From contig NC_003279.8 in the NCBI RefSeq assembly GCF_000002985.6, positions 12,028,001 through 12,092,000 on the forward strand: DNA of 64,000 bases. The letters run 5' to 3'. Position 1 is the first letter of the stretch, and each line of letters opens with the position of its first letter. Under the pieces are notes generated by a model that saw only the letters and a program-made list of their open reading frames with translations, searched no databases and was not told the DNA's origin. This stretch comes from Caenorhabditis elegans (taxonomy: Eukaryota; Nematoda; Chromadorea; Rhabditida; Rhabditidae). Below are positions 1-64,000 of this stretch, one piece after another. Both the position numbers and the translations under genes were made by a program.

Positions 1-2
1 CA

Positions 3-298
3 TCCACATCCACTTCTACCACAGAATCCACGACTACTGATACGACCACCACGGAGCCAGGCATCATGTTCGATCCATACACTATTGGCCAACTCTTAGG
101 ATATATTTACGAGGTAGGAACTTTAAGTTCAAAGTTTTCAACTCCAATTTTCAGACCGAAGAATTTGGAGCCAAACGTCCAGAGGATGGGTATACAATTG
201 AATTGATGAAGCATCCAATACTGGAGAGAATTTACCCAGCGAATACGAAAACTCGACGTGCTACATTGATTTTCAGGAAGAAGCCGGATACAAATTGA
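3..298 (+). CDS. 3' end of an unidentified gene (partial)
   Basis: Two exons, 3-113 and 155-298, joined in phase 0 across a 41-base intron (donor GAG|GTAGG, acceptor TTTTCAG|ACC). The 85 visible residues start with a Thr/Ser-rich linker (STSTSTTESTTTDTTTT) and end with a mixed basic segment finishing IFRKKPDTN and TGA at 296-298. An AATAAA lies near 389. The low-complexity Thr tract suggests a linker or an extracellular stalk, but nothing in the visible part identifies a family. The 5' part lies outside the window. The following 299-654 holds only the 3'UTR and short degenerate repeat sequence. Confidence 0.6.
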
Positions 299-654
299 TT
301 TTTTCGCAGAGAAATTAGATGTCAGAAAAAAAGAAAAACAATAACGGAAAAGTGATCAAAGTTATTATCATTATGTTACTTTTCTGTAAATAAATGCGAT
401 TTTGAAAGTCTGTGAAAACTACAGTACTCCTTAATGGTGCACACTCCATTTCCCGGCCGCGGGTCTAAGTACAGACCAACTACAGTAATCTTGCGTCTCG
501 TGGGTTTAGCTTCTGGCACACTTTTGTATACCGTAATTCTTGCTCGACATAAAAATTTTCTTGCTCGACATATAACTATTTTTTTACATGTTTCCTCCAA
601 TTTTTCTTTATATTCTTTCGAAACATTATAAATTTTTCAATTTTCAGGTAAAAA

Positions 655-1504
655 TGGCTGAAAAAATCAACGAACTGTCAGAAGACCTGCAAAATGTCAA
701 CATTGTCGAACAAAAGTGCAGAGACTGGACACAGATGCCGCCGGAAATTAAGACCAAATGCATTTAGCCGCTGGATTTCATTGCCAGGTAATTATTTGTG
801 TTAGGCTTAGGTTTAGTCTCAGGCTTAGGTCTTGGCCTAGGCTTAGGCTTAGGCATAGGTCTTGGCTTAGGCTTAGGCTAAGGCCCAGGCTTAGGTTTAG
901 GCTCAGTCTTAGGCTTAGGCTCAGGCTTAGTTTTAAGCTTAAGCTTAGGCTCAGGCTCAGGCGGCATTTTCAGTGATTTTTTTCCAATTTTTGCTCCAAG
1001 ATCTTTTCGGAGAAAATTCATAAATAAACCGGAATTTTTTTCAAAATGAAGCTGCGATCGACATTATTCTCCAACAAAATCGTAGTGGATTCAACGCGAT
1101 ACAAATTCCGAAAACTTGTAATCAATGATTCAAGATGTCTGATTGGTTGGAGTGAAATTCCGAATGAAGAAATTGGAAGTGGAAAAGAATTTGCGTTCAA
1201 TTATTTTCGGAACAAAAACTATGGATCACTGTTCGCATACATTTTGACCAATTGTGACATTGGGCAGCTCCAGGTTAGACAATCACTTTTGGATGATGAT
1301 TTGAAAGTGATGGAAGAAATTGATCCAAAGCGGATGAAAATCAACAGCCTTGAAGTTTGCATCAATGAGAATATGACAGTGCTTCTCCTGGAAAAAGCCT
1401 GGAACGTGGAAGTTGTGATAATTCCATTTATTGGAGGTCGAGCTTTTGAAGTCACCACAGCTCATGTTTTTCCGCTGTTTGTTAGAATAAAAATTAACTT
1501 TTAA
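655..1504 (+). pseudogene. F-box / DUF38 (FTH) family pseudogene
   Basis: After a TTTTCAG site, an ATG at 655 opens a segment reading MAEKINELSEDLQNV... then WTQMPPEIKTKCI, which is the start of an F-box. An in-frame TAG follows immediately, and the same frame then continues PLDFIA up to a GT donor at about 789. After an intron-like stretch made of degenerate telomere repeats, 1046-1504 encodes KLRSTLFSNK... IPNEEIG... ILTNCDIGQLQVRQSLL. That resembles the FOG-2-homology/DUF38 region of worm F-box A proteins, including the typical 'LxNCxIGQL' pattern. F-box A proteins are thought to be SCF ubiquitin-ligase adaptors. The internal stop, the poor acceptor before the second part and the telomere-like insert all suggest a decayed copy. 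A short expressed gene starting at 1046 cannot be excluded. Confidence 0.6.
803..966 (+). repeat. interstitial telomere-like repeat (TTAGGC, degenerate)
   Basis: About 160 bases of diverged GGCTTA/TTAGGC units, the C. elegans telomere repeat, in G-rich orientation on the plus strand. It sits in the intron of the F-box pseudogene. Confidence 0.85.
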
Positions 1505-1556
1505 AAAGCTTGCAACAGTTTGGAAGTGACGTGAGAGAGTTGAGCTTGATACTTGT

Positions 1557-1720
1557 GTTTAGGCTTAGTCTTAGTCTTAGGGTTAGGCTTAGGATTAGAA
1601 TTAGAATTAGGCTTAAGCTTAGGTTAAGGTTTAGGCCTAGGCGTAATCTTAGGCTTAGACTTAGGCTCAGGCTTAGGCTTAGGCTTAGGCGTTGGCTTAG
1701 GCTCAGGCTCAAGCCTAGTA
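1557..1720 (+). repeat. second interstitial telomere-like repeat
   Basis: About 160 bases of diverged TTAGGC units in the same orientation as the tract at 803-966. It begins about 55 bases after the pseudogene reading frame ends, so two tracts bracket the second half of the pseudogene. Confidence 0.85.
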
Positions 1721-2001
1721 CAAGCATACTGTTAACATTTTCTGGATGACACTGAAGCTCGCCGCACTGTGGGCAGGCTTACAAAATTGGAAGATTTGTG
1801 GACATTGTATTAATTTTTCAATTTTATTTTCTTGTTGGCATTGGATTAGCTCTATTAATTGAGGTATTAATGAAAAAAACTGTCAATTTTGAAGAATTCA
1901 TCAGCCACTTATATTTCCTTAAAGCTATTCAATTTTTCGTTCATTGAAAAAGTATTTTGAATGAAAATGGAAAAGGATATATAACTATTTAATTATTAGA
2001 T

Positions 2002-3682
2002 TCATTGGATGCTCATCGAGTTGTCTTGCTGGAAAAATTAGCGTTATTGTATAAAGTACGATAAAATCTACAAACCTTCTGGCAGCTGTTATACTTTGAA
2101 TTGATAACCTCCTCCAAGTTCTTCAATCCCAACTTTCTGCTCTTTTTCTTCCGGCTCTTCGGAGTACTGATCTCTGCATGAGATGTATTACTAGTTGACA
2201 GGCTTATGATATCCTTCTCCATGCTCATTTCAAAAGCTCGGTAAATTCTCATATCAACATTGGCTCTGTCGATGGAAACCGGAAGATCGGTAGTTTCATC
2301 AGCGATTTGAATGTTTAGATAGCTGGAAAACAGTAATTGATTACGGAAAAGCCAGAATTTTCAGAGAATTCTAAGCTACTTGACAGCTTGAAAACTGATA
2401 TCAAAATTCTTATGCAGAACTTGTATAACTATTTGCTGCGGAAATATAAGCTACTGCTACATGTGAACATTAGGTAAATCTTTTTTGTTCGCTCATGGTG
2501 TCAAACTGTCCCATTTCGGTTTGATCTACGTAGACCTACAAAAAATGCGGGAGAAGAGACGCAGAGTTCTCAACTGATTTTGCATGGTTGAGAACGTGCT
2601 GACGCCACACTTTTTTGGGGACAAAATTACCGCATTTTTTGTAGATCAAGCCAGACAACACGTGCCTCCGCTAATGTTTTTAAAAATAATATTCAATGTA
2701 AAAAAATCAGAAGCTCTAAAAACCTAACCGATCCTCATCTCCTCCACAAATTTCATTGATCAAATTGCAAATCAGCTTATCCAACTCTTTCTTCCGCTTC
2801 TCCCATCCTTCCACAATAACTTTATCGCTATAATCACTCCGTTTTTCCGATGCTCCAGTAATTCGAATCGATTGAATAAGGATGAAGAAATGAATAGCAA
2901 ATGATACCAAACTGATAACTGATAGAGACATAATCCGTTCGAAAATTGGTCTGAAACCCAGGCAAGGCATGACGGGCGGCTTCCTGTTTGGCTACACTAA
3001 CCTCTGAGAATCATACGAATTTGTAGATTGTAGATGGTTCGAAAAACAGTAATACATTGCAATATATTGACTAGCAAGAAGTATACAGGAGGCTCCAGGG
3101 TTCTTGATAGCGTAGAGCATTATCAAGGAACTGGATAACTGGAAACTTTTGTACATCTTTGTAAGTACATAACTTTGCCCAGCTTAGAGATATAAAAAAA
3201 TTGTCAACTAACAAAATGTAGTACACATTTCTCTTAGCATTATGTTAGTTGAACATTTTTTGATATCTCTCTTCTCCGCTGAGATACACTCAGTTCTAGA
3301 TAGTACCTCTATAATCAACATTACAAGAATTGCACTGAAAACTTTCCCATCTGCATAGTTATAGAAAAATGAAATTCCAGTGTAAATAATTATAATCCAT
3401 TGGAGCACGGAGATCAGGATAGTGATTGGTGAGAAAGTTCTGAAAATTTGGGTTTTTGCCTGAAAATTGTACCAGACTTCAAGATTTTCATCTACTAACC
3501 TCAATTTCTTCCTGCTTTTCTTCTCCAGATCATCTTCATCATCAGAAGCTTTATAGGCAAAATTAGGCTTTTTTGGATCCTGAATATAACTAAAATTTGA
3601 GATTCTTGAGGATGAATCGCTGTGTTTTGAGCTTCTTGAGCTTCTGGAGCTCCTCGAGCCAACACTAGAGACTGAGGAAGAT
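2002..3682 (-). CDS. multi-pass membrane protein, unrecognised (5' end unresolved)
   Basis: Exons in transcription order: 3682-3500 (Ser-rich, then SDDEDDLEKKSRKK), 3439 to about 3210, about 3138-3002, 2952-2729, 2322-2076 and 2028-2002 (ending QDNSMSIQ, TGA). Phases close at every junction except the one near 3130-3210, where several splice choices exist. Hydrophobic segments ITILISVLQWIIIIYTGISFF, AILVMLIIEVL, ILLASQYIAMYYCF and VISLVSFAIHFFILI predict about four membrane spans. The acidic/basic N-terminus and the Lys/Arg-rich C-terminus (SRKKKSRKLG) are probably cytosolic. The first exon is not settled: an ATG at 4091 gives MGK but does not match the phase of the 3682 exon. No family was recognised, so the product may be nematode-specific. 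Confidence 0.55.
2493..2664. mobile_element. MITE-like palindromic repeat (GTGTCA...TGACAC family), copy 1
   Basis: Imperfect inverted repeat: GGTGTCAAACTGTCCCAT and GATCTAC...AAAAATGCGGG at one end, mirrored at the other. The middle carries the shared ACTGATTTTGCATGGTTGAG and TGACG motifs. Further copies lie near 27330, 29455, 29936, 43639, 44080 and 59103. It sits in an intron of the membrane-protein gene. Confidence 0.7.
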
Positions 3683-3744
3683 CTGTAAAAATTGAGGTTA
3701 GATTTTTTTCAGAGTAAGGCTCACAGAACACTGGAACCAGGGGT

Positions 3745-3950
3745 TTGCGGCGAATTTGCCATTTACTGAACTTTTTTTTTACTGGGCAAATTCGGAAAAC
3801 GGCAAAATTGCTGAGCTTGGCAAATTTGCCAAATTTGCCGTTTGCCGAGCTGGGCAAATTTTCCGAATTTGCCGTTTGCCGAGCTTGGCAAATTCGGCAA
3901 ACGGCAAACTTGGCAAGCTCGGCAAATTTTGAGATCTGCCGTACACCCTG
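3745..3950. repeat. GCCGAATTTGCC-type minisatellite (short array)
   Basis: Repeated GGCAAATT / TTTGCCG words with Pribnow-like monotony, related to the larger arrays at 6173, 27528, 28752 and 62415. It lies in the presumed first intron of the membrane-protein gene and explains the arginine/proline-rich frames seen there. Confidence 0.75.
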
Positions 3951-4368
3951 ACTGGAACCCACACAACTTTTATAAATCTTCAAAATTAAAATATCAAAGA
4001 AAACTCTTGAGTTTTTAGTGAAAAATTCTGGAATTTTCCTATTTTTGAATTTTCCTATCTCCTACAACAAATATGTCTCACCTTTGCCCATTTTTCCTGC
4101 TTTTTTGCCTCTTTTTTAACATATTTTAAGCAATTTACAGATGAAACGGATAGAATAAGTGAGGTGGAACTAAATAGGAAATTTGTGGATGTTTGGACAC
4201 GTGGAACATGGAGAAAATGGAAGAGTTATGAAAAATAAAAGTTCACGCTTTTGATCGCTAATTTTTTAACAAAAAAACCCAACTTTTTCCAAAAATCAAT
4301 ATTTATTCTCTTCTCTCACAATACAATACAAAAAGACAGTTCAATCAATGGGGAAATACATGTAGAAA

Positions 4369-5703
4369 TTAATGCGATCCAGATATAGACGAAGCAGCGG
4401 AAGAAGACGACTTTCCATTCGGTTTGGCCAGCGAGGAGGATGCAGAAGTCGAAAATGAGCTCTCAGAGCTGCTGGAATCCAAGGAAACTCCCGATTTACC
4501 AGGCGCAACTTTTGAGATCATCGAGTGGAAGTTCTGAAATAGTTTAGGTTATTGGGTGGAGAGGGGCACGAAGAGCATACCTTGTTAGCAGCAGCATCTC
4601 TGAAAACACGCATTTCTCCAGCCAACAGCTTAGCTTCCTCCATGACCTTTGGATTGGAAGATTTCAGGCCATAAAGGCCTTCAATTGCTCCACGGAAGGC
4701 TTTCTCGATCTGGAAAATATGTGCATTTGAATTTATGGATCTTGAAGAAAACAAGAAAACTAGAAAACTAGCAGATATATCAAAAAGTTGCCAACTAACA
4801 AAATAAACTATTTAAAATTTGGAGTACTTTGTCAGTTAGAAACTTTTCGATATCACTGCTCCCGGTTGAGCTTCGATCTGTCAAAACTCACAGCTTGCTC
4901 ATCAGTCGCATGGGGCTCCAACGCATCTTGCTCCTTCTTTTCCGTACGATGCACCATGTCAGTAACTTGATCCATCAAATCTTTCATGTCAACATCCTTC
5001 TCATACTTGTAGAATGCCTTGTTAACTTGAATCACAGAATCCTTCAGAATATTGACCTTCTTTTCCAACAGCTGGACGTCCTTGACCATCAGTGTAGAGG
5101 CCAACTGAAAAATATAAGGTTAACAGGGGACCGAGTGTTGAAGCTTCTGAGATCATTTTCTATAGGGCTCCCAGCGAAAGGTGGTTACTTGAAAGCGGCC
5201 GACATGTTAGGGGTTCCGCAGCTTGGTGCGAAAAGGTAGTTGTTTGCCAGCAGCCGACACGTTCGGAGGCCCGCGTCTAACTATACATGCGGGGTTGGGT
5301 GACGCCGTGAGGACAACCTGCTCGTTGCGGTGACATCATGGGAGCCCACTTCCAGGATAAACATGGGTTTTCTCACTCACCGCCTGATCAGCAGTTGCCT
5401 TGGCCTTCTCCATTTTCCGATTCATCCATTTCGAATTTTCAGCGCGTTCCTTGTCAATTTGGTGATCCAATTCATGCATCATTCCACGGATTTGATCGAA
5501 ATCCTCACTCATCGAAATTTGCATGTCACGGAGCTCCAAAACAGTGTGACGACGGACTAGGTCACCTTCACGAATCGATTCGATCGCTTTTTCAGTCGCA
5601 TTCAGACTTCGTTCGATCACTTCTTTTTTTGGATTCTGAAAAATTGATTGTTTTAATATCCGAGGAGCCGAAAAACTTGAAAACTTACATGCTTGACATC
5701 CAT
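4369..5703 (-). CDS. coiled-coil protein with Ser-rich tail (258 aa, unrecognised)
   Basis: Five exons close exactly in phase 0: 5703-5689 (MDVKH), 5635-5381, 5104-4892, 4709-4581 and 4533-4369. All have GT donors and TTNCAG-type acceptors. The first two thirds are charged and heptad-like (ISMSEDFDQIRGMMHELDHQ, then MVKDVQLLEKKVNILKDSVI), so a long coiled coil is likely. The last about 50 residues are a Ser/Ala-rich low-complexity tail. There is no signal peptide or membrane span. The protein is conserved in style, with good worm codon use, but I do not recognise the family. A scaffold or tethering subunit would fit; no function is claimed. Confidence 0.7.
5170..5340. repeat. GC-rich dispersed repeat in intron
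   Basis: GC-rich against an A/T-rich background, with GCGGCCGACA...GTTCCGC words that recur near 60520-60545. It is a repeat insertion in intron 2 of the coiled-coil gene. Confidence 0.5.
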
Positions 5704-6071
5704 TTTAATAATCGATTTCTGTCCAGGACGATCAGAATAATCGGGAATAAATTTTTAATTTTATCGTTTGATTTTGCCCGATAAGTTCCAACAAATCTAC
5801 ACGTGGATAGAAAATTGAAGAAACAAGTAAAAAGTTCACGGATTTATAGAAAATATCTCTATAGTTGGAGAACAAATTTCAAAGGTTAATTTATTTTTAT
5901 GCGTGACCCTATATTTTCCCTAATTTGAACTGCACTTTTTTGGCAAATTAAATTTATTTCGCGAAGTCTCCAGTCTTCGATACGCAGCTTTGCTTTTCTG
6001 AAAGCTTGTAAGGTGAGTTTTAGCTTTGAATCATAATTTCAGTTTTTACATTTTCAGAAATCTATCTAATC

Positions 6072-9013
6072 ATGATTTTATATCAAATATTTGTTGGAGT
6101 AATATTATCAATTGTGTTCCGAGGAAATGGTGCAGTTAAGGAAAAAGGTAAATAGAATTGGAAATTGGTTAAAAGCGGCAAAAAGCGGAAAATTGCGGGA
6201 TTTGAAATTTCCGGTAAATCTGCATATTGCCGGATTTGAAAATTTCCGGCAAATCGGCAAAGAGGCGAATTGCCGGAATTGAATTTTTCGGCAAATCGGC
6301 AAAACGACAAAATGCTGATATTGGATTTTTTGGCGAATCGGCAAAGGGGCAAATTGTCGGAATTAAAAAATTGCCGGCAAATCGGCGAACCGGCAATTCT
6401 CAGGAATTGAAAATTTCCGGCAAATCATCAAATTGCATGAATTGAAAATTTCCGGCAAATCGGCAAATTGCCGGAATTGGACATTTCCGGCGAATTGGTA
6501 AAATGATGGAATTGAAAGTTTCCGGCAAATCAGCAAATCGGCAAATTGGCAAAATTGAAAATCTCCAATATTCCACATACTTAATATCTTCTCATTTCAG
6601 CCACAAACTTGGACTTACCCATCGAAAAACTATCGACAATCTCCCAAATGCTGAGTGGAATTTCTATTTCAAATGGTTTTTATACGGGACACACTGATAT
6701 CTACGACGTTGCTGCTGAGCTTCTCAATATGGAATCCGGTAGATCACTTTATAAATTCCTCAAATTAGACATTGATTCGATGGCAAACGGACTTCAAGAA
6801 TTCTTTGATTCTATCAAAAATGTTCAAAATATCTCTATCGATAACCCACAAGAGATTGAAAATGCATTGAGATTTCTTGTGGAGATCAAGCAATATCGAG
6901 AGATTCTAAAACCTGGTGGAATTGAAGAAAAAAGTGCTGGAAAAATACGTGATGAACTTAATCGGTTACACGATGCAGTTTATAGATTAGTCGAACAGTC
7001 AAATCCAACATATGCTGCTCAGTTGAAAGCACACCTTGTGACCATGTGACCAAAAAGTTGATTTGTTGAAAAAGTTAAGGCATTGTAATGAAAAAATTTT
7101 CCTTGACTTTTCTTATTTCAACGATCATTGTTCTTTTTACCTCGCAAGCCTTGCAAGACTTTACACCTTCAAAGACCAAATGAGCCCATACTTGTTATAT
7201 GGCAACATGGCTAAGAATTTCAGTGTTAACTTCAACCGTTTTGACTTACTCAGGAACTATTCTGCTTCTATTATACAAACAAGTACTGTGGCATTGACGC
7301 TGAATTCTCAAAAAACAATGCTTGAGTTTGATGTTAAATTGAAGTCTTTATCTCAAAAAGTGTCCGAGTTAGTGAAACTAAATTCATTGATGAGTTATAA
7401 CCTCATCTCATATGAAAACCTGTTAGAAGCTCACGAATTTTTTAAACAATGGTCGGAATTGAAATTCGTCGAATCAAACCCCACTAGCGGCGCCTTCAAA
7501 CATGGTAAATATCCGTTCCGCTTCCTTTCCGGAGTGTTAAAGTCAAGAGAAACATGGACAAAACTTGCAAATGATTCTCCAACCATTCCATCTTTTTCCA
7601 ACACAATTGAACAAAGCAGCAAGCTGAACAAGTACTATGAGCCCGAAAAATTATTTACTTCCTTGCCGAAATGTGTTGAGAAGCTGAAAGCACTAAAGAC
7701 ACAACCAGATTTTGATAAGTTGTCAATAATTGACTCAGTCGTTAACACTTTTCACGAGAATGCACGAGAGTTACACGACAAAATGAGCAATGTGCATGGT
7801 GAATTTTCAAAGGTATATACTGATGAGGAAGCAAAAAAAATTCATAATATTCTTCCATACGACTCATCATCAGATTATGAAAATACTACGTTAGTGAATA
7901 AATGGTGGGATCGAATAAATGATGAAATTAAATTTGAACCGTTAATTGAGATGCTGGATAAATTTATTGTTATTACGAAACCAGTGAAAACTTTTGTTCC
8001 CTTCTTGGCAACTATAAAACAATTCACAGAAGAAGACATTCCTCAGATTCTGGGAAGTTTCGATGGTACAAATATTCTCGATGTCATTGACTGTATTCAA
8101 AGTTCGTCTGTTGATGTTTTTAGTGAAGCGATTAGGTACAACCAACAAGTAACTCTATTGAAATCTAAGGAAGCCGAGATACAATATATCGTTGATTATT
8201 TCAAGAATCTCACCAACTTCCAACAGAATATCAAGAATTCTATAGATAAAGCTCTAGCAGAAAAACCAAAAAAGACCAGAGAAATTGAATCTTTATTGAA
8301 AATCAAGAATATTCATAGAGTATCACAAGAATTCGGTGGAGGAGTACAAGCACTTAAAGCTATCCAACAGATACTTCAGAAAGAGGAATCAGTGTTGGCT
8401 CTGGCTAATGCAAATCAAGATATTGTACGATTTATCAATGATGATCCATTTAATAATAAAACTATGAAACGATTGAAGGATATGATCACAGATGTCAAGA
8501 AGTTCAATGACAGAGTTGGAAGTCGGACATTCAATAGTCTCTCTGATCTTTGGATTGTGTTCCATGAAGCTAAGAAGATTGGATTCCATCGGGAACTGGA
8601 TGTAGATGCGGTGGCAAAGAAACTTAGTGGATCCACGACTCCAAATGGAACCGAGGAGTTTTTGAATCATCTGAAGGAAGTTGGAAGTCTAAATTTGAAT
8701 TTCAACATGCATTTGACACGTGTTTTGGTGGCTTCGATGATGATGAAGGAGGTTAATGGAACACTGGAGAAGATCTTCAATCCGAAGGTTGAGGTGGTTA
8801 AGGTGGAGAAGGTTGGGGTAATTGGTATAGGTATGAGGTAAGGTCGCCTGTTTTCTGATGTTTTTTTCCAAAAAAAAGTTTTACAGCTCATCCTATAAAT
8901 GGTATCGTTTCGTGGTTTCTCATCCTCAAGAATTTACACTTGTATTTTTATTCGTTGCATTTCCCGTCGGAATATGGCTATTTGATCGCAGAGAGAACGT
9001 GAAATTGGATTGA
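6072..9013 (+). CDS. WSN-domain single-pass membrane protein, frame broken near 7045
   Basis: Exon 1 (6072-6147) encodes a signal peptide, MILYQIFVGVILSIVFRGNG. Exon 2 starts at 6601 and reads LDLPIEKLSTISQMLSGISI..NGFYTG..., which matches the nematode WSN domain (PF02206) pattern. The long charged region ends at 8837-8839 (donor AG|GTAAGG). The final exon (8885-9013) adds a hydrophobic segment, FTLVFLFVAFPVGIWLF, and a short basic tail, RRENVKLD. The protein would be about 800 residues: secreted or surface N-terminus, one C-terminal membrane span. Frame 1 stops at TGA 7047-7049. The rest of the protein continues in another frame that is open from 7042, and no intron of credible size bridges them. 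So this is either a one-base indel pseudogene, a strain difference, or an unusual splice. The WSN function is unknown. Confidence 0.7.
6173..6570. repeat. TTTGCCGGAAATTTTCAATTCCGGC minisatellite in intron 1
   Basis: Tandem units of about 40 bases built from GGCAAATCGGCAAA and TTGAAAATTTCCGGC fill intron 1 of the WSN gene. Same family as the arrays at 27528, 28752 and 62415. Long open frames across it (ICRKFSIP.. type) are a by-product of the repeat. Confidence 0.85.
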
Positions 9014-10983
9014 TTACTAGAAGAACTCTTTCGAATTGAACTTATTACATTCTATTCATTTTTTTAATGAAGACCGGTCTTCCTGTAACCTTTCTTTAAA
9101 AAATTTATTCCAGCAGAAGAACATTCCATTTATATTTGCACCCAGTGGCTCTACTAACACCAAATTTTACGATTTCAGCGCCAAAATTCCGACATTATTG
9201 GATCTATACAAACTTGCCGCTTTGATTTAATCTTGAGAGAAAATTGATGAATATTTGCCAGGGCACGGCCTCTCTCAATTTCATTTATTTCAAAATTCCT
9301 CTTTTTCTCTCACACTCTCTCACGTGAGATTGAAAATTGAATAATATATGTGTTTTTAAATTTAATTCAAAATATTGACGAAGAAAAAACTTTGGTATAA
9401 ATACTGATTTGTTAGGACCGATACCAAATGGTAATTTTTGGACATATTTGATCTCGTAGACAACGGCTCACTATTTCAGTGATCTTTAAAGTAATAAAAA
9501 ATTCTTCAAAGTTTGGTACAGAGAAACTGAAGTAGTTACATTTGTAGAAACTTACATAACTTATAAACCTACCGTATTCCTATCGTACCCAATTACCGTA
9601 TTTCCTCTATTAGTCTTGAATGCAAGACTAATTTTCAATTGACCCGTAGGGGTGCAAGACTAATAGAGTCCGCATGACTGATTTTCGATTGGTCCGTAGG
9701 GGTGCAATACTAATAGGGGTCCAAGACTAATAGAGGAAATACGGTATATTTTTTGTCGTACATTGATGGAAAACTGATGAGACTTTCCCGACAGGGTTCA
9801 CAACCTGAGTTATTCATTGGTGGCCTCGGTTTCAGTCGGTTGCCGACTGTAAAGACGGGATCCCGTACGGGAAAAACAAAAAGTGACATATGAAAAAGGT
9901 ATCAGACGGTATTAATCCATACTTTGTTATTTTTTGCTTCTTTGAGTTGATTGTGCAAACGGATAATTTCGAATACCTTCGTGGCTTCTCTATCTAAGTT
10001 TTCAAAGCATTGAATCTTTACATAGCTTAAACTATGTATTTTGTGAGAATAGCCAAGTATTATGCACATAGAAAATGTTTCTTGTGTTATCAAGATTATT
10101 TTTGTAGTTTAAAGTTTCTTGATAGCTTTTCTGGTTACCGAGTTATATGTTTTCAAAAGCGTTCACATCAACTATTATGCTTGCGGTTGTCCAAAAATTA
10201 CAATCGCATTGTCTTAAAACTGAAGTTACTCAATCAGTTTTTGATCAAATCAGGTGATTGACATCTGAATCTCTTCCTTAAAAAATTTTGCAACTTTTGG
10301 TGATGTTGAATTTTTGATTATGTTTTGGCGCGTCTCGTAAAATTAGGAAAACCCGTCAAAAATTGTCGTTTTTTAACGATTTTTGGAGTTTTCAGGCCTA
10401 ATTCTTGTTTTGAAGATGCCGACGTCAATTTTCATCAAAAAACCTTCATCAAAAACAGAAAATAATCAGAAAAAAATTATCTACAAAATGGTGGTCTTCA
10501 ATTTTCAAATTTCTCTTTTCAAGGATCACTAGAGGTCCCGAAAAATCCATTTTTCGAGGTAGCCTTTTGTTTTTCCGTCTGCCGGCGTCGTGAACATCAC
10601 TAACCTAGATATTTGCATAAAAATAGACACACTTAGTCTTAATTGACAATATATTAACAAAAAAATTTAAAGATTTATCAGCGAATCGCCGGCTTTAATC
10701 AGTTTTGTCTGGAAAATCACTAATTTTGAACTTTCACATGTGGGCGTATTCATAGGTGATTTACAATTTTGCCCTTTTTTCATATAATTTCTATGTGTTT
10801 GATCAGGCAGTTAGTAAATTTTTATTAGATTTTGTTCACTATCAGCCGTTTCCGGCCTATTTTACCGTTTTCAGTACAAATTCGGCTCAAAAAGCTCACT
10901 CTCTCGCCCATGAGAGACGCAGAGACAGTTCATCACGTCAATTTATTTATTTTTTGAAATGCAGAGAGGCCGTGCCAGGGGTG
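9014..10983. other. intergenic, no convincing gene
   Basis: About 2 kb of A/T-rich sequence. Short open frames on both strands lack splice signals and coding bias. It contains one inverted-repeat element (9588-9746). Otherwise I see nothing definite. Confidence 0.5.
9588..9746. mobile_element. inverted-repeat element, ACCGTATTTCCTCTATTAGT termini
   Basis: Starts TACCGTATTTCCTCTATTAG and ends with its reverse complement CTAATAGAGGAAATACGGTA. Between them are tandem copies of GGGTGCAAGACTAATAG. A related but diverged element lies at about 55740-55970 (TACCGTATATTCCCTATTAG). Confidence 0.75.
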
Positions 10984-11345
10984 ACAAATTGCCGGTTTGC
11001 CGATTTGCCGGAACTTTTGAAATTTGGCAAAATGCCGATTTGTGGTTTGCCGTAATATTAATTTACCTGGAGTGTTCAGAGCGATTTTTTATAAGACGGA
11101 AACACTTGAGACTGTGCCTTTTTTTAATTTTTCCCGTTTTCTTTAGATATTTTCATAGAATTTGCTTACTTTTCAAAATAGATGTAGGAACATTTAAGGG
11201 ATGCGTACAATTTTGCCGATTGAAAATGAAATTCGGAAATTTCCAAAAAAAATGTGCAAAACCACAAATTGCCGAAAATTTTCATGAAAATTCGACAATT
11301 CGGCAGTTTGCCGATTTGCAAGAAAACTTTAATTCCGGCAATTTT
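10984..11345. repeat. scattered TTTGCCGATTTGCCGG repeat units
   Basis: Units of the same minisatellite family at about 10984-11050 and 11265-11345, separated by unique A/T-rich sequence. Confidence 0.65.
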
Positions 11346-11429
11346 CGGACGTTTTTCATTAATTTTTGCCAGACTTTGGAATGTCTCATTTTCCGTTTTT
11401 TTTCTGAATTCTTGAATTTTCTGGGAGCC

Positions 11430-11612
11430 ATCCAGATCCCAGAACAGCCTAAACCAGAACCTGAAACTAAACCAAAGCCCAAGCCTAAACCTAGCCCTAA
11501 GCCTAGGCCTGTAACTAAAACTAAGACTAAGCCAAACCTAAGCCTAAACCTAAGTCTAAGCCTAAGTCTGAACCTAGCCTTGAGCCTATTCCTACGCCTA
11601 AGCCTACGCCTA
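11430..11612 (-). repeat. interstitial telomere-like repeat (CCTAAG orientation)
   Basis: About 180 bases of degenerate GCCTAA/CCTAAG units, opposite in orientation to the two tracts near 0.8 and 1.6 kb. A variant CCTAAACC...CCTGAAACT phase is present at the left edge. Confidence 0.85.
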
Positions 11613-11639
11613 GAAATCTGAGATTTTTTCTTTATTGTT

Positions 11640-13157
11640 GCTACTTTCAGGGCAAAACCGGTCTCCCTGTCTATTTTTATTGTCTATTTTTTGGCAAGGC
11701 TAGAGTGTCTGCTGCCATAAAATTATGATGTATTGCCGTCGTCAGTACCTCTCAAACAATTTTGTTTTCTTCTTTTTTTTTCGCTCCCCAATTCCCCCGA
11801 GGCCCCCTATTGCCATGTGATGGCGCTCGCTCCCCACTGTTTTCTCTGCTGTCTCTCCAATTTTCATACTCTCTCTCTCACTGCCCTTGGCCTCCTCGGT
11901 TTCCTCCCATTCAGACCGCCCGGCCATTTTCCCCCTTCTCTTTCTCCATTAATCAATAATGGCCGAGAGAGAGAGGGAGAGACAAGTGCCTGCGTCTCTT
12001 ACTCTCCCCTCACTATGTGTTGAGCGATGCGTACGCGCGTCGCGGTCGCCTCGTGACAGCAGCAGGTTCTCTATGTCTGCCTTGCCTCCAACAACACATC
12101 TTCCTAAACACCTAAAAAATGACGTTTTTTAGTGTCTCCCTGCCACGTTGGTCCCTGGGAAGAGAAATAATTTATAAGACTGCAGTCACTAGAACTCCTC
12201 CCTTTTCTTGCCAGTTTTTTTTTGTTTTCAAAAAGTAGATTATGAAATAGTCAGCTGATTGTTCTGTTGACCTTGTACAAAATTTCACAATATTTCACCT
12301 CTCTGGGTCATGAGATTTTGAAAAATTGCGTAAAGAATTTTCTGGAGGGTTACCATTTTCTTGTTAAGTTGATTGTTTTCTCTAATTATTCTAAATTTTT
12401 ATTTTTTCTATATGTTCAATTAAACTACTCTAATTTCTTTAAAATACTCAAACTTACCCCGAATCTCATGCTGAAATTCCGTAAAAAGACCCAAATCGAG
12501 CTGAAATCTCCAATTTTTCATTTCTCCCGATTCTGGTGCATTTTCAGTCTATGGGTACCCAAATTTGGAAATTTTAACTGAAAATGTACCTAAATCAACA
12601 AAAACTAGAAATTTATCGCTAAAATGAGAATCCAACCGCTGAGAAAAATTCAATTTTTAATTTTTGAAGCATTTTCTCATTTTCTCCTAAATCTCGTTAT
12701 TTTCTCACAAATTTATTTTTTCATACTCGAATTCTACAAATTATACATAATTCAAATTATTTTAAATCTGAAAATAACCCAAATTCTCCAACATAAAAAC
12801 TTGTTTTTGACCATAAGCTTGTTGCACGTACGGTATGGTGTTTTATGTTCCTTTGCGTCTAATACACCATATCTCACGCGCAAATCTCCTAAATTTCCTA
12901 AATTTTTATTGTTTTTTTCTCGAATTTTGTCGATTTTTCTTCGCAGATCTCCTTTTTTCGATCGATTTTTCTTGAATTTTGCTAATTTAAAGCTTATTTT
13001 TCAATATAAACACTAAAAATTGCCAATTTTTCAGATCCAACGGTCTATAGCATCATAGCCTTCGGGTTTGTGCCCCGGTGTAGTTCTGTAAGATCAAAAA
13101 CTCTAAAAAACGTATAATCTGATCAACTCAACAATCATCTCACTTATCCACCAAAAA
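11640..13157 (+). promoter_or_regulatory. upstream region of the Ser-rich gene (promoter/5'UTR, inferred)
   Basis: Contains pyrimidine-rich CTCTCTC tracts around 11850-12010 and a locally GC-rich block at 12020-12070 (GATGCGTACGCGCGTCGCG). It also contains a TTTTTCAG site at 13027-13034 that could be a trans- or cis-splice acceptor for the ATG at 13158. No coding exon is evident. Confidence 0.35.
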
Positions 13158-14986
13158 ATGAATCAATATTCATCTTTTTCTCCGTCTTCTCCATCGTCAT
13201 CCAGCCGTCCCAGTGGTGGTGGTGGCCAGTCATCCCATCAGACGACGCCGAAGTCATCCGGAAATCCACGTCAGCAACAAGCACAGCCACGTCATCGCCA
13301 ACGAAAGGCTCAATCATCGAGCCCAGCGTCGTTGGCAGCTTTTGCATCATCATCGGTGTGCTCATCGCCATCCGCCAGAAATGTACCGTTGCCACCAGTT
13401 GAATGGCTTAACCAGGTACATTGGTGTGGAAAATTTCAAGATTTTGAAGAAAAACCCCGGAAAAATGCAGAAATTCCGATTTTTCTTGTAAAAAAAAAGA
13501 AATTTTTCCAATTTTCAGGCTGAAAAACAACAAAAAACTCACTTTTTTGTGTAAAATTTTCAATTTTTTGTCGAAAATCGCTTTTACAGCAGGAAAATCA
13601 CCAAATGTTTATTTTTCACTGAATTTTTCCATAAAAAAGCCTTTTCTAGCTGGGAAATCCCGATTTTTGCTGCTTCAATTCTTTTTGATGAAAAAAGGCA
13701 TTTTCAGCTCAAATTAACCATTTTTGGCATAGAAATGTTTAGAAATCGAAATCCGCTTTTTAATGCATATTTCAGGGATTTTCATCGAAAAAATATTATT
13801 TTCAGTATGAAAACCTTCGAAAATAGCTTAAAATCGACCTTTTCTAGCATAAAAATCCTTTAAAATTCTGATTTTTCACTCAAAATCACATTTTTTTTCA
13901 ATTTTCAGTGAAAAAAAGCATTTTCACGTTGAAATCAACATTTTCTAGCTTAAAAACCTTCCAAGATTTCAATTTTCCCATCAAATCTCCCTTGAAGCTG
14001 TAAACTTCCGATTTTTCCTGAATTTTTTGATTTTCACCTTAAAATCAACATTTCCTACCATAAAAATACTAAAAATTCCGAATTTTCGTCCAGTTTTCTA
14101 CTGAAAAATGCATTTCCAGCTCATAATCATCATTTTTTGGCGAATAAAACCTTAAAAATTCCGAATTTTCCAGTTACAAGTCGATTTTTACTGAGAAAAA
14201 GGCGTTTTCAGCTGAAAATCTATCTTTTTTAGCATAGAAGTCTATTAAAAAAAGGATTTCCCACTGAAATCCTCCATTTTTATTCCAATTTTTACTGAAA
14301 AAAAGCATTTTCAAATCAACCTATTCTAGCATAAAAATCTTAAAATTCGAATTTTTTCGTTTTTCGGCTAAAAAAGGTTTTTCCAGCTCAAAAAACCTTA
14401 AAATTCCAAATTTTCAGCTCCAAGTCGATTTTTACTGAAAAAATGGCGTTTTCAGCTCGAAATCTATCTTTTTTAGCATAAAAATCCGTTCAAATTCTGA
14501 TTTTTTATTCAAATTCGCCCTTTTTTTTCAATTTTCAGTGAAAAAAAGCATTTTCACCTTGAAATCGACATTTTCAAGCTCAAAAAACCTCAAAATTCCA
14601 AATTTTCAGCTCCAAGACGATTTTTACCAAAAAAAAAATCATTTTAAGCTCAAAATCACAATTTCTAGCATAAAGTTCTTTGAAAATTCCGAATTTTCCA
14701 CTTTCCAGTGCATTTTCTTGCATTTTCCAGCCTAAAAATCCCTCAAAATTTCTCAATTTTTCAGCTCCAAGTGCCCGGACAGCTCGAAAACTCATCCCGT
14801 CCATCATCATCCATCTCAATGACGTCATCAGCTTCATCGTCAACATCTTCTCTCTCATCATCGGATGCTCCAATGATCACAATGACACCACGACGTGCTG
14901 CTCAAAAAGAGATGAAGCCAAAGACTGATGTGCTCGGAGTTCGTGTCTGTCCACTACAGCTCATCGCAGCAATCGCCTCGGCTTAA
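13158..14986 (+). CDS. Ser-rich protein with PNRC/EDC1-like PxxLPxPPxxW motif (160 aa)
   Basis: Exon 1, 13158-13415 (86 codons, CAG|GTACAT), joins exon 2, 14765-14986 (TTTTCAG|CTC), in phase 0. Exon 1 opens MNQYSSFSPSSPSSSS, carries a basic PRHRQRKAQ stretch, and ends SARNVPLPPVEWLNQ (residues 72-86). The spaced Leu-Pro-x-Pro-Pro-x-x-Trp motif resembles the short linear motif by which PNRC2/EDC1-type coactivators bind DCP1 in mRNA decapping. A role there is inference from that motif alone. Exon 2 is Ser/Thr-rich and ends with a conserved-looking VCPLQLIAAIASA. The exon 2 codons are clean. The 1.35-kb intron is simple A/T sequence with a repeated TTTTCAGCT theme. The protein is largely disordered, so family assignment stays tentative. 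Confidence 0.7.
13416..14764. repeat. intron built of diffuse A/T-rich ~60-base units
   Basis: Irregularly repeated phrases such as TTTTCAGCTCAAAATC, GCATAAAAATC and CCGATTTTTC...AAAAAGCATTTTCA appear about every 60-100 bases along the whole intron. This suggests old tandem expansion. Many cryptic TTTTCAG acceptors result. Confidence 0.5.
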
Positions 14987-17767
14987 AGCTTCTGGATTCT
15001 GGATTTCCCCCTTATTTTTGGATTATTTTAGTGTATTTTTTGGGGGGTTTTTTGGGTTTTCGAACTGAAATTTTGGCTTAAAAAGCCTAAAAAACCCCTA
15101 AAAAACTGAGATAATCTAATTTTCCCCTGCAAAACTTATCCATATTCGTCTCTCTCAACAATTTATCACAGTTTTGGCTTCTTTTTTTGAAAATTTTCAC
15201 TTTTTTTTTTGTTAATTTGCAATATATTTTGTTTGTCTTGCTGCGGGGGATTTTTTCGTTAAAATAGAGAAAAAAAAATCGAAAAAATTCCCCGCGAAAT
15301 CCCCGTGTGCTACTAGAAATTCTGAACCATTGTAGATATTTCGGTTTTTTTTTCGAAATTTCTTTCCCGGAATTCGATAGTACAAATACAGGTATTCCCC
15401 CGTCCCGTTTTCATTTTTTGACCCGAAAAATCTTAGAAATTCGATATTTTAGACCGCCCATCTTTTTTTTCGCGTTTTTTTCCTTTAGTTTTCCCCCCCA
15501 CCAAAACGTGATGATTTTCCTGTACATATTGGATTTTTCCTCACCTTTTTCTTCCATTTTTTGTCCATTTTCACTTATATGTTTTGTTAATTATTGGTTT
15601 TTGCCCCCCACAAAAATGCTCAAAATGGCTCCAAATTTCCCGGAAAAACGGGTTTTCTTTCGGCGAAAATTTTGAATTATTTAGTGAAAAAATAGCCAAA
15701 ATTCTCAAATTTTGCACGGTTTTTTCAATTTTTTTGCAAATTTTGGTGCATTTTCCGTAAAAATCGACAAAAAATTGCGAAACACATTTTTCCGAGTTTT
15801 TTTTTTGCCGATTTCGTGCAAAAAACGTGGGAAAATCTGCAAAAATGCAGAAAACAGGAAAAAATTGATTTTCTGCCACTATTTTGCAATTTTCGGTCGA
15901 TTTTAGTGCATTTTTAGCCGATTTTGACTGAAAATTTGCAAAATATTGATTGAAAATTAAATTTTATCGATTTTTTCTGATATTTTGGCTTTTTCCCAAG
16001 TTTTTTGTCGATTTTGTGCACAAAACGTGAAAAAACCGATGAAAAAAAACTTGCGCGTCAAATACAATGCACTGCGTACACTCGCGGTGTTTGCACCGAG
16101 TGCATTCTAATTGACGGGCAAAATCTTTTTTTACACTGAATTTTTACGATTTTCTTGAGTTTTAGCCAAATTTGCTAATTATTCGTACATTTTTGTCCAT
16201 TTTCAGTCGATTTTCACTGAAAATTACCAAATTTTTCGCCTAAAAACTGTTTTTCCACGGAAATTTGGAGATTTTCACAGTCTCAAAAATCAATAATTAT
16301 CAAGTGTGTACCCAACTTCAAAAATTGATTTTGGCCGGGTCACACGCCACTTTTTCTCGATTAGTTTTTCAATATTTTCTGGGAAAACTCGCCAAGAAAA
16401 ATGGGCGGCCTCTAAATCTCTATTATCGATTTTTCTTTTTTCATTTTTTTTCATTTTTCCCCATACTGAAAATCGACCTTTTTAGGTTATTTTCACTCTG
16501 TTTTTGTACCATCTTTTCTTCTTTTTCTCTATGTCTCGTTATTTCTGTGTTAGCACCCCCACTCTCTCTCTCTCTCACTCTATCTCTCTCTGTCTCTCTC
16601 TGTCTCGCCACGTCATATTTTAATGTTCATATCCCCCCGAGTCTGGTCACACTATCCTACAGTAACCAAGCCTACAGTCTACAGTAATCCTATATATCTA
16701 TCAATATCTTATAATCTTTTAATATATATAATCCACACAGTTTAGCTGCTACAGTAATCCCGGCTAAATTTGTTCTCTAGTCTATTGGTTTTTTTTGAAA
16801 ATTTTAAATTTTCCCCCTCACCCACCCACCCATTCATTTAAATCTCTCAGAAGCCTTAATTTTTAAATTTTCGCGCGAGTCGAACCTCGATCTCCCAGGT
16901 TTTCGCATTCCTTCCCACTTTTTTTTCCATCTTTTTTCCTGTTTCTTGGCTATTTTTTGGGAAAAGTATCAAATTTCTCTCGCGAAATTTGCGATTTCCC
17001 GAAAATTTGCCAACTTTCCACTGAGATTTTGGCGTTTTTTGCGCATTTCCACCTCTACCATCTGTACGGATTGCGATTTTTTTCACTGAAATCGAATAGA
17101 TCACTATCAAGACAAAATTTCCAGGCTTTCAGGCTCTCATTAGGCTTGTCTGGACTATTTTTCTTGAAAAGAAGAAGAAGTAATAAATACGTTGTGATCT
17201 AAAAAAATATTGTGTTTTTTTTCAAAAATTCAGAATTACATAAAAGCATAAAATGAGATTCCAGTGTACATTAATCGAATGGAATTTGAAATTGGAAGAG
17301 AAAAAGTTTGAGATTTATCGGCCACTTTGGATTTGTCGGCTTTCCGTTTGGATTGGGGGCGAAGACGGGCGAGAAGGCGGATTCGAGGGCGATATTCTGG
17401 AAAATTTGAATTTTTTTCCCGTTTTTTGGGAATTTTTAGCCCAAATCGCTGGAAAATAGGCCAAAATCGATAGAATTTTTTGCAAAAAACTGGCGAAGTT
17501 GAATAAAAAAATAATTTTTTTTACAATTTTTAATGAATTTTTCCCATTTTTTCGCAAATTTTCGTCGTTTTTTGAGAATTTTCCGTTTAAATCGGTGGAA
17601 AATAAGCTAAATCGACAAAAATTTTCAGAAATATGTGGAAATTGGATTAAAAAACCATTTTCAGCGAATATTACGTAAATTTTGGTCGATTTTGGTGCAT
17701 TTTTTGCCGATTTTGACTGGAGAAGTCATATTTTATGGTTTTTTTTTTCGTCGATTTTGGCCCATTT
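14987..17767. other. intergenic, A/T-rich with a CT microsatellite
   Basis: No supported coding exon. It holds the 3'UTR of the Ser-rich gene, an inverted-repeat element at 16046-16122, a CTCTCTCTCTCA tract around 16560-16605, and many TTTTTCGATTTT-type simple phrases. Open frames here are short and biased to Phe/Lys/Asn. Confidence 0.5.
16046..16122 (+). mobile_element. short inverted-repeat element (GCGCGTCAAATACAATGCACT), copy A
   Basis: A 75-base unit with its own imperfect terminal inverted repeats: GCGTCAAATACAATGCACT at the left, AGTGCATTCTAATTGACG at the right. The second copy, at 18113-18187, is in reverse orientation. Confidence 0.75.
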
Positions 17768-18593
17768 TCAGAAGATTTTTTTTTTGGCCAACTCACTGCA
17801 GGAGCTCATCATTGTATCCAATTTTTCCGTAATTTCCATCGTTCGAACCTTCTCCAGAATCGCTGAGAGCCTGGCGTAGATATTTGGACTTCTACGGCTG
17901 AAAATTATAAAATTTTAGTGAAAAATCATCAAATTCTGTAAGATTTACCCATCAGGGCGCCTCAATCGGCTGATAGTGACACGAAATCCGACGAGTTGAG
18001 TTTCCGACGGTGTTACCATGCATACTGGAAGAATTTCAAGTTATTTTTAATCAAAAATCATCTGAAATTAGCTAAAAAATTCAAGAATTTCGAAAAAAAT
18101 GCAGAAAAAAAGATTTGCGCGTCAATTAAAATGCACTCAGTGCAAACACCGCAAGTGTACGCAGTGCATTGTATTTGACGCGCAAGTTTTATTTCTGGGT
18201 TTTAAAGCATTTCTACAGCAAAAAATACAATAAAATCAATTAAAAATCTAGATTTTAGGCCCAAAAACCTTCAAAAGCCAATAATCGTCCTGCCGCAATA
18301 TATTGCTCCGCGAGCTGACAATTTTCTTCAACGTGTCGCTGAAATCGTGCATCCGGGCATTTCGAATGCTCATAATCCTGTCCAAACTTCATTTTCGGCC
18401 AATCCGCCGTGCTCGGCGAGCATCTTTCCATTGCCACGTAGCAAAATGACGTCAGAAAGTCGCAGAAAATGGCGGTATCCCGAAGATTGCCACCAACACG
18501 TCGGCGATGCTTCTTGCCGAGAATTACGTGGTGGGGAGGTTTAATGATGACGGCTTTGGCCGTTGTGATGTTAGTTGCTCGAAGAGATTTCAT
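17768..18593 (-). CDS. unrecognised basic protein (176 aa)
   Basis: Three exons close in phase: 18593-18269 (donor GAAG|GTTTTT), 18024-17949 (TTCCAG|TATGC) and 17897-17768 (TTTTCAG|CCG), ending KKKIF and TGA at 17768-17770. The ATG at 18593 follows a good CAG site at about 18617, so a trans-spliced 5' end is plausible. Residues 1-45 are basic (HHVILGKKHRRRVGG). The middle has paired Cys, and the C-terminal part (GFRVTISRLRRPDGRRSPNI, then ILEKVRTMEITEKLDTMM) looks helical. The first 40 bases of the third exon encode the most ordered-looking segment. No membrane span is seen and no family was recognised. It lies about 1.3 kb downstream of ksr-2 on the same strand. That gap is too large for a standard worm operon. 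Confidence 0.6.
18113..18187 (-). mobile_element. short inverted-repeat element, copy B
   Basis: Reverse complement of the 16046 copy (GCGTCAATTAAAATGCACT ... AATGCACTGCGT..TTTGACGCGC). It lies in intron 1 of the 176-aa gene. Confidence 0.75.
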
Positions 18594-18749
18594 TTTTAGG
18601 GTCTTCCTGGGGAATCTGAAAAAAAAATTACCAAGACGTTTTTATCCTGAATTTTGCGATTTTTAAAAAAATTTTACAGAGAAAAATTCAAAAAAAAACC
18701 GCGCCGCGCTTGCTTATTCTAAGGCCCAGACGCCAAATTTTGTGATTTT

Positions 18750-19085
18750 CGCGCCAAAACTACGGTACCAGGTCTCGCCACGCCTTTTTTGAACTGCGAG
18801 CAGGTGTGCGCCTTTAAAGATTACTGTAGGAATTTTTTCAATCAAAAACTATGAAAAATCGGTTAAAATTCCACAGCAACCAAAGTTCGAAGTTACAGTA
18901 ATTTAAAGGCGCACACCTGCCCAAAATGCTTTTTTCACGATTTTTCTCCAAAGTTGTAAATTTTAGAGAAAAAATCGTGTTGAAAACTCAATTTTTATGC
19001 AAAAGTCGGTAATTAGGCCATTTGGACTCGGCTACGGCCGGGGTAGATTTACGGAGCGGCGCGTGTCGCGTCGCGGCTAGTTTTT
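18750..19085. repeat. dispersed-repeat block (GGTGTGCGCCTTTAAA inverted pair and others)
   Basis: GCAGGTGTGCGCCTTTAAAG at about 18800 is mirrored by TTTAAAGGCGCACACCTG at about 18905. It is flanked on the left by ACGGTACCAGGTCTCGCCACG and on the right by GTAGATTTACGGAGCGGCGC. The same phrases recur near 28080-28140 and 30870-30910. Confidence 0.6.
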
Positions 19086-19884
19086 CATTGTAAAACTGAA
19101 TAAAATGGTTTGTTTAACGGTTTTTAACGAAAATTTACAAAATTAGGTTTAATTTAACCTAATTTTGCAAATTTCAAAGGGAAATATTAAATTTTTCAAG
19201 TTTTTGAGAGAAAAATCGTAAAAATGCCCAATTTCAGCCAAAATTCGCGCGAAAATCCTGAAATTCAATCAATTTTCAGCGAATAAAATTACATGAAATA
19301 TGTAAAAAACTCCTGGATAATCCCCAAAAAATTCCAACTAAAAAGTCGATATTTTCATTTGAAAATTGAAAATTTGTCGAAAAACTATATATAACTATAT
19401 ATCAGGGGAGGAAGGCGGGAACAAAAAAATTTCAAGGCAGCACAGAAATGGTAGAAAAAAAGAAAATATAATTTAATATAAATAAATCATTGGATAAAAT
19501 TGGAATTAATATAGTAGGAATCCGGTTGTGGTATATAAAACTCGTTTTTTGCTTCTTTTCAGGGGGGAAAAAGGATGGCACAGGAAGGGAAACGGCGGGA
19601 AATTAAACTTAAATTAAAAAATTTTTTTGGCGGGATTAATTTGGGAAATTTGGAGGAAAATAGGAAAACGCGGATAAAAATGATGGAAAAATGGGATTTT
19701 TTTTCTTTTTCTGATAAAACTATGATATGATTATGAAACAAGATCAATGGCAGGGGCAGGGATGAATATAGGATAAATATTTGTATATATATATAGGTAT
19801 TTAAATGGATAAAATGTCTAATTTCTTCTTCTTTTCTCTTCTCTCTCTCTCTCTCTGTACATAAAAAATCGATAATTCTACACA

Positions 19885-22800
19885 CTAAAACAGTGGATTC
19901 TCGTGTGCCGTGCTGCGTCTCTTCTGCTTATTCGACTCTTTTCTCGGCATTTGAACTGTAATTCGCTTCACAATTTGTTGGAAACTCGGCCGCTTCTCCG
20001 GTTGGCTCGACCAGCATTCCAGCAGCAGTTCGTGCAATTTTCCGTCGATTTTTTGCAGCTGGGCGTCGAGCCGTTGAAGTGCCGCTTTTTGGCCGCACAT
20101 TTTCGCGTAGAGCTTCTGATCCCAAGAGTCACAGCCCGTTGGCATACGGCGGAGCAGGAGTTCGAAGAAAATTGTACTGAAAATTGGGAAAATTTTCAAA
20201 TTATTGATTTTTAAAACTTTAAATATAAAAAATGATAGTTTTTTGACTAGTTTTGAAAAAAAATTAATTTTTATTAAATTTTTCCCAATATGTCGATTTA
20301 CGCAGCATTTTTCAGTGTTAATTTCAAAGTTTAAATATTAAAAAAAAAATTTTTTTCGCTTTTTCAAAAATTGTCGATTTTTAACTCAAAATATTCAAAA
20401 ATTGAGATTTTTTTCACTAGTTTTGTGAAAAAATCTTCATTTTTAATGATTTTTTCCAAATTTTTCTCAATGTGTCGATTTACGCAGCTCTCTCGTGTAC
20501 TCCTCGTGGAGAAGAGGTAAAGATTCTCCAATTTTTAGCTAAAACTCTCAGTTTTGGACCATTTTCACTGGTTTTTTTGTATTGAACACACAAAATCGTT
20601 CATTTTTTGGTGAAAAATACAAAAATAGTCTCAATTTTAGAGTTTTTGACCAGTATCCATAATTTATGAATTTACTGGTCAAAAACTCCAAATTTGAGTG
20701 TTTTTTTTCGCATTTTCATCAAAATACATAGAAATAAGCAAAAAATGGACGATTTTGATGTTAATCACAGAAGAAAACTAGCGAAATTGGTGCAAAACCG
20801 AGAATTTCACCTAAAAACTGTAGAATCTTCGGCTCTTCTCCACGAGGAGTACACGAGAGAGCTGCGTAAATCGACAGAGAGGCTCCAGCTCTTCCATTTT
20901 TTAATTTTCGCTAAAAAGAAGAGCACCGATTAGCAAAATTTCACAAATTTTTACGAAAAAAAAACGGTAGCCCGGGTCTCGCCACGATCGAAAATTCCCA
21001 GCTACCGTACCCCCGAGAATTTCGCAGTTTTCCCGATATTTTGAAAAATACGCCAAATATCAGGAAAATTACGAAATTCTCGTAGGTACGGTAGCTGGGA
21101 AGTTTCGTTCATGGCGAGACCCTGAATACCGTCTTTTTTAGTAAAAATTTTGAAAAAAAAATGGAATTCTGTCTTTTTCTTGACATTGACTTATTTTTGT
21201 CCATAAATTACGAACAACACGCCAAATATCAAGAAAATTACGAAATTCTCGGGGGTACTGTAGCTGGGGAAGTTTCGATCGTGGCGAGACCCCGAGCTAC
21301 CGTAGTTTTTCGTAAAAATTTGTGAAATTTTGCAAATCGGTCTCCCAAACTCCATTAAATTTGAAAATGGAAGAGCTGTCGATTTACGCAGCTCGCTCGT
21401 GTACTCCTCGTGGAGAAGAGCTCTAAAAACGAATTCTTGTGGCGAGACCCAAGGCTACCGGATTTTCTGGCCAAAAATCGCATTTTTTTTCGCAATTCGA
21501 AAGCGGTTTTCACTTAAAAATCCGATAAAATACGAAATTTCCTGGTTTTCTTGGTGTGTTTTTCGTAATTTATGAATAAAAATGAGTAAATGTCAAGAAA
21601 ATGGCAGAATTCAATTTTTTCGAAATTTTTACGACAAAATACCGGGGTCTTGCCACGATCGAAAATTCCCAGCTACCGTACCCCCGAGAATTTCGCAGTT
21701 TTCCCGATATTTTGAAAAATACGCCAAATATCCGGAAAACTGCGAAAGTCCCGTGGGAACGGTAGCTGGAAAGTTTCGGTCGTGGCGAGACCCTGAATAC
21801 CGTACTTTTTAGTAAAAACGTCGACAAAAATTGAATTCTGTCTTTTTCTTGACATTTACTCATTTTTATTCATAAATTACGAAAAACGCCCCAAAAAACC
21901 AAGAAATTTCGAAGTTCTCGGAGGGACTGTAGCTGGGGAAGTTTCGATCGTGGCGAGACCTCTGGCCAAAAATCGCAATTTTTCGCATTTCGGAAGCGGT
22001 TTTCAATCAAAAAAAATTAAAAATTCGATAAAATCCCCCCGTACCCAAACGAATAAACATCAGATTCTTGTGAAAACGGTAGTTCATGTTGAAACAACAC
22101 ATCACCCCTCCAATCAATCATCAAATTTCCAGCAATTTCCGGCGAAAGATAGTCAATCCAGTGATTTGGGATTAAAAGTGTACAATTTCTGCGGGGATTC
22201 TCCAGCCGCTCAAGCTTCATCAACGCAAAATCCGTAACAACGACTCGATTCGGATTGTCCAAAAGAATATTTTTCGTTCGTAAATCTCGATGAAGTATCT
22301 TCTTTTTATGCAGATAAGACATTGCCTGACAAATTTGCAACGAAATTTGAAATGTCCACGATTGATCGAAATCTTCGGATAATTGTTCATGAATTCGGTG
22401 ATAAAGAGTGTTGTGTTGATAGAAATTCGTGACAATTGCGTACGTATTCGTCACTGGATCTGATACGTATCCGTAGAATAGGGCTATATGATCGTGCCGC
22501 GAGTTCTGGAAAAAAATCGAATTTTTTTTTGTGGGGTAATTGTGTTTTTAATGCCAAATATATAACAATTTTGCACAGAAAAAAAGTTGAATTTTTCATT
22601 TTTTAAATTAAAAATTTTTTTTTCGCAATTTTTGTTGAAAAAATTTTTCGCATTAATTTAGCACAGAAAAACCGTTTAAAAATCGTAATTTTACGAAAAA
22701 CTTGGATTTTTGGACACGAATTTTTAACAAAAATCCAATTTTTTTAGTAGTGTAAACAAAAATTTGAAATTTTCAGACAAAGGGTCATAGAACATATGCC

Positions 22801-25800
22801 AAAAATGGTTCATTCTCAAAAAATTTTTTAAAATCAATTTTCGGTAATTGTTATAACTTTTGCATTAACATCTACTCATTTTCGTTAATTCTATAGTTTT
22901 TTTTTGGGATTTTTTGAGTATTTTTTTCACAAATTTTTTATAATGTATACTTTATTATGACAAGAGTTCTGGAAAATTTGTTTTTTGGGGAAATCGTGTA
23001 AAAATAGCGAAAAATTCAATATTTTAGGCCAAAAATAAGAATCTTACACAGAAAAAATCGAAAAATTTTTGAATTTTTTAAAAATAAATTTTTTGGTGAA
23101 AAAAAATCGCATTTATATAGCAAAAAAAAACAGTAATTTTATAAAAAACTTTGGGATTTTTTGGAAAATTTGAATACGAAAAATTCAGTTTTTTGCTTAA
23201 AATTACGTTTTTCAAACGGTTTTTTAGTTTTTTAAAGTGAATTTTCGGTAATTTTGATAATTTTTGCATCAAAATTTACTCATTTTCGTTAATTTTACAG
23301 TTTTTTTTTGGATTTTTTTGGTAGTTCTGGAAAAAATTAAATTTTTTTGTGGGGAAATTGTGTTTTAATGCTAAATATATAACAATTTTGCACAGAAAAA
23401 AATTGTTGAATTTTTAATTTTTTAAATGAAAAAAATTTGTTCGCAATTTTAAATGAAAAAAAAAATTTCGCATTAATTTAGCACAGAAAAACCGTTTAAA
23501 TATCGTTTTTGCCTTAAAATTGAATTATTTTTGTTATTTCTACAGTTTTTCAGGATTTTTTGTTTTTTTTTCGCAATTTGTATAATAAACTGTTTTTTCA
23601 GAGATTTTGGGCAAATTGTGGTAGAAAAATTCTAATTTAAAAAAAAATTCAAACAAAAAACAGATAAAATTTAAAGAATATAGATTTTTTTGCTGCCAAA
23701 ATACCGTAAAAATCAGATTTTCCCATTTTTTTAAAAAATTATTTTTAAAAAAGTTTTAAAAATTTAGAATTTTCTCAAGTTTAAATTTTGAGAAAACAAT
23801 TTTTAGAAATTCTGATTTTCATACGGTATATTCCCAATTTTTTCCAATTTCTTTTTTTTTGCAAATTTCCAAACACTGACACAATACAGTCAAAAAATTT
23901 TAAAAAGGTAATTTTTATAATTTTTGCATTAAAATTTAATCATTTTCGTCAATTCTACAGTTTTTCGGGATTTTTTTGATTAAATTTATTTAAAGAACAT
24001 ATTTTTTTAAAGCTAAAATATCGTAAAAAACCGGAAATTAGCAATTTTTTTCAAAAATGATACATAAAATTAAAAAATTCTGATTTTTTGCAATATTAAA
24101 AAAACCTTTAAAAAAACCGTCCAAACAATTTTTTTCGCAATTTTTTTTTTGCAAAATTCCAAAATCCCAAACCTTATAAGCCGACACAATTTCCGTGGCA
24201 AAAACGTCGGCGCGGCGGTCTTCTTGACTCAAATAATTCATATTCACAAATCGTACAGCCGCATTACCATGATAACCACCAAAATATACACTTCCGAACC
24301 GTCCGTCTCCAATTTTAGTCATAACATCAACGTCGGTAAGCTTAATTGTAACATCTTCCCATGTCATAAGTACAGTTTCTTCATCCATTTCTTCATTTAT
24401 TTCTGAATTAAATGTTGTCACGTCGTCCAGTGTTGATGTTGTCATTGAGATCAATTTTCTTGTTTTATGTACATTTTCTGCAAAAAACAATGCATTTTTC
24501 CATAAAAATACTACTTTTTCCGGCTTTTTCGGACCAAAAATTAACAAAAAATTAAAAAATTTGAAAAACTAAATAAAATCAATTTTTTGTCACAAAAATT
24601 TTCTTTAAAAAAATTCTTCTAAAAAAATTCTTCTAAAAAGAAGAAAAATAGCCAAAAATTGAAGCTAATTTTCAAAAAAAAAAAACGGGTTTTTTTCTTT
24701 CAAAACTTTGTTTTTCGATTTTTCTTAAAAAACAAAAAAAATTCCGTTAGGTTTTTTTTAATAGCTTCAATGCCTATTTTTCTTCTTTCTAGAAAAAATT
24801 TAAAAAATAATTATTTAAAATTTTTTAATTCTCATTTTCCAGAAGCAGCAACATTTTCGGGATTTTCAATTTTTTCGGAAAAGTTTCAACTATTTTAATA
24901 ATTTCTGATTGTTTATCAATTGTTTTAAAATAATTGTCATATTTTTATTATTAAAATCTACAAATTCTTTGATAATTAATTTTAAAAGATTTTTTGAAAT
25001 TTTCGATTCTATCTGAAAAAAATCAATTTCAGATTTTTTTTTCTGACAGAAAATCTGGAAAACCTGATTTTTTGGAAAAAAAATTAGTCGAAAATTCACA
25101 TTTGTCAAATAAAACAATTTTTAAACTTAAAAAAAACTTTTTCTGTTTTTTTGGAAAATTTGTAAATTGTTTTTTCTAGTTTTTCAAACGATTTTTTGGA
25201 AGTAAAATTCAAAAAATATCTGTTTTTTACGGATTCATTTTTTTTTTAAATTGAAAATTCCGATTTTATCTGACAAATATCAAAAATCGTTGTTTTTTAC
25301 TTTTTTTTAAATATATTTTTTAGAAAATTTTTTTTCGTTATAAGAAAAATCGAAATATTCGACTTTTTGAATTTTTCGACTCAATTTGAAAAATATCGAA
25401 AAAAAACTAAAAACGTTTTTTTTTCGATTCGGATTGAAAAATTCCATTTTCAATTTTTTTTGTAAATTTTCGATTTAATCTGAAAATATCGAAAACTCGA
25501 AGAAAAATATTAAATTGAATTTTTTCAGCGAAAATTGGAAAAGTCGAAAAACTTCGATGTTTTTTTTGATTTTCCGTTGAAAAATTCGATAATTTTGCAA
25601 ATTTCATCAGTTTTATCAGAAAAAAAAACCGATTTTGCAAATATTTTCTCTATTTTTTAAAAATTTAGTTTTATTCCATTTTTCCAGCATACTTTCAACA
25701 CCAGCTGGAGACATTGTTGTAGACGTTGAGCACGTGGGCGACGTGGTTAAAGATTTGCTGATGCTCGCCGTCGTCGGCTTTTCCCATTGTTTTTTATTAC

Positions 25801-28433
25801 TTTGAATAACTGCATTTTCGAGTATTCCACCCATATATTGTGTCGTTATTTTACAGTCATTTTTCACACGATCCAGGCATCCTTTGTGAACACGGATTCT
25901 GCAACAAAAAAATTGTTTTGAAGGATTTTTTTTGACATTTTTTTCAAAAAAAAAAAGCAAGAAATTCGCCTTAAAACCTCGAGAAATTAATGAAATTTTG
26001 TAAAATTTCACCTAAGATAGGACGAAAAATATTGAAATTGATGTTTTTGAGAAAGTTTAAAAAGTTAACATTTTCCTGGAAAACTGCACAATATTTACCA
26101 TTTTTTGGCTAAGAAATGCTAGAATTTCAGGGTTTTTTTGCAATTTTCTAGTGAAACTTCACTAAATTTTAATTTTTTAGTTTTTTCCAGGGAAATGTTT
26201 CATTTTTCGAAAAACATTTTTTTTGCTATGTTAGGTGAAATTTAATTCAGATTTTCTGTCAGAAAAAAAAATCTGAAATTATGTGCATTTCGAGAAAATT
26301 TCTGGGCTTTTTCCGAAATTTTTTCAGCTTTTTGCTGATTTGCAGATAATTTTTCCCAAAAAAATTAAGGATTTCTATTCTTTTTTGGCAGAAAAATCTG
26401 AAATCTTCCAATTCTCTAATTTCAGCTTTTTGCAAACTTTCAGGATTTTCGTTCGGAAAAAAGCTCGATTGTTCGGTAGAAAAATCTGAAATTCTCTACA
26501 TTTTTCAATTTTAGAGTGAAATTTTACAAAAATCGAGAGAAAATGCTAGGTTTTTCATTTTTTTTGCAATTTCGACGGAGATTTCACTAGAATTACGCCG
26601 ATTTTCAGGTAATTTTTTGACTGAAAAAATCCGAAAATTCAATTTTTTTTTGTTGCTGAAATTCTGTATTTTTACAGGAAAATTTCCAGTTTTTAGCCAA
26701 TTTTCCGGTATTTTTTGGCCCAAAAAATCAGTAATTTCCTCAGCAAACTCACCCACAAACATTACACGCGTAGACATCGTCCAAATGCTGTTTCCGTACA
26801 AAATCGAATATAAATATGTGCTCACAAACGTCACATTGCCGAAATTTTGACTTGCTCGGCACCATTTTATGATAAATCGATATTCTCGGTGGCGCAGAAG
26901 CCGGTGGCGGTGGTTCTGATGACGTAGACGGAAGTACAGATGATGATGACGTGGCAGTAGGCGGTGGTGCATTGATAGGGTTAGATGACGTCACTGATGA
27001 TGACGTCGTCGTTTTGGATGTTGTTCGTGATGATTGAGAAATACTAAAGTGAGAATTGGATTTAGATGACGTCATCTTTTTGTTCGGTGGGGATTGTGAT
27101 TGGGAAAAGGGAAATTTCATCGATTTTTCGATCTTTTTTGGATGATTTCTATCAAATCAGACCAAAAATTGGAGAGAAAAAGATAAAAAGAGAAAAACGG
27201 GGGACGTCTTCCTCTCACTGTTTTTGTCATTATCACAGGGAGAGAGATTGTTTATAGAGAGAGAGAGAGAGAGAGTGTAGTAGAGAAATAGAGATAAGAA
27301 ACTTGGACAGAAACCCCTCTATTACACGTGGTGTCAGGCTGTCCCATTACGGTTTGATCTACAAAAAATGCGGAAATTTTTCACGCCGAAATGAGACACT
27401 CTGACACCACGTGCTATTAGGGGGGGGGGGGGGGTGATTTTTGAATTTTTCTCATAAAAATTGGAAAAACTAGGAAATTTCCTCCGAAAATGAGTCAATA
27501 AAAAAAATATTATAGGGATGGGCGGCAAATTGTCGGTTTGCCGGAAATTTTCGGAAAATTGACGGAATGCCGATTTGCCGGAAATCTTCAATTCCGACAA
27601 TATGCCGGTTTGCTGGAAATTTTCATTTTCGGAAAATTACCGGTTTGCCGGAAATGTTCCTTTTCGGAAAATTGACGGCTTGCCGATTTGCCGGAAATTT
27701 TGAATTCCGGCAATTTGTCGAATTGCCGGAAATTTCCAATTCCGGCACCTTGCCGGTTTGCCGGAAATTCTCGATTCCGGCGATTTGCCGATTTTCCGGA
27801 AATTTTTCATTTTTGGAAAATTGAGGCTTGCCGATTTCCCGGAATTTTTCAATTCCAGCAATTTGCCGAAAAGTTTAAATTCGAGCAATTTATCGTTTTG
27901 CCGGAAATTTCAATTTCGGTAATTTGCCGATTTGCCGAAAATGTTCAATTCCGGCATTTTACCGGTTAGCCGAAGAATTTAAATTCGGTCAATTTGCCGA
28001 TTTGCCGGAAAAATCGTTTGCCGCCCAACCTTGATCTATCAACCTGGCGCGAAACTACAGTACTCTTTAAAGGCGTAGACACACTTTCAGCGCTTAGCGG
28101 AAATTTGTCGTGGCGAGACCCGATACCGTAGTTTTCGCGCCTGGGTAAATAATAGACTAAAAATCTCAGATTTTTTTTTCGTCATTTTTAAAATTTCAGA
28201 AAGTAAATTCCAAACCCTACTTTATGGAAATTTCCGGAACTTTTTACTCGAAAATCCCAAAAATTTTCAAGGAATCCCATTTTTTAATGGTAAAATGGAA
28301 CTGAAAATCTCAGATTTCCAGTCATTTTCAGCCTGAATACACAAGAGGATGAAGCTTCTAGAAAGTGGCGAAAAACTAACCCAAACACGGAATTCGGCCG
28401 ACAAAAGACGCAGTTGACCATCTCGATCCACAT
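19885..28433 (-). CDS. ksr-2: KSR-2, kinase suppressor of Ras (pseudokinase scaffold)
   Basis: Six exons close in phase to 570 aa: 28433-28381, 27148-26753, 25898-25693, 24477-24173, 22505-22045 and 20176-19885. An atypical C1 domain (about residues 128-185) has His/Cys spacing split over exons 2-3 (CDVC, CNVC, HKGC). The kinase domain runs about 262-545. The glycine loop is GDGRFGSV. The VAIK lysine is Arg (AAVRF, R294), HRDLRTKN is kept at 392-399, and DFG is DFA (412-414). Arg for the ATP-binding lysine is the hallmark of KSR proteins, which scaffold RAF-MEK-ERK downstream of LET-60 Ras. The last exon holds TIFFELLL and the RPSFQQI box. The first exon (MWIEMVNCVFCRPNSVFG) is joined on phase and splice consensus only, so a shorter start at 27120 (MKFPFSQ) remains possible. 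Introns are repeat-laden. Confidence 0.87.
20475..21425. repeat. CGATTTACGCAGCTC / CTCGTGTACTCCTCG repeat copies in last ksr-2 intron
   Basis: Copies at 20477-20515 (forward), 20835-20876 (reverse) and 21377-21420 (forward) of TCGATTTACGCAGCTC...GTGTACTCCTCGTGGAGAAGAG. More copies occur at 29660-29725, 30895-30945, 31105-31135 and 34264-34303. The forward and reverse copies within 900 bases can fold together. Confidence 0.7.
20960..21960. repeat. duplicated CTACCGTACCCCCGAGAATTTCG block
   Basis: A roughly 330-base block (GATCGAAAATTCCCAGCTACC ... CTTGACATTGACTTATTTTTG) at about 20980-21310 is repeated at about 21650-21965 with small changes. Each copy is internally inverted (GTCTCGCCACGATCG against CGATCGTGGCGAGACC). 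Open frames of about 90 codons on both strands come from these copies. Confidence 0.7.
22600..24120. other. ksr-2 intron, A/T-rich, no gene
   Basis: The intron between the N-lobe exon (ending 24173) and the C-lobe exon (starting 22505). Phrases like TTTGCATTAAAATTTACTCATTTTCG and TGTGGGGAAATTGTG recur several times, indicating local duplication. No coding exon is seen. Confidence 0.5.
24480..25690. other. ksr-2 intron, A/T-rich, no gene
   Basis: Homopolymer-rich sequence with recurrent TTTTTGGAAAATT and GAAAAATTCG phrases. Frames are biased to Phe/Lys/Asn/Ile without splice structure. Confidence 0.45.
27328..27415. mobile_element. MITE-like palindromic repeat, short deleted copy
   Basis: GTGGTGTCAGGCTGTCCCATTACGG at the left is mirrored by GAGACACTCTGACACCACGTG at the right, with most of the centre missing. 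Same family as 2493, 29455, 43639 and 59103. Confidence 0.7.
27421..27434 (+). repeat. G14 homopolymer
   Basis: Fourteen consecutive G, directly next to the deleted MITE copy and inside the 5' ksr-2 intron. It is C-rich in the transcript. Confidence 0.95.
27528..28025 (+). repeat. TTTGCCGGAAATTTTCAATTCCGGC minisatellite in ksr-2 5' intron
   Basis: About 500 bases of roughly 40-base units, GATTTGCCGGAAATTT(T)CAATTCCGGCAATTTGCCG, with point changes and unit-length variation. It lies inside intron 1 of the ksr-2 model. Confidence 0.85.
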
Positions 28434-28751
28434 ATTTGCCAAATTAATTTCAATCGAAATTACAGTGTTTTTCTTGTTCCTGTTCCTGTTTCTATTTCTA
28501 GAATAGAAACAAAAAAACAGTTTTTCAAATACCACCCGTTGATCTACCAAATAACAAGACGACAACTGGTTCAGGTGGAGAGACAGAGAGAGACTAGGTA
28601 GGCAGGAGAGACGCAGACGATAGATCAAAATCGGATTTCGGATTTGTGTGTGTGTCTCGGAATTTATTCAGGCCTAATTTTATGAGAAAAAATAAAGCGG
28701 GGCGCTTAAAAGTGCAGATTTGTCAAATTTTCGAGGAATTGAGCTCAAGTG

Positions 28752-29145
28752 GACAATTTGCCGAAATTAGGCAAATCGGCAAACCGGCAAGTTGCCGTAA
28801 TTGAGAATTTCCGGCAAATCGAAAAACCGGCAAATTGCCGGAGTTGACAATTTCCGGCTAATTGGCAAACCGACGAACTGCCGTAACTGCAAATTTCCGG
28901 CAAATCGGCAATTCGCCGTAACTGAAAATTTCGGGCAAATCGGCAAACCGGAAAATTGCAGTAACTGAAAATTTCCGGCAAATCGGCAAATTGCCGTAAT
29001 TGAAAATTTCCGGCAAACCGGCAAGATGCCGTAATTGAGAAATTCCGGCAAATCGGCAAACTGGAAAACTGCCGTAATTGTAAATTTCCGGCAAATCGGC
29101 AATTTGCCGTAATTAAAAATTTCCGGCAAATCGGCAATTTGCTTT
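28752..29145 (-). repeat. same minisatellite family, opposite orientation
   Basis: About 390 bases of GGCAAATCGGCAAA...CCGTAATTGAAAATTTCCGGC units, inverted relative to the array at 27528-28025. The two arrays flank the first ksr-2 exon and could pair with each other. Confidence 0.85.
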
Positions 29146-29454
29146 CAGAAACCACCACAAAATCTTTACTGAAACTCATCCAATTGTCCCCATAATGCTA
29201 AATATGTACGTGCCCCCTGCTGTGAAATCTACCAGATTCGGAATACTAATGACGCTATTTTTGTGTGTTCCTCCCCAGCGGGACATCTATGACTGAAAAT
29301 AATCGAAAAACTTCAAGTACTACAACACTTGATTCCCGGCGGTTTTCCGTATCCAAGAGCAACAAAACTGAGCTCCGAGAGGGTGAGCAGAGCAGGTGAA
29401 GAAGCCGAGCACAAATATTTATAAGAGAAACAAAATAAAAAATTCGACGAGTTG

Positions 29455-29633
29455 GTGGTGCCAGAGTGTCTCATTTCGGCTTGATCTACGTTGATCTACA
29501 AAAAATGCGGGAATTTAGAAGCAGACTTCTCAACTAATTTAGCATGGTTAAGAACGTGCTGACGTCACACTTTTTTGGGCAAAAAATTCCCGCATTTGTA
29601 GATCAAACCGTAATGGGACAACCTGGCACTTTC
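29455..29633. mobile_element. MITE-like palindromic repeat, full-length copy
   Basis: TGGTGCCAGAGTGTCTCATT ... GCATGGTTAAGAACGTGCTGACGTCACAC ... TAATGGGACAACCTGGCAC. Intact palindromic layout of about 180 bases. Confidence 0.75.
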
Positions 29634-29654
29634 ACACTGTGAAACCTCTGCCAC

Positions 29655-29727
29655 GGCCATGTGTCGATTCACGCAGTTCTCTCGTGTACTCCTCGAGAAG
29701 TACACGAGCTGCGTAAATCGACATTGA
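29655..29727. repeat. hairpin of two CTCGTGTACTCCTCG repeat halves
   Basis: GTGTCGATTCACGCAGTTCTCTCG...TACTCCTCGAGAAGTACACGAG...CTGCGTAAATCGACA: a head-to-head pair forming a perfect-looking hairpin, with a CTCGAG centre. Confidence 0.75.
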
Positions 29728-29935
29728 AAGATTTCGGTGAGAAATCTGTTGGATTTTATTCATTTTCCATACAGTTTTATGCGAATTCCACAAATTTTTG
29801 GAAAGCTACTGTAGTTTTGGAATTAATGAAAAAAATCTCCAGCAAATCCATTTTCGCGTTGAAAATTGTCTATTTCAAACGAGATGCCGAAGATTCATGT
29901 CCCGTAAGGATTACGGTAGGTTTGCCAAAATCCGT

Positions 29936-30095
29936 ACATGGTGTCAGGCTATCCCAATACAGCTTGATCTACAAAAATGCGGGAATTTTTTCGCAGAACA
30001 AATGTGACGTCAGCACACTCTTAACCATGCAAAAACAGTTGAGAGGTCTGCGTCTCACCTCCCGCATTTTTCGAAGATCAAAGCGAAATCGGGTG
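29936..30095. mobile_element. MITE-like palindromic repeat, diverged copy
   Basis: ATGGTGTCAGGCTATCCCAA ... GACGTCAGCACACTCTTAACC ... CGCATTTTTCGAAGATCAAAG. The right end is eroded. Confidence 0.6.
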
Positions 30096-31639
30096 AATCC
30101 GTCAAACGGAGCGGCTCTGGACCGTCTCAATTTGCTGAGTGTGGCCGAATTTTCTCTTCGTCACGGCCACCAGAGGACTTTCAGGACAACTTCTAAGAGC
30201 TCTAAGCCAAGTTAAAACCTACTTTTCATATCTTCCCCGCCTTCGATTCACAATCGCGTACCACAATCGTCTCCAAAGGGTACTAATGAGCAAATAGCAT
30301 GAGCAGCACATTTAAGCACATGCAATTTGATGTTCTTGAATGAAGCGAACCTATGCTTGTTGTGCTGTGTAGCTGACTGAGCCTTAGAGCACAAAAATGT
30401 GTGCGTGTGTCTGCTGCTCTCGTCGTTTTCAGCAAAAAAGGCGTGCTCAGCTAGCTAGGCTCAAAATGGGTGGGCTCCGGGAGCCTTCAACCATTTGATG
30501 AAATGAGCGAGGAAAAATTGAGACCCCGAGTGTAGATGTGAACGGCGAAGGAGGCAAAATTTAATCGAACACTCTATTTTTTCCTTTTTCTTTTTCGTCT
30601 TCCAAGGCGAACGGAGCCATTGAATATTCCAAAATGGCTCTAGGAGCTCATGTGAGCCAGCACAAAGTCGTAAATTAACCTCGAGAAGCTTGAAAATGGA
30701 CATTTTCCAGAAAACTAGCGGGAAAGCAGAACTGTGATTGCATTTTCCAGAAAAGACAAATCTCGTGAGATTCTTTATTCTTGAAAATTAGAAAATTAAA
30801 CCGATCTCACAGATTTCTATGCTTCCCTCATAAATTGAAATGGAAGAGTTTTGGCCGAACTAGGCCATGTTGGCTCGGTAGATTTACGGCGCGTTGCGGC
30901 TCGATTCTAGTTGTAAAACTAAATGTATTTGTCAGTGAGGAGTACACGACACTTTCCCACGCGTTGTCCGGCAGACAGGATTGTCAATGGAGCGCGAAAA
31001 ATTCAATGAGGAAGGCCAGAACCCCGGCTGGCTGAAAACTACGGAACAACGAAATTCTCCAAAATATGAGAAAAAGCCAACTCGACGGCCGGAAAACCTC
31101 TGTGTAGATTTACGCAGCTTTTGTGTACTCCTCGAGGAAAACTCGCTCGAAAATCCATAAATCTTTTTGCCTGTTGTGCATATTATTTTCACGACTGAAA
31201 ATCGTAATAAATTAAAATTAAATCGGCCGCTGAGCAGCAGTAAAAAACGTAAAACTCGTTGGGAAAAAAATGCGGAAAAGCCGGGGAAAAATTGGAGAGA
31301 AGAACTGATGAAGTGGAACGACGACAGCTATACGAGGAAAAGGCGATAATTGCTTTTTTTGGGGGGTTTTTCGGATGAAATTTGCGATTTTTAGAGCAAA
31401 AACCAAGTTTTGCAAGCTTTTCAGGTTAAAAATTGAGTTTTCTTCATTTTCGCAATTGTTTTATTCAAAAATCGCGGAATTTTCGAATTTTTTTTCGCGA
31501 AAAAAGCACATTTTCCACGGGAAATGTGCCAAAAAACGCGGCGAAAACGCGAAAATTGACAATTTTTTTGGGGAAAAGGCCATTTTCACATCGAAAACTC
31601 TCGAATTTTCAGCCAAAAAAAAAACTCTGCCTAACCTTC

Positions 31640-31790
31640 CACTCGTTGAAGATCTCCGCCACGATGAGAACGATGACGTCGTCAGCACGCTGTATCTGAA
31701 AAATCCGCTGAAAATCGGTGTTAAATTGCCTGAAAATGTGTGCCTGCTCGGCCTACCGCTTTTTCTTCTTTTCATCGCTCATCTGACGAA
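31640..31790 (-). other. possible coding exon(s), unassigned
   Basis: A good acceptor (TTTTTTTGCAG at about 31801) is followed by an ATG at 31775 reading MSDEKKKKR and then a GT (CG|GTAGGC). A 62-base stretch with three nested TTTTCAG sites leads to 31690-31636, which ends at an AAG|GTTAGG donor. The last block read as IQRADDVIVLIVAEIFNEWK uses highly preferred worm codons. However, it is in frame with MSDEKKKKR only through a TAG, and splicing at the consensus sites shifts to a Ser-rich frame. It may be the 5' end of a small gene or a decayed fragment. No partner exon was found. Confidence 0.3.
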
Positions 31791-32837
31791 GGTTCTCCCT
31801 GCAAAAAAAGATATATTTAAAAATTAAATTTGAAAATCGTGAAATTTAGGTGTTGCGGGGGCGTGGCGACGTTTGCAAACTTGCGGCGCGGTTTTTTTTT
31901 GATTTTTCAGCGATTATTTTAGAAAAAATTCACTTTTTTCTGCATTTTTTTGTAAAAAAATTGAAGATTTTGAGTGAAAAAGGCATTTATTTTTTGGTTG
32001 AGGCTCGAAAATTTTACATTAATTTTTTTTTTCTGACAAAAACTGGATAAAAGTATTAATTTTTTGTAAAAATCCAAAAATATTTTATATTTTCCAAATC
32101 CTGAAAATCCCAAAAAAAACCACGCCGCAGGCTTGCAAACGACGCTCCGCCCTTTTTTCCCTGCCGCATTGCAAAATTCTCCGAGCTTTTTGTAGAAAAC
32201 TGCGAAAAAAAAGATCTGAAACAGAGAAATCAAATTTGGGCAAACTTCCGAAAGAAAGAGTAAAAATTTTGAACGAAATTTTTTTTTATTTTATTTTAAA
32301 ATTGTGTGTGCGTCCAATTTTCACAGCAAAAGGTGAAAATTTCGAGACACAGAAAAAAAAAACGGAATAAAACGGTTTCAAATGGAGAGAGAGGGAGAGG
32401 GTGAAGGGAATAGAGAAACAGAGAGAGAGAGAGATACGTTAAAAACCATTTTTTGCAAAGCTCAATATCAAAATCTCTATTACAATTAATGAGAAAATAC
32501 AACTTTTCAGAATGGTTTTTGTCACTTTTTGAGGTCGTGAGAGATTAACGGGTTGGGTTGAGGAGAGAGAGGGAGTGGAAAAATTTTTTAAAAAATTCGA
32601 AAAAGAAATGAGGGTAATATGTATATAAATTATAGAATTTCGATTTTTCGCACCACTTTCTAAAGTCGAACGATTTTTGAGATCAAAACCATTCGAAAAA
32701 CGAAACAAAAAAATTTAGAAAAATAATGCAAAATGCAAAATTTTTGGTTGAAAAAGTTTAAAATTTTTTAAAAAATGGGGGGAGTGAAAAATAATTTAAA
32801 AAACAAAGAAAAAGTGAGTTTCTGCCGGGGGTGCAAT

Positions 32838-35800
32838 TTAGAAAGTGCTCATGTTGACGTCAGCCGAGAAATCAGGCTTTCCGTTGTCTCGTTTCGATGC
32901 TGGTCCCCCTCGTCCGTCTCCCGGGCGCTTTCCTCGACCGCGTCTGTTTGCCCTGTAACCTCAGACATTTATTAGGATTATTCTTGCACAATTTTATAAA
33001 GATATATGGAGAATTCTGCGCCAGTGGGGGGGGGGGGGGGGGGGGGGGAAATTGATTTGAAAAACACAAAAAATTAATTTTGAACTACCCTTGTTCAATA
33101 GAGCGCGCTTGTATTTTTTATTTATTTTAATGCATTTTTAGTTTATTTTTCTCATTTTCTACTGATTTTTTATATTTTCAGTGTATTTTTATTGGAAATT
33201 TGAAGAAACGTTTGCAAGATTAATGCAAATTTTTCACAATAAGGCAACTTTATGGTTACGTACCCATACAGATGCTCTCTAGTGAAAAATTTGCATTTTT
33301 CTTGAAATTTTCTTCAAATTTCCAGTGAAAATTTACAGAAAAATCATTGGAAAATGTGAGAAACGAATTTTTTAAAAATTACAAAAAATGCAAGCGCGCT
33401 CTATCGAACAAGGGCAGTTCAAAATTAATTTTTTTGTAATTTTTTAGACAAATTCCGTCCACTGGCGCAGCAGCACTCCACCACACTTCAAAACTTACAT
33501 TCCACCGCGTCCAGGTGGTCCACCACGGAATCCTCCTCCACCGCCCATTCCTCCTCTCGGCGATCCACGCATTCCTCCTCTAAATCCACCGCCTCCGTAG
33601 GCTCCAAAATCTCCATAGGCTCCCGGGCCACCGTATCCACCACCGTAACCTCCTCCATATGCACCATATCCCATGTCACCACCGTAGCCACCTCCCCAAG
33701 GCATTGGCATGTCGTAGCCATTGTTGAAGCTGAAAATGTGTTGATTTTTCATAGTTTTTCACTGAATTAACTCACTGATTTGGATAATAACCTCCTGGTC
33801 CAGCATTTCCACCCCACTGACCACCTCCACGTTGTCCACCACGTTGTCCATGATTTCCAGCACCACCACCAGCTCCACCGAATCCACGCCCACGCATCAC
33901 TGGCTTCTTCTTCTTCTCCTGTGGTGGCTTGGCGAGTGAAGCTTCAACAACAGTTCCCTCGAGCTCTTTTCCATTCCATTCTTCCATTGCTTTCAGGCAA
34001 TCGTCACGCTCGTTGAAGTGGATGAACGCGTAGTCCTTCACCTTCTTAACTCTATCCAGACTTGCGTATTCCTTGAAGAGCTCGTTCAGCTTCTCCTCGG
34101 TCACTGCTTCCTTGATGTTTCGGATGTACAGCACCTTCACCTTCGACATGGTATCCTCGTCTGGCTCTTCTTGATGCTCAGCCCAATCCACGTAGACATC
34201 AGCGTTGAATGGACGTATCTGGAAAGAATATTTTTATTTTTGCTATTTTCAGAGAAAAATCGTGTAGATTTACGCAGCTCGTGTAGTTCTCGAGGAGAAA
34301 ATTGTCTGTTTTGGAACGTTTTTTTTTACCTTTTAAATATAAAAATGTATAGTTTTATAAGTTACAATGCCTCAAAAATCAAGAAGTACATAGATTTTCA
34401 CTTAAAATACTGTATTCTAGACGAAAATCGATTTCTCTTGACTCGTATGCTCTTTTTGGCTATAATGCTTCTTTTGTGCCATTTTCGCTGCCTTTTTACC
34501 TTTAAAATGGCTAATTTTATAGCATTTTAGGTGAAAAATTGATTTTTCTCGATTTTCACATAAAGCACTTTGAATTAGCCGCTTAAAGGGGGAAAATGTC
34601 CCAGAAATCAAGTATTTTCACTTTTTAAGTCGCTAATTCCAATTGTTTTACGTGAATATCGAGAAAAATCAATTTTTCACTTAAAATGCTATAAAATTAG
34701 CCATTTTAAAGGTAAAAAGCCAGCGAAAATGCAGCGTAAATCCTCCAAATCATCCAAAAATTCACCTTATGCTGTGCAATCTTTCTCTTGATATCAGAAG
34801 CCGTCTTGTGATCGATGAAATCAACGAAACAGAATCCACGATTCTTTATTTTCTCATTGTCCGGCACCGAGTAGACGATAACGTCAACTACGCCCTCTGA
34901 AATGTTAAATTATTGCTGAAAGTGGCTAGATTGAAAATAATAATAATAATAGTAATATTGATTAATAAAAAAGACCACACGATCACAATAGAAAAAATAA
35001 ATAGGATACAGAAAGAAGAAAAAAAATCGATTTTTTCTTCGCTTTTTTCACTTTTTTTGAATCTTTATTGCTTGAAAATCGAGAAAATGTTTCGAAAATG
35101 GGTTCTGTACCTGCATGAGTCTTGAGCTCTTCAAGAATTTCGTCTTTAGATTTCGTCTTCGGAATATTGCCAATAAAAAGGCGAGTGTTAGCGATCGAAA
35201 CGTTCACTTTGAGTGGTTTTCCAGTCGAAATTTCGTGGCCGTCATACTAAAGTAAAGAAAATGGATGAAATGCGTTGTGATGTTGGTTTTTAAATGGTTT
35301 TTTGGCTCGGAAGGCGGGAATTCTCTCCAATTGTGTCCAAAATGCAATAATGAATAAACACAACGCATTGGGAAGCAATTTTTCAATGGCTAGAGGCATC
35401 ACCCTACCCTACTGCTCTGAAATTGCATGGGGAAAGCCTAAACTTACAGTCTTGGCGGCAGCCGCAGCGTCTTCCTTATTACAATACGTGACAAAAGCAT
35501 ATCCACGGGAAGCACCGGACATTGGATCCATCATAAGACGGAGATCCCAGATTTTTCCGGATTTCTCGAAGAGGGGAACCAGGGTGTCTTCGAAGACGTC
35601 CGTTGGAATGTGTCCGACGTAGATCTGAAAATGGTTGAATAGGTGAGGGTCTCATAAAAAGAGAATTCGCAAAACTGGGATCTGGCAGCGGTAGTTTTCT
35701 TTTAAAGCCATTTTTCTCGGATGCGCGTTTTTTTTCGAAATTTTAATCCGAAAAAAGGCACGAAGCCTCATGGGCACGGTCTAGAGAAAGCGAAACGTCG

Positions 35801-36887
35801 GTTGCAAGTTGCAAGTCTGCGGCGCGGTTTTTCGGTCTTTTTGCTTTTTTTCAGTTTAGCGATAGTAATTTTCCGCTAACTTTTTCAACTTGTAGGTTAA
35901 AGCTGAGCTATTTTTGATGAAAAATGGCCAAGTTTTCACAGTTTTTACCGTTAGAGCGTCTGAAGGAACTCTGAAATCTATAGAAACTTGGCATTGTTTT
36001 CTGGGCGAAAACGTGGTCATTTTCCTTTAAAAATAGCTGAAAAAGGAAATAATCAAGCAAAATCGATAAACTTTGAACAGAAACGGCAAAAATTGACGGA
36101 AAAGCTCTATCGCACACATAAAGAAAGGCAAAACAACGCGCCGCAGAGCATCGTTGTAACGTATTTCTTCGGGAAAATTGGCGTTAAAGCCGCTTCCAGA
36201 TCTCATTTTCGTGGTGCCTCTCGCTTCTACCTCGTGTCCCTGTCCAGCTGGCCCTGTAGCAGGTCCTTCCCAATCTGGTGGAGGTCCTCCGAACTTTCTC
36301 TGTCCAATTGTGACTTCAATGGTGTATCCGGTGGTTTCCAGTAGGTTCTTCAACGCGGCCAACTCTGGTCCATTGATAAGCTTTCCGGATGTTACGGCAG
36401 CTGCTCCCTGTTGACGGCACCGATCTTTGAATGAGCGGATCAGTGAGGTGACGTAAAGCGATTTGGTGGCAACTCCGAAGAGTTCAGAGTTCTTGATTTC
36501 GGTAAAGATGAATTTTGCCTGATCGAGGTTCACCGAGTTGATGATGTCGACTGCACGATCATCGAGATCCTCTGGGCCGAGAAGTCCGGACTCGTAGATT
36601 TCGCACACGACGTCGGCGAGGGCTGGCTTCATTTTAAGCCCGATAAGCTTCTTGTAGTTCTCGGTCTCGGCGTATTTCTGGAAATTCAACGATTATTACT
36701 GATTAAGTGCGCCTTTCTAGATAGAACATACGCTTGGCTCCTCGGTCTTTCCATTTTCAGCCGGCTTATCTCCGTTGGTAACAACTTCTGCAACTACTTC
36801 TGCGACAGGAGCAGCCTCTTCGGTCTTGGCTTCAGTCGTTGTTTCTGGAGCCTCCTCCTTTACTTCCTGTTTGATTTCCTCACTCAT
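32838..36887 (-). CDS. hrp-2: HRP-2, hnRNP Q/R (SYNCRIP) family splicing regulator
   Basis: Eight exons close exactly to 611 aa: 36887-36732, 36677-36231, 35624-35448, 35246-35111, 34896-34766, 34218-33776, 33729-33499 and 32952-32838. The N-terminus is acidic. A conserved helical N-terminal region (about 53-150, KYAETENYKKLIGL) is followed by three RRMs: RRM1 from about 202 (IYVGHI, RGYAFVTY), RRM2 from about 280 (LFIGNI, RGFCFVDF) and RRM3 from about 377 (LYIRNI, DYAFIHF). A Gly/Arg-rich RGG region and a basic tail (NRRGRGKRPGDGRGG), probably nuclear-localising, follow. This order is that of hnRNP R/Q (SYNCRIP) proteins, which bind pre-mRNA and mRNA in the nucleus and cytoplasm; worm HRP-2 controls alternative splicing. 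Intron 7 holds a palindromic element with a G23 tract. Confidence 0.92.
33016..33471. mobile_element. palindromic element with CTGCGCCAGTGG termini, in hrp-2 intron 7
   Basis: The left end CTGCGCCAGTGG(G)n and right end CCACTGGCGCAG are inverted repeats. Inside, GAACTACCCTTGTTCAATAGAGCGCGCTTG is mirrored by CAAGCGCGCTCTATCGAACAAGGGCAGTTC. The GAGCGCGCTTG core also occurs near 39965, 40790, 40870, 40916 and 40988. Confidence 0.8.
33026..33048 (+). repeat. G23 homopolymer
   Basis: Twenty-three consecutive G at the point where the opposite arm of the surrounding palindrome reads only GTGGACGG. The run has therefore expanded inside the element. It can form a G-quadruplex on the plus strand. Confidence 0.95.
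34262..34304 (+). repeat. CTCGTGTAC/CTCGAGGAG repeat copy in hrp-2 intron
   Basis: GTGTAGATTTACGCAGCTCGTGTAGTTCTCGAGGAGAA, the same family as the copies in the ksr-2 intron and near 29.7 kb. Confidence 0.6.
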
Positions 36888-37864
36888 GGCGGGAGATCTG
36901 CAAAAATCGATAATCTAAATACGATAAATTGCTCTGAAAATAGCAAAAAACTGTGAAAAATTTGATGTTCCAGCAGATTTTAAAGATTCAAATCAATTTA
37001 ATTTTCAAGCCTATTTTCACAAATTTACTGGAATTTTGATTGAGAATATGAGTGAAATAAACTCTGAAATTAAGAAAAAGTCTAGATAAAGCAGAAACTG
37101 ATAGAAAAATTAAGAAAAACCAGTAAAAAATCAGGAAATTGTTCAAATATTACATTGCACATGAAATACATCGAATTTCGGAGTTTTACTCAATTTTTTG
37201 AAGGATTTTATGTGAAAATTCCGGATTTTCAAGGTAATTTAACATTCTAAGAGGTTTAAAATCGTGAAAAACGAAGGATAATGCACAAAAAAGATGACGA
37301 AGACGTTCAAAATTCGAATCGAACGGCGGCAAAAACAAAAATCGAAGCGGCGAGCGTCTTCGGTACGGGATATCTTTCACACTTTGGGTAATGTCCCTTT
37401 AACTTACACCGTCTGCGTCTCTCACCCCATACCACACATCGCAGCACATCTCTCGTCGGGCGGAGCGGCCGCGTCGCGGTTTACTTGTGAACAGATGGTG
37501 TTCATTTGCACGAAAAGAGCAGCAGAAGACGTTGAATGGAACGGGAAGGGACGAGGATGTACTCTTTGAATGGAGAAAGGGAGAGATATCATGGGAAATC
37601 GAGAGGATCAGAGAGCATAGAGATTGAAAAGGACGTTTTGGATAACCATGAATGGTGTCCAGCTGCACCGGTGGGCTTCATCACTGAATACTAATTTAAA
37701 GGGACCTAGAAATAAGTTAGAGAAAGAGGCAAATAAATTCATAAAATTTTAATCTCGGTGGGAACTTTCTAGTACTTCAGTGAAAATCAAAAAGGTAAGA
37801 CTCTTTCAAAGTCTTTCAAAAAACGTGTAAAATAAAATGACATTGAAAAGCTGACAGTGCCAGC
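36888..37864. promoter_or_regulatory. hrp-2 upstream region (inferred promoter)
   Basis: A gene-free kilobase between the hrp-2 start codon and the tRNA. It becomes GC-richer at 37320-37560 (CGGGCGGAGCGGCCGCGTCGCGG), unusual for this window, which suggests a promoter-proximal segment. No defined motif could be assigned. Confidence 0.35.
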
Positions 37865-37937
37865 GGTCTCGTGGTGTAGTGGTTATCACATCTGTCTAAC
37901 ACACAGAAGGTCGGTGGTTCGAGCCCGCCCGAGATCA
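37865..37937 (+). tRNA. tRNA-Val (anticodon AAC)
   Basis: A 73-base cloverleaf. Acceptor GGTCTCG pairs with CGAGATC and the discriminator base is A. The D arm contains the TGGTGTAGTGGTTATCAC box A. The anticodon stem TCTGT/ACAGA encloses loop CTAACAC with anticodon AAC. The variable region is followed by GGTTCGAGCCC box B. A TTTT run follows within about 5 bases, giving a Pol III stop. No intron. The anticodon reads GUU, and GUC after A34 to inosine. Confidence 0.96.
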
Positions 37938-38044
37938 GTCTTATTTTGCAGGTAAAAACTATTTATTTATGATAAAAATGAGGTATATTTAGATGAGAAA
38001 GACCATGGATTTGTTCAATTATTTATTTTTATTATTTTGATGAT

Positions 38045-40660
38045 TTATTGAGGAAGAACTGAAGATGTCGGTTGTGGTGGTCTCCAGCTACACCGGCGAG
38101 CATCATTGAGCAAGACACAGATTTCTATGAAATAAAGAGCCGAACACAAGAATAGAGCAGCCTAAAAAAGAGCTCCGAGTCTTAGAATTTTATAAGTTAC
38201 TTACCGTAGCCAGTGCTGGCATCGTAGCCCATTCGGGATTCATTTCAGCCCAATGAGCCGCACAAAACACCCACATCAAGATGGCAGACACAAGGAGGCC
38301 CACCGAAACGAGCACATACAGAAGAGCTTCCTGAAAAATAAAGAAAAACTATTTTTTATTTGCATTTAGAATAGGGAAATCGAATTTTACCTTAAAAAAT
38401 TAAACAATTCGAAAACCCAAGGTTGTGCTCTGAGGAGAAAATGCGGGTTTTCCGACTTTTTTCAGAGAAAAATTCAAATTCTACACATTTTAAATGCATT
38501 CTATCACAAAATTGAAGTAATTTACATTTAAATGTAAGTTTATATATAAAAATGCGAATTTTTCGCCAAATTCTCATCAGTGCGCAAGTGCAGGGTAGTG
38601 CAATTGTGCTCTGCCAAGAATATTTGATTTTCTCACAGTTTCTAGTGTTTTTTTTTGTAGAAAAAAAGGTTACTGAGGAAGTGTCAGTTCACATCTCGAA
38701 CTATCTTGGCTTGATCTTTCTGACCGGTTCAACGTTCTTTTTGTTGAACCAGGCTTATTCTTTTTAGGGAATAAACCCACTGCCTGACCCGCCTGGGTTT
38801 TGCAGAAGCACCGAGCCCGATTCAATACACCATAAAAAAGGTTTTAGGTCAGGCAGCGACCTTTATTGTAAGAAAGATGAAAAGCAGTCCACATGGGCTG
38901 CTATAAATACATAAGAAAGGGGGCGGAGAAACTGTCGGAATGGCAGGGGAAAAAGCATTTAGACAAAGGGTATTGTGAATAAGCAATATCAAATATTGCT
39001 GATATGAGTCATGCACTGCAACTTTTTCCTCACAAGGGACGAGGAAAAGTGGTTTCTAGGCCATGGCCGAGGGGCCGACAAGTTTCAGAGGCCATTTATC
39101 TTGCTTTGTTTTGCGCCTGTTTTCTTTCGTTTTTCATCGATTTTTTTCGTTTTTTCTTAATAAAACTGATAAATAAATACTTTTTACAGATGCTAAAACA
39201 ATTTCCAAGTAAAAAAATTGTGTATTCAGTGGGCAAGCAGCGGTGAAAGTGGTCAATGTAAAATGATGGATTACAGGAATACAAAACCTAAACTTTTTCT
39301 GAAACATGATACATATGCTGCTTAAATGCTGAAGCTACCTGATTTTCATAACGAGACCGCTGAAAAAGTTTTGTGGTTTTCAAAATTCAACTTTTTTGGT
39401 GAAAAAGTCGAGATTTTCGCACAAAAAGTTGAATTTTGAAAACCACAAAACTTTTTCAGCGATCTCGTTATGAAAATCAGGTAGTTTCAGCATCTAAGCA
39501 TCATATGTATCATCATATGTATTTCAAAAAAAGTTTAGGTTTTGTATTCCCGTAATCCATCATATTGCATTGACCACTTTCACCGCTGCTTGCCCACTGA
39601 ATACATAATTTTTTTTACTTGGAAATTGTTTTAGCATCTGCAAAAAGTATTTATTTATCAGTTTTAATAAGAAAAAACGGGAAAAAGCTGTGAAAAACGA
39701 AAGAAGACAGGCGGAAAACAATACAAGATAAATGGCCGCTGAAACTTGTCGGCCCCTCGGCCATGGCCTAGAAACCACTTTTCCTCGTCCCTCGTGAGGA
39801 AAAAGTTGCAGTGCATGTGAGAAACAAAAGATGGAAGAAGAGATAGAAGAGTACGAGTTCTCGTACAACAGTTCAAAATGTTGAATTTTTCAAATTTCGA
39901 TTGGTTTTTAACCGAGAAATTCAAGAACACAAATTACCCGCCAAAATAACCAGGTTCTCAATAGAGCGCACTTACCAAAATAAACCCACACGTGGCAGTG
40001 ATATGAGTGTTGAGCATAAATGTGTACTCCAAGAGGACTCCAAAACTGACCAAGATACCGAGAGCACAGAAAAAGAGCGCAGGGCCTCGCTCGTCATTTA
40101 CAGGCTGAGAAGCGTATACCAATACTATTGCGAAGAAGCACATCGCCTGGAAATTTAAAATTTAAAATTAAAAAAAAAATTTTTGAACATTTTTTTTGAA
40201 ATATTTCAAAAACTCGAAAAGCTATCAAAAAGTTGTCAATTGACAAAATGTGAAAAATTTTATTTTGAATATTTTTCAGTTGACAACTTTTCTCTATCTC
40301 TTATAGTTTTCGAGAAAATTTGATTTGAAATTGGAAAATACAATTTTTTTGTTTAAAAAATTTGAAAAAAATTGTTCAAACCTCTATAAATCTACAATAA
40401 ATCAAGTTATCAAAAAGTTGTCAACTAACAAAATATTCAATTTTAAATTTTCTACATTTTATCAGTTGACAATTTTTCACTATCTCTATCGATGTTACAC
40501 CCCTTACAATGCAAACAGTTTTGGTGATTCCTCTGCACTGTGAGGCGTAAAAAGTGTCCAAAGTGATAATTTTCCGGCGCCAAATTATTTGTTTCGGGTA
40601 GAAATGTTCAATATTAGCACCATCTTGTAAATCTTCTGAGATTTGCTCTTCAATGTGCAT
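38045..40660 (-). CDS. four-TM MARVEL-like membrane protein (188 aa)
   Basis: Four exons, all in phase 0: 40660-40508, 40146-39976, 38330-38205 and 38161-38045. A soluble, acidic N-terminus (MHIEEQISEDLQDGANIEHF) is followed by four predicted spans at about 45-64 (TVCIAMCFFAIVLVY), 73-95 (ALFFCALGILVSFGVLL), 104-128 (EALLYVLVSVGLLVSAILMW) and 144-167 (ALATAALFLCSALYFIEICV). A short Pro-rich tail ends LPQ. Short loops and even spacing resemble MARVEL/tetraspan proteins of membrane apposition and vesicle traffic. That is a topology-based guess. Intron 2 (38331-39975) holds a 0.8-kb palindrome, and the donor of exon 2 lies in a dispersed repeat word. Confidence 0.72.
39008..39818. mobile_element. 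0.8-kb palindromic element in an intron
   Basis: Arms begin CATGCACTGCAACTTTTTCC (left) and end with the complement GGAAAAAGTTGCAGTGCATG (right). They run inwards through AAGTGGTTTCTAGGCCATGG and ACGGTGAAAGTGGTCAATG to a centre near 39410. The arms are about 95% alike by eye. Each arm gives an equivalent about 80-residue open frame, which explains the frames on both strands. Confidence 0.85.
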
Positions 40661-41923
40661 CTTTTCCTGAAAATTTCGATTTTTGGAAATGGCGCTCCAT
40701 TGAGAAGGGGGTGGTGGGCGCGGATTGAAAGGCCACGTTCACATAATGGACAATTTTTGTTCAAATTGTTCAATTCAAATACTGTCAATAGAGCGCTCCT
40801 GCAACACAACATTTTTTAAATTGTTAACTAAAACTTAATTTTTACACGGATTTTCAAAACATTAGCAATAGAGCGTAGTTGCATTTTGAAGATTAAAAAA
40901 AATTTTTTTTTGCTGTAGAGCGTATTTGCAACATACAAATAGTTTGAAATTTTATGTGATTTTCAAAAAAAAAAAGTAGATTTCTCAGTGGAGCGCACTT
41001 GCTTTTTTTGCGATTTTATCCCTACAATTGGCGTAAAAAAGCACGAAAAAGTGAAAATTCGCTGAGAAACGTAGTAATCTCAGTAGTAATAACAATAATA
41101 AATAAACGGTAGAAAAGAAGGCGAAACTAGTGACTATATTTACCCTCTCCCACCGCCCCGCAAAGTGGCAAATAAACAATGAAAGTTATGGGAAAACCTA
41201 TACGACTACTGTCAACTTTTTAGAGCAGGAGCAGGTGCTCAATGAGCACAGAGAACTCGTTTTTACAGAGAAATTTGCAGAAAAAAGGTGAAAAATGAAC
41301 TGAAATTGGTGGAAATGCATGAATTTTTCAAATAAAAAAGTTTCCGTTTTCAGAAAAAAATCAATATATTTTGAGTGCTAACCACGCATCTTTTACAAAA
41401 TAATCAGACCAAAAAACTATTAAAAAAGTTGCAAATTTTGCATAAAATCTCCTACAAAATCCAAAAACATCCAATTTTCCCACAGGTAGTAAACATTGAC
41501 ATATATCCCCTCTCTCTCATCGGACGGGGGGATTATTGAGTACATATAAACTATATAATATAGTACATAATACCCACATAAAATTGCCAATTTTATGATT
41601 AATACAGAGGAAAATGCAGGTTTCTGGGAGTAAAATTTATTTGAAAAAAAATTATTTAAAAAACTTTAAAAAAAATTTTTTTAATTTTTTTGGAACATTT
41701 TTTTTCTTCAAAAAAGTACTAAAACAATTTAAAAAATTAATTCAAATTTTTTCGATAAAAAATTAATTTCAAGTTGCCGAGGGGCATTCCCCGTACCACA
41801 CAAATATACCAAATATGTACATCTGTTCAAACAATTCCAAATTAGCCAGCAGTTCAATTTCTCTCATTTTCCAATTTATTACTAATTTATTTTTCTCTGC
41901 AACCCATCGTAAACCCGCAAAAA
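40661..41923. promoter_or_regulatory. shared upstream region of the divergent TM and GT11 genes
   Basis: The two genes diverge from this 1.26-kb gap. It carries four diverged copies of the AATAGAGCGC-TTGCA word (40790, 40870, 40916 and 40988), A/T tracts, and a possible control segment before the ATG at 41924. No motif was assigned. Confidence 0.4.
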
Positions 41924-44848
41924 ATGCGGAAAATTTTTTCAAAATCTAGTTTTTTCTTTATTGTTATTTTAGGTAAGCTGAAATTAAATTATTTTTCTGT
42001 CAAAAAAAAAAAAATATTTTCAGGATTTTGTATATTAATTTATCTACTAATTTTGCGACAAAAATTTTTATCTGAAAATTTGGAAAATCCAGAAGAAATC
42101 ATGCTGAATGGAATCAAGTTGGCGGTGAATTCAAAGATTTTTAAGTTTTCAATATTTGATTTTTGCATTCAGCTAACCGAGAGCTTTCATTTAACACCCA
42201 TCATGCCTAGGCTCCGCTCACTTTGGGTCCCGATGCGAAAACTACAGTACCCCCTCGCGGCGAGACCCAAACAGGGCAGAACTTAGATCAAGTGAGAGTT
42301 CGCATCAAGCTGAATAGGTTTTCCATTCATTTTTTCTGTTGAAAACCAGTTTTCTGGAAATTGTCGTAAGGTATGATGCCTGATCTGTGCTAGAACAAAT
42401 TTTGGGCTACAGTAACCCATTAGAGCTTCAAAAAGTTCCACAAAAAAGGTTGCTAAGCCAAATTTTCCCGCTGAACCCGAAATTTTAAATATTATCCAAA
42501 AATTCTTCCATTCAGGACCTCAAAATCGGCCCAGTAGATATGCCACCACTAGATCACCGCCAGACAGTCCAACTTTCCATGTTCACAGTCAAAACTCGAC
42601 GTGGAATCGGCCAAATTTTGTTCGAATTGGCCGCACTTTTTGGGATATCAAGGAAACTTGGCAGAGTGCCAGTTTTGAATCGATTACAGGAACCATTGAT
42701 CGGAGAAACTATGGGGAAAATGATTAGTGGAGGTTTTCCGCTTTTTGCTGCGAATTTCGAGGAAAGGGATGTTGAAGTGAGCTTTTTATGATGTAGAATT
42801 CATTGCATTTTGTGTAGATTTATTGATTTTCTGAGAATTTGTAGATTTTTGCTCTTACTATTCTGTAAAAAATGCGTAGCTAGTACTAAAAATATATTAA
42901 TTTTTCTGAAAATGTATTGATTTTTTTTTGGAAATTTATTGATTTTTTTTTGAAAATTTATTGTTTTTTATGAATTTATTGAATTTTTTTTGAAAATTTA
43001 TTGATTTTTTAGAAATTTAATGATTTTTTGAAAGAATTTTATTGAATTTTTGAAAGTATATTGATTTTCATAGAATTTTTTTCGAAATTTATTGAAAGAA
43101 ATCACTATTTCATTTTTTTTTCCAAGCCAGCAAAAATCGATGCACCATAATTTCAGCCTTCATCTGTATTTCCAGTCAACTTAAATATTCGGTTCTGCTG
43201 TAAATACGAGGATCCCACAGTGCTGAAAGCTGTGTTTGAGCAAAATTTATTGATTAATGGTGTCTATTTTCAAGTGAGATATCGATTTATTAATTTTTCA
43301 CCAAAAAATCTTTTTAGAGCTTTAAATATTTCGACGATTATCGATCTCAAATCCGCGCGGCGTTGACTCCACATCCATCAAGTGCGATTAGAGCGGAACT
43401 ACTGATCCCAGAAGAGTTCCGGAAGGACTTTTTGTAAAAACCGATAACGTCTTTTGAAAAATCAATAATCGATTTTTAGAATATGTGTTCATACCAAGCA
43501 AACCCAGTTAGGGGATCCGAAACTTTCGAGCCCGTCGGATCCATTTTTTACACGGAGCGCCACAGATTATTTGGTGCAAAAATGTAAGTTTGTCCAAAAA
43601 TTTGTTGATTTTTAATTAAAATTTATTGATTTTTTCGCATGGTGTCAGTATGTCCCATGTCGGTTTGATCTACAAGAAATGCGGGAATTTTTCTCTCAGA
43701 AAAGTGTGACGTCAGCACACTCTTAACCATGCAAAAACAGTTGAGAGGTCTGCGTCTAAACTCCCGCACTTCTCGTAGATCAAACTGACATGGGACTTTC
43801 TGACACCGCGTGAGTTTTCTGAAAATTTATTGATTTTTTCTGAAAATTTATTGATTTTTTTCTGAAAATTTATTGATTTTTTTCTGAAAATTTATTGATT
43901 TTTTTTCTGAAAATTCTAGAGTTTTTCTGAAAATTTATTGATTTTTTTCTGAAAATTTATTGATTTTTTTTCTGAAAATTCTAGAGTTTTTCTGAAAATT
44001 TATTGATTTTTTTCTGAAAATTCTAGAGTTTTTCTGAAATTTTATCCAGTTTTTATAGAAAATTTATTGTTTTTTTCGCGTGGTGTCAGTATGTCCCATG
44101 TCGGTAAAAAAATTCCCTGAATTCCCACACTTCTCGTAGATCAAACCGACATGGGACATTCTGACACCGCGTGAGTTTTCTGAATATTTTTGATTTTTCT
44201 CTGAAAATTTATTGGTTTTATTCCTGAAAATGTATTGATTTTTTTTCTGAAAATTTATTGATTTTTTTCTGAAAAAAATTTTTTCAGACAAATCCAGCGG
44301 CAAACAGGTTACTGTAGCAATTCTTGGGAACGATCCAATTTGGGCGCAAAATTTGTTTCACGGTACCTGGAAATTATTGATTTTCGGAAGAAAAATCGAT
44401 TTTCAGATAAAATTGGAAAATCCAACTATTTTTCCAAGTTCAACAACTCTTCCGATGCGATATTTTCGAAAAATTCACCAGAATATACGGTAGAAATAGC
44501 TTTTCTCAAAATTTAATTCTACAAAATTTCCACAGGCTCTTCTGACACTTGGCATGTCGCCAACCGATGACGTGGCATTTTCCCGCAACTTCTGTGACGT
44601 CATCATGTTGTCGGCTCCGACGAGCTCGTTCGGTTGGTGGCTGGCGTATCTAGCGAAAGAGTCGGCTGAAATTTATTATAGGTTTCCTTTCCTGAAATTT
44701 TTAGAATTGTGGTCGGTTTTTCAGGGATCCCAAAGAAGTTAGCGACCAAATCTTCGCCGAAATGCGTCAAATCGATTATTATTCCAATTCCTGGAATAAG
44801 TTGAGAAGCGCACAGCTGCAGAAGACATTTCCCGAGAATATTGATTAA
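41924..44848 (+). CDS. GT11 alpha-1,2-fucosyltransferase family protein (391 aa)
   Basis: Ten exons close exactly: 41924-41972, 42024-42124, 42516-42776, 43157-43273, 43318-43433, 43480-43583, 44288-44362, 44407-44489, 44536-44681 and 44725-44848. A short cytosolic tail and an N-terminal anchor (FFFIVILGFCILIYLLIL) give a type II Golgi layout. The lumenal domain shows GT11 signatures: RGIGQILFELAALFGISRKL near 85-105, ICVHTKQTQLGD at 216-227, SPTDDVAFSRNFCD, and the family box SSFGWWLAYL. GT11 enzymes move fucose from GDP-fucose to galactose C2. Here the usual HxRRGD donor motif reads H-T-K-Q-T-Q, so activity is doubtful. The end of exon 2 was chosen at a GCG|GTGAAT donor because it is the only site keeping frame. 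AAATAAA lies at about 44880. Confidence 0.82.
42880..43100. repeat. A/T-rich tandem repeat (TGAAAATTTATTGATTTTTT)
   Basis: About 20-base units in intron 3 of the GT11 gene, related to the bigger array at 43816-44280. Confidence 0.7.
43639..43812. mobile_element. MITE-like palindromic repeat, full-length copy
   Basis: GCATGGTGTCAGTATGTCCCATGTCGG ... GTGACGTCAGCACACTCTTAACC ... CATGGGACTTTCTGACACCGCGTG. Target-like GCRTG at both ends. It lies in intron 6 of the GT11 gene. Confidence 0.78.
43816..44280. repeat. minisatellite TTTTTCTGAAAATTTATTGA
   Basis: Around 17 units of 20-23 bases, with a variant TTCTAGAGTTTTTCTGAAAATTT. A short deleted MITE copy (44080-44175) is embedded in it. Confidence 0.85.
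44080..44175. mobile_element. MITE-like repeat, internally deleted
   Basis: GTGGTGTCAGTATGTCCCAT joins AAACCGACATGGGACATTCTGACACCGCG with the centre missing. It sits inside the minisatellite, so the array may have spread after or around it. Confidence 0.7.
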
Positions 44849-45173
44849 TTTTGCCATTTTTTTTGTGTAAAAAGCGATTAAAATAAACTTGATTCTTAAA
44901 GTTCGTCTGGGCAGAATCGTCTGTGTAACCTTTAGACGACCGTTTTTTCACTTTTTTTAAACAGTAACTTTTCTAAATTCCGCAACCGATCCCGATTCTC
45001 CATCGGGATCTTTCACTATTTTGAGAAAAAACGAAGCATCAGAAGTGTTAATTAAAATATTGGAGGCTTTATGAACGAGGCTTTATTGAAAGAGTATATC
45101 GAAAATCAAGGGTTATTCCAATAAAGTTCAAGAGTTCTCTGAGCCCAATCAACAACGACGAAATAGTCTCCTT

Positions 45174-45912
45174 ACTAGGGAACCGTCAGAAGGTGCCCAT
45201 CGGACTTGCATATAAGACCTATGCCATTCGATAGTGCATGTCTTAAAACGGTTACGCGTGAAATTTTAGCGGCAAAACTCCAGAACCAAGCTCACGGCGG
45301 GCTCTCAAAGATCTTAAAATAGCACTGTAAGGAAGAACTTTAACGATCTAACGAAGCAATTTTCCATATTCACTTTGGTAGTTCATATCTCCGTAGATAA
45401 ATTTTTTACAGAAAAGTCATCAACTAAAAAGTTGTTGATATTGTTGTGAAGAACAAGTTTGTAGTTGAAAATTTTAGGCTTTACCTTTTTCTTTTTTTTT
45501 TAATTTTACCAAAAAATTTTTGTTTGCAGGAAAATCATTAGAAACGGAATAGCAGCATAAAAATAACAACAACAGTTGCCGCACTTCACGCGCTTTTATC
45601 TCAAACAAAAAAATTTTGGTAAAAAACTTTTAGCTACAAACTTGGTCGTTAAAACAATATCAACAACTTATCAGTTGATGACTTTTCTGTAAAAAAATTA
45701 TATACGGAGATATGAGCTACCAAAGTGAAATTGGAAAATTGGCCCTCCAATGCTTCGTTAAAGTGTTATTTTAAGACCTTTGAGAGCCCGCCGTGAGCTT
45801 GGTTCTGGAGCTTTGCCGCTAAAATTTCACTCGTAACCGTTTTAAGACATGGACTATCGAATGGCATAGGTCTCATATGCAAGTCCGATGGGCACCTTCT
45901 GACGGTTCCCTA
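45174..45912. mobile_element. 0.74-kb palindromic element
   Basis: CTAGGGAACCGTCAGAAGG at the left is mirrored by CCTTCTGACGGTTCCCTAG at the right. Arms run through CCCATCGGACTTGCATAT and TTTTAAGACATG-type words to a centre near 45540. The right end is about 20 bases from the stop codon of the calpain-like gene. Confidence 0.85.
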
Positions 45913-45931
45913 GTTAGTCAGCTCCCCCAAC

Positions 45932-48900
45932 TCACGTTTTATCAAAATCCACATTGGTAAAGATTCTCAACAGAAACTCGCCGTCCTGGTCCGGATCATA
46001 AGTGCTCGGTACAATCACATAGTGCCCAAGCGGAACAGTGAATCGTATGTTAGCCTCACGAGAATCTTTGAAAAGTTTGGAATCCGCAATGGGCGTCTGT
46101 GATTTGACCATCTCGGGGGTCACTTTCTCATTGGGACCCGGCATTTCGTACACTAGGAGTCCGATTAGGAATAGTTCTAAACCCTTGTACACACAGTGAT
46201 CACGATTTTTTTGAAAAAGAGCGGCAATTATTGTGCATTTGTGGTTGGAGTCGTATGAGTCGGTGGCGCGGAAGTGTATCTCATACTGTAGATTAGTGCA
46301 GAAGGTGTCGTGGTCATCGCATCCCCCGGCAGTACCTATCCGGGAACTCCATTCTCCCTCAAATGATGCTTGGATCCATTGCTGGCTCTGATGCTCCATG
46401 ACCTGGAAGAAATTTATTTTAAATATCACATTAAAATTCCACAATTTTCACAACGTTTTTTCTTATCAAAAAATCCCTCTTAGAGCCAGATCAAATCAGA
46501 GCTACCTTGGACAAAATTTGTTTTCTTTTACAAAAGTTTTAAAGTATTTTTCTAACTTTTGGCATGCATTCGGCGAATATCCTTTAATTTTCAAACGCGC
46601 TCCATTGCAAAAATAAGCTATATTTTAGTCTTAGGACAAAGTTCTGTAGCCAATTCAACTTTCTGGCTGAAACATGCAAATTTTCTTATTTCAGAAACTC
46701 ACCTTCACCTCTGTCATCTTCTCGACTTCATGCATCGTATCAGCCGACAGATTACAGCAGTACACATCTGTGAACTCTACCATGAAGTCTTTCAAGGACA
46801 TCCAGAACTCTCCGTCTTCCTTGATTCGAAAACTCTCTCGTTTCTCCTTATCCAAGCCAAACCACCTATGGGATCTATAGCAAAAATCCCCTTTCCACTT
46901 GACTTTACCCCACGGGCTTCGGATACGGATCAACGGCGCTTTTTCCTGAAAAATTTTTACCGATGATTATTGAACATGACCCCTTGAAGTTTGATCTCGA
47001 AAAACCGCGGAATAACAGTCCATAATTCGATCCAATATCGAGTTTTTATTAGTTAGTTTTCGAAGGGGCGTAACTCTTAAAAAAGTACAAAGCTTACAAG
47101 GGAAGTTTTTACACCAGACACCGGACATCAAGATGACAATATTGCCATCCGGTAATAGAAGGTTCTGGCTATATCCTCCGAAAAATCCAGCTGCTAATCA
47201 CCGGGGAGCTCCGAGATATTTTGGTTCAAAATTTTAGCACTGATTTCAGTTGATTTTGGTCCCTTCACCATTGTTTTACAATGTAGGACACCGTTGTGAC
47301 CCTTGTTGACCAGGTCAAAATAGTCCACAGCAACGGCGAAGCTGCAAAACCGTCGATTTGTGGCCGAGTCGGTTGCAGCGTTGACTGCACAGGTAAAGCG
47401 CCAAGTGTGAAAAATGGGTGAATAGTGGGTGAAGGGGCGCTGGCGGGTGAACGATGGGGGAAAAATGGGCGAAGGACCGCAAAAAGACGAAGCAATGGGT
47501 GAATAAATTGACCAATCCGAAAATCAAAAAAGAAGTAAAAAAGGAGTATAGCAAAGCATTTCCGAAGTATTCATGCATAACTAGTATACGTGTTTATGGA
47601 AGTGTTTATTGTTAACAATGTTACAATCAATTGATTGTTGTAATGTTCACTTCATTTCCGAACATCTACCATTAGAGTCATTTGTTGTTGAATAATGTGA
47701 AAAACATTTTGTTACTTTTTTAAGGGTTTATATTTATAGAAAAAATACCAATTTGTTATTTCCCACAAGTTTGGACATTCATATTACATTCTCAGTCGAA
47801 CAATCACCTATATAAGAGTTGATTGAGCATATAGACGTCTTACTTTAAAAGACTCATAACTCTGTTGGCATTTGAATTAATAAAATGTGGCCAACTGAAA
47901 AGTTGTTGACAATAATGTGAAAAACATTTTGTTAGTTGGTAACTTTTTGTTATCTTTAGTGACTGCGGAGATGTGGGCTTCAAAAGATAACCAAAATATT
48001 CTACATCTGTGCTCAACTATGTCTCAGTTCTCGATAAAGATGAAGAAATAATTACAACAATATAAATGTTTATTGCTTCAAGCTTGACAATGTTGTAGTT
48101 GATGACTTTTTGATATCTCGTCTCTAGAAATAGATACAACCGTTTTAAGACAGGAGCTTTTATTGTTCAGAGCTCCAAGGAATGTCGGTTTCAGTGATCG
48201 AGAGCACCGAACTTGTCAAGAAAATGCATAGAACCAACAAAGTTAACATATTTCTACAATATCTGATAAATATTTTAAAATATTAAAAAAAAAATTTTTT
48301 GATTTTTTCGAAACGAAAATCTTACAAAATTTTTCAAAATTTTTCTCAAAATTTTTTTTTTGGAAACTTTTTATGATATGATTAGATTATAGAAAAATGC
48401 AATGTTTGTAATTATTTCTAGTTTGTATGTTCTGAACACGATTTCGGACGAAAACCTGAGGTGTAGTAGAACAACTAAGTTCAAAAAACGCGTTCACTTT
48501 GGATGCGTATATCTCCGTGGAAAAATTTTTGATTTCAAAGTGATCAACTACAAAGTTGTTTATCTTAATCTGAAGTACAACTTTGTAGTTTATTGTTTCT
48601 TGTCAAAAAAATTGTTGGTCGAGATAAAGTTGTGTTCATTTTGGCAACTTCATGCTTGAATTTTCTTCTTCTTTTTCTATTCCTGTCTCAATCAACAATT
48701 TTTTTGACAAGAAACAATAAACTACAAAGTTGTACTTCAGATTAAGATAAACAACTTTGTAGTTGATCACTTTGCCATCAAAAATTTTTCCACGGAGATA
48801 TACGCATCCAAAGTGAACGCGTTTTTTGAACTTAGTTGTTCTACTACACCTCAGGTTTTCGTCCGAAATCGTGTTCAGAACATACAAACTAGAAATAATT

Positions 48901-51900
48901 ACAAACATTGCATTTTTCTATAACATCTAATCATATTATAAAAAGTTTCCAAAAAAAAATTTGAAAAACATTTTGAAAAATTTTGTAAATTTTGTAAAAA
49001 TTTTGTAATTTTTTTTTCAAAAATTATCAAATTTTTATCAGGTATTGTAGAAATATGTTGAATTGTTCGTTTCTATAAGTTTTCTTGCTAAGGTCGGTGC
49101 TTTCGATAAGTCAAACCGACATTCCTTGGAGCTCTGAAAATTAAAACCTCCTGTATTAAAATGGATGTATCTAATTCTAGAGGCAAGATATCAAAAAGTC
49201 ATCAACTACAACGTTGTTAAGTTTAAAACAATAAACATATTGATAGTTGTAAGTATCTCTTCATCTTTATCGAGAACTGAGATATATAAAGAGATATATT
49301 AAGTACAGATCTAGAATATTTTGGTCTTCTTTTGAGGCTCATATCTCCACTGTCACTGAAGATAACTAAAAGGTACCAACTAACAAAATGTTTTTCACAT
49401 TATTGTAAACAACTTTCCTGTTGATGAAAATTTTGTATTCTACGTGTCAAAGAAGCTAGAAGCTCTCAAACCTTCTTGGTTCCTTTGATCCAACTTTACA
49501 TTTTCTACCATTTCTTGGCAGAACATTCAGTGTGAACTCTCACACTAGTAGAACATATCCAACCTGTTACTTTCAATGTTTCCAACATGTTTTCAAAATT
49601 TTTTTCAACAATTTTTTTTCAACAATTTTCATCATAAGGGGGGATCAAAATAAAATCTTGTAGATTTTAACTTCATGATCAAAATAATGATTTATCAAAT
49701 TGGATGAAGACGGGCCATATTTAGAATTTTTATCGAAATTTCATTCGAAACTCTTAAAGTTGAAACGGAAATATCTTACTTAGTACTATTCGATCTATTT
49801 TTCAGCGTTTCAATACGTTTTTTAACACCAATAAATCATTTCAATTCAACGCTTACTCTCATTATGAGTTTCATAGCAACGACACTCCGAAATAACCCTA
49901 GCGCGCCCTCTTTAGCGAAAATTTTATTCAATTTTTTTTGCATTTTTTGCAATTTTTCTCGTTTTTTTCACGATTACCGCTTATTTTGCGTGATTTTGTG
50001 AGCTTTCCGCACAACATATTTTTCTTTTTCACATTTTTCATAATTTGCAGATAAAAATCGAGAAAATCAACGAAAAGGATCCTAAAAAAACGACGGAATA
50101 GGAAAAAGATGCCAAAAATCAGGTATTTTCAGAAATATTGAGAAACTCTGCGTCTATTCTTCTGTTAACTAATTATAATTGGTTTCTTATTCGAAAAATA
50201 TAAATTTTTGTCACGAAAAAAGCGAGAAATAATCTTCGAATTCAGATATTTCGTCCCGACGCAACTTCGCCGGCTTCGACGAGGAATCCTGCAACGAGGG
50301 ACACGATTATGAGCTGTTAAAGTGAGTTTTAAAGTTTTAAAATGTATTCTCCCGAAAGAAAAACCGTCAAACTAACTCTAAAGCATGATAATTTTTACAG
50401 GAGTGTCGCCGGCACCGACTCCGAACGAGAAAAGCTCCGACGACCGCAAACGAGAGCCGAAGGAATCCGGAAAGCGAAGGTAATATTTTATTTTCAAATA
50501 TCGATACTTGTTTCTAACGAGCGAAAATTTATAATGTAATGTAATAATGATTAATCTTCTTTATTAAACTTCTTTAAAATTAATCATTTGAATTTTTCAG
50601 AAAATGGATCGATAAAATCGCTTACTGGAGGAAGACAAAAGGAAGAAAAGCGGAAACGAGTCAATTGCCGATGACACCAGAGGACGATTCATCGAAATCA
50701 TCAAAAGATGAAATAAATTATTTTGTTTTTTTTTTCGATTTAAAATAAATGATAATACTATAATATACTCGTTTTATGAATATTATTCTTCACTGAAAAG
50801 CAAAAGGAGGGGAATGGAAACGATAGCCTTCACCCATCGCTCACCCATCGCTCACCCATTAGCGAGCCGCTAACATGCGAACGGCGGCCCACCGGTGTGC
50901 GCGCTGTTCGTGTGTCGGCGGTTCCCCCCTCGCCTATATGCGGTCCACCGGTGGGCCGCCGCTCGCACTTGGCGCTTTACCTGTGTGCCGTTATTTACGC
51001 TGTGGTTCGGATCCTGCCCACGCCAAAGCTTTTTTATTTTTTGCAAAACTCGGGCTCCATAACACCCCGAAAAACAGTTTTTGAAGATTTAAAAACATGT
51101 TACACCTCTTTTCGATGTCCCAGAAGTGCGCTGGAAACTTTATAAAAATTTTAATTTTTTTGAAAATTTTCAATTTTTCTCCTTGGAAAAATTTGGTCCA
51201 AAACTTTTTTCCGAAATTTTTTTGAAAACGTATCAAATCTTGTAGAGCATCATCAATTTGTTATTTTTCATTGTTTTCATTGTCCAGATCCTTATTTCTG
51301 ATGCTTTATTGATATGTTTTACCATTTCAATGTTTGCAAAACATCTTGTCTTTGAGGCTATGCAGCTTCGCCGAAAAAAATCTTACAAAAAAGTGATCAA
51401 CTGAGAAGTTGTAGATTTTAACTTCATCTATAACTTTTCAGTTGAACACTTTTTCTGAAAAAATTTGGTTGCCGAGATATAGACTTTATACTTTCTAGAT
51501 CATACCAAAAATGAGCATTTCTATTCAACAGTTTCCAGCTTGACAACCAAATTTTTTCAGAAAAAGTGTTCAACTGAAAAGTTATAGATGAAGTTAAAAT
51601 CTACAACTTCTCAGTTGATCACTTTTTTGTAAGATTTTTTTCGGCGAAGCTGCATAGCCTCAAAGACAAGATGTTTTGCAAACATTGAAATGGTAAAACA
51701 TATCAATAAAGCATCAGAAATAAGGATCTGGACAATGAAAACAATGAAAAATAACAAATTGATGATGCTCTACAAGATTTGATACGTTTTCAAAAAATTT
51801 TCGGAAAAAAGTTTTGGACCAAATTTTTCCAAGGAGAAAAATTGAAAATTTTCAAAAAAATTAAAATTTTTATAAAGTTTCCAGCGCACTTCTGGGACAT

Positions 51901-54900
51901 CGAAAAGTGGTGTAACATGTTTTTAAATCTTCAAAAACTGTTTTTCGGGGTGTTATGGAGCCCGAGTTTTGCAAAAAATAAAAAAGTTTTGGCGTGGGCA
52001 GGATCCGAACCACAGCGTAAATAACAGCAGTCAACGCTGCAACCGACTCGGCCACAAATCGACGGTTTTGCAGCTTCGCCGTTGCTGTGGACTATTTTGA
52101 CCTGGTCAACAAGGGTCACAACGGTGTCCTACATTGTAAAACAATGGTGAAGGGACCAAAATCAACTGAAACCAGTGCTAAAATTTTGAACCAAAATATC
52201 TCGGAGCTCCCCGGTGATTAGCAGCTGGATTTTTCGGAGGATATAGCCAGAACCTTCTATTATCGGATGGCAATATTGTCATCTTGATGTCCGGTGTCTG
52301 GTGTAAAAACTTCCCTTGTTAGCAAAAAAGACTCAACTTAGAAACTGAAGTTTAACTTTGGTTACACATCACCTACCCATTCAGTTTCCATCAAATTGAC
52401 TCCGGTAATACAGTAGCCGTATCCTTTGATTAGTCCATTCTTCTGCCGAACCCCCTTCTCATTGACATCAATATTTAAACACACAATGAGTGATCCCATC
52501 TGCACTCCCCTCATTATCATCGCCAGAACCGCCATCTCGTCAGCCATAAAAATATCGAACCATTGAGTCAGACCTCCTGTGAAGCTTGCTGAAGCTTGCC
52601 AAAGAGCTTGCTCTGTGTAGGGGTCATTCAGGTGCTCATAGGTGCCAAGGAGCCTAAAACGTAGAGCAGCATTACAATAACAGTTAAGAATCCGGAAGCA
52701 ATTTTCTATTTCAAAATTTTTAAGGGCAATTACAAAAAAAAACCGCACTGAATTCAACTAACTGTAAAATAGAATACTGTGACATCTTAAAACTGTCTGA
52801 TAAAGTAAAAAAAGAACGGCAGCTCAACTTTTGGTTTAAAGAAGTATATAATGAATTGTGACGCTATGGAAAACTTAAGAAAAATATTTTGCTAATTATA
52901 ATGTTTTGGAAAAAAACAGAGCCGACCTGGATATGGGAGACCAAAGTTTCTTATGTTTTGCGTTTTAATTTCTAAGAGCTTATATCTTGATTTGGTTTAA
53001 AACAATATATAGCATCGCTATTCAACTAAAACCGGTCCAAAACCACCGAATTTCATAATGAGACTTCACAAAAAATTTCCAAAAATTGTTTATGGCCGGT
53101 CAAAATTTCGAAAAAAGAGCCAAATTTTGCTAAAATCTGAAATTTCGCACACTCTTTTTTGGTGCAGCCGCTGGATTTTAGTTTTTCTGAAATTATCACC
53201 TTTTAATCCTTATTTTGGTAATTTATCTTGCGGAAATTCGTTGATTGAGACAAATTTTAGGCTAACAGGCATCCAAAAATGAACAAAATTGGATGCCTAT
53301 CGGCCTAAAAGTTATCTCAATCAACGATTTTCCGCAAGATAAATTACCAAAATAAGGATTAAAGGGTGATAACTTCAGAAAAACTAAAGTCCAGCGGCTG
53401 CGACAAAGAAAAGTGTGCGAAATTTCAGATTTTAGCAAAATGTGGCTCTTTTTTTTCGAAATTTTGTTCGGTCATAAAAAAATTTTCGAAATTTTTTTGT
53501 GAAGTCTCATTATGAAATTCGGTGGTTTTGGACCAGTTTTAGGTTATTTAAGCAAAATACCCACAAACTCTACTCCCCCTTTAAATAAGAAGTATTTTTT
53601 TAGTAAACATTTCGTGCTAAAAAAAGTCATTACTCACTTGGCATAGGCCTTCTCCAACAACGGGCCCCAAAATTCACTTCCGCCCGGCGAACTCATGTAG
53701 CAGAGCGTTCCATTCACCGTCGGCAGTCGATCATCAATCACAACATCCACCCATTCTCCATATCTCCAAAACTGGAAATGGAAGATTCCAGCGTACTTCT
53801 CCGTGAATGACTGATCAGGTGGAACTACACGATAAAAGAGCTCATCTCGAAGTGACAAGTTGGCAGCGCCGGATAAGAACCAACGGTTTTCAAGTCGTCC
53901 TAGCTTAACGTCAAAATGAGTTTTGTCACTGCCAATGAGTCGGGGGTTAGCGAACAGTTCTCCGGGACGTTTCCAAACAATATGGTCCTTTGGACGCACT
54001 TTGACGTAGATTGACGAGTTGTTGGCTGGAAATGAGCACGTAGACTTTTTTTGACTTTTTTTGTTGGTTAAATTAACTATGATTTGTACTGTTTTCTCAC
54101 CTGGAAACTGCGGATCCTCGAACAACCGCTTCTCATCTAAACATTTTTGACGTTCTTCGTGAAAATAAATGGGTTGACAACTCAAAGGCACATACACGTG
54201 ACATTCTCTTTTGAATTTTCCGCTGACAATATTATCCAGCACAATCTTTCCGATACTACTCAACGAATTGGTTTCGCCGCCCATGTTGAACATCTCGTTT
54301 CCAGCTAAAGCTCCGTTAATACCTCCAGTTTCAGAATTGACGGCAACAAAATCATGTGAGTTCTTGGAAATCAGATCACCGGCGAGTGATTCGAGCTCTC
54401 TGGACGAGAAAATGTTCGTCAGGCCACGTCCGACAGAGTCGCGAGGGATCATTGAGCTGAGCTGGTCGAACAGTTTGCCCGCGACGTCTCCGCAGTCGTC
54501 ACCAACGAATTCTGAAAAATTTAACAAAAAATCAATAAAGTTTTCAAAAACCAAAAAAAAACCAATGAAATGCATTTAGAAATTATTTCGTTTTTTACTG
54601 TTAAGTTTACCAAAATTCTTCGCAAAAATCAATCATTTCTTGAAAATCAATAATTTTCACAAAAAATCAAAAAACTTTGACAAAAATCAATGACCAATCT
54701 TCCAAAAAATTAATCTATAGGTATTCCACAAACTCTTTAAAAAACCAAAAAATTTATCCCGAAACAATTTCCAAAAAATCAATGAATTCACTTAAAAATC
54801 GATAATTGCCTGAATTTACCTTTAAGAATCTCTGAAAAATTGTAAGCATGTATTTTCTCGTCGTGTTCAGAGATTGAGGAGAAGCTGGTGCGAGCTATTT

Positions 54901-56209
54901 CCTTTTCGTCTTTATTTTCTTCCTCCCTTTGCCTTGCTACTTCCGATGATTCTGGAATTTAACAAATTTTGCCAACAAAAATATGAATTTAAATAAAAAC
55001 TGAATTCAATTCAAAAATGATGAATTCAATTAAAAATCGATAGATTCTCTGAGTTTACCATTTGTGATAGTCGAGAAATTGTAGGCATCTGTTTCCTTGT
55101 CGTCTTCATACTCTTCCTCTGGGCTGTCAACTTCCGATGATGCTGGAATTGAAATAAATTTTGGCAAAAAATATCGATTTTTCCAATTCACGGTCAAATT
55201 TGAGATTAGCTCTAATGTAACTAATAAATCCTACCTACTTTGCTGAAATTTGGTAAAAGTTGGATCCCTACACGAAAACTACTGTTGGGTTTCGTTGCGG
55301 GACCCAATTTACTTGATAATTTGAAAGAAAAAAAAAACAAAAACAAATTTGAAAAAATTCAATAAATGTTCTCAAAAAAAAAAACCAACATTTTTTTTAG
55401 AACAAATCGATAAATTTTGAATAAAATTGATACCTGATCGATAAATTGTTCTTCAAGAAACTACTCAAAATGTATAGGCTTTTCACAAAAAATCTAAAAA
55501 ACGATAAAATAGACAAGCTTCTCGAAAAATGAATGTATTCAATTAAAAATCGATATATTCTCTGATCTTACCAGTTGTTATCGACGGAAAATTGTAGTCA
55601 TCTGTTGCCATGTCGTCTTCATCTTCTTCCTGGCTCTGGCTGTCAACTTCCGATGACTCTGGAATTGAAACAGAAATTAACAAAAAATATCAATTTTTCC
55701 AATTCACATTCAAATTTGAGCTTATCAGCTCTAATATTCATACCGTATATTCCCTATTAGTATGGCCCCCCATCACTCGACTTTGACCGTTTATATCTCG
55801 GTTGTCTTTGATCATATTTCAAAAATTCAAACGACAAAATCTTTTTCAAATCTATCGTTATGCTCTGGTATTTGAAAAAATCAAAAATCTTTTGAAACCG
55901 CTGAAATATAAGCCGGCAAAGTCGATTGGCGGGGGCCATACTAATAGGCGGGGGGCCATACTAATATATAAAATTGAATCAATTTCCGAAAAATCAATCA
56001 ATTCTATTAAAAATCGATATTTATATTCGCTGATTTTACCATTTGTAATTGACGAAAAATTGGTATCATCTGTTTCATTTTTGTCTACATCTGCCTTCTC
56101 TTGGCTGCCAACTTCCGATGATTCTGGAATTGAAACAAATTTTGGCAAAAAAATATCGATTTTTCCAATACACCCAATTAAATTTCATACCTCTCTGACC
56201 ATCACTCAT
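45932..56209 (-). CDS. calpain-family protein lacking the Cys-His-Asn triad (731 aa)
   Basis: Ten exons close exactly: 56209-56191, 56123-56040, 55658-55572, 55142-55059, 54951-54820, 54511-54101, 54025-53638, 52653-52377, 46945-46703 and 46402-45932. Exons 2-5 are repeated acidic modules, (E/A)SSEV...FS(S/T)I. Residues about 270-530 are the calpain CysPc core: DHIVWKRPGEL, VVPPDQSFTEKYAGIFHFQF and the EFWGPLLEKAYAK helix. The last exons are the C2-like (domain III) region. Normal calpains have LGDCW, GHAY and NPWG. Here the three positions read LENRW (R319), GYGY (Y480) and SPWG (S504), so peptide cleavage is not expected and a binding or regulatory role is more likely. Exon structure is intact and there are no stops, so this is a preserved pseudo-protease, not simple decay. 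Intron 8 (46946-52376) contains the nested transposon. Confidence 0.88.
47880..49450. repeat. 1.57-kb palindrome inside the inner element
   Basis: Arms meet near 48660. Matching words include AAGTTGTTGACAATAATGTG against CACATTATTGTAAACAACTT, and a 270-base inner block giving the same MFVIISSLYVLNTIS frame on both strands. The inner arms are near identical; the outer ones are looser. Confidence 0.8.
50109..50756 (+). other. small multi-exon, coding-like cassette carried by the transposon
   Basis: Exon-like blocks with consensus splice sites lie in order: 50109-50122 (ATGCCAAAAATCAG|GTATTT), 50246-50320, 50401-50480 and 50601-50749. GC and codon-like bias are above the background. The blocks read ISSRRNFAGFDEE..., then PTPNEKSSDDRKREPKESGK, then KWIDKIAYWRKTKGRK...TPEDDSSKSSK in preferred frames. 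Those frames do not all join in phase through the consensus sites. This looks like captured host-gene exons or a decayed cargo gene. The family is not recognised. An AATAAA follows at 50747. Confidence 0.4.
51991..52063 (-). other. tRNA-like (Leu/Ser-like) Pol III box A and box B
   Basis: Read on the minus strand, TGGCCGAGTCGG matches the tRNA box A consensus TRGCNNAGYNGG exactly. About 35 bases later GGTTCGGATCC is one step from box B. The acceptor and T stems do not pair well, so it is a tRNA-derived relic in the outer element and not a tRNA gene. The same unit in the left arm was split at 47387 by the inner element, with its box B now at about 51008-51018. Confidence 0.5.
53036..53535. mobile_element. 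0.5-kb palindrome in the calpain-like gene intron 7
   Basis: AAAACCACCGAATTTCATAATGAGAC runs inwards to a centre near 53283 (ATGAACAAAATTGGATG) and is mirrored to GTCTCATTATGAAATTCGGTGG. Arms are about 245 bases and near perfect. Confidence 0.88.
55742..55970. repeat. TACCGTATATTCCCTATTAG element, diverged
   Basis: Starts TACCGTATATTCCCTATTAGTATGGCCCCCCAT and ends with GGGGGCCATACTAATA repeated twice. It is related to the 9588 element. Intron 2 of the calpain-like gene. Confidence 0.65.
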
Positions 56210-56492
56210 TTCGTCCTATCCTTGTGTGTAAAATATTTAAAATAAATCTTGAGTTGTCGAAAAGTGACAAGAAAAAATAATAGAACACGTGAAAATCAAT
56301 TCAAAACAATTTTCATAAAATTGACGAAATGTTTGAAAATCCATTAAAAAAATCAATAAATCAATTTTTAAAAATCGGTAATTTTTTTAAATTGTAAGTA
56401 GATACATTTTCTGAAAAATTGATAAATAATTTGAAAAAATCAATAAACTTTCTCAAAAAAAAAACGGGAGTAAACAACTGATGCATTCTAAA

Positions 56493-56721
56493 TAGGGCTG
56501 TGCAATCGGACGAATTCGGACGAATTCGGACGTCCGGCGTCCGGATGCGTGTGCGTCCGGCGTCCGAAAAAACCGGACGCGTGTGCGTCCGGCGTCCGAA
56601 AAAACCGGACGCTTGTGCGTCCGGCGTCCGGTTTTTTTGTTTTTTGTTTACAATCTCACTCAGGCTCACTGAGATGTAAACAAAAAACAAAAAAACCGGA
56701 CGTCCGGTTGCACAGCCCTAA
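56493..56721. mobile_element. element with CGGACGC minisatellite and AGGGCTGTGCAATCGG termini
   Basis: AGGGCTGTGCAATCGGACG at the left is mirrored by CCGGACGTCCGGTTGCACAGCCCTA at the right. The interior is a GTGCGTCCGGCGTCCGAAAAAACC tandem and a hairpin around AGCCTGAGTGAGATT. Just upstream (5') of the calpain-like start codon. Confidence 0.8.
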
Positions 56722-57026
56722 TTCTAAATAATAGAAGAAACAAAAATTTTGTACAGGTTTGCATAGAATTATGGGGACGAGGAAGACAACGATTGGTTTT
56801 TTTCTTGAATTCTTAGGGCTTAGGTGCAGGATGTAGGTTTTGGCAGAAGCAAGAGGAGGAAGATTAGGGTGAGATGAAGAAACAATGATGGTTTTTTGAA
56901 GTTCTAGGGAGTTGTTGCTAAAAATCTTAATGTCATCTGTAAACACAACAATTGAATAGGGGAAGCGAGAGGTCATTTCTAAGAATTCAAAGTTCCGTTG
57001 GGGCATAGATGAATTCAATTCACTGA

Positions 57027-59830
57027 TCAGTGTGATCTTTGCGTTAAATCATTTGGGAATCGGTCGTGCCATACTAGAAATTCAACTTCTTTGCCAATAC
57101 AAATTAGTGTAGCAAGTAAACCATCATCTCTCTCGATATCATACCCAGCACCACAATTAATTTTTTCCAGTCCATCTCTGAAAAAATATTGAAAGTTGGG
57201 CATGAAATGTGAAATTTAACCGATTTTCAACAATATAGAAAATCATTTGATTATCATAAAAATAAATTTCGTTCTAGTTCAACAGGTAGGAACAATGCTT
57301 GAAAATTTATCTGAAAGTACTTTTTAATACTACTCGTGGAGATGCTAAATTAAAAAAAAGTTTAGATTAAAAAAAAACATTTTACGAATTATATTCAGTC
57401 ATTACAATTCATTTTCTGTCACTTAAAGCAAAAATGTTTTCTCTTAAATTTTCTCCACTTTTCAAAGAAAATCCCAGGTAGTTCTGGACCATTTTAAATG
57501 CAAAAAGCAAAGTCTCAATTTTCGATACTCCACCTTTAACTTTAAATTAAAAAAAAAAGATCCTATTCCAACTCTTACATGAATATTTCTGCTCGTCGAT
57601 TTGCATCCCATTTGAAATGTTGAATTTCATTCAAAATGTAATCAACAACTTCGGGATAGCAAAAACAAACAAATCGGAATCTTCGAAGGTTTGGCACGTG
57701 ACCAGCCAACCAATGAAGAATAAACTGTTTGATACATTTTGCAGTGAATGCGTGTATATGAAGATGTATAACTTCACAAAAACGAAATATATTCTTTACG
57801 TCTTCTAGTTCGTAATTTTGAGCGTAGAAAATGTCTAGTCGAGGAATTCCGCTTAACTGAAATATAAGAAAATTGGAATTTTTCTGTAAAATAATTTTTT
57901 TATTTTTTTATTTTTCAATTTTTCTTTTAAAAAATTTGGCAGTAAATTCAAGTTTTTTGAGAATAGTTTTTGGCAGGAAATTCAAGTTTTTTTCATTAAA
58001 AAAATTGGCGGGAAATTCAAATTTTCTATAAAAAAAAATTTTGATGGGAAATTCAAATTTTCTATAAAAAAAATTTTGATGGGAAATTCAAATTTTCTAA
58101 GAAACAATTTTGGTGAGAAAATCAAACTTTCTGAGAAAAGTTTTTGGCAGGAAATTCAAATTTTCTGTAAATAATTTTGCCGGGATATTCAAATTTTTTG
58201 AGAAAAGTTTTTGGCGGGAAATTCAAATGTTCTGATTGTGAGAAAAAATTTGGCGGGAAAATCAAGTTTTCAAATAAAAAATATTTCAAAAAAAGTTTTT
58301 CAAATCGTTTACTAAATATAATATATCACTCACAAGCTCTTTGTCAAAGCCAGAAGGATGCCAACATCGAATCAGCAATCCATACTTTAAATCAATATTA
58401 TTCATTAAATATTGCATATTTTCAGTTGTAAGACGCGATTTCCTTCCACAAATTTCTACATAGTGACATTTTCGAAACAATATATGTTTCACAACTTCCT
58501 GATAATCACCAAAAAGTCTACCATGATCCATTACCAGATTCACATGATCAAACGCGAATAATTCATGAAAATGTTGCAAGAGATGAATAAGATCTTCAAG
58601 ATTTAGGTAGGAAATTTCTGTGAAAGAACTTTTCCCTTTATAAATTTGGCTGAAAATTGAAAATTATTACAACATTTCAAATGATAAAAGCAAAAGTACC
58701 AGAATTTAGAAATCCAAAAATTGACACTGTACCCGGCAAAAACACGCCGTGTATATTTTTTGCAGTTTTTCATATAATTGTAAGCATCTATCACATCGCA
58801 TTTCTTGTTAACTAGTATTATCCTTTGTAAATGTTTGATTTCAGTATTCTCCTCATCAATTTCTTCACAGTCATCTAGATTCTCGATAATAATTTTATAA
58901 ATTCTTTTCTTCACTCGTTTCATTTTGATTTCACATTTTATGGATGTTTGTGATAGATTCACTCTGAAATTAAAATGTATTTGTTAAAGGTTATATCAAA
59001 TATATCAAATATGATTGTAAAAAATTTATAAAAGTTATTTAAAATGATTTTTTTTTAATTTTCAACAAAAAATATATTTGGCTGAATTATTTTTGAATCC
59101 CCACGTGGCCTCAGAGTGTCTCATTTCGGCTTGATCTACATAGATCTACAAAAAAATGCGGGAGAAGAGACGCAGAGTTCTCAACTGATTTCGCATGGTT
59201 AAGAACGAGCTGACGTCACACATTTTTAGGCGAAAAATCCCGAATTTTTTTGAAGATCAAACCGTAATGGAACAGCCTGGCACTACGTGAACTCCCAACA
59301 TTTCTGGCTTTTCCATTTTTTTAATACTCAATATTTTTAAACATACTTTTTTCGATTGTTCAGACATTTTTCAAAAATAAAAATATATTTTAAGGCGATT
59401 TTCTTTCAGATGGTTTCTTTACGGAAAAATGAATGAAAAATTTACAAAATATGTTTCAAATTATAAAACAAAGGAACTAACTACGCCACACATTTTTTTG
59501 CGCGGAAATATGGTAATTTATAAAAATTCTATAAATTTTCATTACAGTTACATTTGGTATATTGCAACTGCTTTTTGTTTTTTTTTTTTTTGAAAAAAAA
59601 ACCACTGGCAATATATTTTATTATATTTTTTCAAATTAAAAACTCACGCCTCATTGACTTTCATTCCGTTTAAAACTTTTGCAAACGCTAGATATGGTAG
59701 ATTCAGTAACTTGAATGGTTTTTTCTGGAAAAAAAAAATTATTTTAATTTCAAATTGGTCAAAATCTTACCTTTCCAAACAATCGTCGAACCAATGAAAA
59801 CATCCAGAATAATGCAGCAAAAAATCCCAT
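57027..59830 (-). CDS. F-box protein with FBA_2 domain (381 aa)
   Basis: Six exons close exactly: 59830-59771, 59724-59648, 58963-58700, 58649-58334, 57856-57579 and 57177-57027. A hydrophobic N-terminus (MGFFAALFWMFSLV) comes before the F-box LLNLPYLAFAKVLNGM...EAVNLSQTS (about 26-55). The C-terminal half carries the F-box-associated type 2 (FBA_2) pattern: IKQFILHWLVGHVPNLRRF, CYPEVVDYILN and the final EFLVWHDRFP. Family members are worm-expanded presumed SCF substrate adaptors, and the F-box would bind a SKR/Skp1 protein. The N-terminal hydrophobic leader is unusual and may be a false start; the F-box alone could begin at a later Met. A MITE copy lies in intron 2. Confidence 0.82.
59103..59287. 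mobile_element. MITE-like palindromic repeat, full-length copy
   Basis: CGTGGCCTCAGAGTGTCTCATTTCGG ... GCATGGTTAAGAACGAGCTGACGTCACAC ... CCGTAATGGAACAGCCTGGCACTACGTG. It lies in intron 2 of the F-box gene. Confidence 0.75.
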
Positions 59831-60160
59831 TTTCAAAAATTAGGACAACAGTCGATATCGACGTCACTGGTGTGTGCAGTGCACCATATTGCGTTAGGTT
59901 GGCCTCAGACAATCGATATAATTTCTCGCTAATTCTGCTTGCCTCTTCCTCTCGCATATCCTTTTTTCTATTATCTTACAAGTTTACACTGAAAACAATA
60001 AAACTGCGAGGCCAAAGTTATGTAGGCTTATTAATTTTTTTTCCGAAATCTGGTAATCAGCGATTTCAAACCAAAAATGACTTCTTCTTCTTTGAGTTGT
60101 TAGACAATTATAAAGTGGTATGTTAAAATTATTTATTGCTGGGGTACCCATAAAAATCTG

Positions 60161-61969
60161 TTAGAAATCAATGAAATGCAACACAACATCACGGAATTTC
60201 GATACAAATTCCTCATCTCTACAGAATTTCCAATTGGAATCATCCTCAGACTTAGAAAATATAAAGCTGTCCTCATCGTTTTTCATCTGGTCCTTGACCA
60301 GATTCAAGAAAGATCTGACATTTTCCTCGCCTTCCGAAGGCCTCCATTTTGGTACCTGATCCATTCGTTCGCGTCTTGCACGTACTGCAGCAGTTGATGG
60401 GATTCTGTCACGTTTCAGTTTTTGTACCTGGAAATAGAAAAAATCAAAACTGGTCTCTAGCCCACCGGTGCGTTTGAGGCAGGTTTCAAAGATCTGACGT
60501 CTGCCCGTGGTTCTTTTGCAGCGGCCGACACTTTAAGGTTCCGCGCCGCACTATGCAGACGGCGCAGCGTGGGGCAGGCCGAGGTAGGCAGGCGCGGCAG
60601 GCTTTTCGGCGCCCGAATAGAAGCCCTTACGTAATAAACGGAGAATGGTGGCCAACTGTTCGGCGGCATAGTTTTTGGGTCTCGCTCGTACAAGCCTGTT
60701 CTCGAGCCAATTATCAAAACGGGAACATTTCCAAAAAAGGCCTGCCAGTAAGTTTGTAAACTCCGCTTCTTCCAAAAGTACTCGTTGAGCCCCCCACTGA
60801 ACACCTTCAGCTCATAGTGTTGACGGTTTTCTGCAAAGAGTTTTTTAGAAGTTTCTAGAACATTCTTGAAAACTCCGAACTTTCTCAAGACTTACGGTTA
60901 TACTACGATTAGGTATGTTACAAATTTGGACCAATTTACTGAAAGGTGGAGTACCGAAATTTGAGACTTTGCTTTTTTAGATCCAGAATTGTCCAAAACT
61001 ACCAAATTTCGTTATGAGACGTTTAGAAAATTTTTCAAAAAAAGTTATGACCGCTCAAAGTTGTGGGAAAAAATGGTACATTTTCAGCAAAATCTCAACT
61101 TTTGGCAATTCCTCGGCCATTTTTTCTATTTTTTTCCATTTTTTTTCAAAACATTGAGCTGTCATAACTTTTTTTGAAACAATTTTCGGAACGTCTTATT
61201 ACAAAATTTGGTACTTTTGGCCCATTTTGTGTCTAAAAAAGCAAAGTCTCAAATTTCGGTACTCCATCTTTAATGGTCGGCCCGTGCTACGACTACAGTA
61301 ATCCTCCACTGTAAAGCTACAGTAATGCTACAGTACCCCAACACAACCCATACAGTACCCCTGAACAAACCTTCATCATCAATCGCATCGATCTGACCGG
61401 AATACATCACCTTGAAGGTATCCCCATTGCCACGTGGGATCTCCGCTGTGAACACCGCCTTCCTGACAGTCTCATCTGGCTCCAATTGCTCTTCATCCCG
61501 AGTTTTCGTACAAAAATGCTCGAAAACCCCTCCCTTGTTAATTGTAGAAGTTTGTTCCTCAGTGTATTTCAGAATAAATATGATTCCATTTCTCTGGTAT
61601 GCAAAAATGACAGCTGGACCAGAGCCAGCAATTACTACGAGAAGTTGCTTATTGGTTACGAAATCTGGTTTTACGGTTGTCAGACAATTTGTTTGGTGGA
61701 CATAATCCAGGAGAGATTCCATCATTAATTCTCCTTTTCCAGAATCTAGAACCTCTATGTTCATATTTGGAAATTCCTCTTTACTTTTAAACGGTTTCAG
61801 ACATGTTGTGTTAAGCTTTTTCGGTAGAAGACCAGGAGTCACGTGCCTGGAAAATTTATTATAATTTTACATTGATTTTTCATAGATCTATGATCTATAT
61901 TAAAACTTACATATCTCCATCTCGATGATAATATCCAATAGTTGTAACTTTAATTTTAGTAAGATTCAT
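60161..61969 (-). CDS. DXO/RAI1-like decapping-nuclease family protein (333 aa)
   Basis: Four exons close in phase: 61969-61911, 61846-61371, 60830-60631 and 60427-60161. The RAI1/DXO (Dom3Z) signature YELKVFSG (184-191), then SLQTYWQAFFGNVPVLIIGSR, matches the family's ELK...KWWxQSFLxGVPxIVxGFR region. In DXO these residues form the metal site that removes incomplete caps from RNA and degrades it 5' to 3'. The E-phi-D motif here reads Q172-I-D174 (SGQIDAID), so one acidic ligand is replaced. Nematodes carry an expanded set of these proteins. Exon 3 ends at SVYY|GTAAGG, chosen because it keeps phase with VQKLKRDRIP. A 61-aa frame on the opposite strand is a shadow. The intron at 60428-60630 is a GC-rich repeat. 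A paralogue follows at 63.7 kb. Confidence 0.8.
60428..60630. repeat. GC-rich repeat filling the third intron of the DXO-like gene
   Basis: CAGCGGCCGACACTTTAAGGTTCCGCGCC...GGCAGGCGCGGCAGGC, far richer in G+C than its surroundings, sharing words with 5200-5330. An about 140-codon open frame through it is an extension of exon 3, not a longer protein. Confidence 0.6.
60945..61270. mobile_element. 0.33-kb palindrome in DXO-like intron 2
   Basis: GGTGGAGTACCGAAATTTGAGACTTTGC to GCAAAGTCTCAAATTTCGGTACTCCATC, with inner CCAAATTTCGTTATGAGACG / CGTCTTATTACAAAATTTGG arms and a centre near 61110. Shares the TTATGAGAC style with the 53036 palindrome. Confidence 0.85.
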
Positions 61970-63659
61970 GACTGATTGTGAGTACGAAAAAAATAAAAAG
62001 AATTGCTCAACGAATAAACAAACAAACAACCAAATGTGTTAGGTATTATAAGACCTGATAAGAATACGAAAAGAGAGCATTAGTGTTTTTTGAACGAGGA
62101 ATTAGAAATTTGATAGGAGAAAGTGGTTTGGTTATGAGTAATACCAATTTTTGACGACCTTATGATTTATTAGTGTGGAAAAATTAAAGGCGTAGGTCTT
62201 TGTAGGCACGTAGGCAAGTTGTAGGTATGTTTTTTTCCGGTGGAGGGTATGAAAACCTTATACAAGACACCTTATGCATGATTTCCTTATACACGATACC
62301 ATATAAACTTTTGTCATTTTTCAATACACTTTGAAAGCACATAATAAAGTTCCATAATTTTAGACATTAGTTGACTTAATATAATTGTGTTCCAGCCTGG
62401 GCTGGGTGATAATCGCTGTTCGGCAAATTTTCAATTCCGACAGTTTGCCGATTTGCCGGAGATTTTCAATTCAACGATTTGCCGGTTTGTCTATTTGCCG
62501 AAAATTTTCAATTCCAACAATTTGCCGGTTAGCTAATTTGCCGGAAATGGTCAATTCCGACAGTTTGCCGGTTTGCCGATTTGCCGGAAATTTACAATTC
62601 AGACAATTTGCCGGTTTGCCGAAATTTTTGAATTCCGACAAATTCCCGATTTTCCGATTTGCGGCAAATTTTTAATTCCGACAATGTACAGATTTTCCGA
62701 TTTGCCGCAAATTTCCAATTCCGACAATTTGCCGGTTAGCTAATTTGCCGGAAATGGTCAATTCCGACAGTTTGCCGGTTTGCCGATTTGCCGGAAATTT
62801 ACAATTCCGACAATTTGCTGATTTGTCGAAAATTTTCAATTACGACAATTTCCCGATTCGCCAGAAATTTTCAATTTCGACAATTTGCCGGTTTGCCGAT
62901 TTGCCGGAAATTTCTAATTCCGACAATTTGCCGGAAATTTTCAATTCCGAGAGTTTGCCGGTTCACCGGTGTGCCGGAAATTTTCAATTTCGACAATTTG
63001 CCGGTTTGCCGATTTGCCGAAATTTTTGAATTCCGACAAATTCCCAATTTTCCGATTTGCCGGAAATTTTTAATTCCGACAATTTGCCGGTTTGTCTATT
63101 TGCCGGAAATTTTTAATTCCGACAGTTTGCCGGTTTTGCCGATTTGCCGCAAATGTTCAATTCCGAAAATTTGCCGGTTTGCCGATTTGCCGGATATTTT
63201 CAATTCCGACAAATTGTCGATTTGCCGCTTTGCCGGAAATTTTCAATTCCGAAAATTTGCCGGCTTGGCGAAAATCTTCAATTCCGGCAGTTTGCCGGTT
63301 AGCTAATTTCTTGAAATTTTCAATTCCCGCAATTTGCCGGTTTGCCGGTTCACCGGAAATGTTCAATTCCAACAATTTGCCCGTTAGCTAATTTGCCGGA
63401 AATGTTCAATTCCGACAGTTTGCCGGTTTGCCGATTTGCCGGAAATTTACAAATCCGACAAATTGCTGATTCGCCGGAAATTTTCAATTCCGACAATTTG
63501 CTGGTTTGCCGATTTGCCGAAAATATTCAACTTCGGCAAGTTGCCGATTATAGATATGACAATGGTTCTTCTGGGTTTTCGTGCTTTATTCAAAAAAATT
63601 ATGGTCAAAATAAAATTTTAAAACAATACACGTTCCCGTACACAAAACATGAAATAAGA
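61970..63659. other. intergenic region between the two DXO-like genes
   Basis: Left 0.4 kb is unique A/T-rich sequence and probably the control region of the 60-62 kb gene. The rest is the minisatellite at 62415-63545. No gene was seen. Confidence 0.55.
62415..63545 (+). repeat. 1.1-kb GATTTGCCGGAAATTTTCAATTCCGAC minisatellite
   Basis: The largest array of the family here: about 25 units of around 45 bases alternating GCCGGTTTGCCGATTTGCCGG and AATTTTCAATTCCGACAATT, with some unit pairs duplicated (e.g. GTTAGCTAATTTGCCGGAAATG three times). Frames across it read ICRKFSIPTICRFADLPE and are not genes. Confidence 0.9.
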
Positions 63660-64000
63660 TCAACGATCTAAATATTGCAGAACAACATCTCGAAATTGAG
63701 CAGCAGATTCCTCGTCTCTTTTGACATCCCAATCAGGGTTTTCATCGGTTCTCGTGAAAGAAAAACAGTCTCCATCATTAATAACATTATCTTTAACCAA
63801 ATCAAGAAAATAAAGCGCATTATCTTCTCCTTCCGAAATTTTCCATGGTGGTGCTGGACCAAATCGACCTGGAATTTTCCTACACCTGGCAGCCATAGAC
63901 GGAATTCTGTCTCGTTTGAGCTCTTCAACCTGCAAAAATAAATTCAATTTGAAATTCATTTTTAGACAATATCATACTATGTCTTACCTTGTATAAAGAG
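63660..64000 (-). CDS. second DXO/RAI1-like gene, C-terminal part (cut by window)
   Basis: The last exon, 63929-63660, encodes 89 residues (VEELKRDRIPSMAARCRKIP ... SAAQFRDVVLQYLDR). It is about 50% identical by eye to the last exon of the 60-62 kb gene, with the same phase-0 start. A piece of the preceding exon, ending LYK, is visible at 64000-63988 (donor AAG|GTAAGA). This exon forms the family's C-terminal extension. The catalytic region lies beyond the window. Tandem duplication with a minisatellite between the copies is the simplest reading. Confidence 0.75.

Follow-up and report, generated by a model that had tools for sequence, protein, structure and literature searches.

Nested elements in a calpain intron

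The window, i.e., the whole stretch of DNA that was analysed, comprises 64,000 nt of Caenorhabditis elegans (GCF_000002985.6, contig NC_003279.8, 12,028,001-12,092,000 of the forward strand) and holds two repeat elements, one inside the other (Table 1). Both are flanked by Peptidase_C2 and Calpain_III exons, all on the minus strand, and as such lie in a calpain intron. This location had been proposed in a sequence-only reading of the region, together with terminal inverted repeats (TIRs) and a TTA duplication for the outer element, outer arms meeting near 51515, and a later-inserted inner 3.6-kb element with a perfect 20-base TIR, TG on both sides, subterminal repeats at both ends and a palindrome of its own; every one of these features was recovered.

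Table 1. Coordinates, within the window, of the host-gene exons, the two elements and their parts.
Feature	Position	Strand	Remark
Calpain domain III exon (Calpain_III), host gene	45935..46447	-	
Outer palindromic element, Tc5-like ends CAAGGGAAG	47097..52318	.	arms, ends, duplication
TTA target duplication, outer element, left	47094..47096	+	target CTTAG
TTA target duplication, outer element, right	52319..52321	+	
Box A (TGGCCGAGTCG) of tRNA-like target, outer left arm	47361..47371	+	target interrupted by inner element
Box B (GGTTCGGATCC) of tRNA-like target	51004..51014	+	beyond inner element
Uninterrupted tRNA-like sequence, outer right arm	51991..52062	-	pre-insertion state; limits approximate
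Inner element, CACAGGTAAA(G/C)CGC family member	47388..50985	+	3598 bp; ends, duplication, genome-wide relatives
Inner left TIR	47388..47407	+	perfect 20-bp TIR
Inner right TIR	50966..50985	-	perfect 20-bp TIR
TG target duplication, inner element, left	47386..47387	+	
TG target duplication, inner element, right	50986..50987	+	
Subterminal GGGTGA/GGGCGA repeats, left	47416..47502	+	starts 47416, 47427, 47445, 47467, 47497
Subterminal GGGTGA repeats, right	50830..50857	-	three copies
Inner element's own palindrome	47722..49424	.	also dispersed repeat family
Segment upstream of cassette	49873..49968	+	79% match to relative L118 across 96 bp
Cassette exon-like segment A	50051..50122	+	
Cassette exon-like segment B	50246..50321	+	
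Cassette exon-like segment C	50401..50479	+	
Cassette last exon-like segment D, with AATAAA	50601..50749	+	also after kinase fragment in IV:8663514
Calpain protease exon, host gene	52365..52757	-	Peptidase_C2
Second calpain protease exon, host gene	53637-54575	-	Peptidase_C2

Transposons of the Tc5/Tc4 family have CAAGGGAAG ends and a TNA duplication in CTNAG, and Tc4 has a palindromic fold-back body. The outer element shares all of these features, with CAAGGGAAG at 47097 and 52318 and flanks of CTTA on one side and CTAA on the other, i.e., a TTA duplication in CTTAG; based on its ends and its CTNAG duplication, we take it to be Tc5-like. Its arms pair in two inverted blocks, namely 47092-47388 with 52027-52323 (99%) and 50986-51485 with 51530-52029 (98%), separated by a loop of 44 bases (51486-51529). 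As a 9-mer alone, CAAGGGAAG is weak evidence, two matches occurring in 7 of 100 shuffles; over the whole genome, the Tc5/Tc4-like end gave 120 matches at no more than one mismatch, compared with 26 when the pattern was reversed, with complementary pairs elsewhere, and pairs carrying CAAGGGAAGGTTC at a spacing of about 3.2 kb resemble Tc5. The outer element nonetheless departs from Tc5 in that its palindrome, 1622 bp once the inner element is subtracted, is too small for a Tc5-size transposase gene, and from the Tc5/Tc4 family in that its arms bear tRNA-like sequence. A shorter copy with both ends (L056, 1272 bp) is present at V:2327813-2329084. Searched against Rfam, the outer element returned only weak microRNA- or snoRNA-like hairpins, all below gathering.

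The TIR of the inner element, CACAGGTAAAGCGCCAAGTG, which gives it CAC..GTG ends, matches twice in the window and never in 100 shuffles, and the subterminal unit ATGGGTGA matches five times against 1.38 expected (five were reached in 1 of 100 shuffles), always within 160 bp of the element ends. Three inverted arm pairs compose the internal palindrome, i.e., 47865-48016/49299-49450, 48018-48313/48991-49286 and 48387-48624/48686-48923. This element inserted into the left arm of the older outer element: once joined, its flanks match the intact right arm without a gap (98.3% over 118 bp); against each arm of the chromosome V copy, the alignment (94.8% and 95.7% over 115 bp) contains a single gap, in neither case at the insertion junction. 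The empty site is preserved in that right arm and in the shorter copy.

Genomic relatives and their passengers

The 14-bp core of the inner ends has 87 matches in the genome at no more than one mismatch, compared with 11 for the reversed pattern, and these ends form 29 inverted pairs of 0.5-6.7 kb. Target duplications measure 2 bp in 23 of the pairs, 3 bp in four and at most 1 bp in two; in a single pair, the left end deviates (AACAGG).

Between its TIRs, the window copy carries a cassette (50051-50749) that five other copies, from two terminal subfamilies, share at 97.3-98.6%. Its segments had been described as bounded by splice sites, and the splice signals of segments A-C are indeed conserved in all six copies compared, the last segment D lying within three of the six aligned stretches. 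The element had further been suggested to pack host sequence. For the family this holds, a cyclin A-like fragment being present in 12 of the 29 paired copies and a Myt1/Wee1-type kinase fragment in one, and the family therefore packs host DNA; for the cassette of the window no donor was found, the genome search at DNA level returning sister copies as its only significant matches, the proposed protein search for a donor gene giving a best match outside the family at E=0.79, and Pfam remaining empty. Introns are retained in the captured fragments of the copies aligned. In the two cyclin-bearing copies compared by alignment with the host gene, exon 2 of the cyclin piece lacks an internal stretch, and stops occur in several copies; functional passenger proteins are therefore unlikely in most copies.

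That the cassette is instead a decayed gene of the transposon itself comes close to an even chance, considering its presence across two terminal subfamilies and the lack of any donor or Pfam match in the searches above. Against a native gene, the same slot in the copy at IV:8663514 is occupied by a fragment of the kinase gene, with a related segment upstream of it and the same last exon after it, and the counterpart of 49873..49968 in the long copy L118 (II:2018651-2025348) lies upstream of a cyclin fragment. Host-gene fragments between TIRs characterise Pack-CACTA elements of plants and Pack-type TIR elements of animals, as described in passages of PMC8277862; the inner family resembles them in capturing genomic fragments, introns included, and differs in reusing its passenger slot and in that both traceable passengers are CDK regulators.

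Transposase candidate and class

A transposase candidate is encoded in L118, with the protein stretches NTDG, DASRK..C-x2-C and DGLHLIFEG. Its relative L119 (II:2277311) also has C(2)C, as well as KLH-FLVD-H, read by eye across an exon junction; C-x2-C is present in both and H-x4-H in L119 only. Candidates for the first and second catalytic D were assigned solely by visual inspection, and L119 has alanine at the second position; in the L118 candidate, Pfam found no transposase domain and the third catalytic residue (E) was not found. Another copy, L117 (X, 6.3 kb), was considered as autonomous and rejected, its long frames resembling, by eye, a broken LINE reverse transcriptase.

In passages of PMC12730594, the CMC(T) clade groups EnSpm/CACTA, Mirage, Chapaev and Transib, with mostly CA..TG ends (CAC..GTG in EnSpm), duplications of 2-5 bp, and the C(2)C and H(3-4)H motifs; Repbase MIRAGE1, named in an excerpt of PMC5850821 as one of the families with the highest insertion numbers in wild C. 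elegans, could be the same family as the inner one. The inner family is similar in its CAC..GTG ends with TIRs, in duplications mostly of 2-3 bp and hence inside that range, in the subterminal repeats of the window copy, and in a putative C(2)C in the candidate and a putative H(4)H in its relative. It is distinguished by its targeting of tRNA genes and by a candidate with neither Pfam match nor last catalytic residue. Compared by description with the CMC group, its transposase is probably CMC/CACTA-like. The CACTA-like class assigned by the sequence-only reading thus gains support from the 29 inverted end pairs, the mostly 2-bp duplications and the C(2)C candidate of a long relative.

Insertion into tRNA genes and tRNA-like sequences

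The inner family is enriched in tRNA genes and tRNA-like targets. With default settings, 11 of the 29 joined sites gave an ARAGORN tRNA call that spans the junction (Asn, Ala, Arg, Val, Thr, Ile, Leu, Gly, Pro, Phe, plus one Val-like call), compared with 4 among 6000 random windows, these being drawn from 147 kb of sequence, mutually overlapping, and used as measured denominator in replacement of a genome-wide tRNA count in which only 63 of 8106 candidates were scored. A box A+B score of at least 17 spanned the junction in 21/29 sites, versus 4/6000 windows and 1/1740 dinucleotide shuffles, with a box consensus applied after some sites had been inspected, and a span widened by 10 bases after inspection of one site (20/29 before, 21/29 after). 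At least one of the two signals was found at 22 of the paired sites and neither at the other 7; relaxed ARAGORN reached 18/29 sites but also 386/6000 windows and is weak evidence. In 14 of the 21 box-bearing sites, the insertion point follows tRNA nucleotides 8-22, i.e., in the D arm, and no orientation bias relative to the tRNA is evident in these small numbers. Among single-ended copies, a one-box score of at least 9 was found in 7/29, and in 5/23 of those whose flanks were unseen when the idea arose, against a background of 49/4000; Rfam recognised a tRNA at or above gathering in 3 of 18 unjoined flank loci (L057, L060 and L070).

The insertion site in the window is tRNA-like by its boxes and by relaxed ARAGORN only, Rfam finding no tRNA at E<=1 either there or in the chromosome V copy, and a genome search with this tRNA-like sequence returned copies of the outer element only, with no parent tRNA gene. 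Both this landing site and the tRNA habit of most relatives were missed in the earlier reading.

We hold with considerable confidence that the inner element is a non-autonomous, CMC-like cut-and-paste DNA transposon whose transposase directs integration into tRNA or tRNA-like sequences. With CAC..GTG ends, subterminal repeats and mostly 2-3-bp duplications, the family would stand nearest the CMC group (CACTA, Mirage), and its transposase would steer integration to sequences where Pol III boxes A and B are present, most often within the D arm; the window copy would then have struck a tRNA-like sequence in the arm of the older Tc5-like palindrome within the calpain intron. The feature recognised is probably box A/B DNA, or TFIIIC bound to it.

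Recognition of hairpin- or cruciform-forming DNA in place of Pol III boxes appears improbable: tRNA genes encode hairpins, palindromes and tRNA genes both form such structures and the window target belongs to a palindromic element, yet the insertion there lies 291 bp inside the outer end, away from the palindrome centre, with box A on one side and box B on the other, and the 14 of 21 sites noted above concentrate in one part of the tRNA. It is still far less probable that an ordinary CACTA/Mirage-type element inserts without aiming, tRNA sites being due to chance or being sole survivors of selection; the 7 paired sites lacking both signals, the 22 of 29 single ends below a one-box score of 9 (some being probably chance core matches) and the small copy numbers speak for it, but the ARAGORN and box frequencies exceed background too far, and selection is not expected to purge insertions from the genome's large non-coding fraction yet spare tRNA genes. 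Least credible of all, the inner element would be a Dada element, a known superfamily of tRNA- and snRNA-targeting DNA transposons (PMC3706591, PMC8869645, in part), several lineages of which enter tRNA genes within box A, at nucleotides 8-13 (passages of PMC8869645): both are DNA transposons that occupy tRNA genes, frequently at box A, and target multicopy small RNA genes, but the 6-7-bp duplications given for Dada in passages of PMC3706591 and PMC8869645 contrast with the 2-3 bp mostly found here, Dada-U6/U1 are described there with only sub-terminal inverted repeats against the perfect CAC..GTG TIRs of the window element, and one inner family strikes tRNAs of many types as well as tRNA-like repeats, and does so at differing positions. 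Dada transposases are DDE proteins with a C/DxxH motif.

Beyond the aimed, CMC-like transposon favoured here, we tentatively consider, as a possibility somewhat short of even, that it represents a second independent tRNA-targeting DNA transposon lineage, with a CMC-type transposase tethered to TFIIIC on box A/B DNA and a passenger slot repeatedly taking CDK1-control genes (cyclin A, Myt1/Wee1); its targets would be true tRNA genes as well as TFIIIC-bound tRNA-like repeats. Few DNA transposon lineages with targeted integration are known, those named for eukaryotes in a passage of PMC8869645 being Pokey, CryptonV and Dada. Among the matches listed in the open-licence PMC literature (Repbase Reports being outside its coverage), there was no report of tRNA targeting by such a family. 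Aiming at tRNA genes is a rare habit for this kind of transposon and, if a CACTA-like family is truly so aimed in C. elegans, the best-studied nematode, the habit would have arisen more than once. The mechanism is testable because C. elegans is easy to manipulate genetically, has TFIIIC ChIP data and includes wild isolates in which transposons are polymorphic. The family provides tRNA-gene disruptions, offers an explanation of why insertions are nested in tRNA-like repeats and supplies an animal case in which genes were captured repeatedly. Several of its insertions struck the sort of site represented by CeRep3 and extra-TFIIIC sites, described in a passage of PMC6950938 as tRNA-like repeats that contain both boxes, A and B, which constitute a target class rather than a transposon.

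Nested transposons within a calpain intron

The sequence-only reading had described one transposon lodged inside another within a calpain intron, and every part of that description was found in the sequence. The flanking exons match the calpain protease domain and calpain domain III (Pfam; coordinates tabulated below). The outer, Tc5-like element consists of two fold-back arms and a 44-base loop, and is flanked by TTA in CTTAG, while the inner element exhibits a perfect 20-bp terminal inverted repeat (TIR; 0 in 100 window shuffles) with TG at each side. Once joined, with one TG removed, the flanks of the inner element align gap-free with the intact right arm of the outer element (98.3% identity across 118 bp). 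Against the two arms of a chromosome V copy they align at 94.8% and 95.7%, each time with a single gap that lies off the junction; this copy has both ends and measures 1272 bp vs. 1622 bp for the outer element in the window when the inner element is left out. As such, the outer element is the older one, into which the inner element was inserted. The palindrome of the inner element is a dispersed repeat, also present at places outside matches to the CACAGG ends.

Coordinates of the features in the window (plain numbers; window at I:12,028,001-12,092,000) and in the genome
Feature	Position	Strand	Remark
Calpain domain III exon	45935-46447	minus	
Outer element	47097-52318		Palindromic, Tc5-like
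Inner element	47388-50985		3598 bp
Palindrome of inner element	47722-49424		
Cassette, segments A-D	50051-50749		Exon-like
Calpain protease exons	52365-52757, 53637-54575	minus	
Outer element, chromosome V copy	V:2327813-2329084		
Family member L118	II:2018651-2025348		6.7 kb
Tc5-like end in L118	II:2025111-2025127		Within L118:6121-6480
Family member L117	X:2166262-2172608		6.3 kb
Locus L119	II:2276301-2279700		
Relatives of candidate transposase	I:2651063-2651588, II:2277311-2278715, IV:5962025		
Host cyclin locus	III:9107690-9108140		
Second cyclin fragment	V:6715570-6715980		
Host kinase locus	II:9715150-9715595		

A family sharing CACAGG ends

In the assembly (7 contigs, 100,286,401 bases), the exact TIR has 10 matches, plus one at two mismatches, the reversed control giving 0, and its 14-bp core, CACAGGTAAAGCGC, has 42 exact matches and 87 within one mismatch, the reversed core giving 11 at that tolerance. 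These resolve into 29 inverted pairs, spaced 0.5-6.7 kb, and 29 single ends, some of which are probably chance core matches; the flanks of all were examined, the window copy being among the pairs. Subfamilies have the core in common and differ just interior to it. Target duplications are of 2 bp in 23/29 pairs, 3 bp in 4/29 and at most 1 bp in 2/29, with sequences differing between sites. L117 contains frames resembling, by eye, LINE reverse transcriptase remnants, and four copies (III:1011607, IV:12928553, IV:12733538, V:19092925) adjoin almost identical non-tRNA sequence (gaggatgagggaagc..tagctcctcggtgtgtgtg).

Insertion into tRNA genes and tRNA-like sequences

With default ARAGORN settings, 11 of the 29 joined sites have a tRNA call across the junction (Asn, Ala, Arg, Val, Thr, Ile, Leu, Gly, Pro, Phe and a less plausible Val-like one), vs. 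4/6000 random, mutually overlapping 258-base windows drawn from 147 kb of sequence; relaxed settings give 18/29 but also 386/6000, i.e., weak evidence. A rule requiring both box A and box B, based on consensus boxes and applied after sites had been seen, retains 21/29 sites vs. 4/6000 windows and 1/1740 dinucleotide shuffles when the junction may lie up to 25 bases before box A, and 20/29 vs. 3/3000 windows under the first limit of 15 bases. Default ARAGORN or the wider rule together cover 22/29; the other seven are I:12752316, II:2015499, II:2018651 (just after a perfect box A), IV:1462948 and V:12373432 (box score 16 each), IV:8663514 and V:6712425. When tRNA numbering is set so that box A begins at nucleotide 8, 14 of the 21 box-bearing sites have the insertion directly after one of nucleotides 8-22. 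Of the 18 flank loci submitted to Rfam unjoined, 3 score as tRNA at or above the gathering threshold.

Members of different subfamilies lie in one tRNA-like repeat, either at the identical nucleotide (IV:16261591 with V:15107529) or offset by two bases (V:13524744 with X:2166262), a pattern suggestive of independent targeting. III:6066275 and II:2015499 have the same flank, some 75 bases that run up to the 5' half of a tRNA; either the segment was duplicated, or the region upstream of a tRNA family is an insertion hot spot.

Among single ends, a one-box score of at least 9 is reached by 7/29 vs. 49/4000 windows, a signal diluted by the probable chance matches; six of the 29, including two of the seven high scorers, were known before the targeting idea arose, leaving 5 of the remaining 23.

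At the window's own site, the arms of the outer element contain a box A (TGGCCGAGTCG) and a box B (GGTTCGGATCC) spaced as in a tRNA. The pair is uninterrupted in its right arm and in each arm of the chromosome V copy; the inner element sits between the two boxes, after approximately nucleotide 34. The target is a tRNA-like sequence, not a tRNA gene: only relaxed ARAGORN calls it, Rfam finds no tRNA at either this site or the chromosome V copy, and a genome search turned up no parent tRNA gene.

Most likely, a transposase provided in trans would guide the element to sites bearing boxes A and B. TFIIIC alone could account for insertions in genuine tRNA genes and in tRNA-like repeats alike since, according to one report, about half of C. 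elegans TFIIIC sites are without Pol III, such sites contain the two boxes, and CeRep3 repeats, which are suspected to be tRNA pseudogenes, overlap 214 of 504 of them (PMC6950938). Alternatively, the transposase may recognise box A DNA directly, or a hairpin.

The DNA transposon Dada also targets tRNA genes but makes 6-7-bp duplications (PMC3706591, PMC8869645) vs. mostly 2-3 bp here, a test of Dada membership that the family fails. Among the literature matches listed, none reports such targeting by this family, which may already be named in Repbase.

Captured host-gene fragments

The minus strand of L118 encodes a cyclin N-terminal domain (Pfam, E=1e-12; top PDB matches, cyclin A2). Of the 29 paired elements, 12 contain protein matches to it, a count that omits, from 51 rows, the host locus on III, V:3559114-3559355 (outside any pair), one weak match close to a single end (X:8148179), another place resembling a cyclin (I:6782723) and numerous rows in which the query tail alone matches (residues 86-144). 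Aligned as DNA with the host locus, which we take to be cya-1, the L118 fragment and the second fragment on chromosome V are each 80% identical (over 424 and 446 columns, respectively), intron included, so genomic DNA was captured; the copies look broken. IV:8663514 instead carries a piece of a kinase gene, with 83.6% identity across 446 columns (including an intron) to a locus that is presumably wee-1.3; its frame gives a Pfam kinase match below the cut-off (E=0.024) and weak best PDB matches to Myt1 (E=0.077), and the last exon after it is the same as that of the window cassette. Both traceable passengers are CDK1 regulators, which, with only two cases, may be coincidence. In the window cassette, 9/226 positions vary in segments A-C (limits off by a base or two) vs. 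7/324 in introns, hence no sign of selection on these exons.

Candidate transposase

On its plus strand, L118 contains a multi-exon gene whose eight exons, with splice signals picked by eye, give a candidate protein of 487 residues bearing the motifs NTDG, MDASRK then C-x2-C, and DGLHLIFEG, without a Pfam transposase match. Of its three relatives, that at II:2277311 exhibits C(2)C and H-x4-H but alanine at the candidate second D. The features ascribed to CMC(T) are mostly CA..TG ends, duplications of 2-5 bp, C(2)C and H(3-4)H (PMC12730594); on this comparison, the family is termed CMC-like rather than CMC. L119 holds a transposase-like multi-exon gene with no CACAGG end nearby among core matches, possibly a decayed or host-adopted transposase. 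L118 further encloses a Tc5-like end and a sequence that by eye is tRNA-like and similar to the left flank of V:6712425, so that nesting between the CACAGG-ended and Tc5-like families seems to recur.
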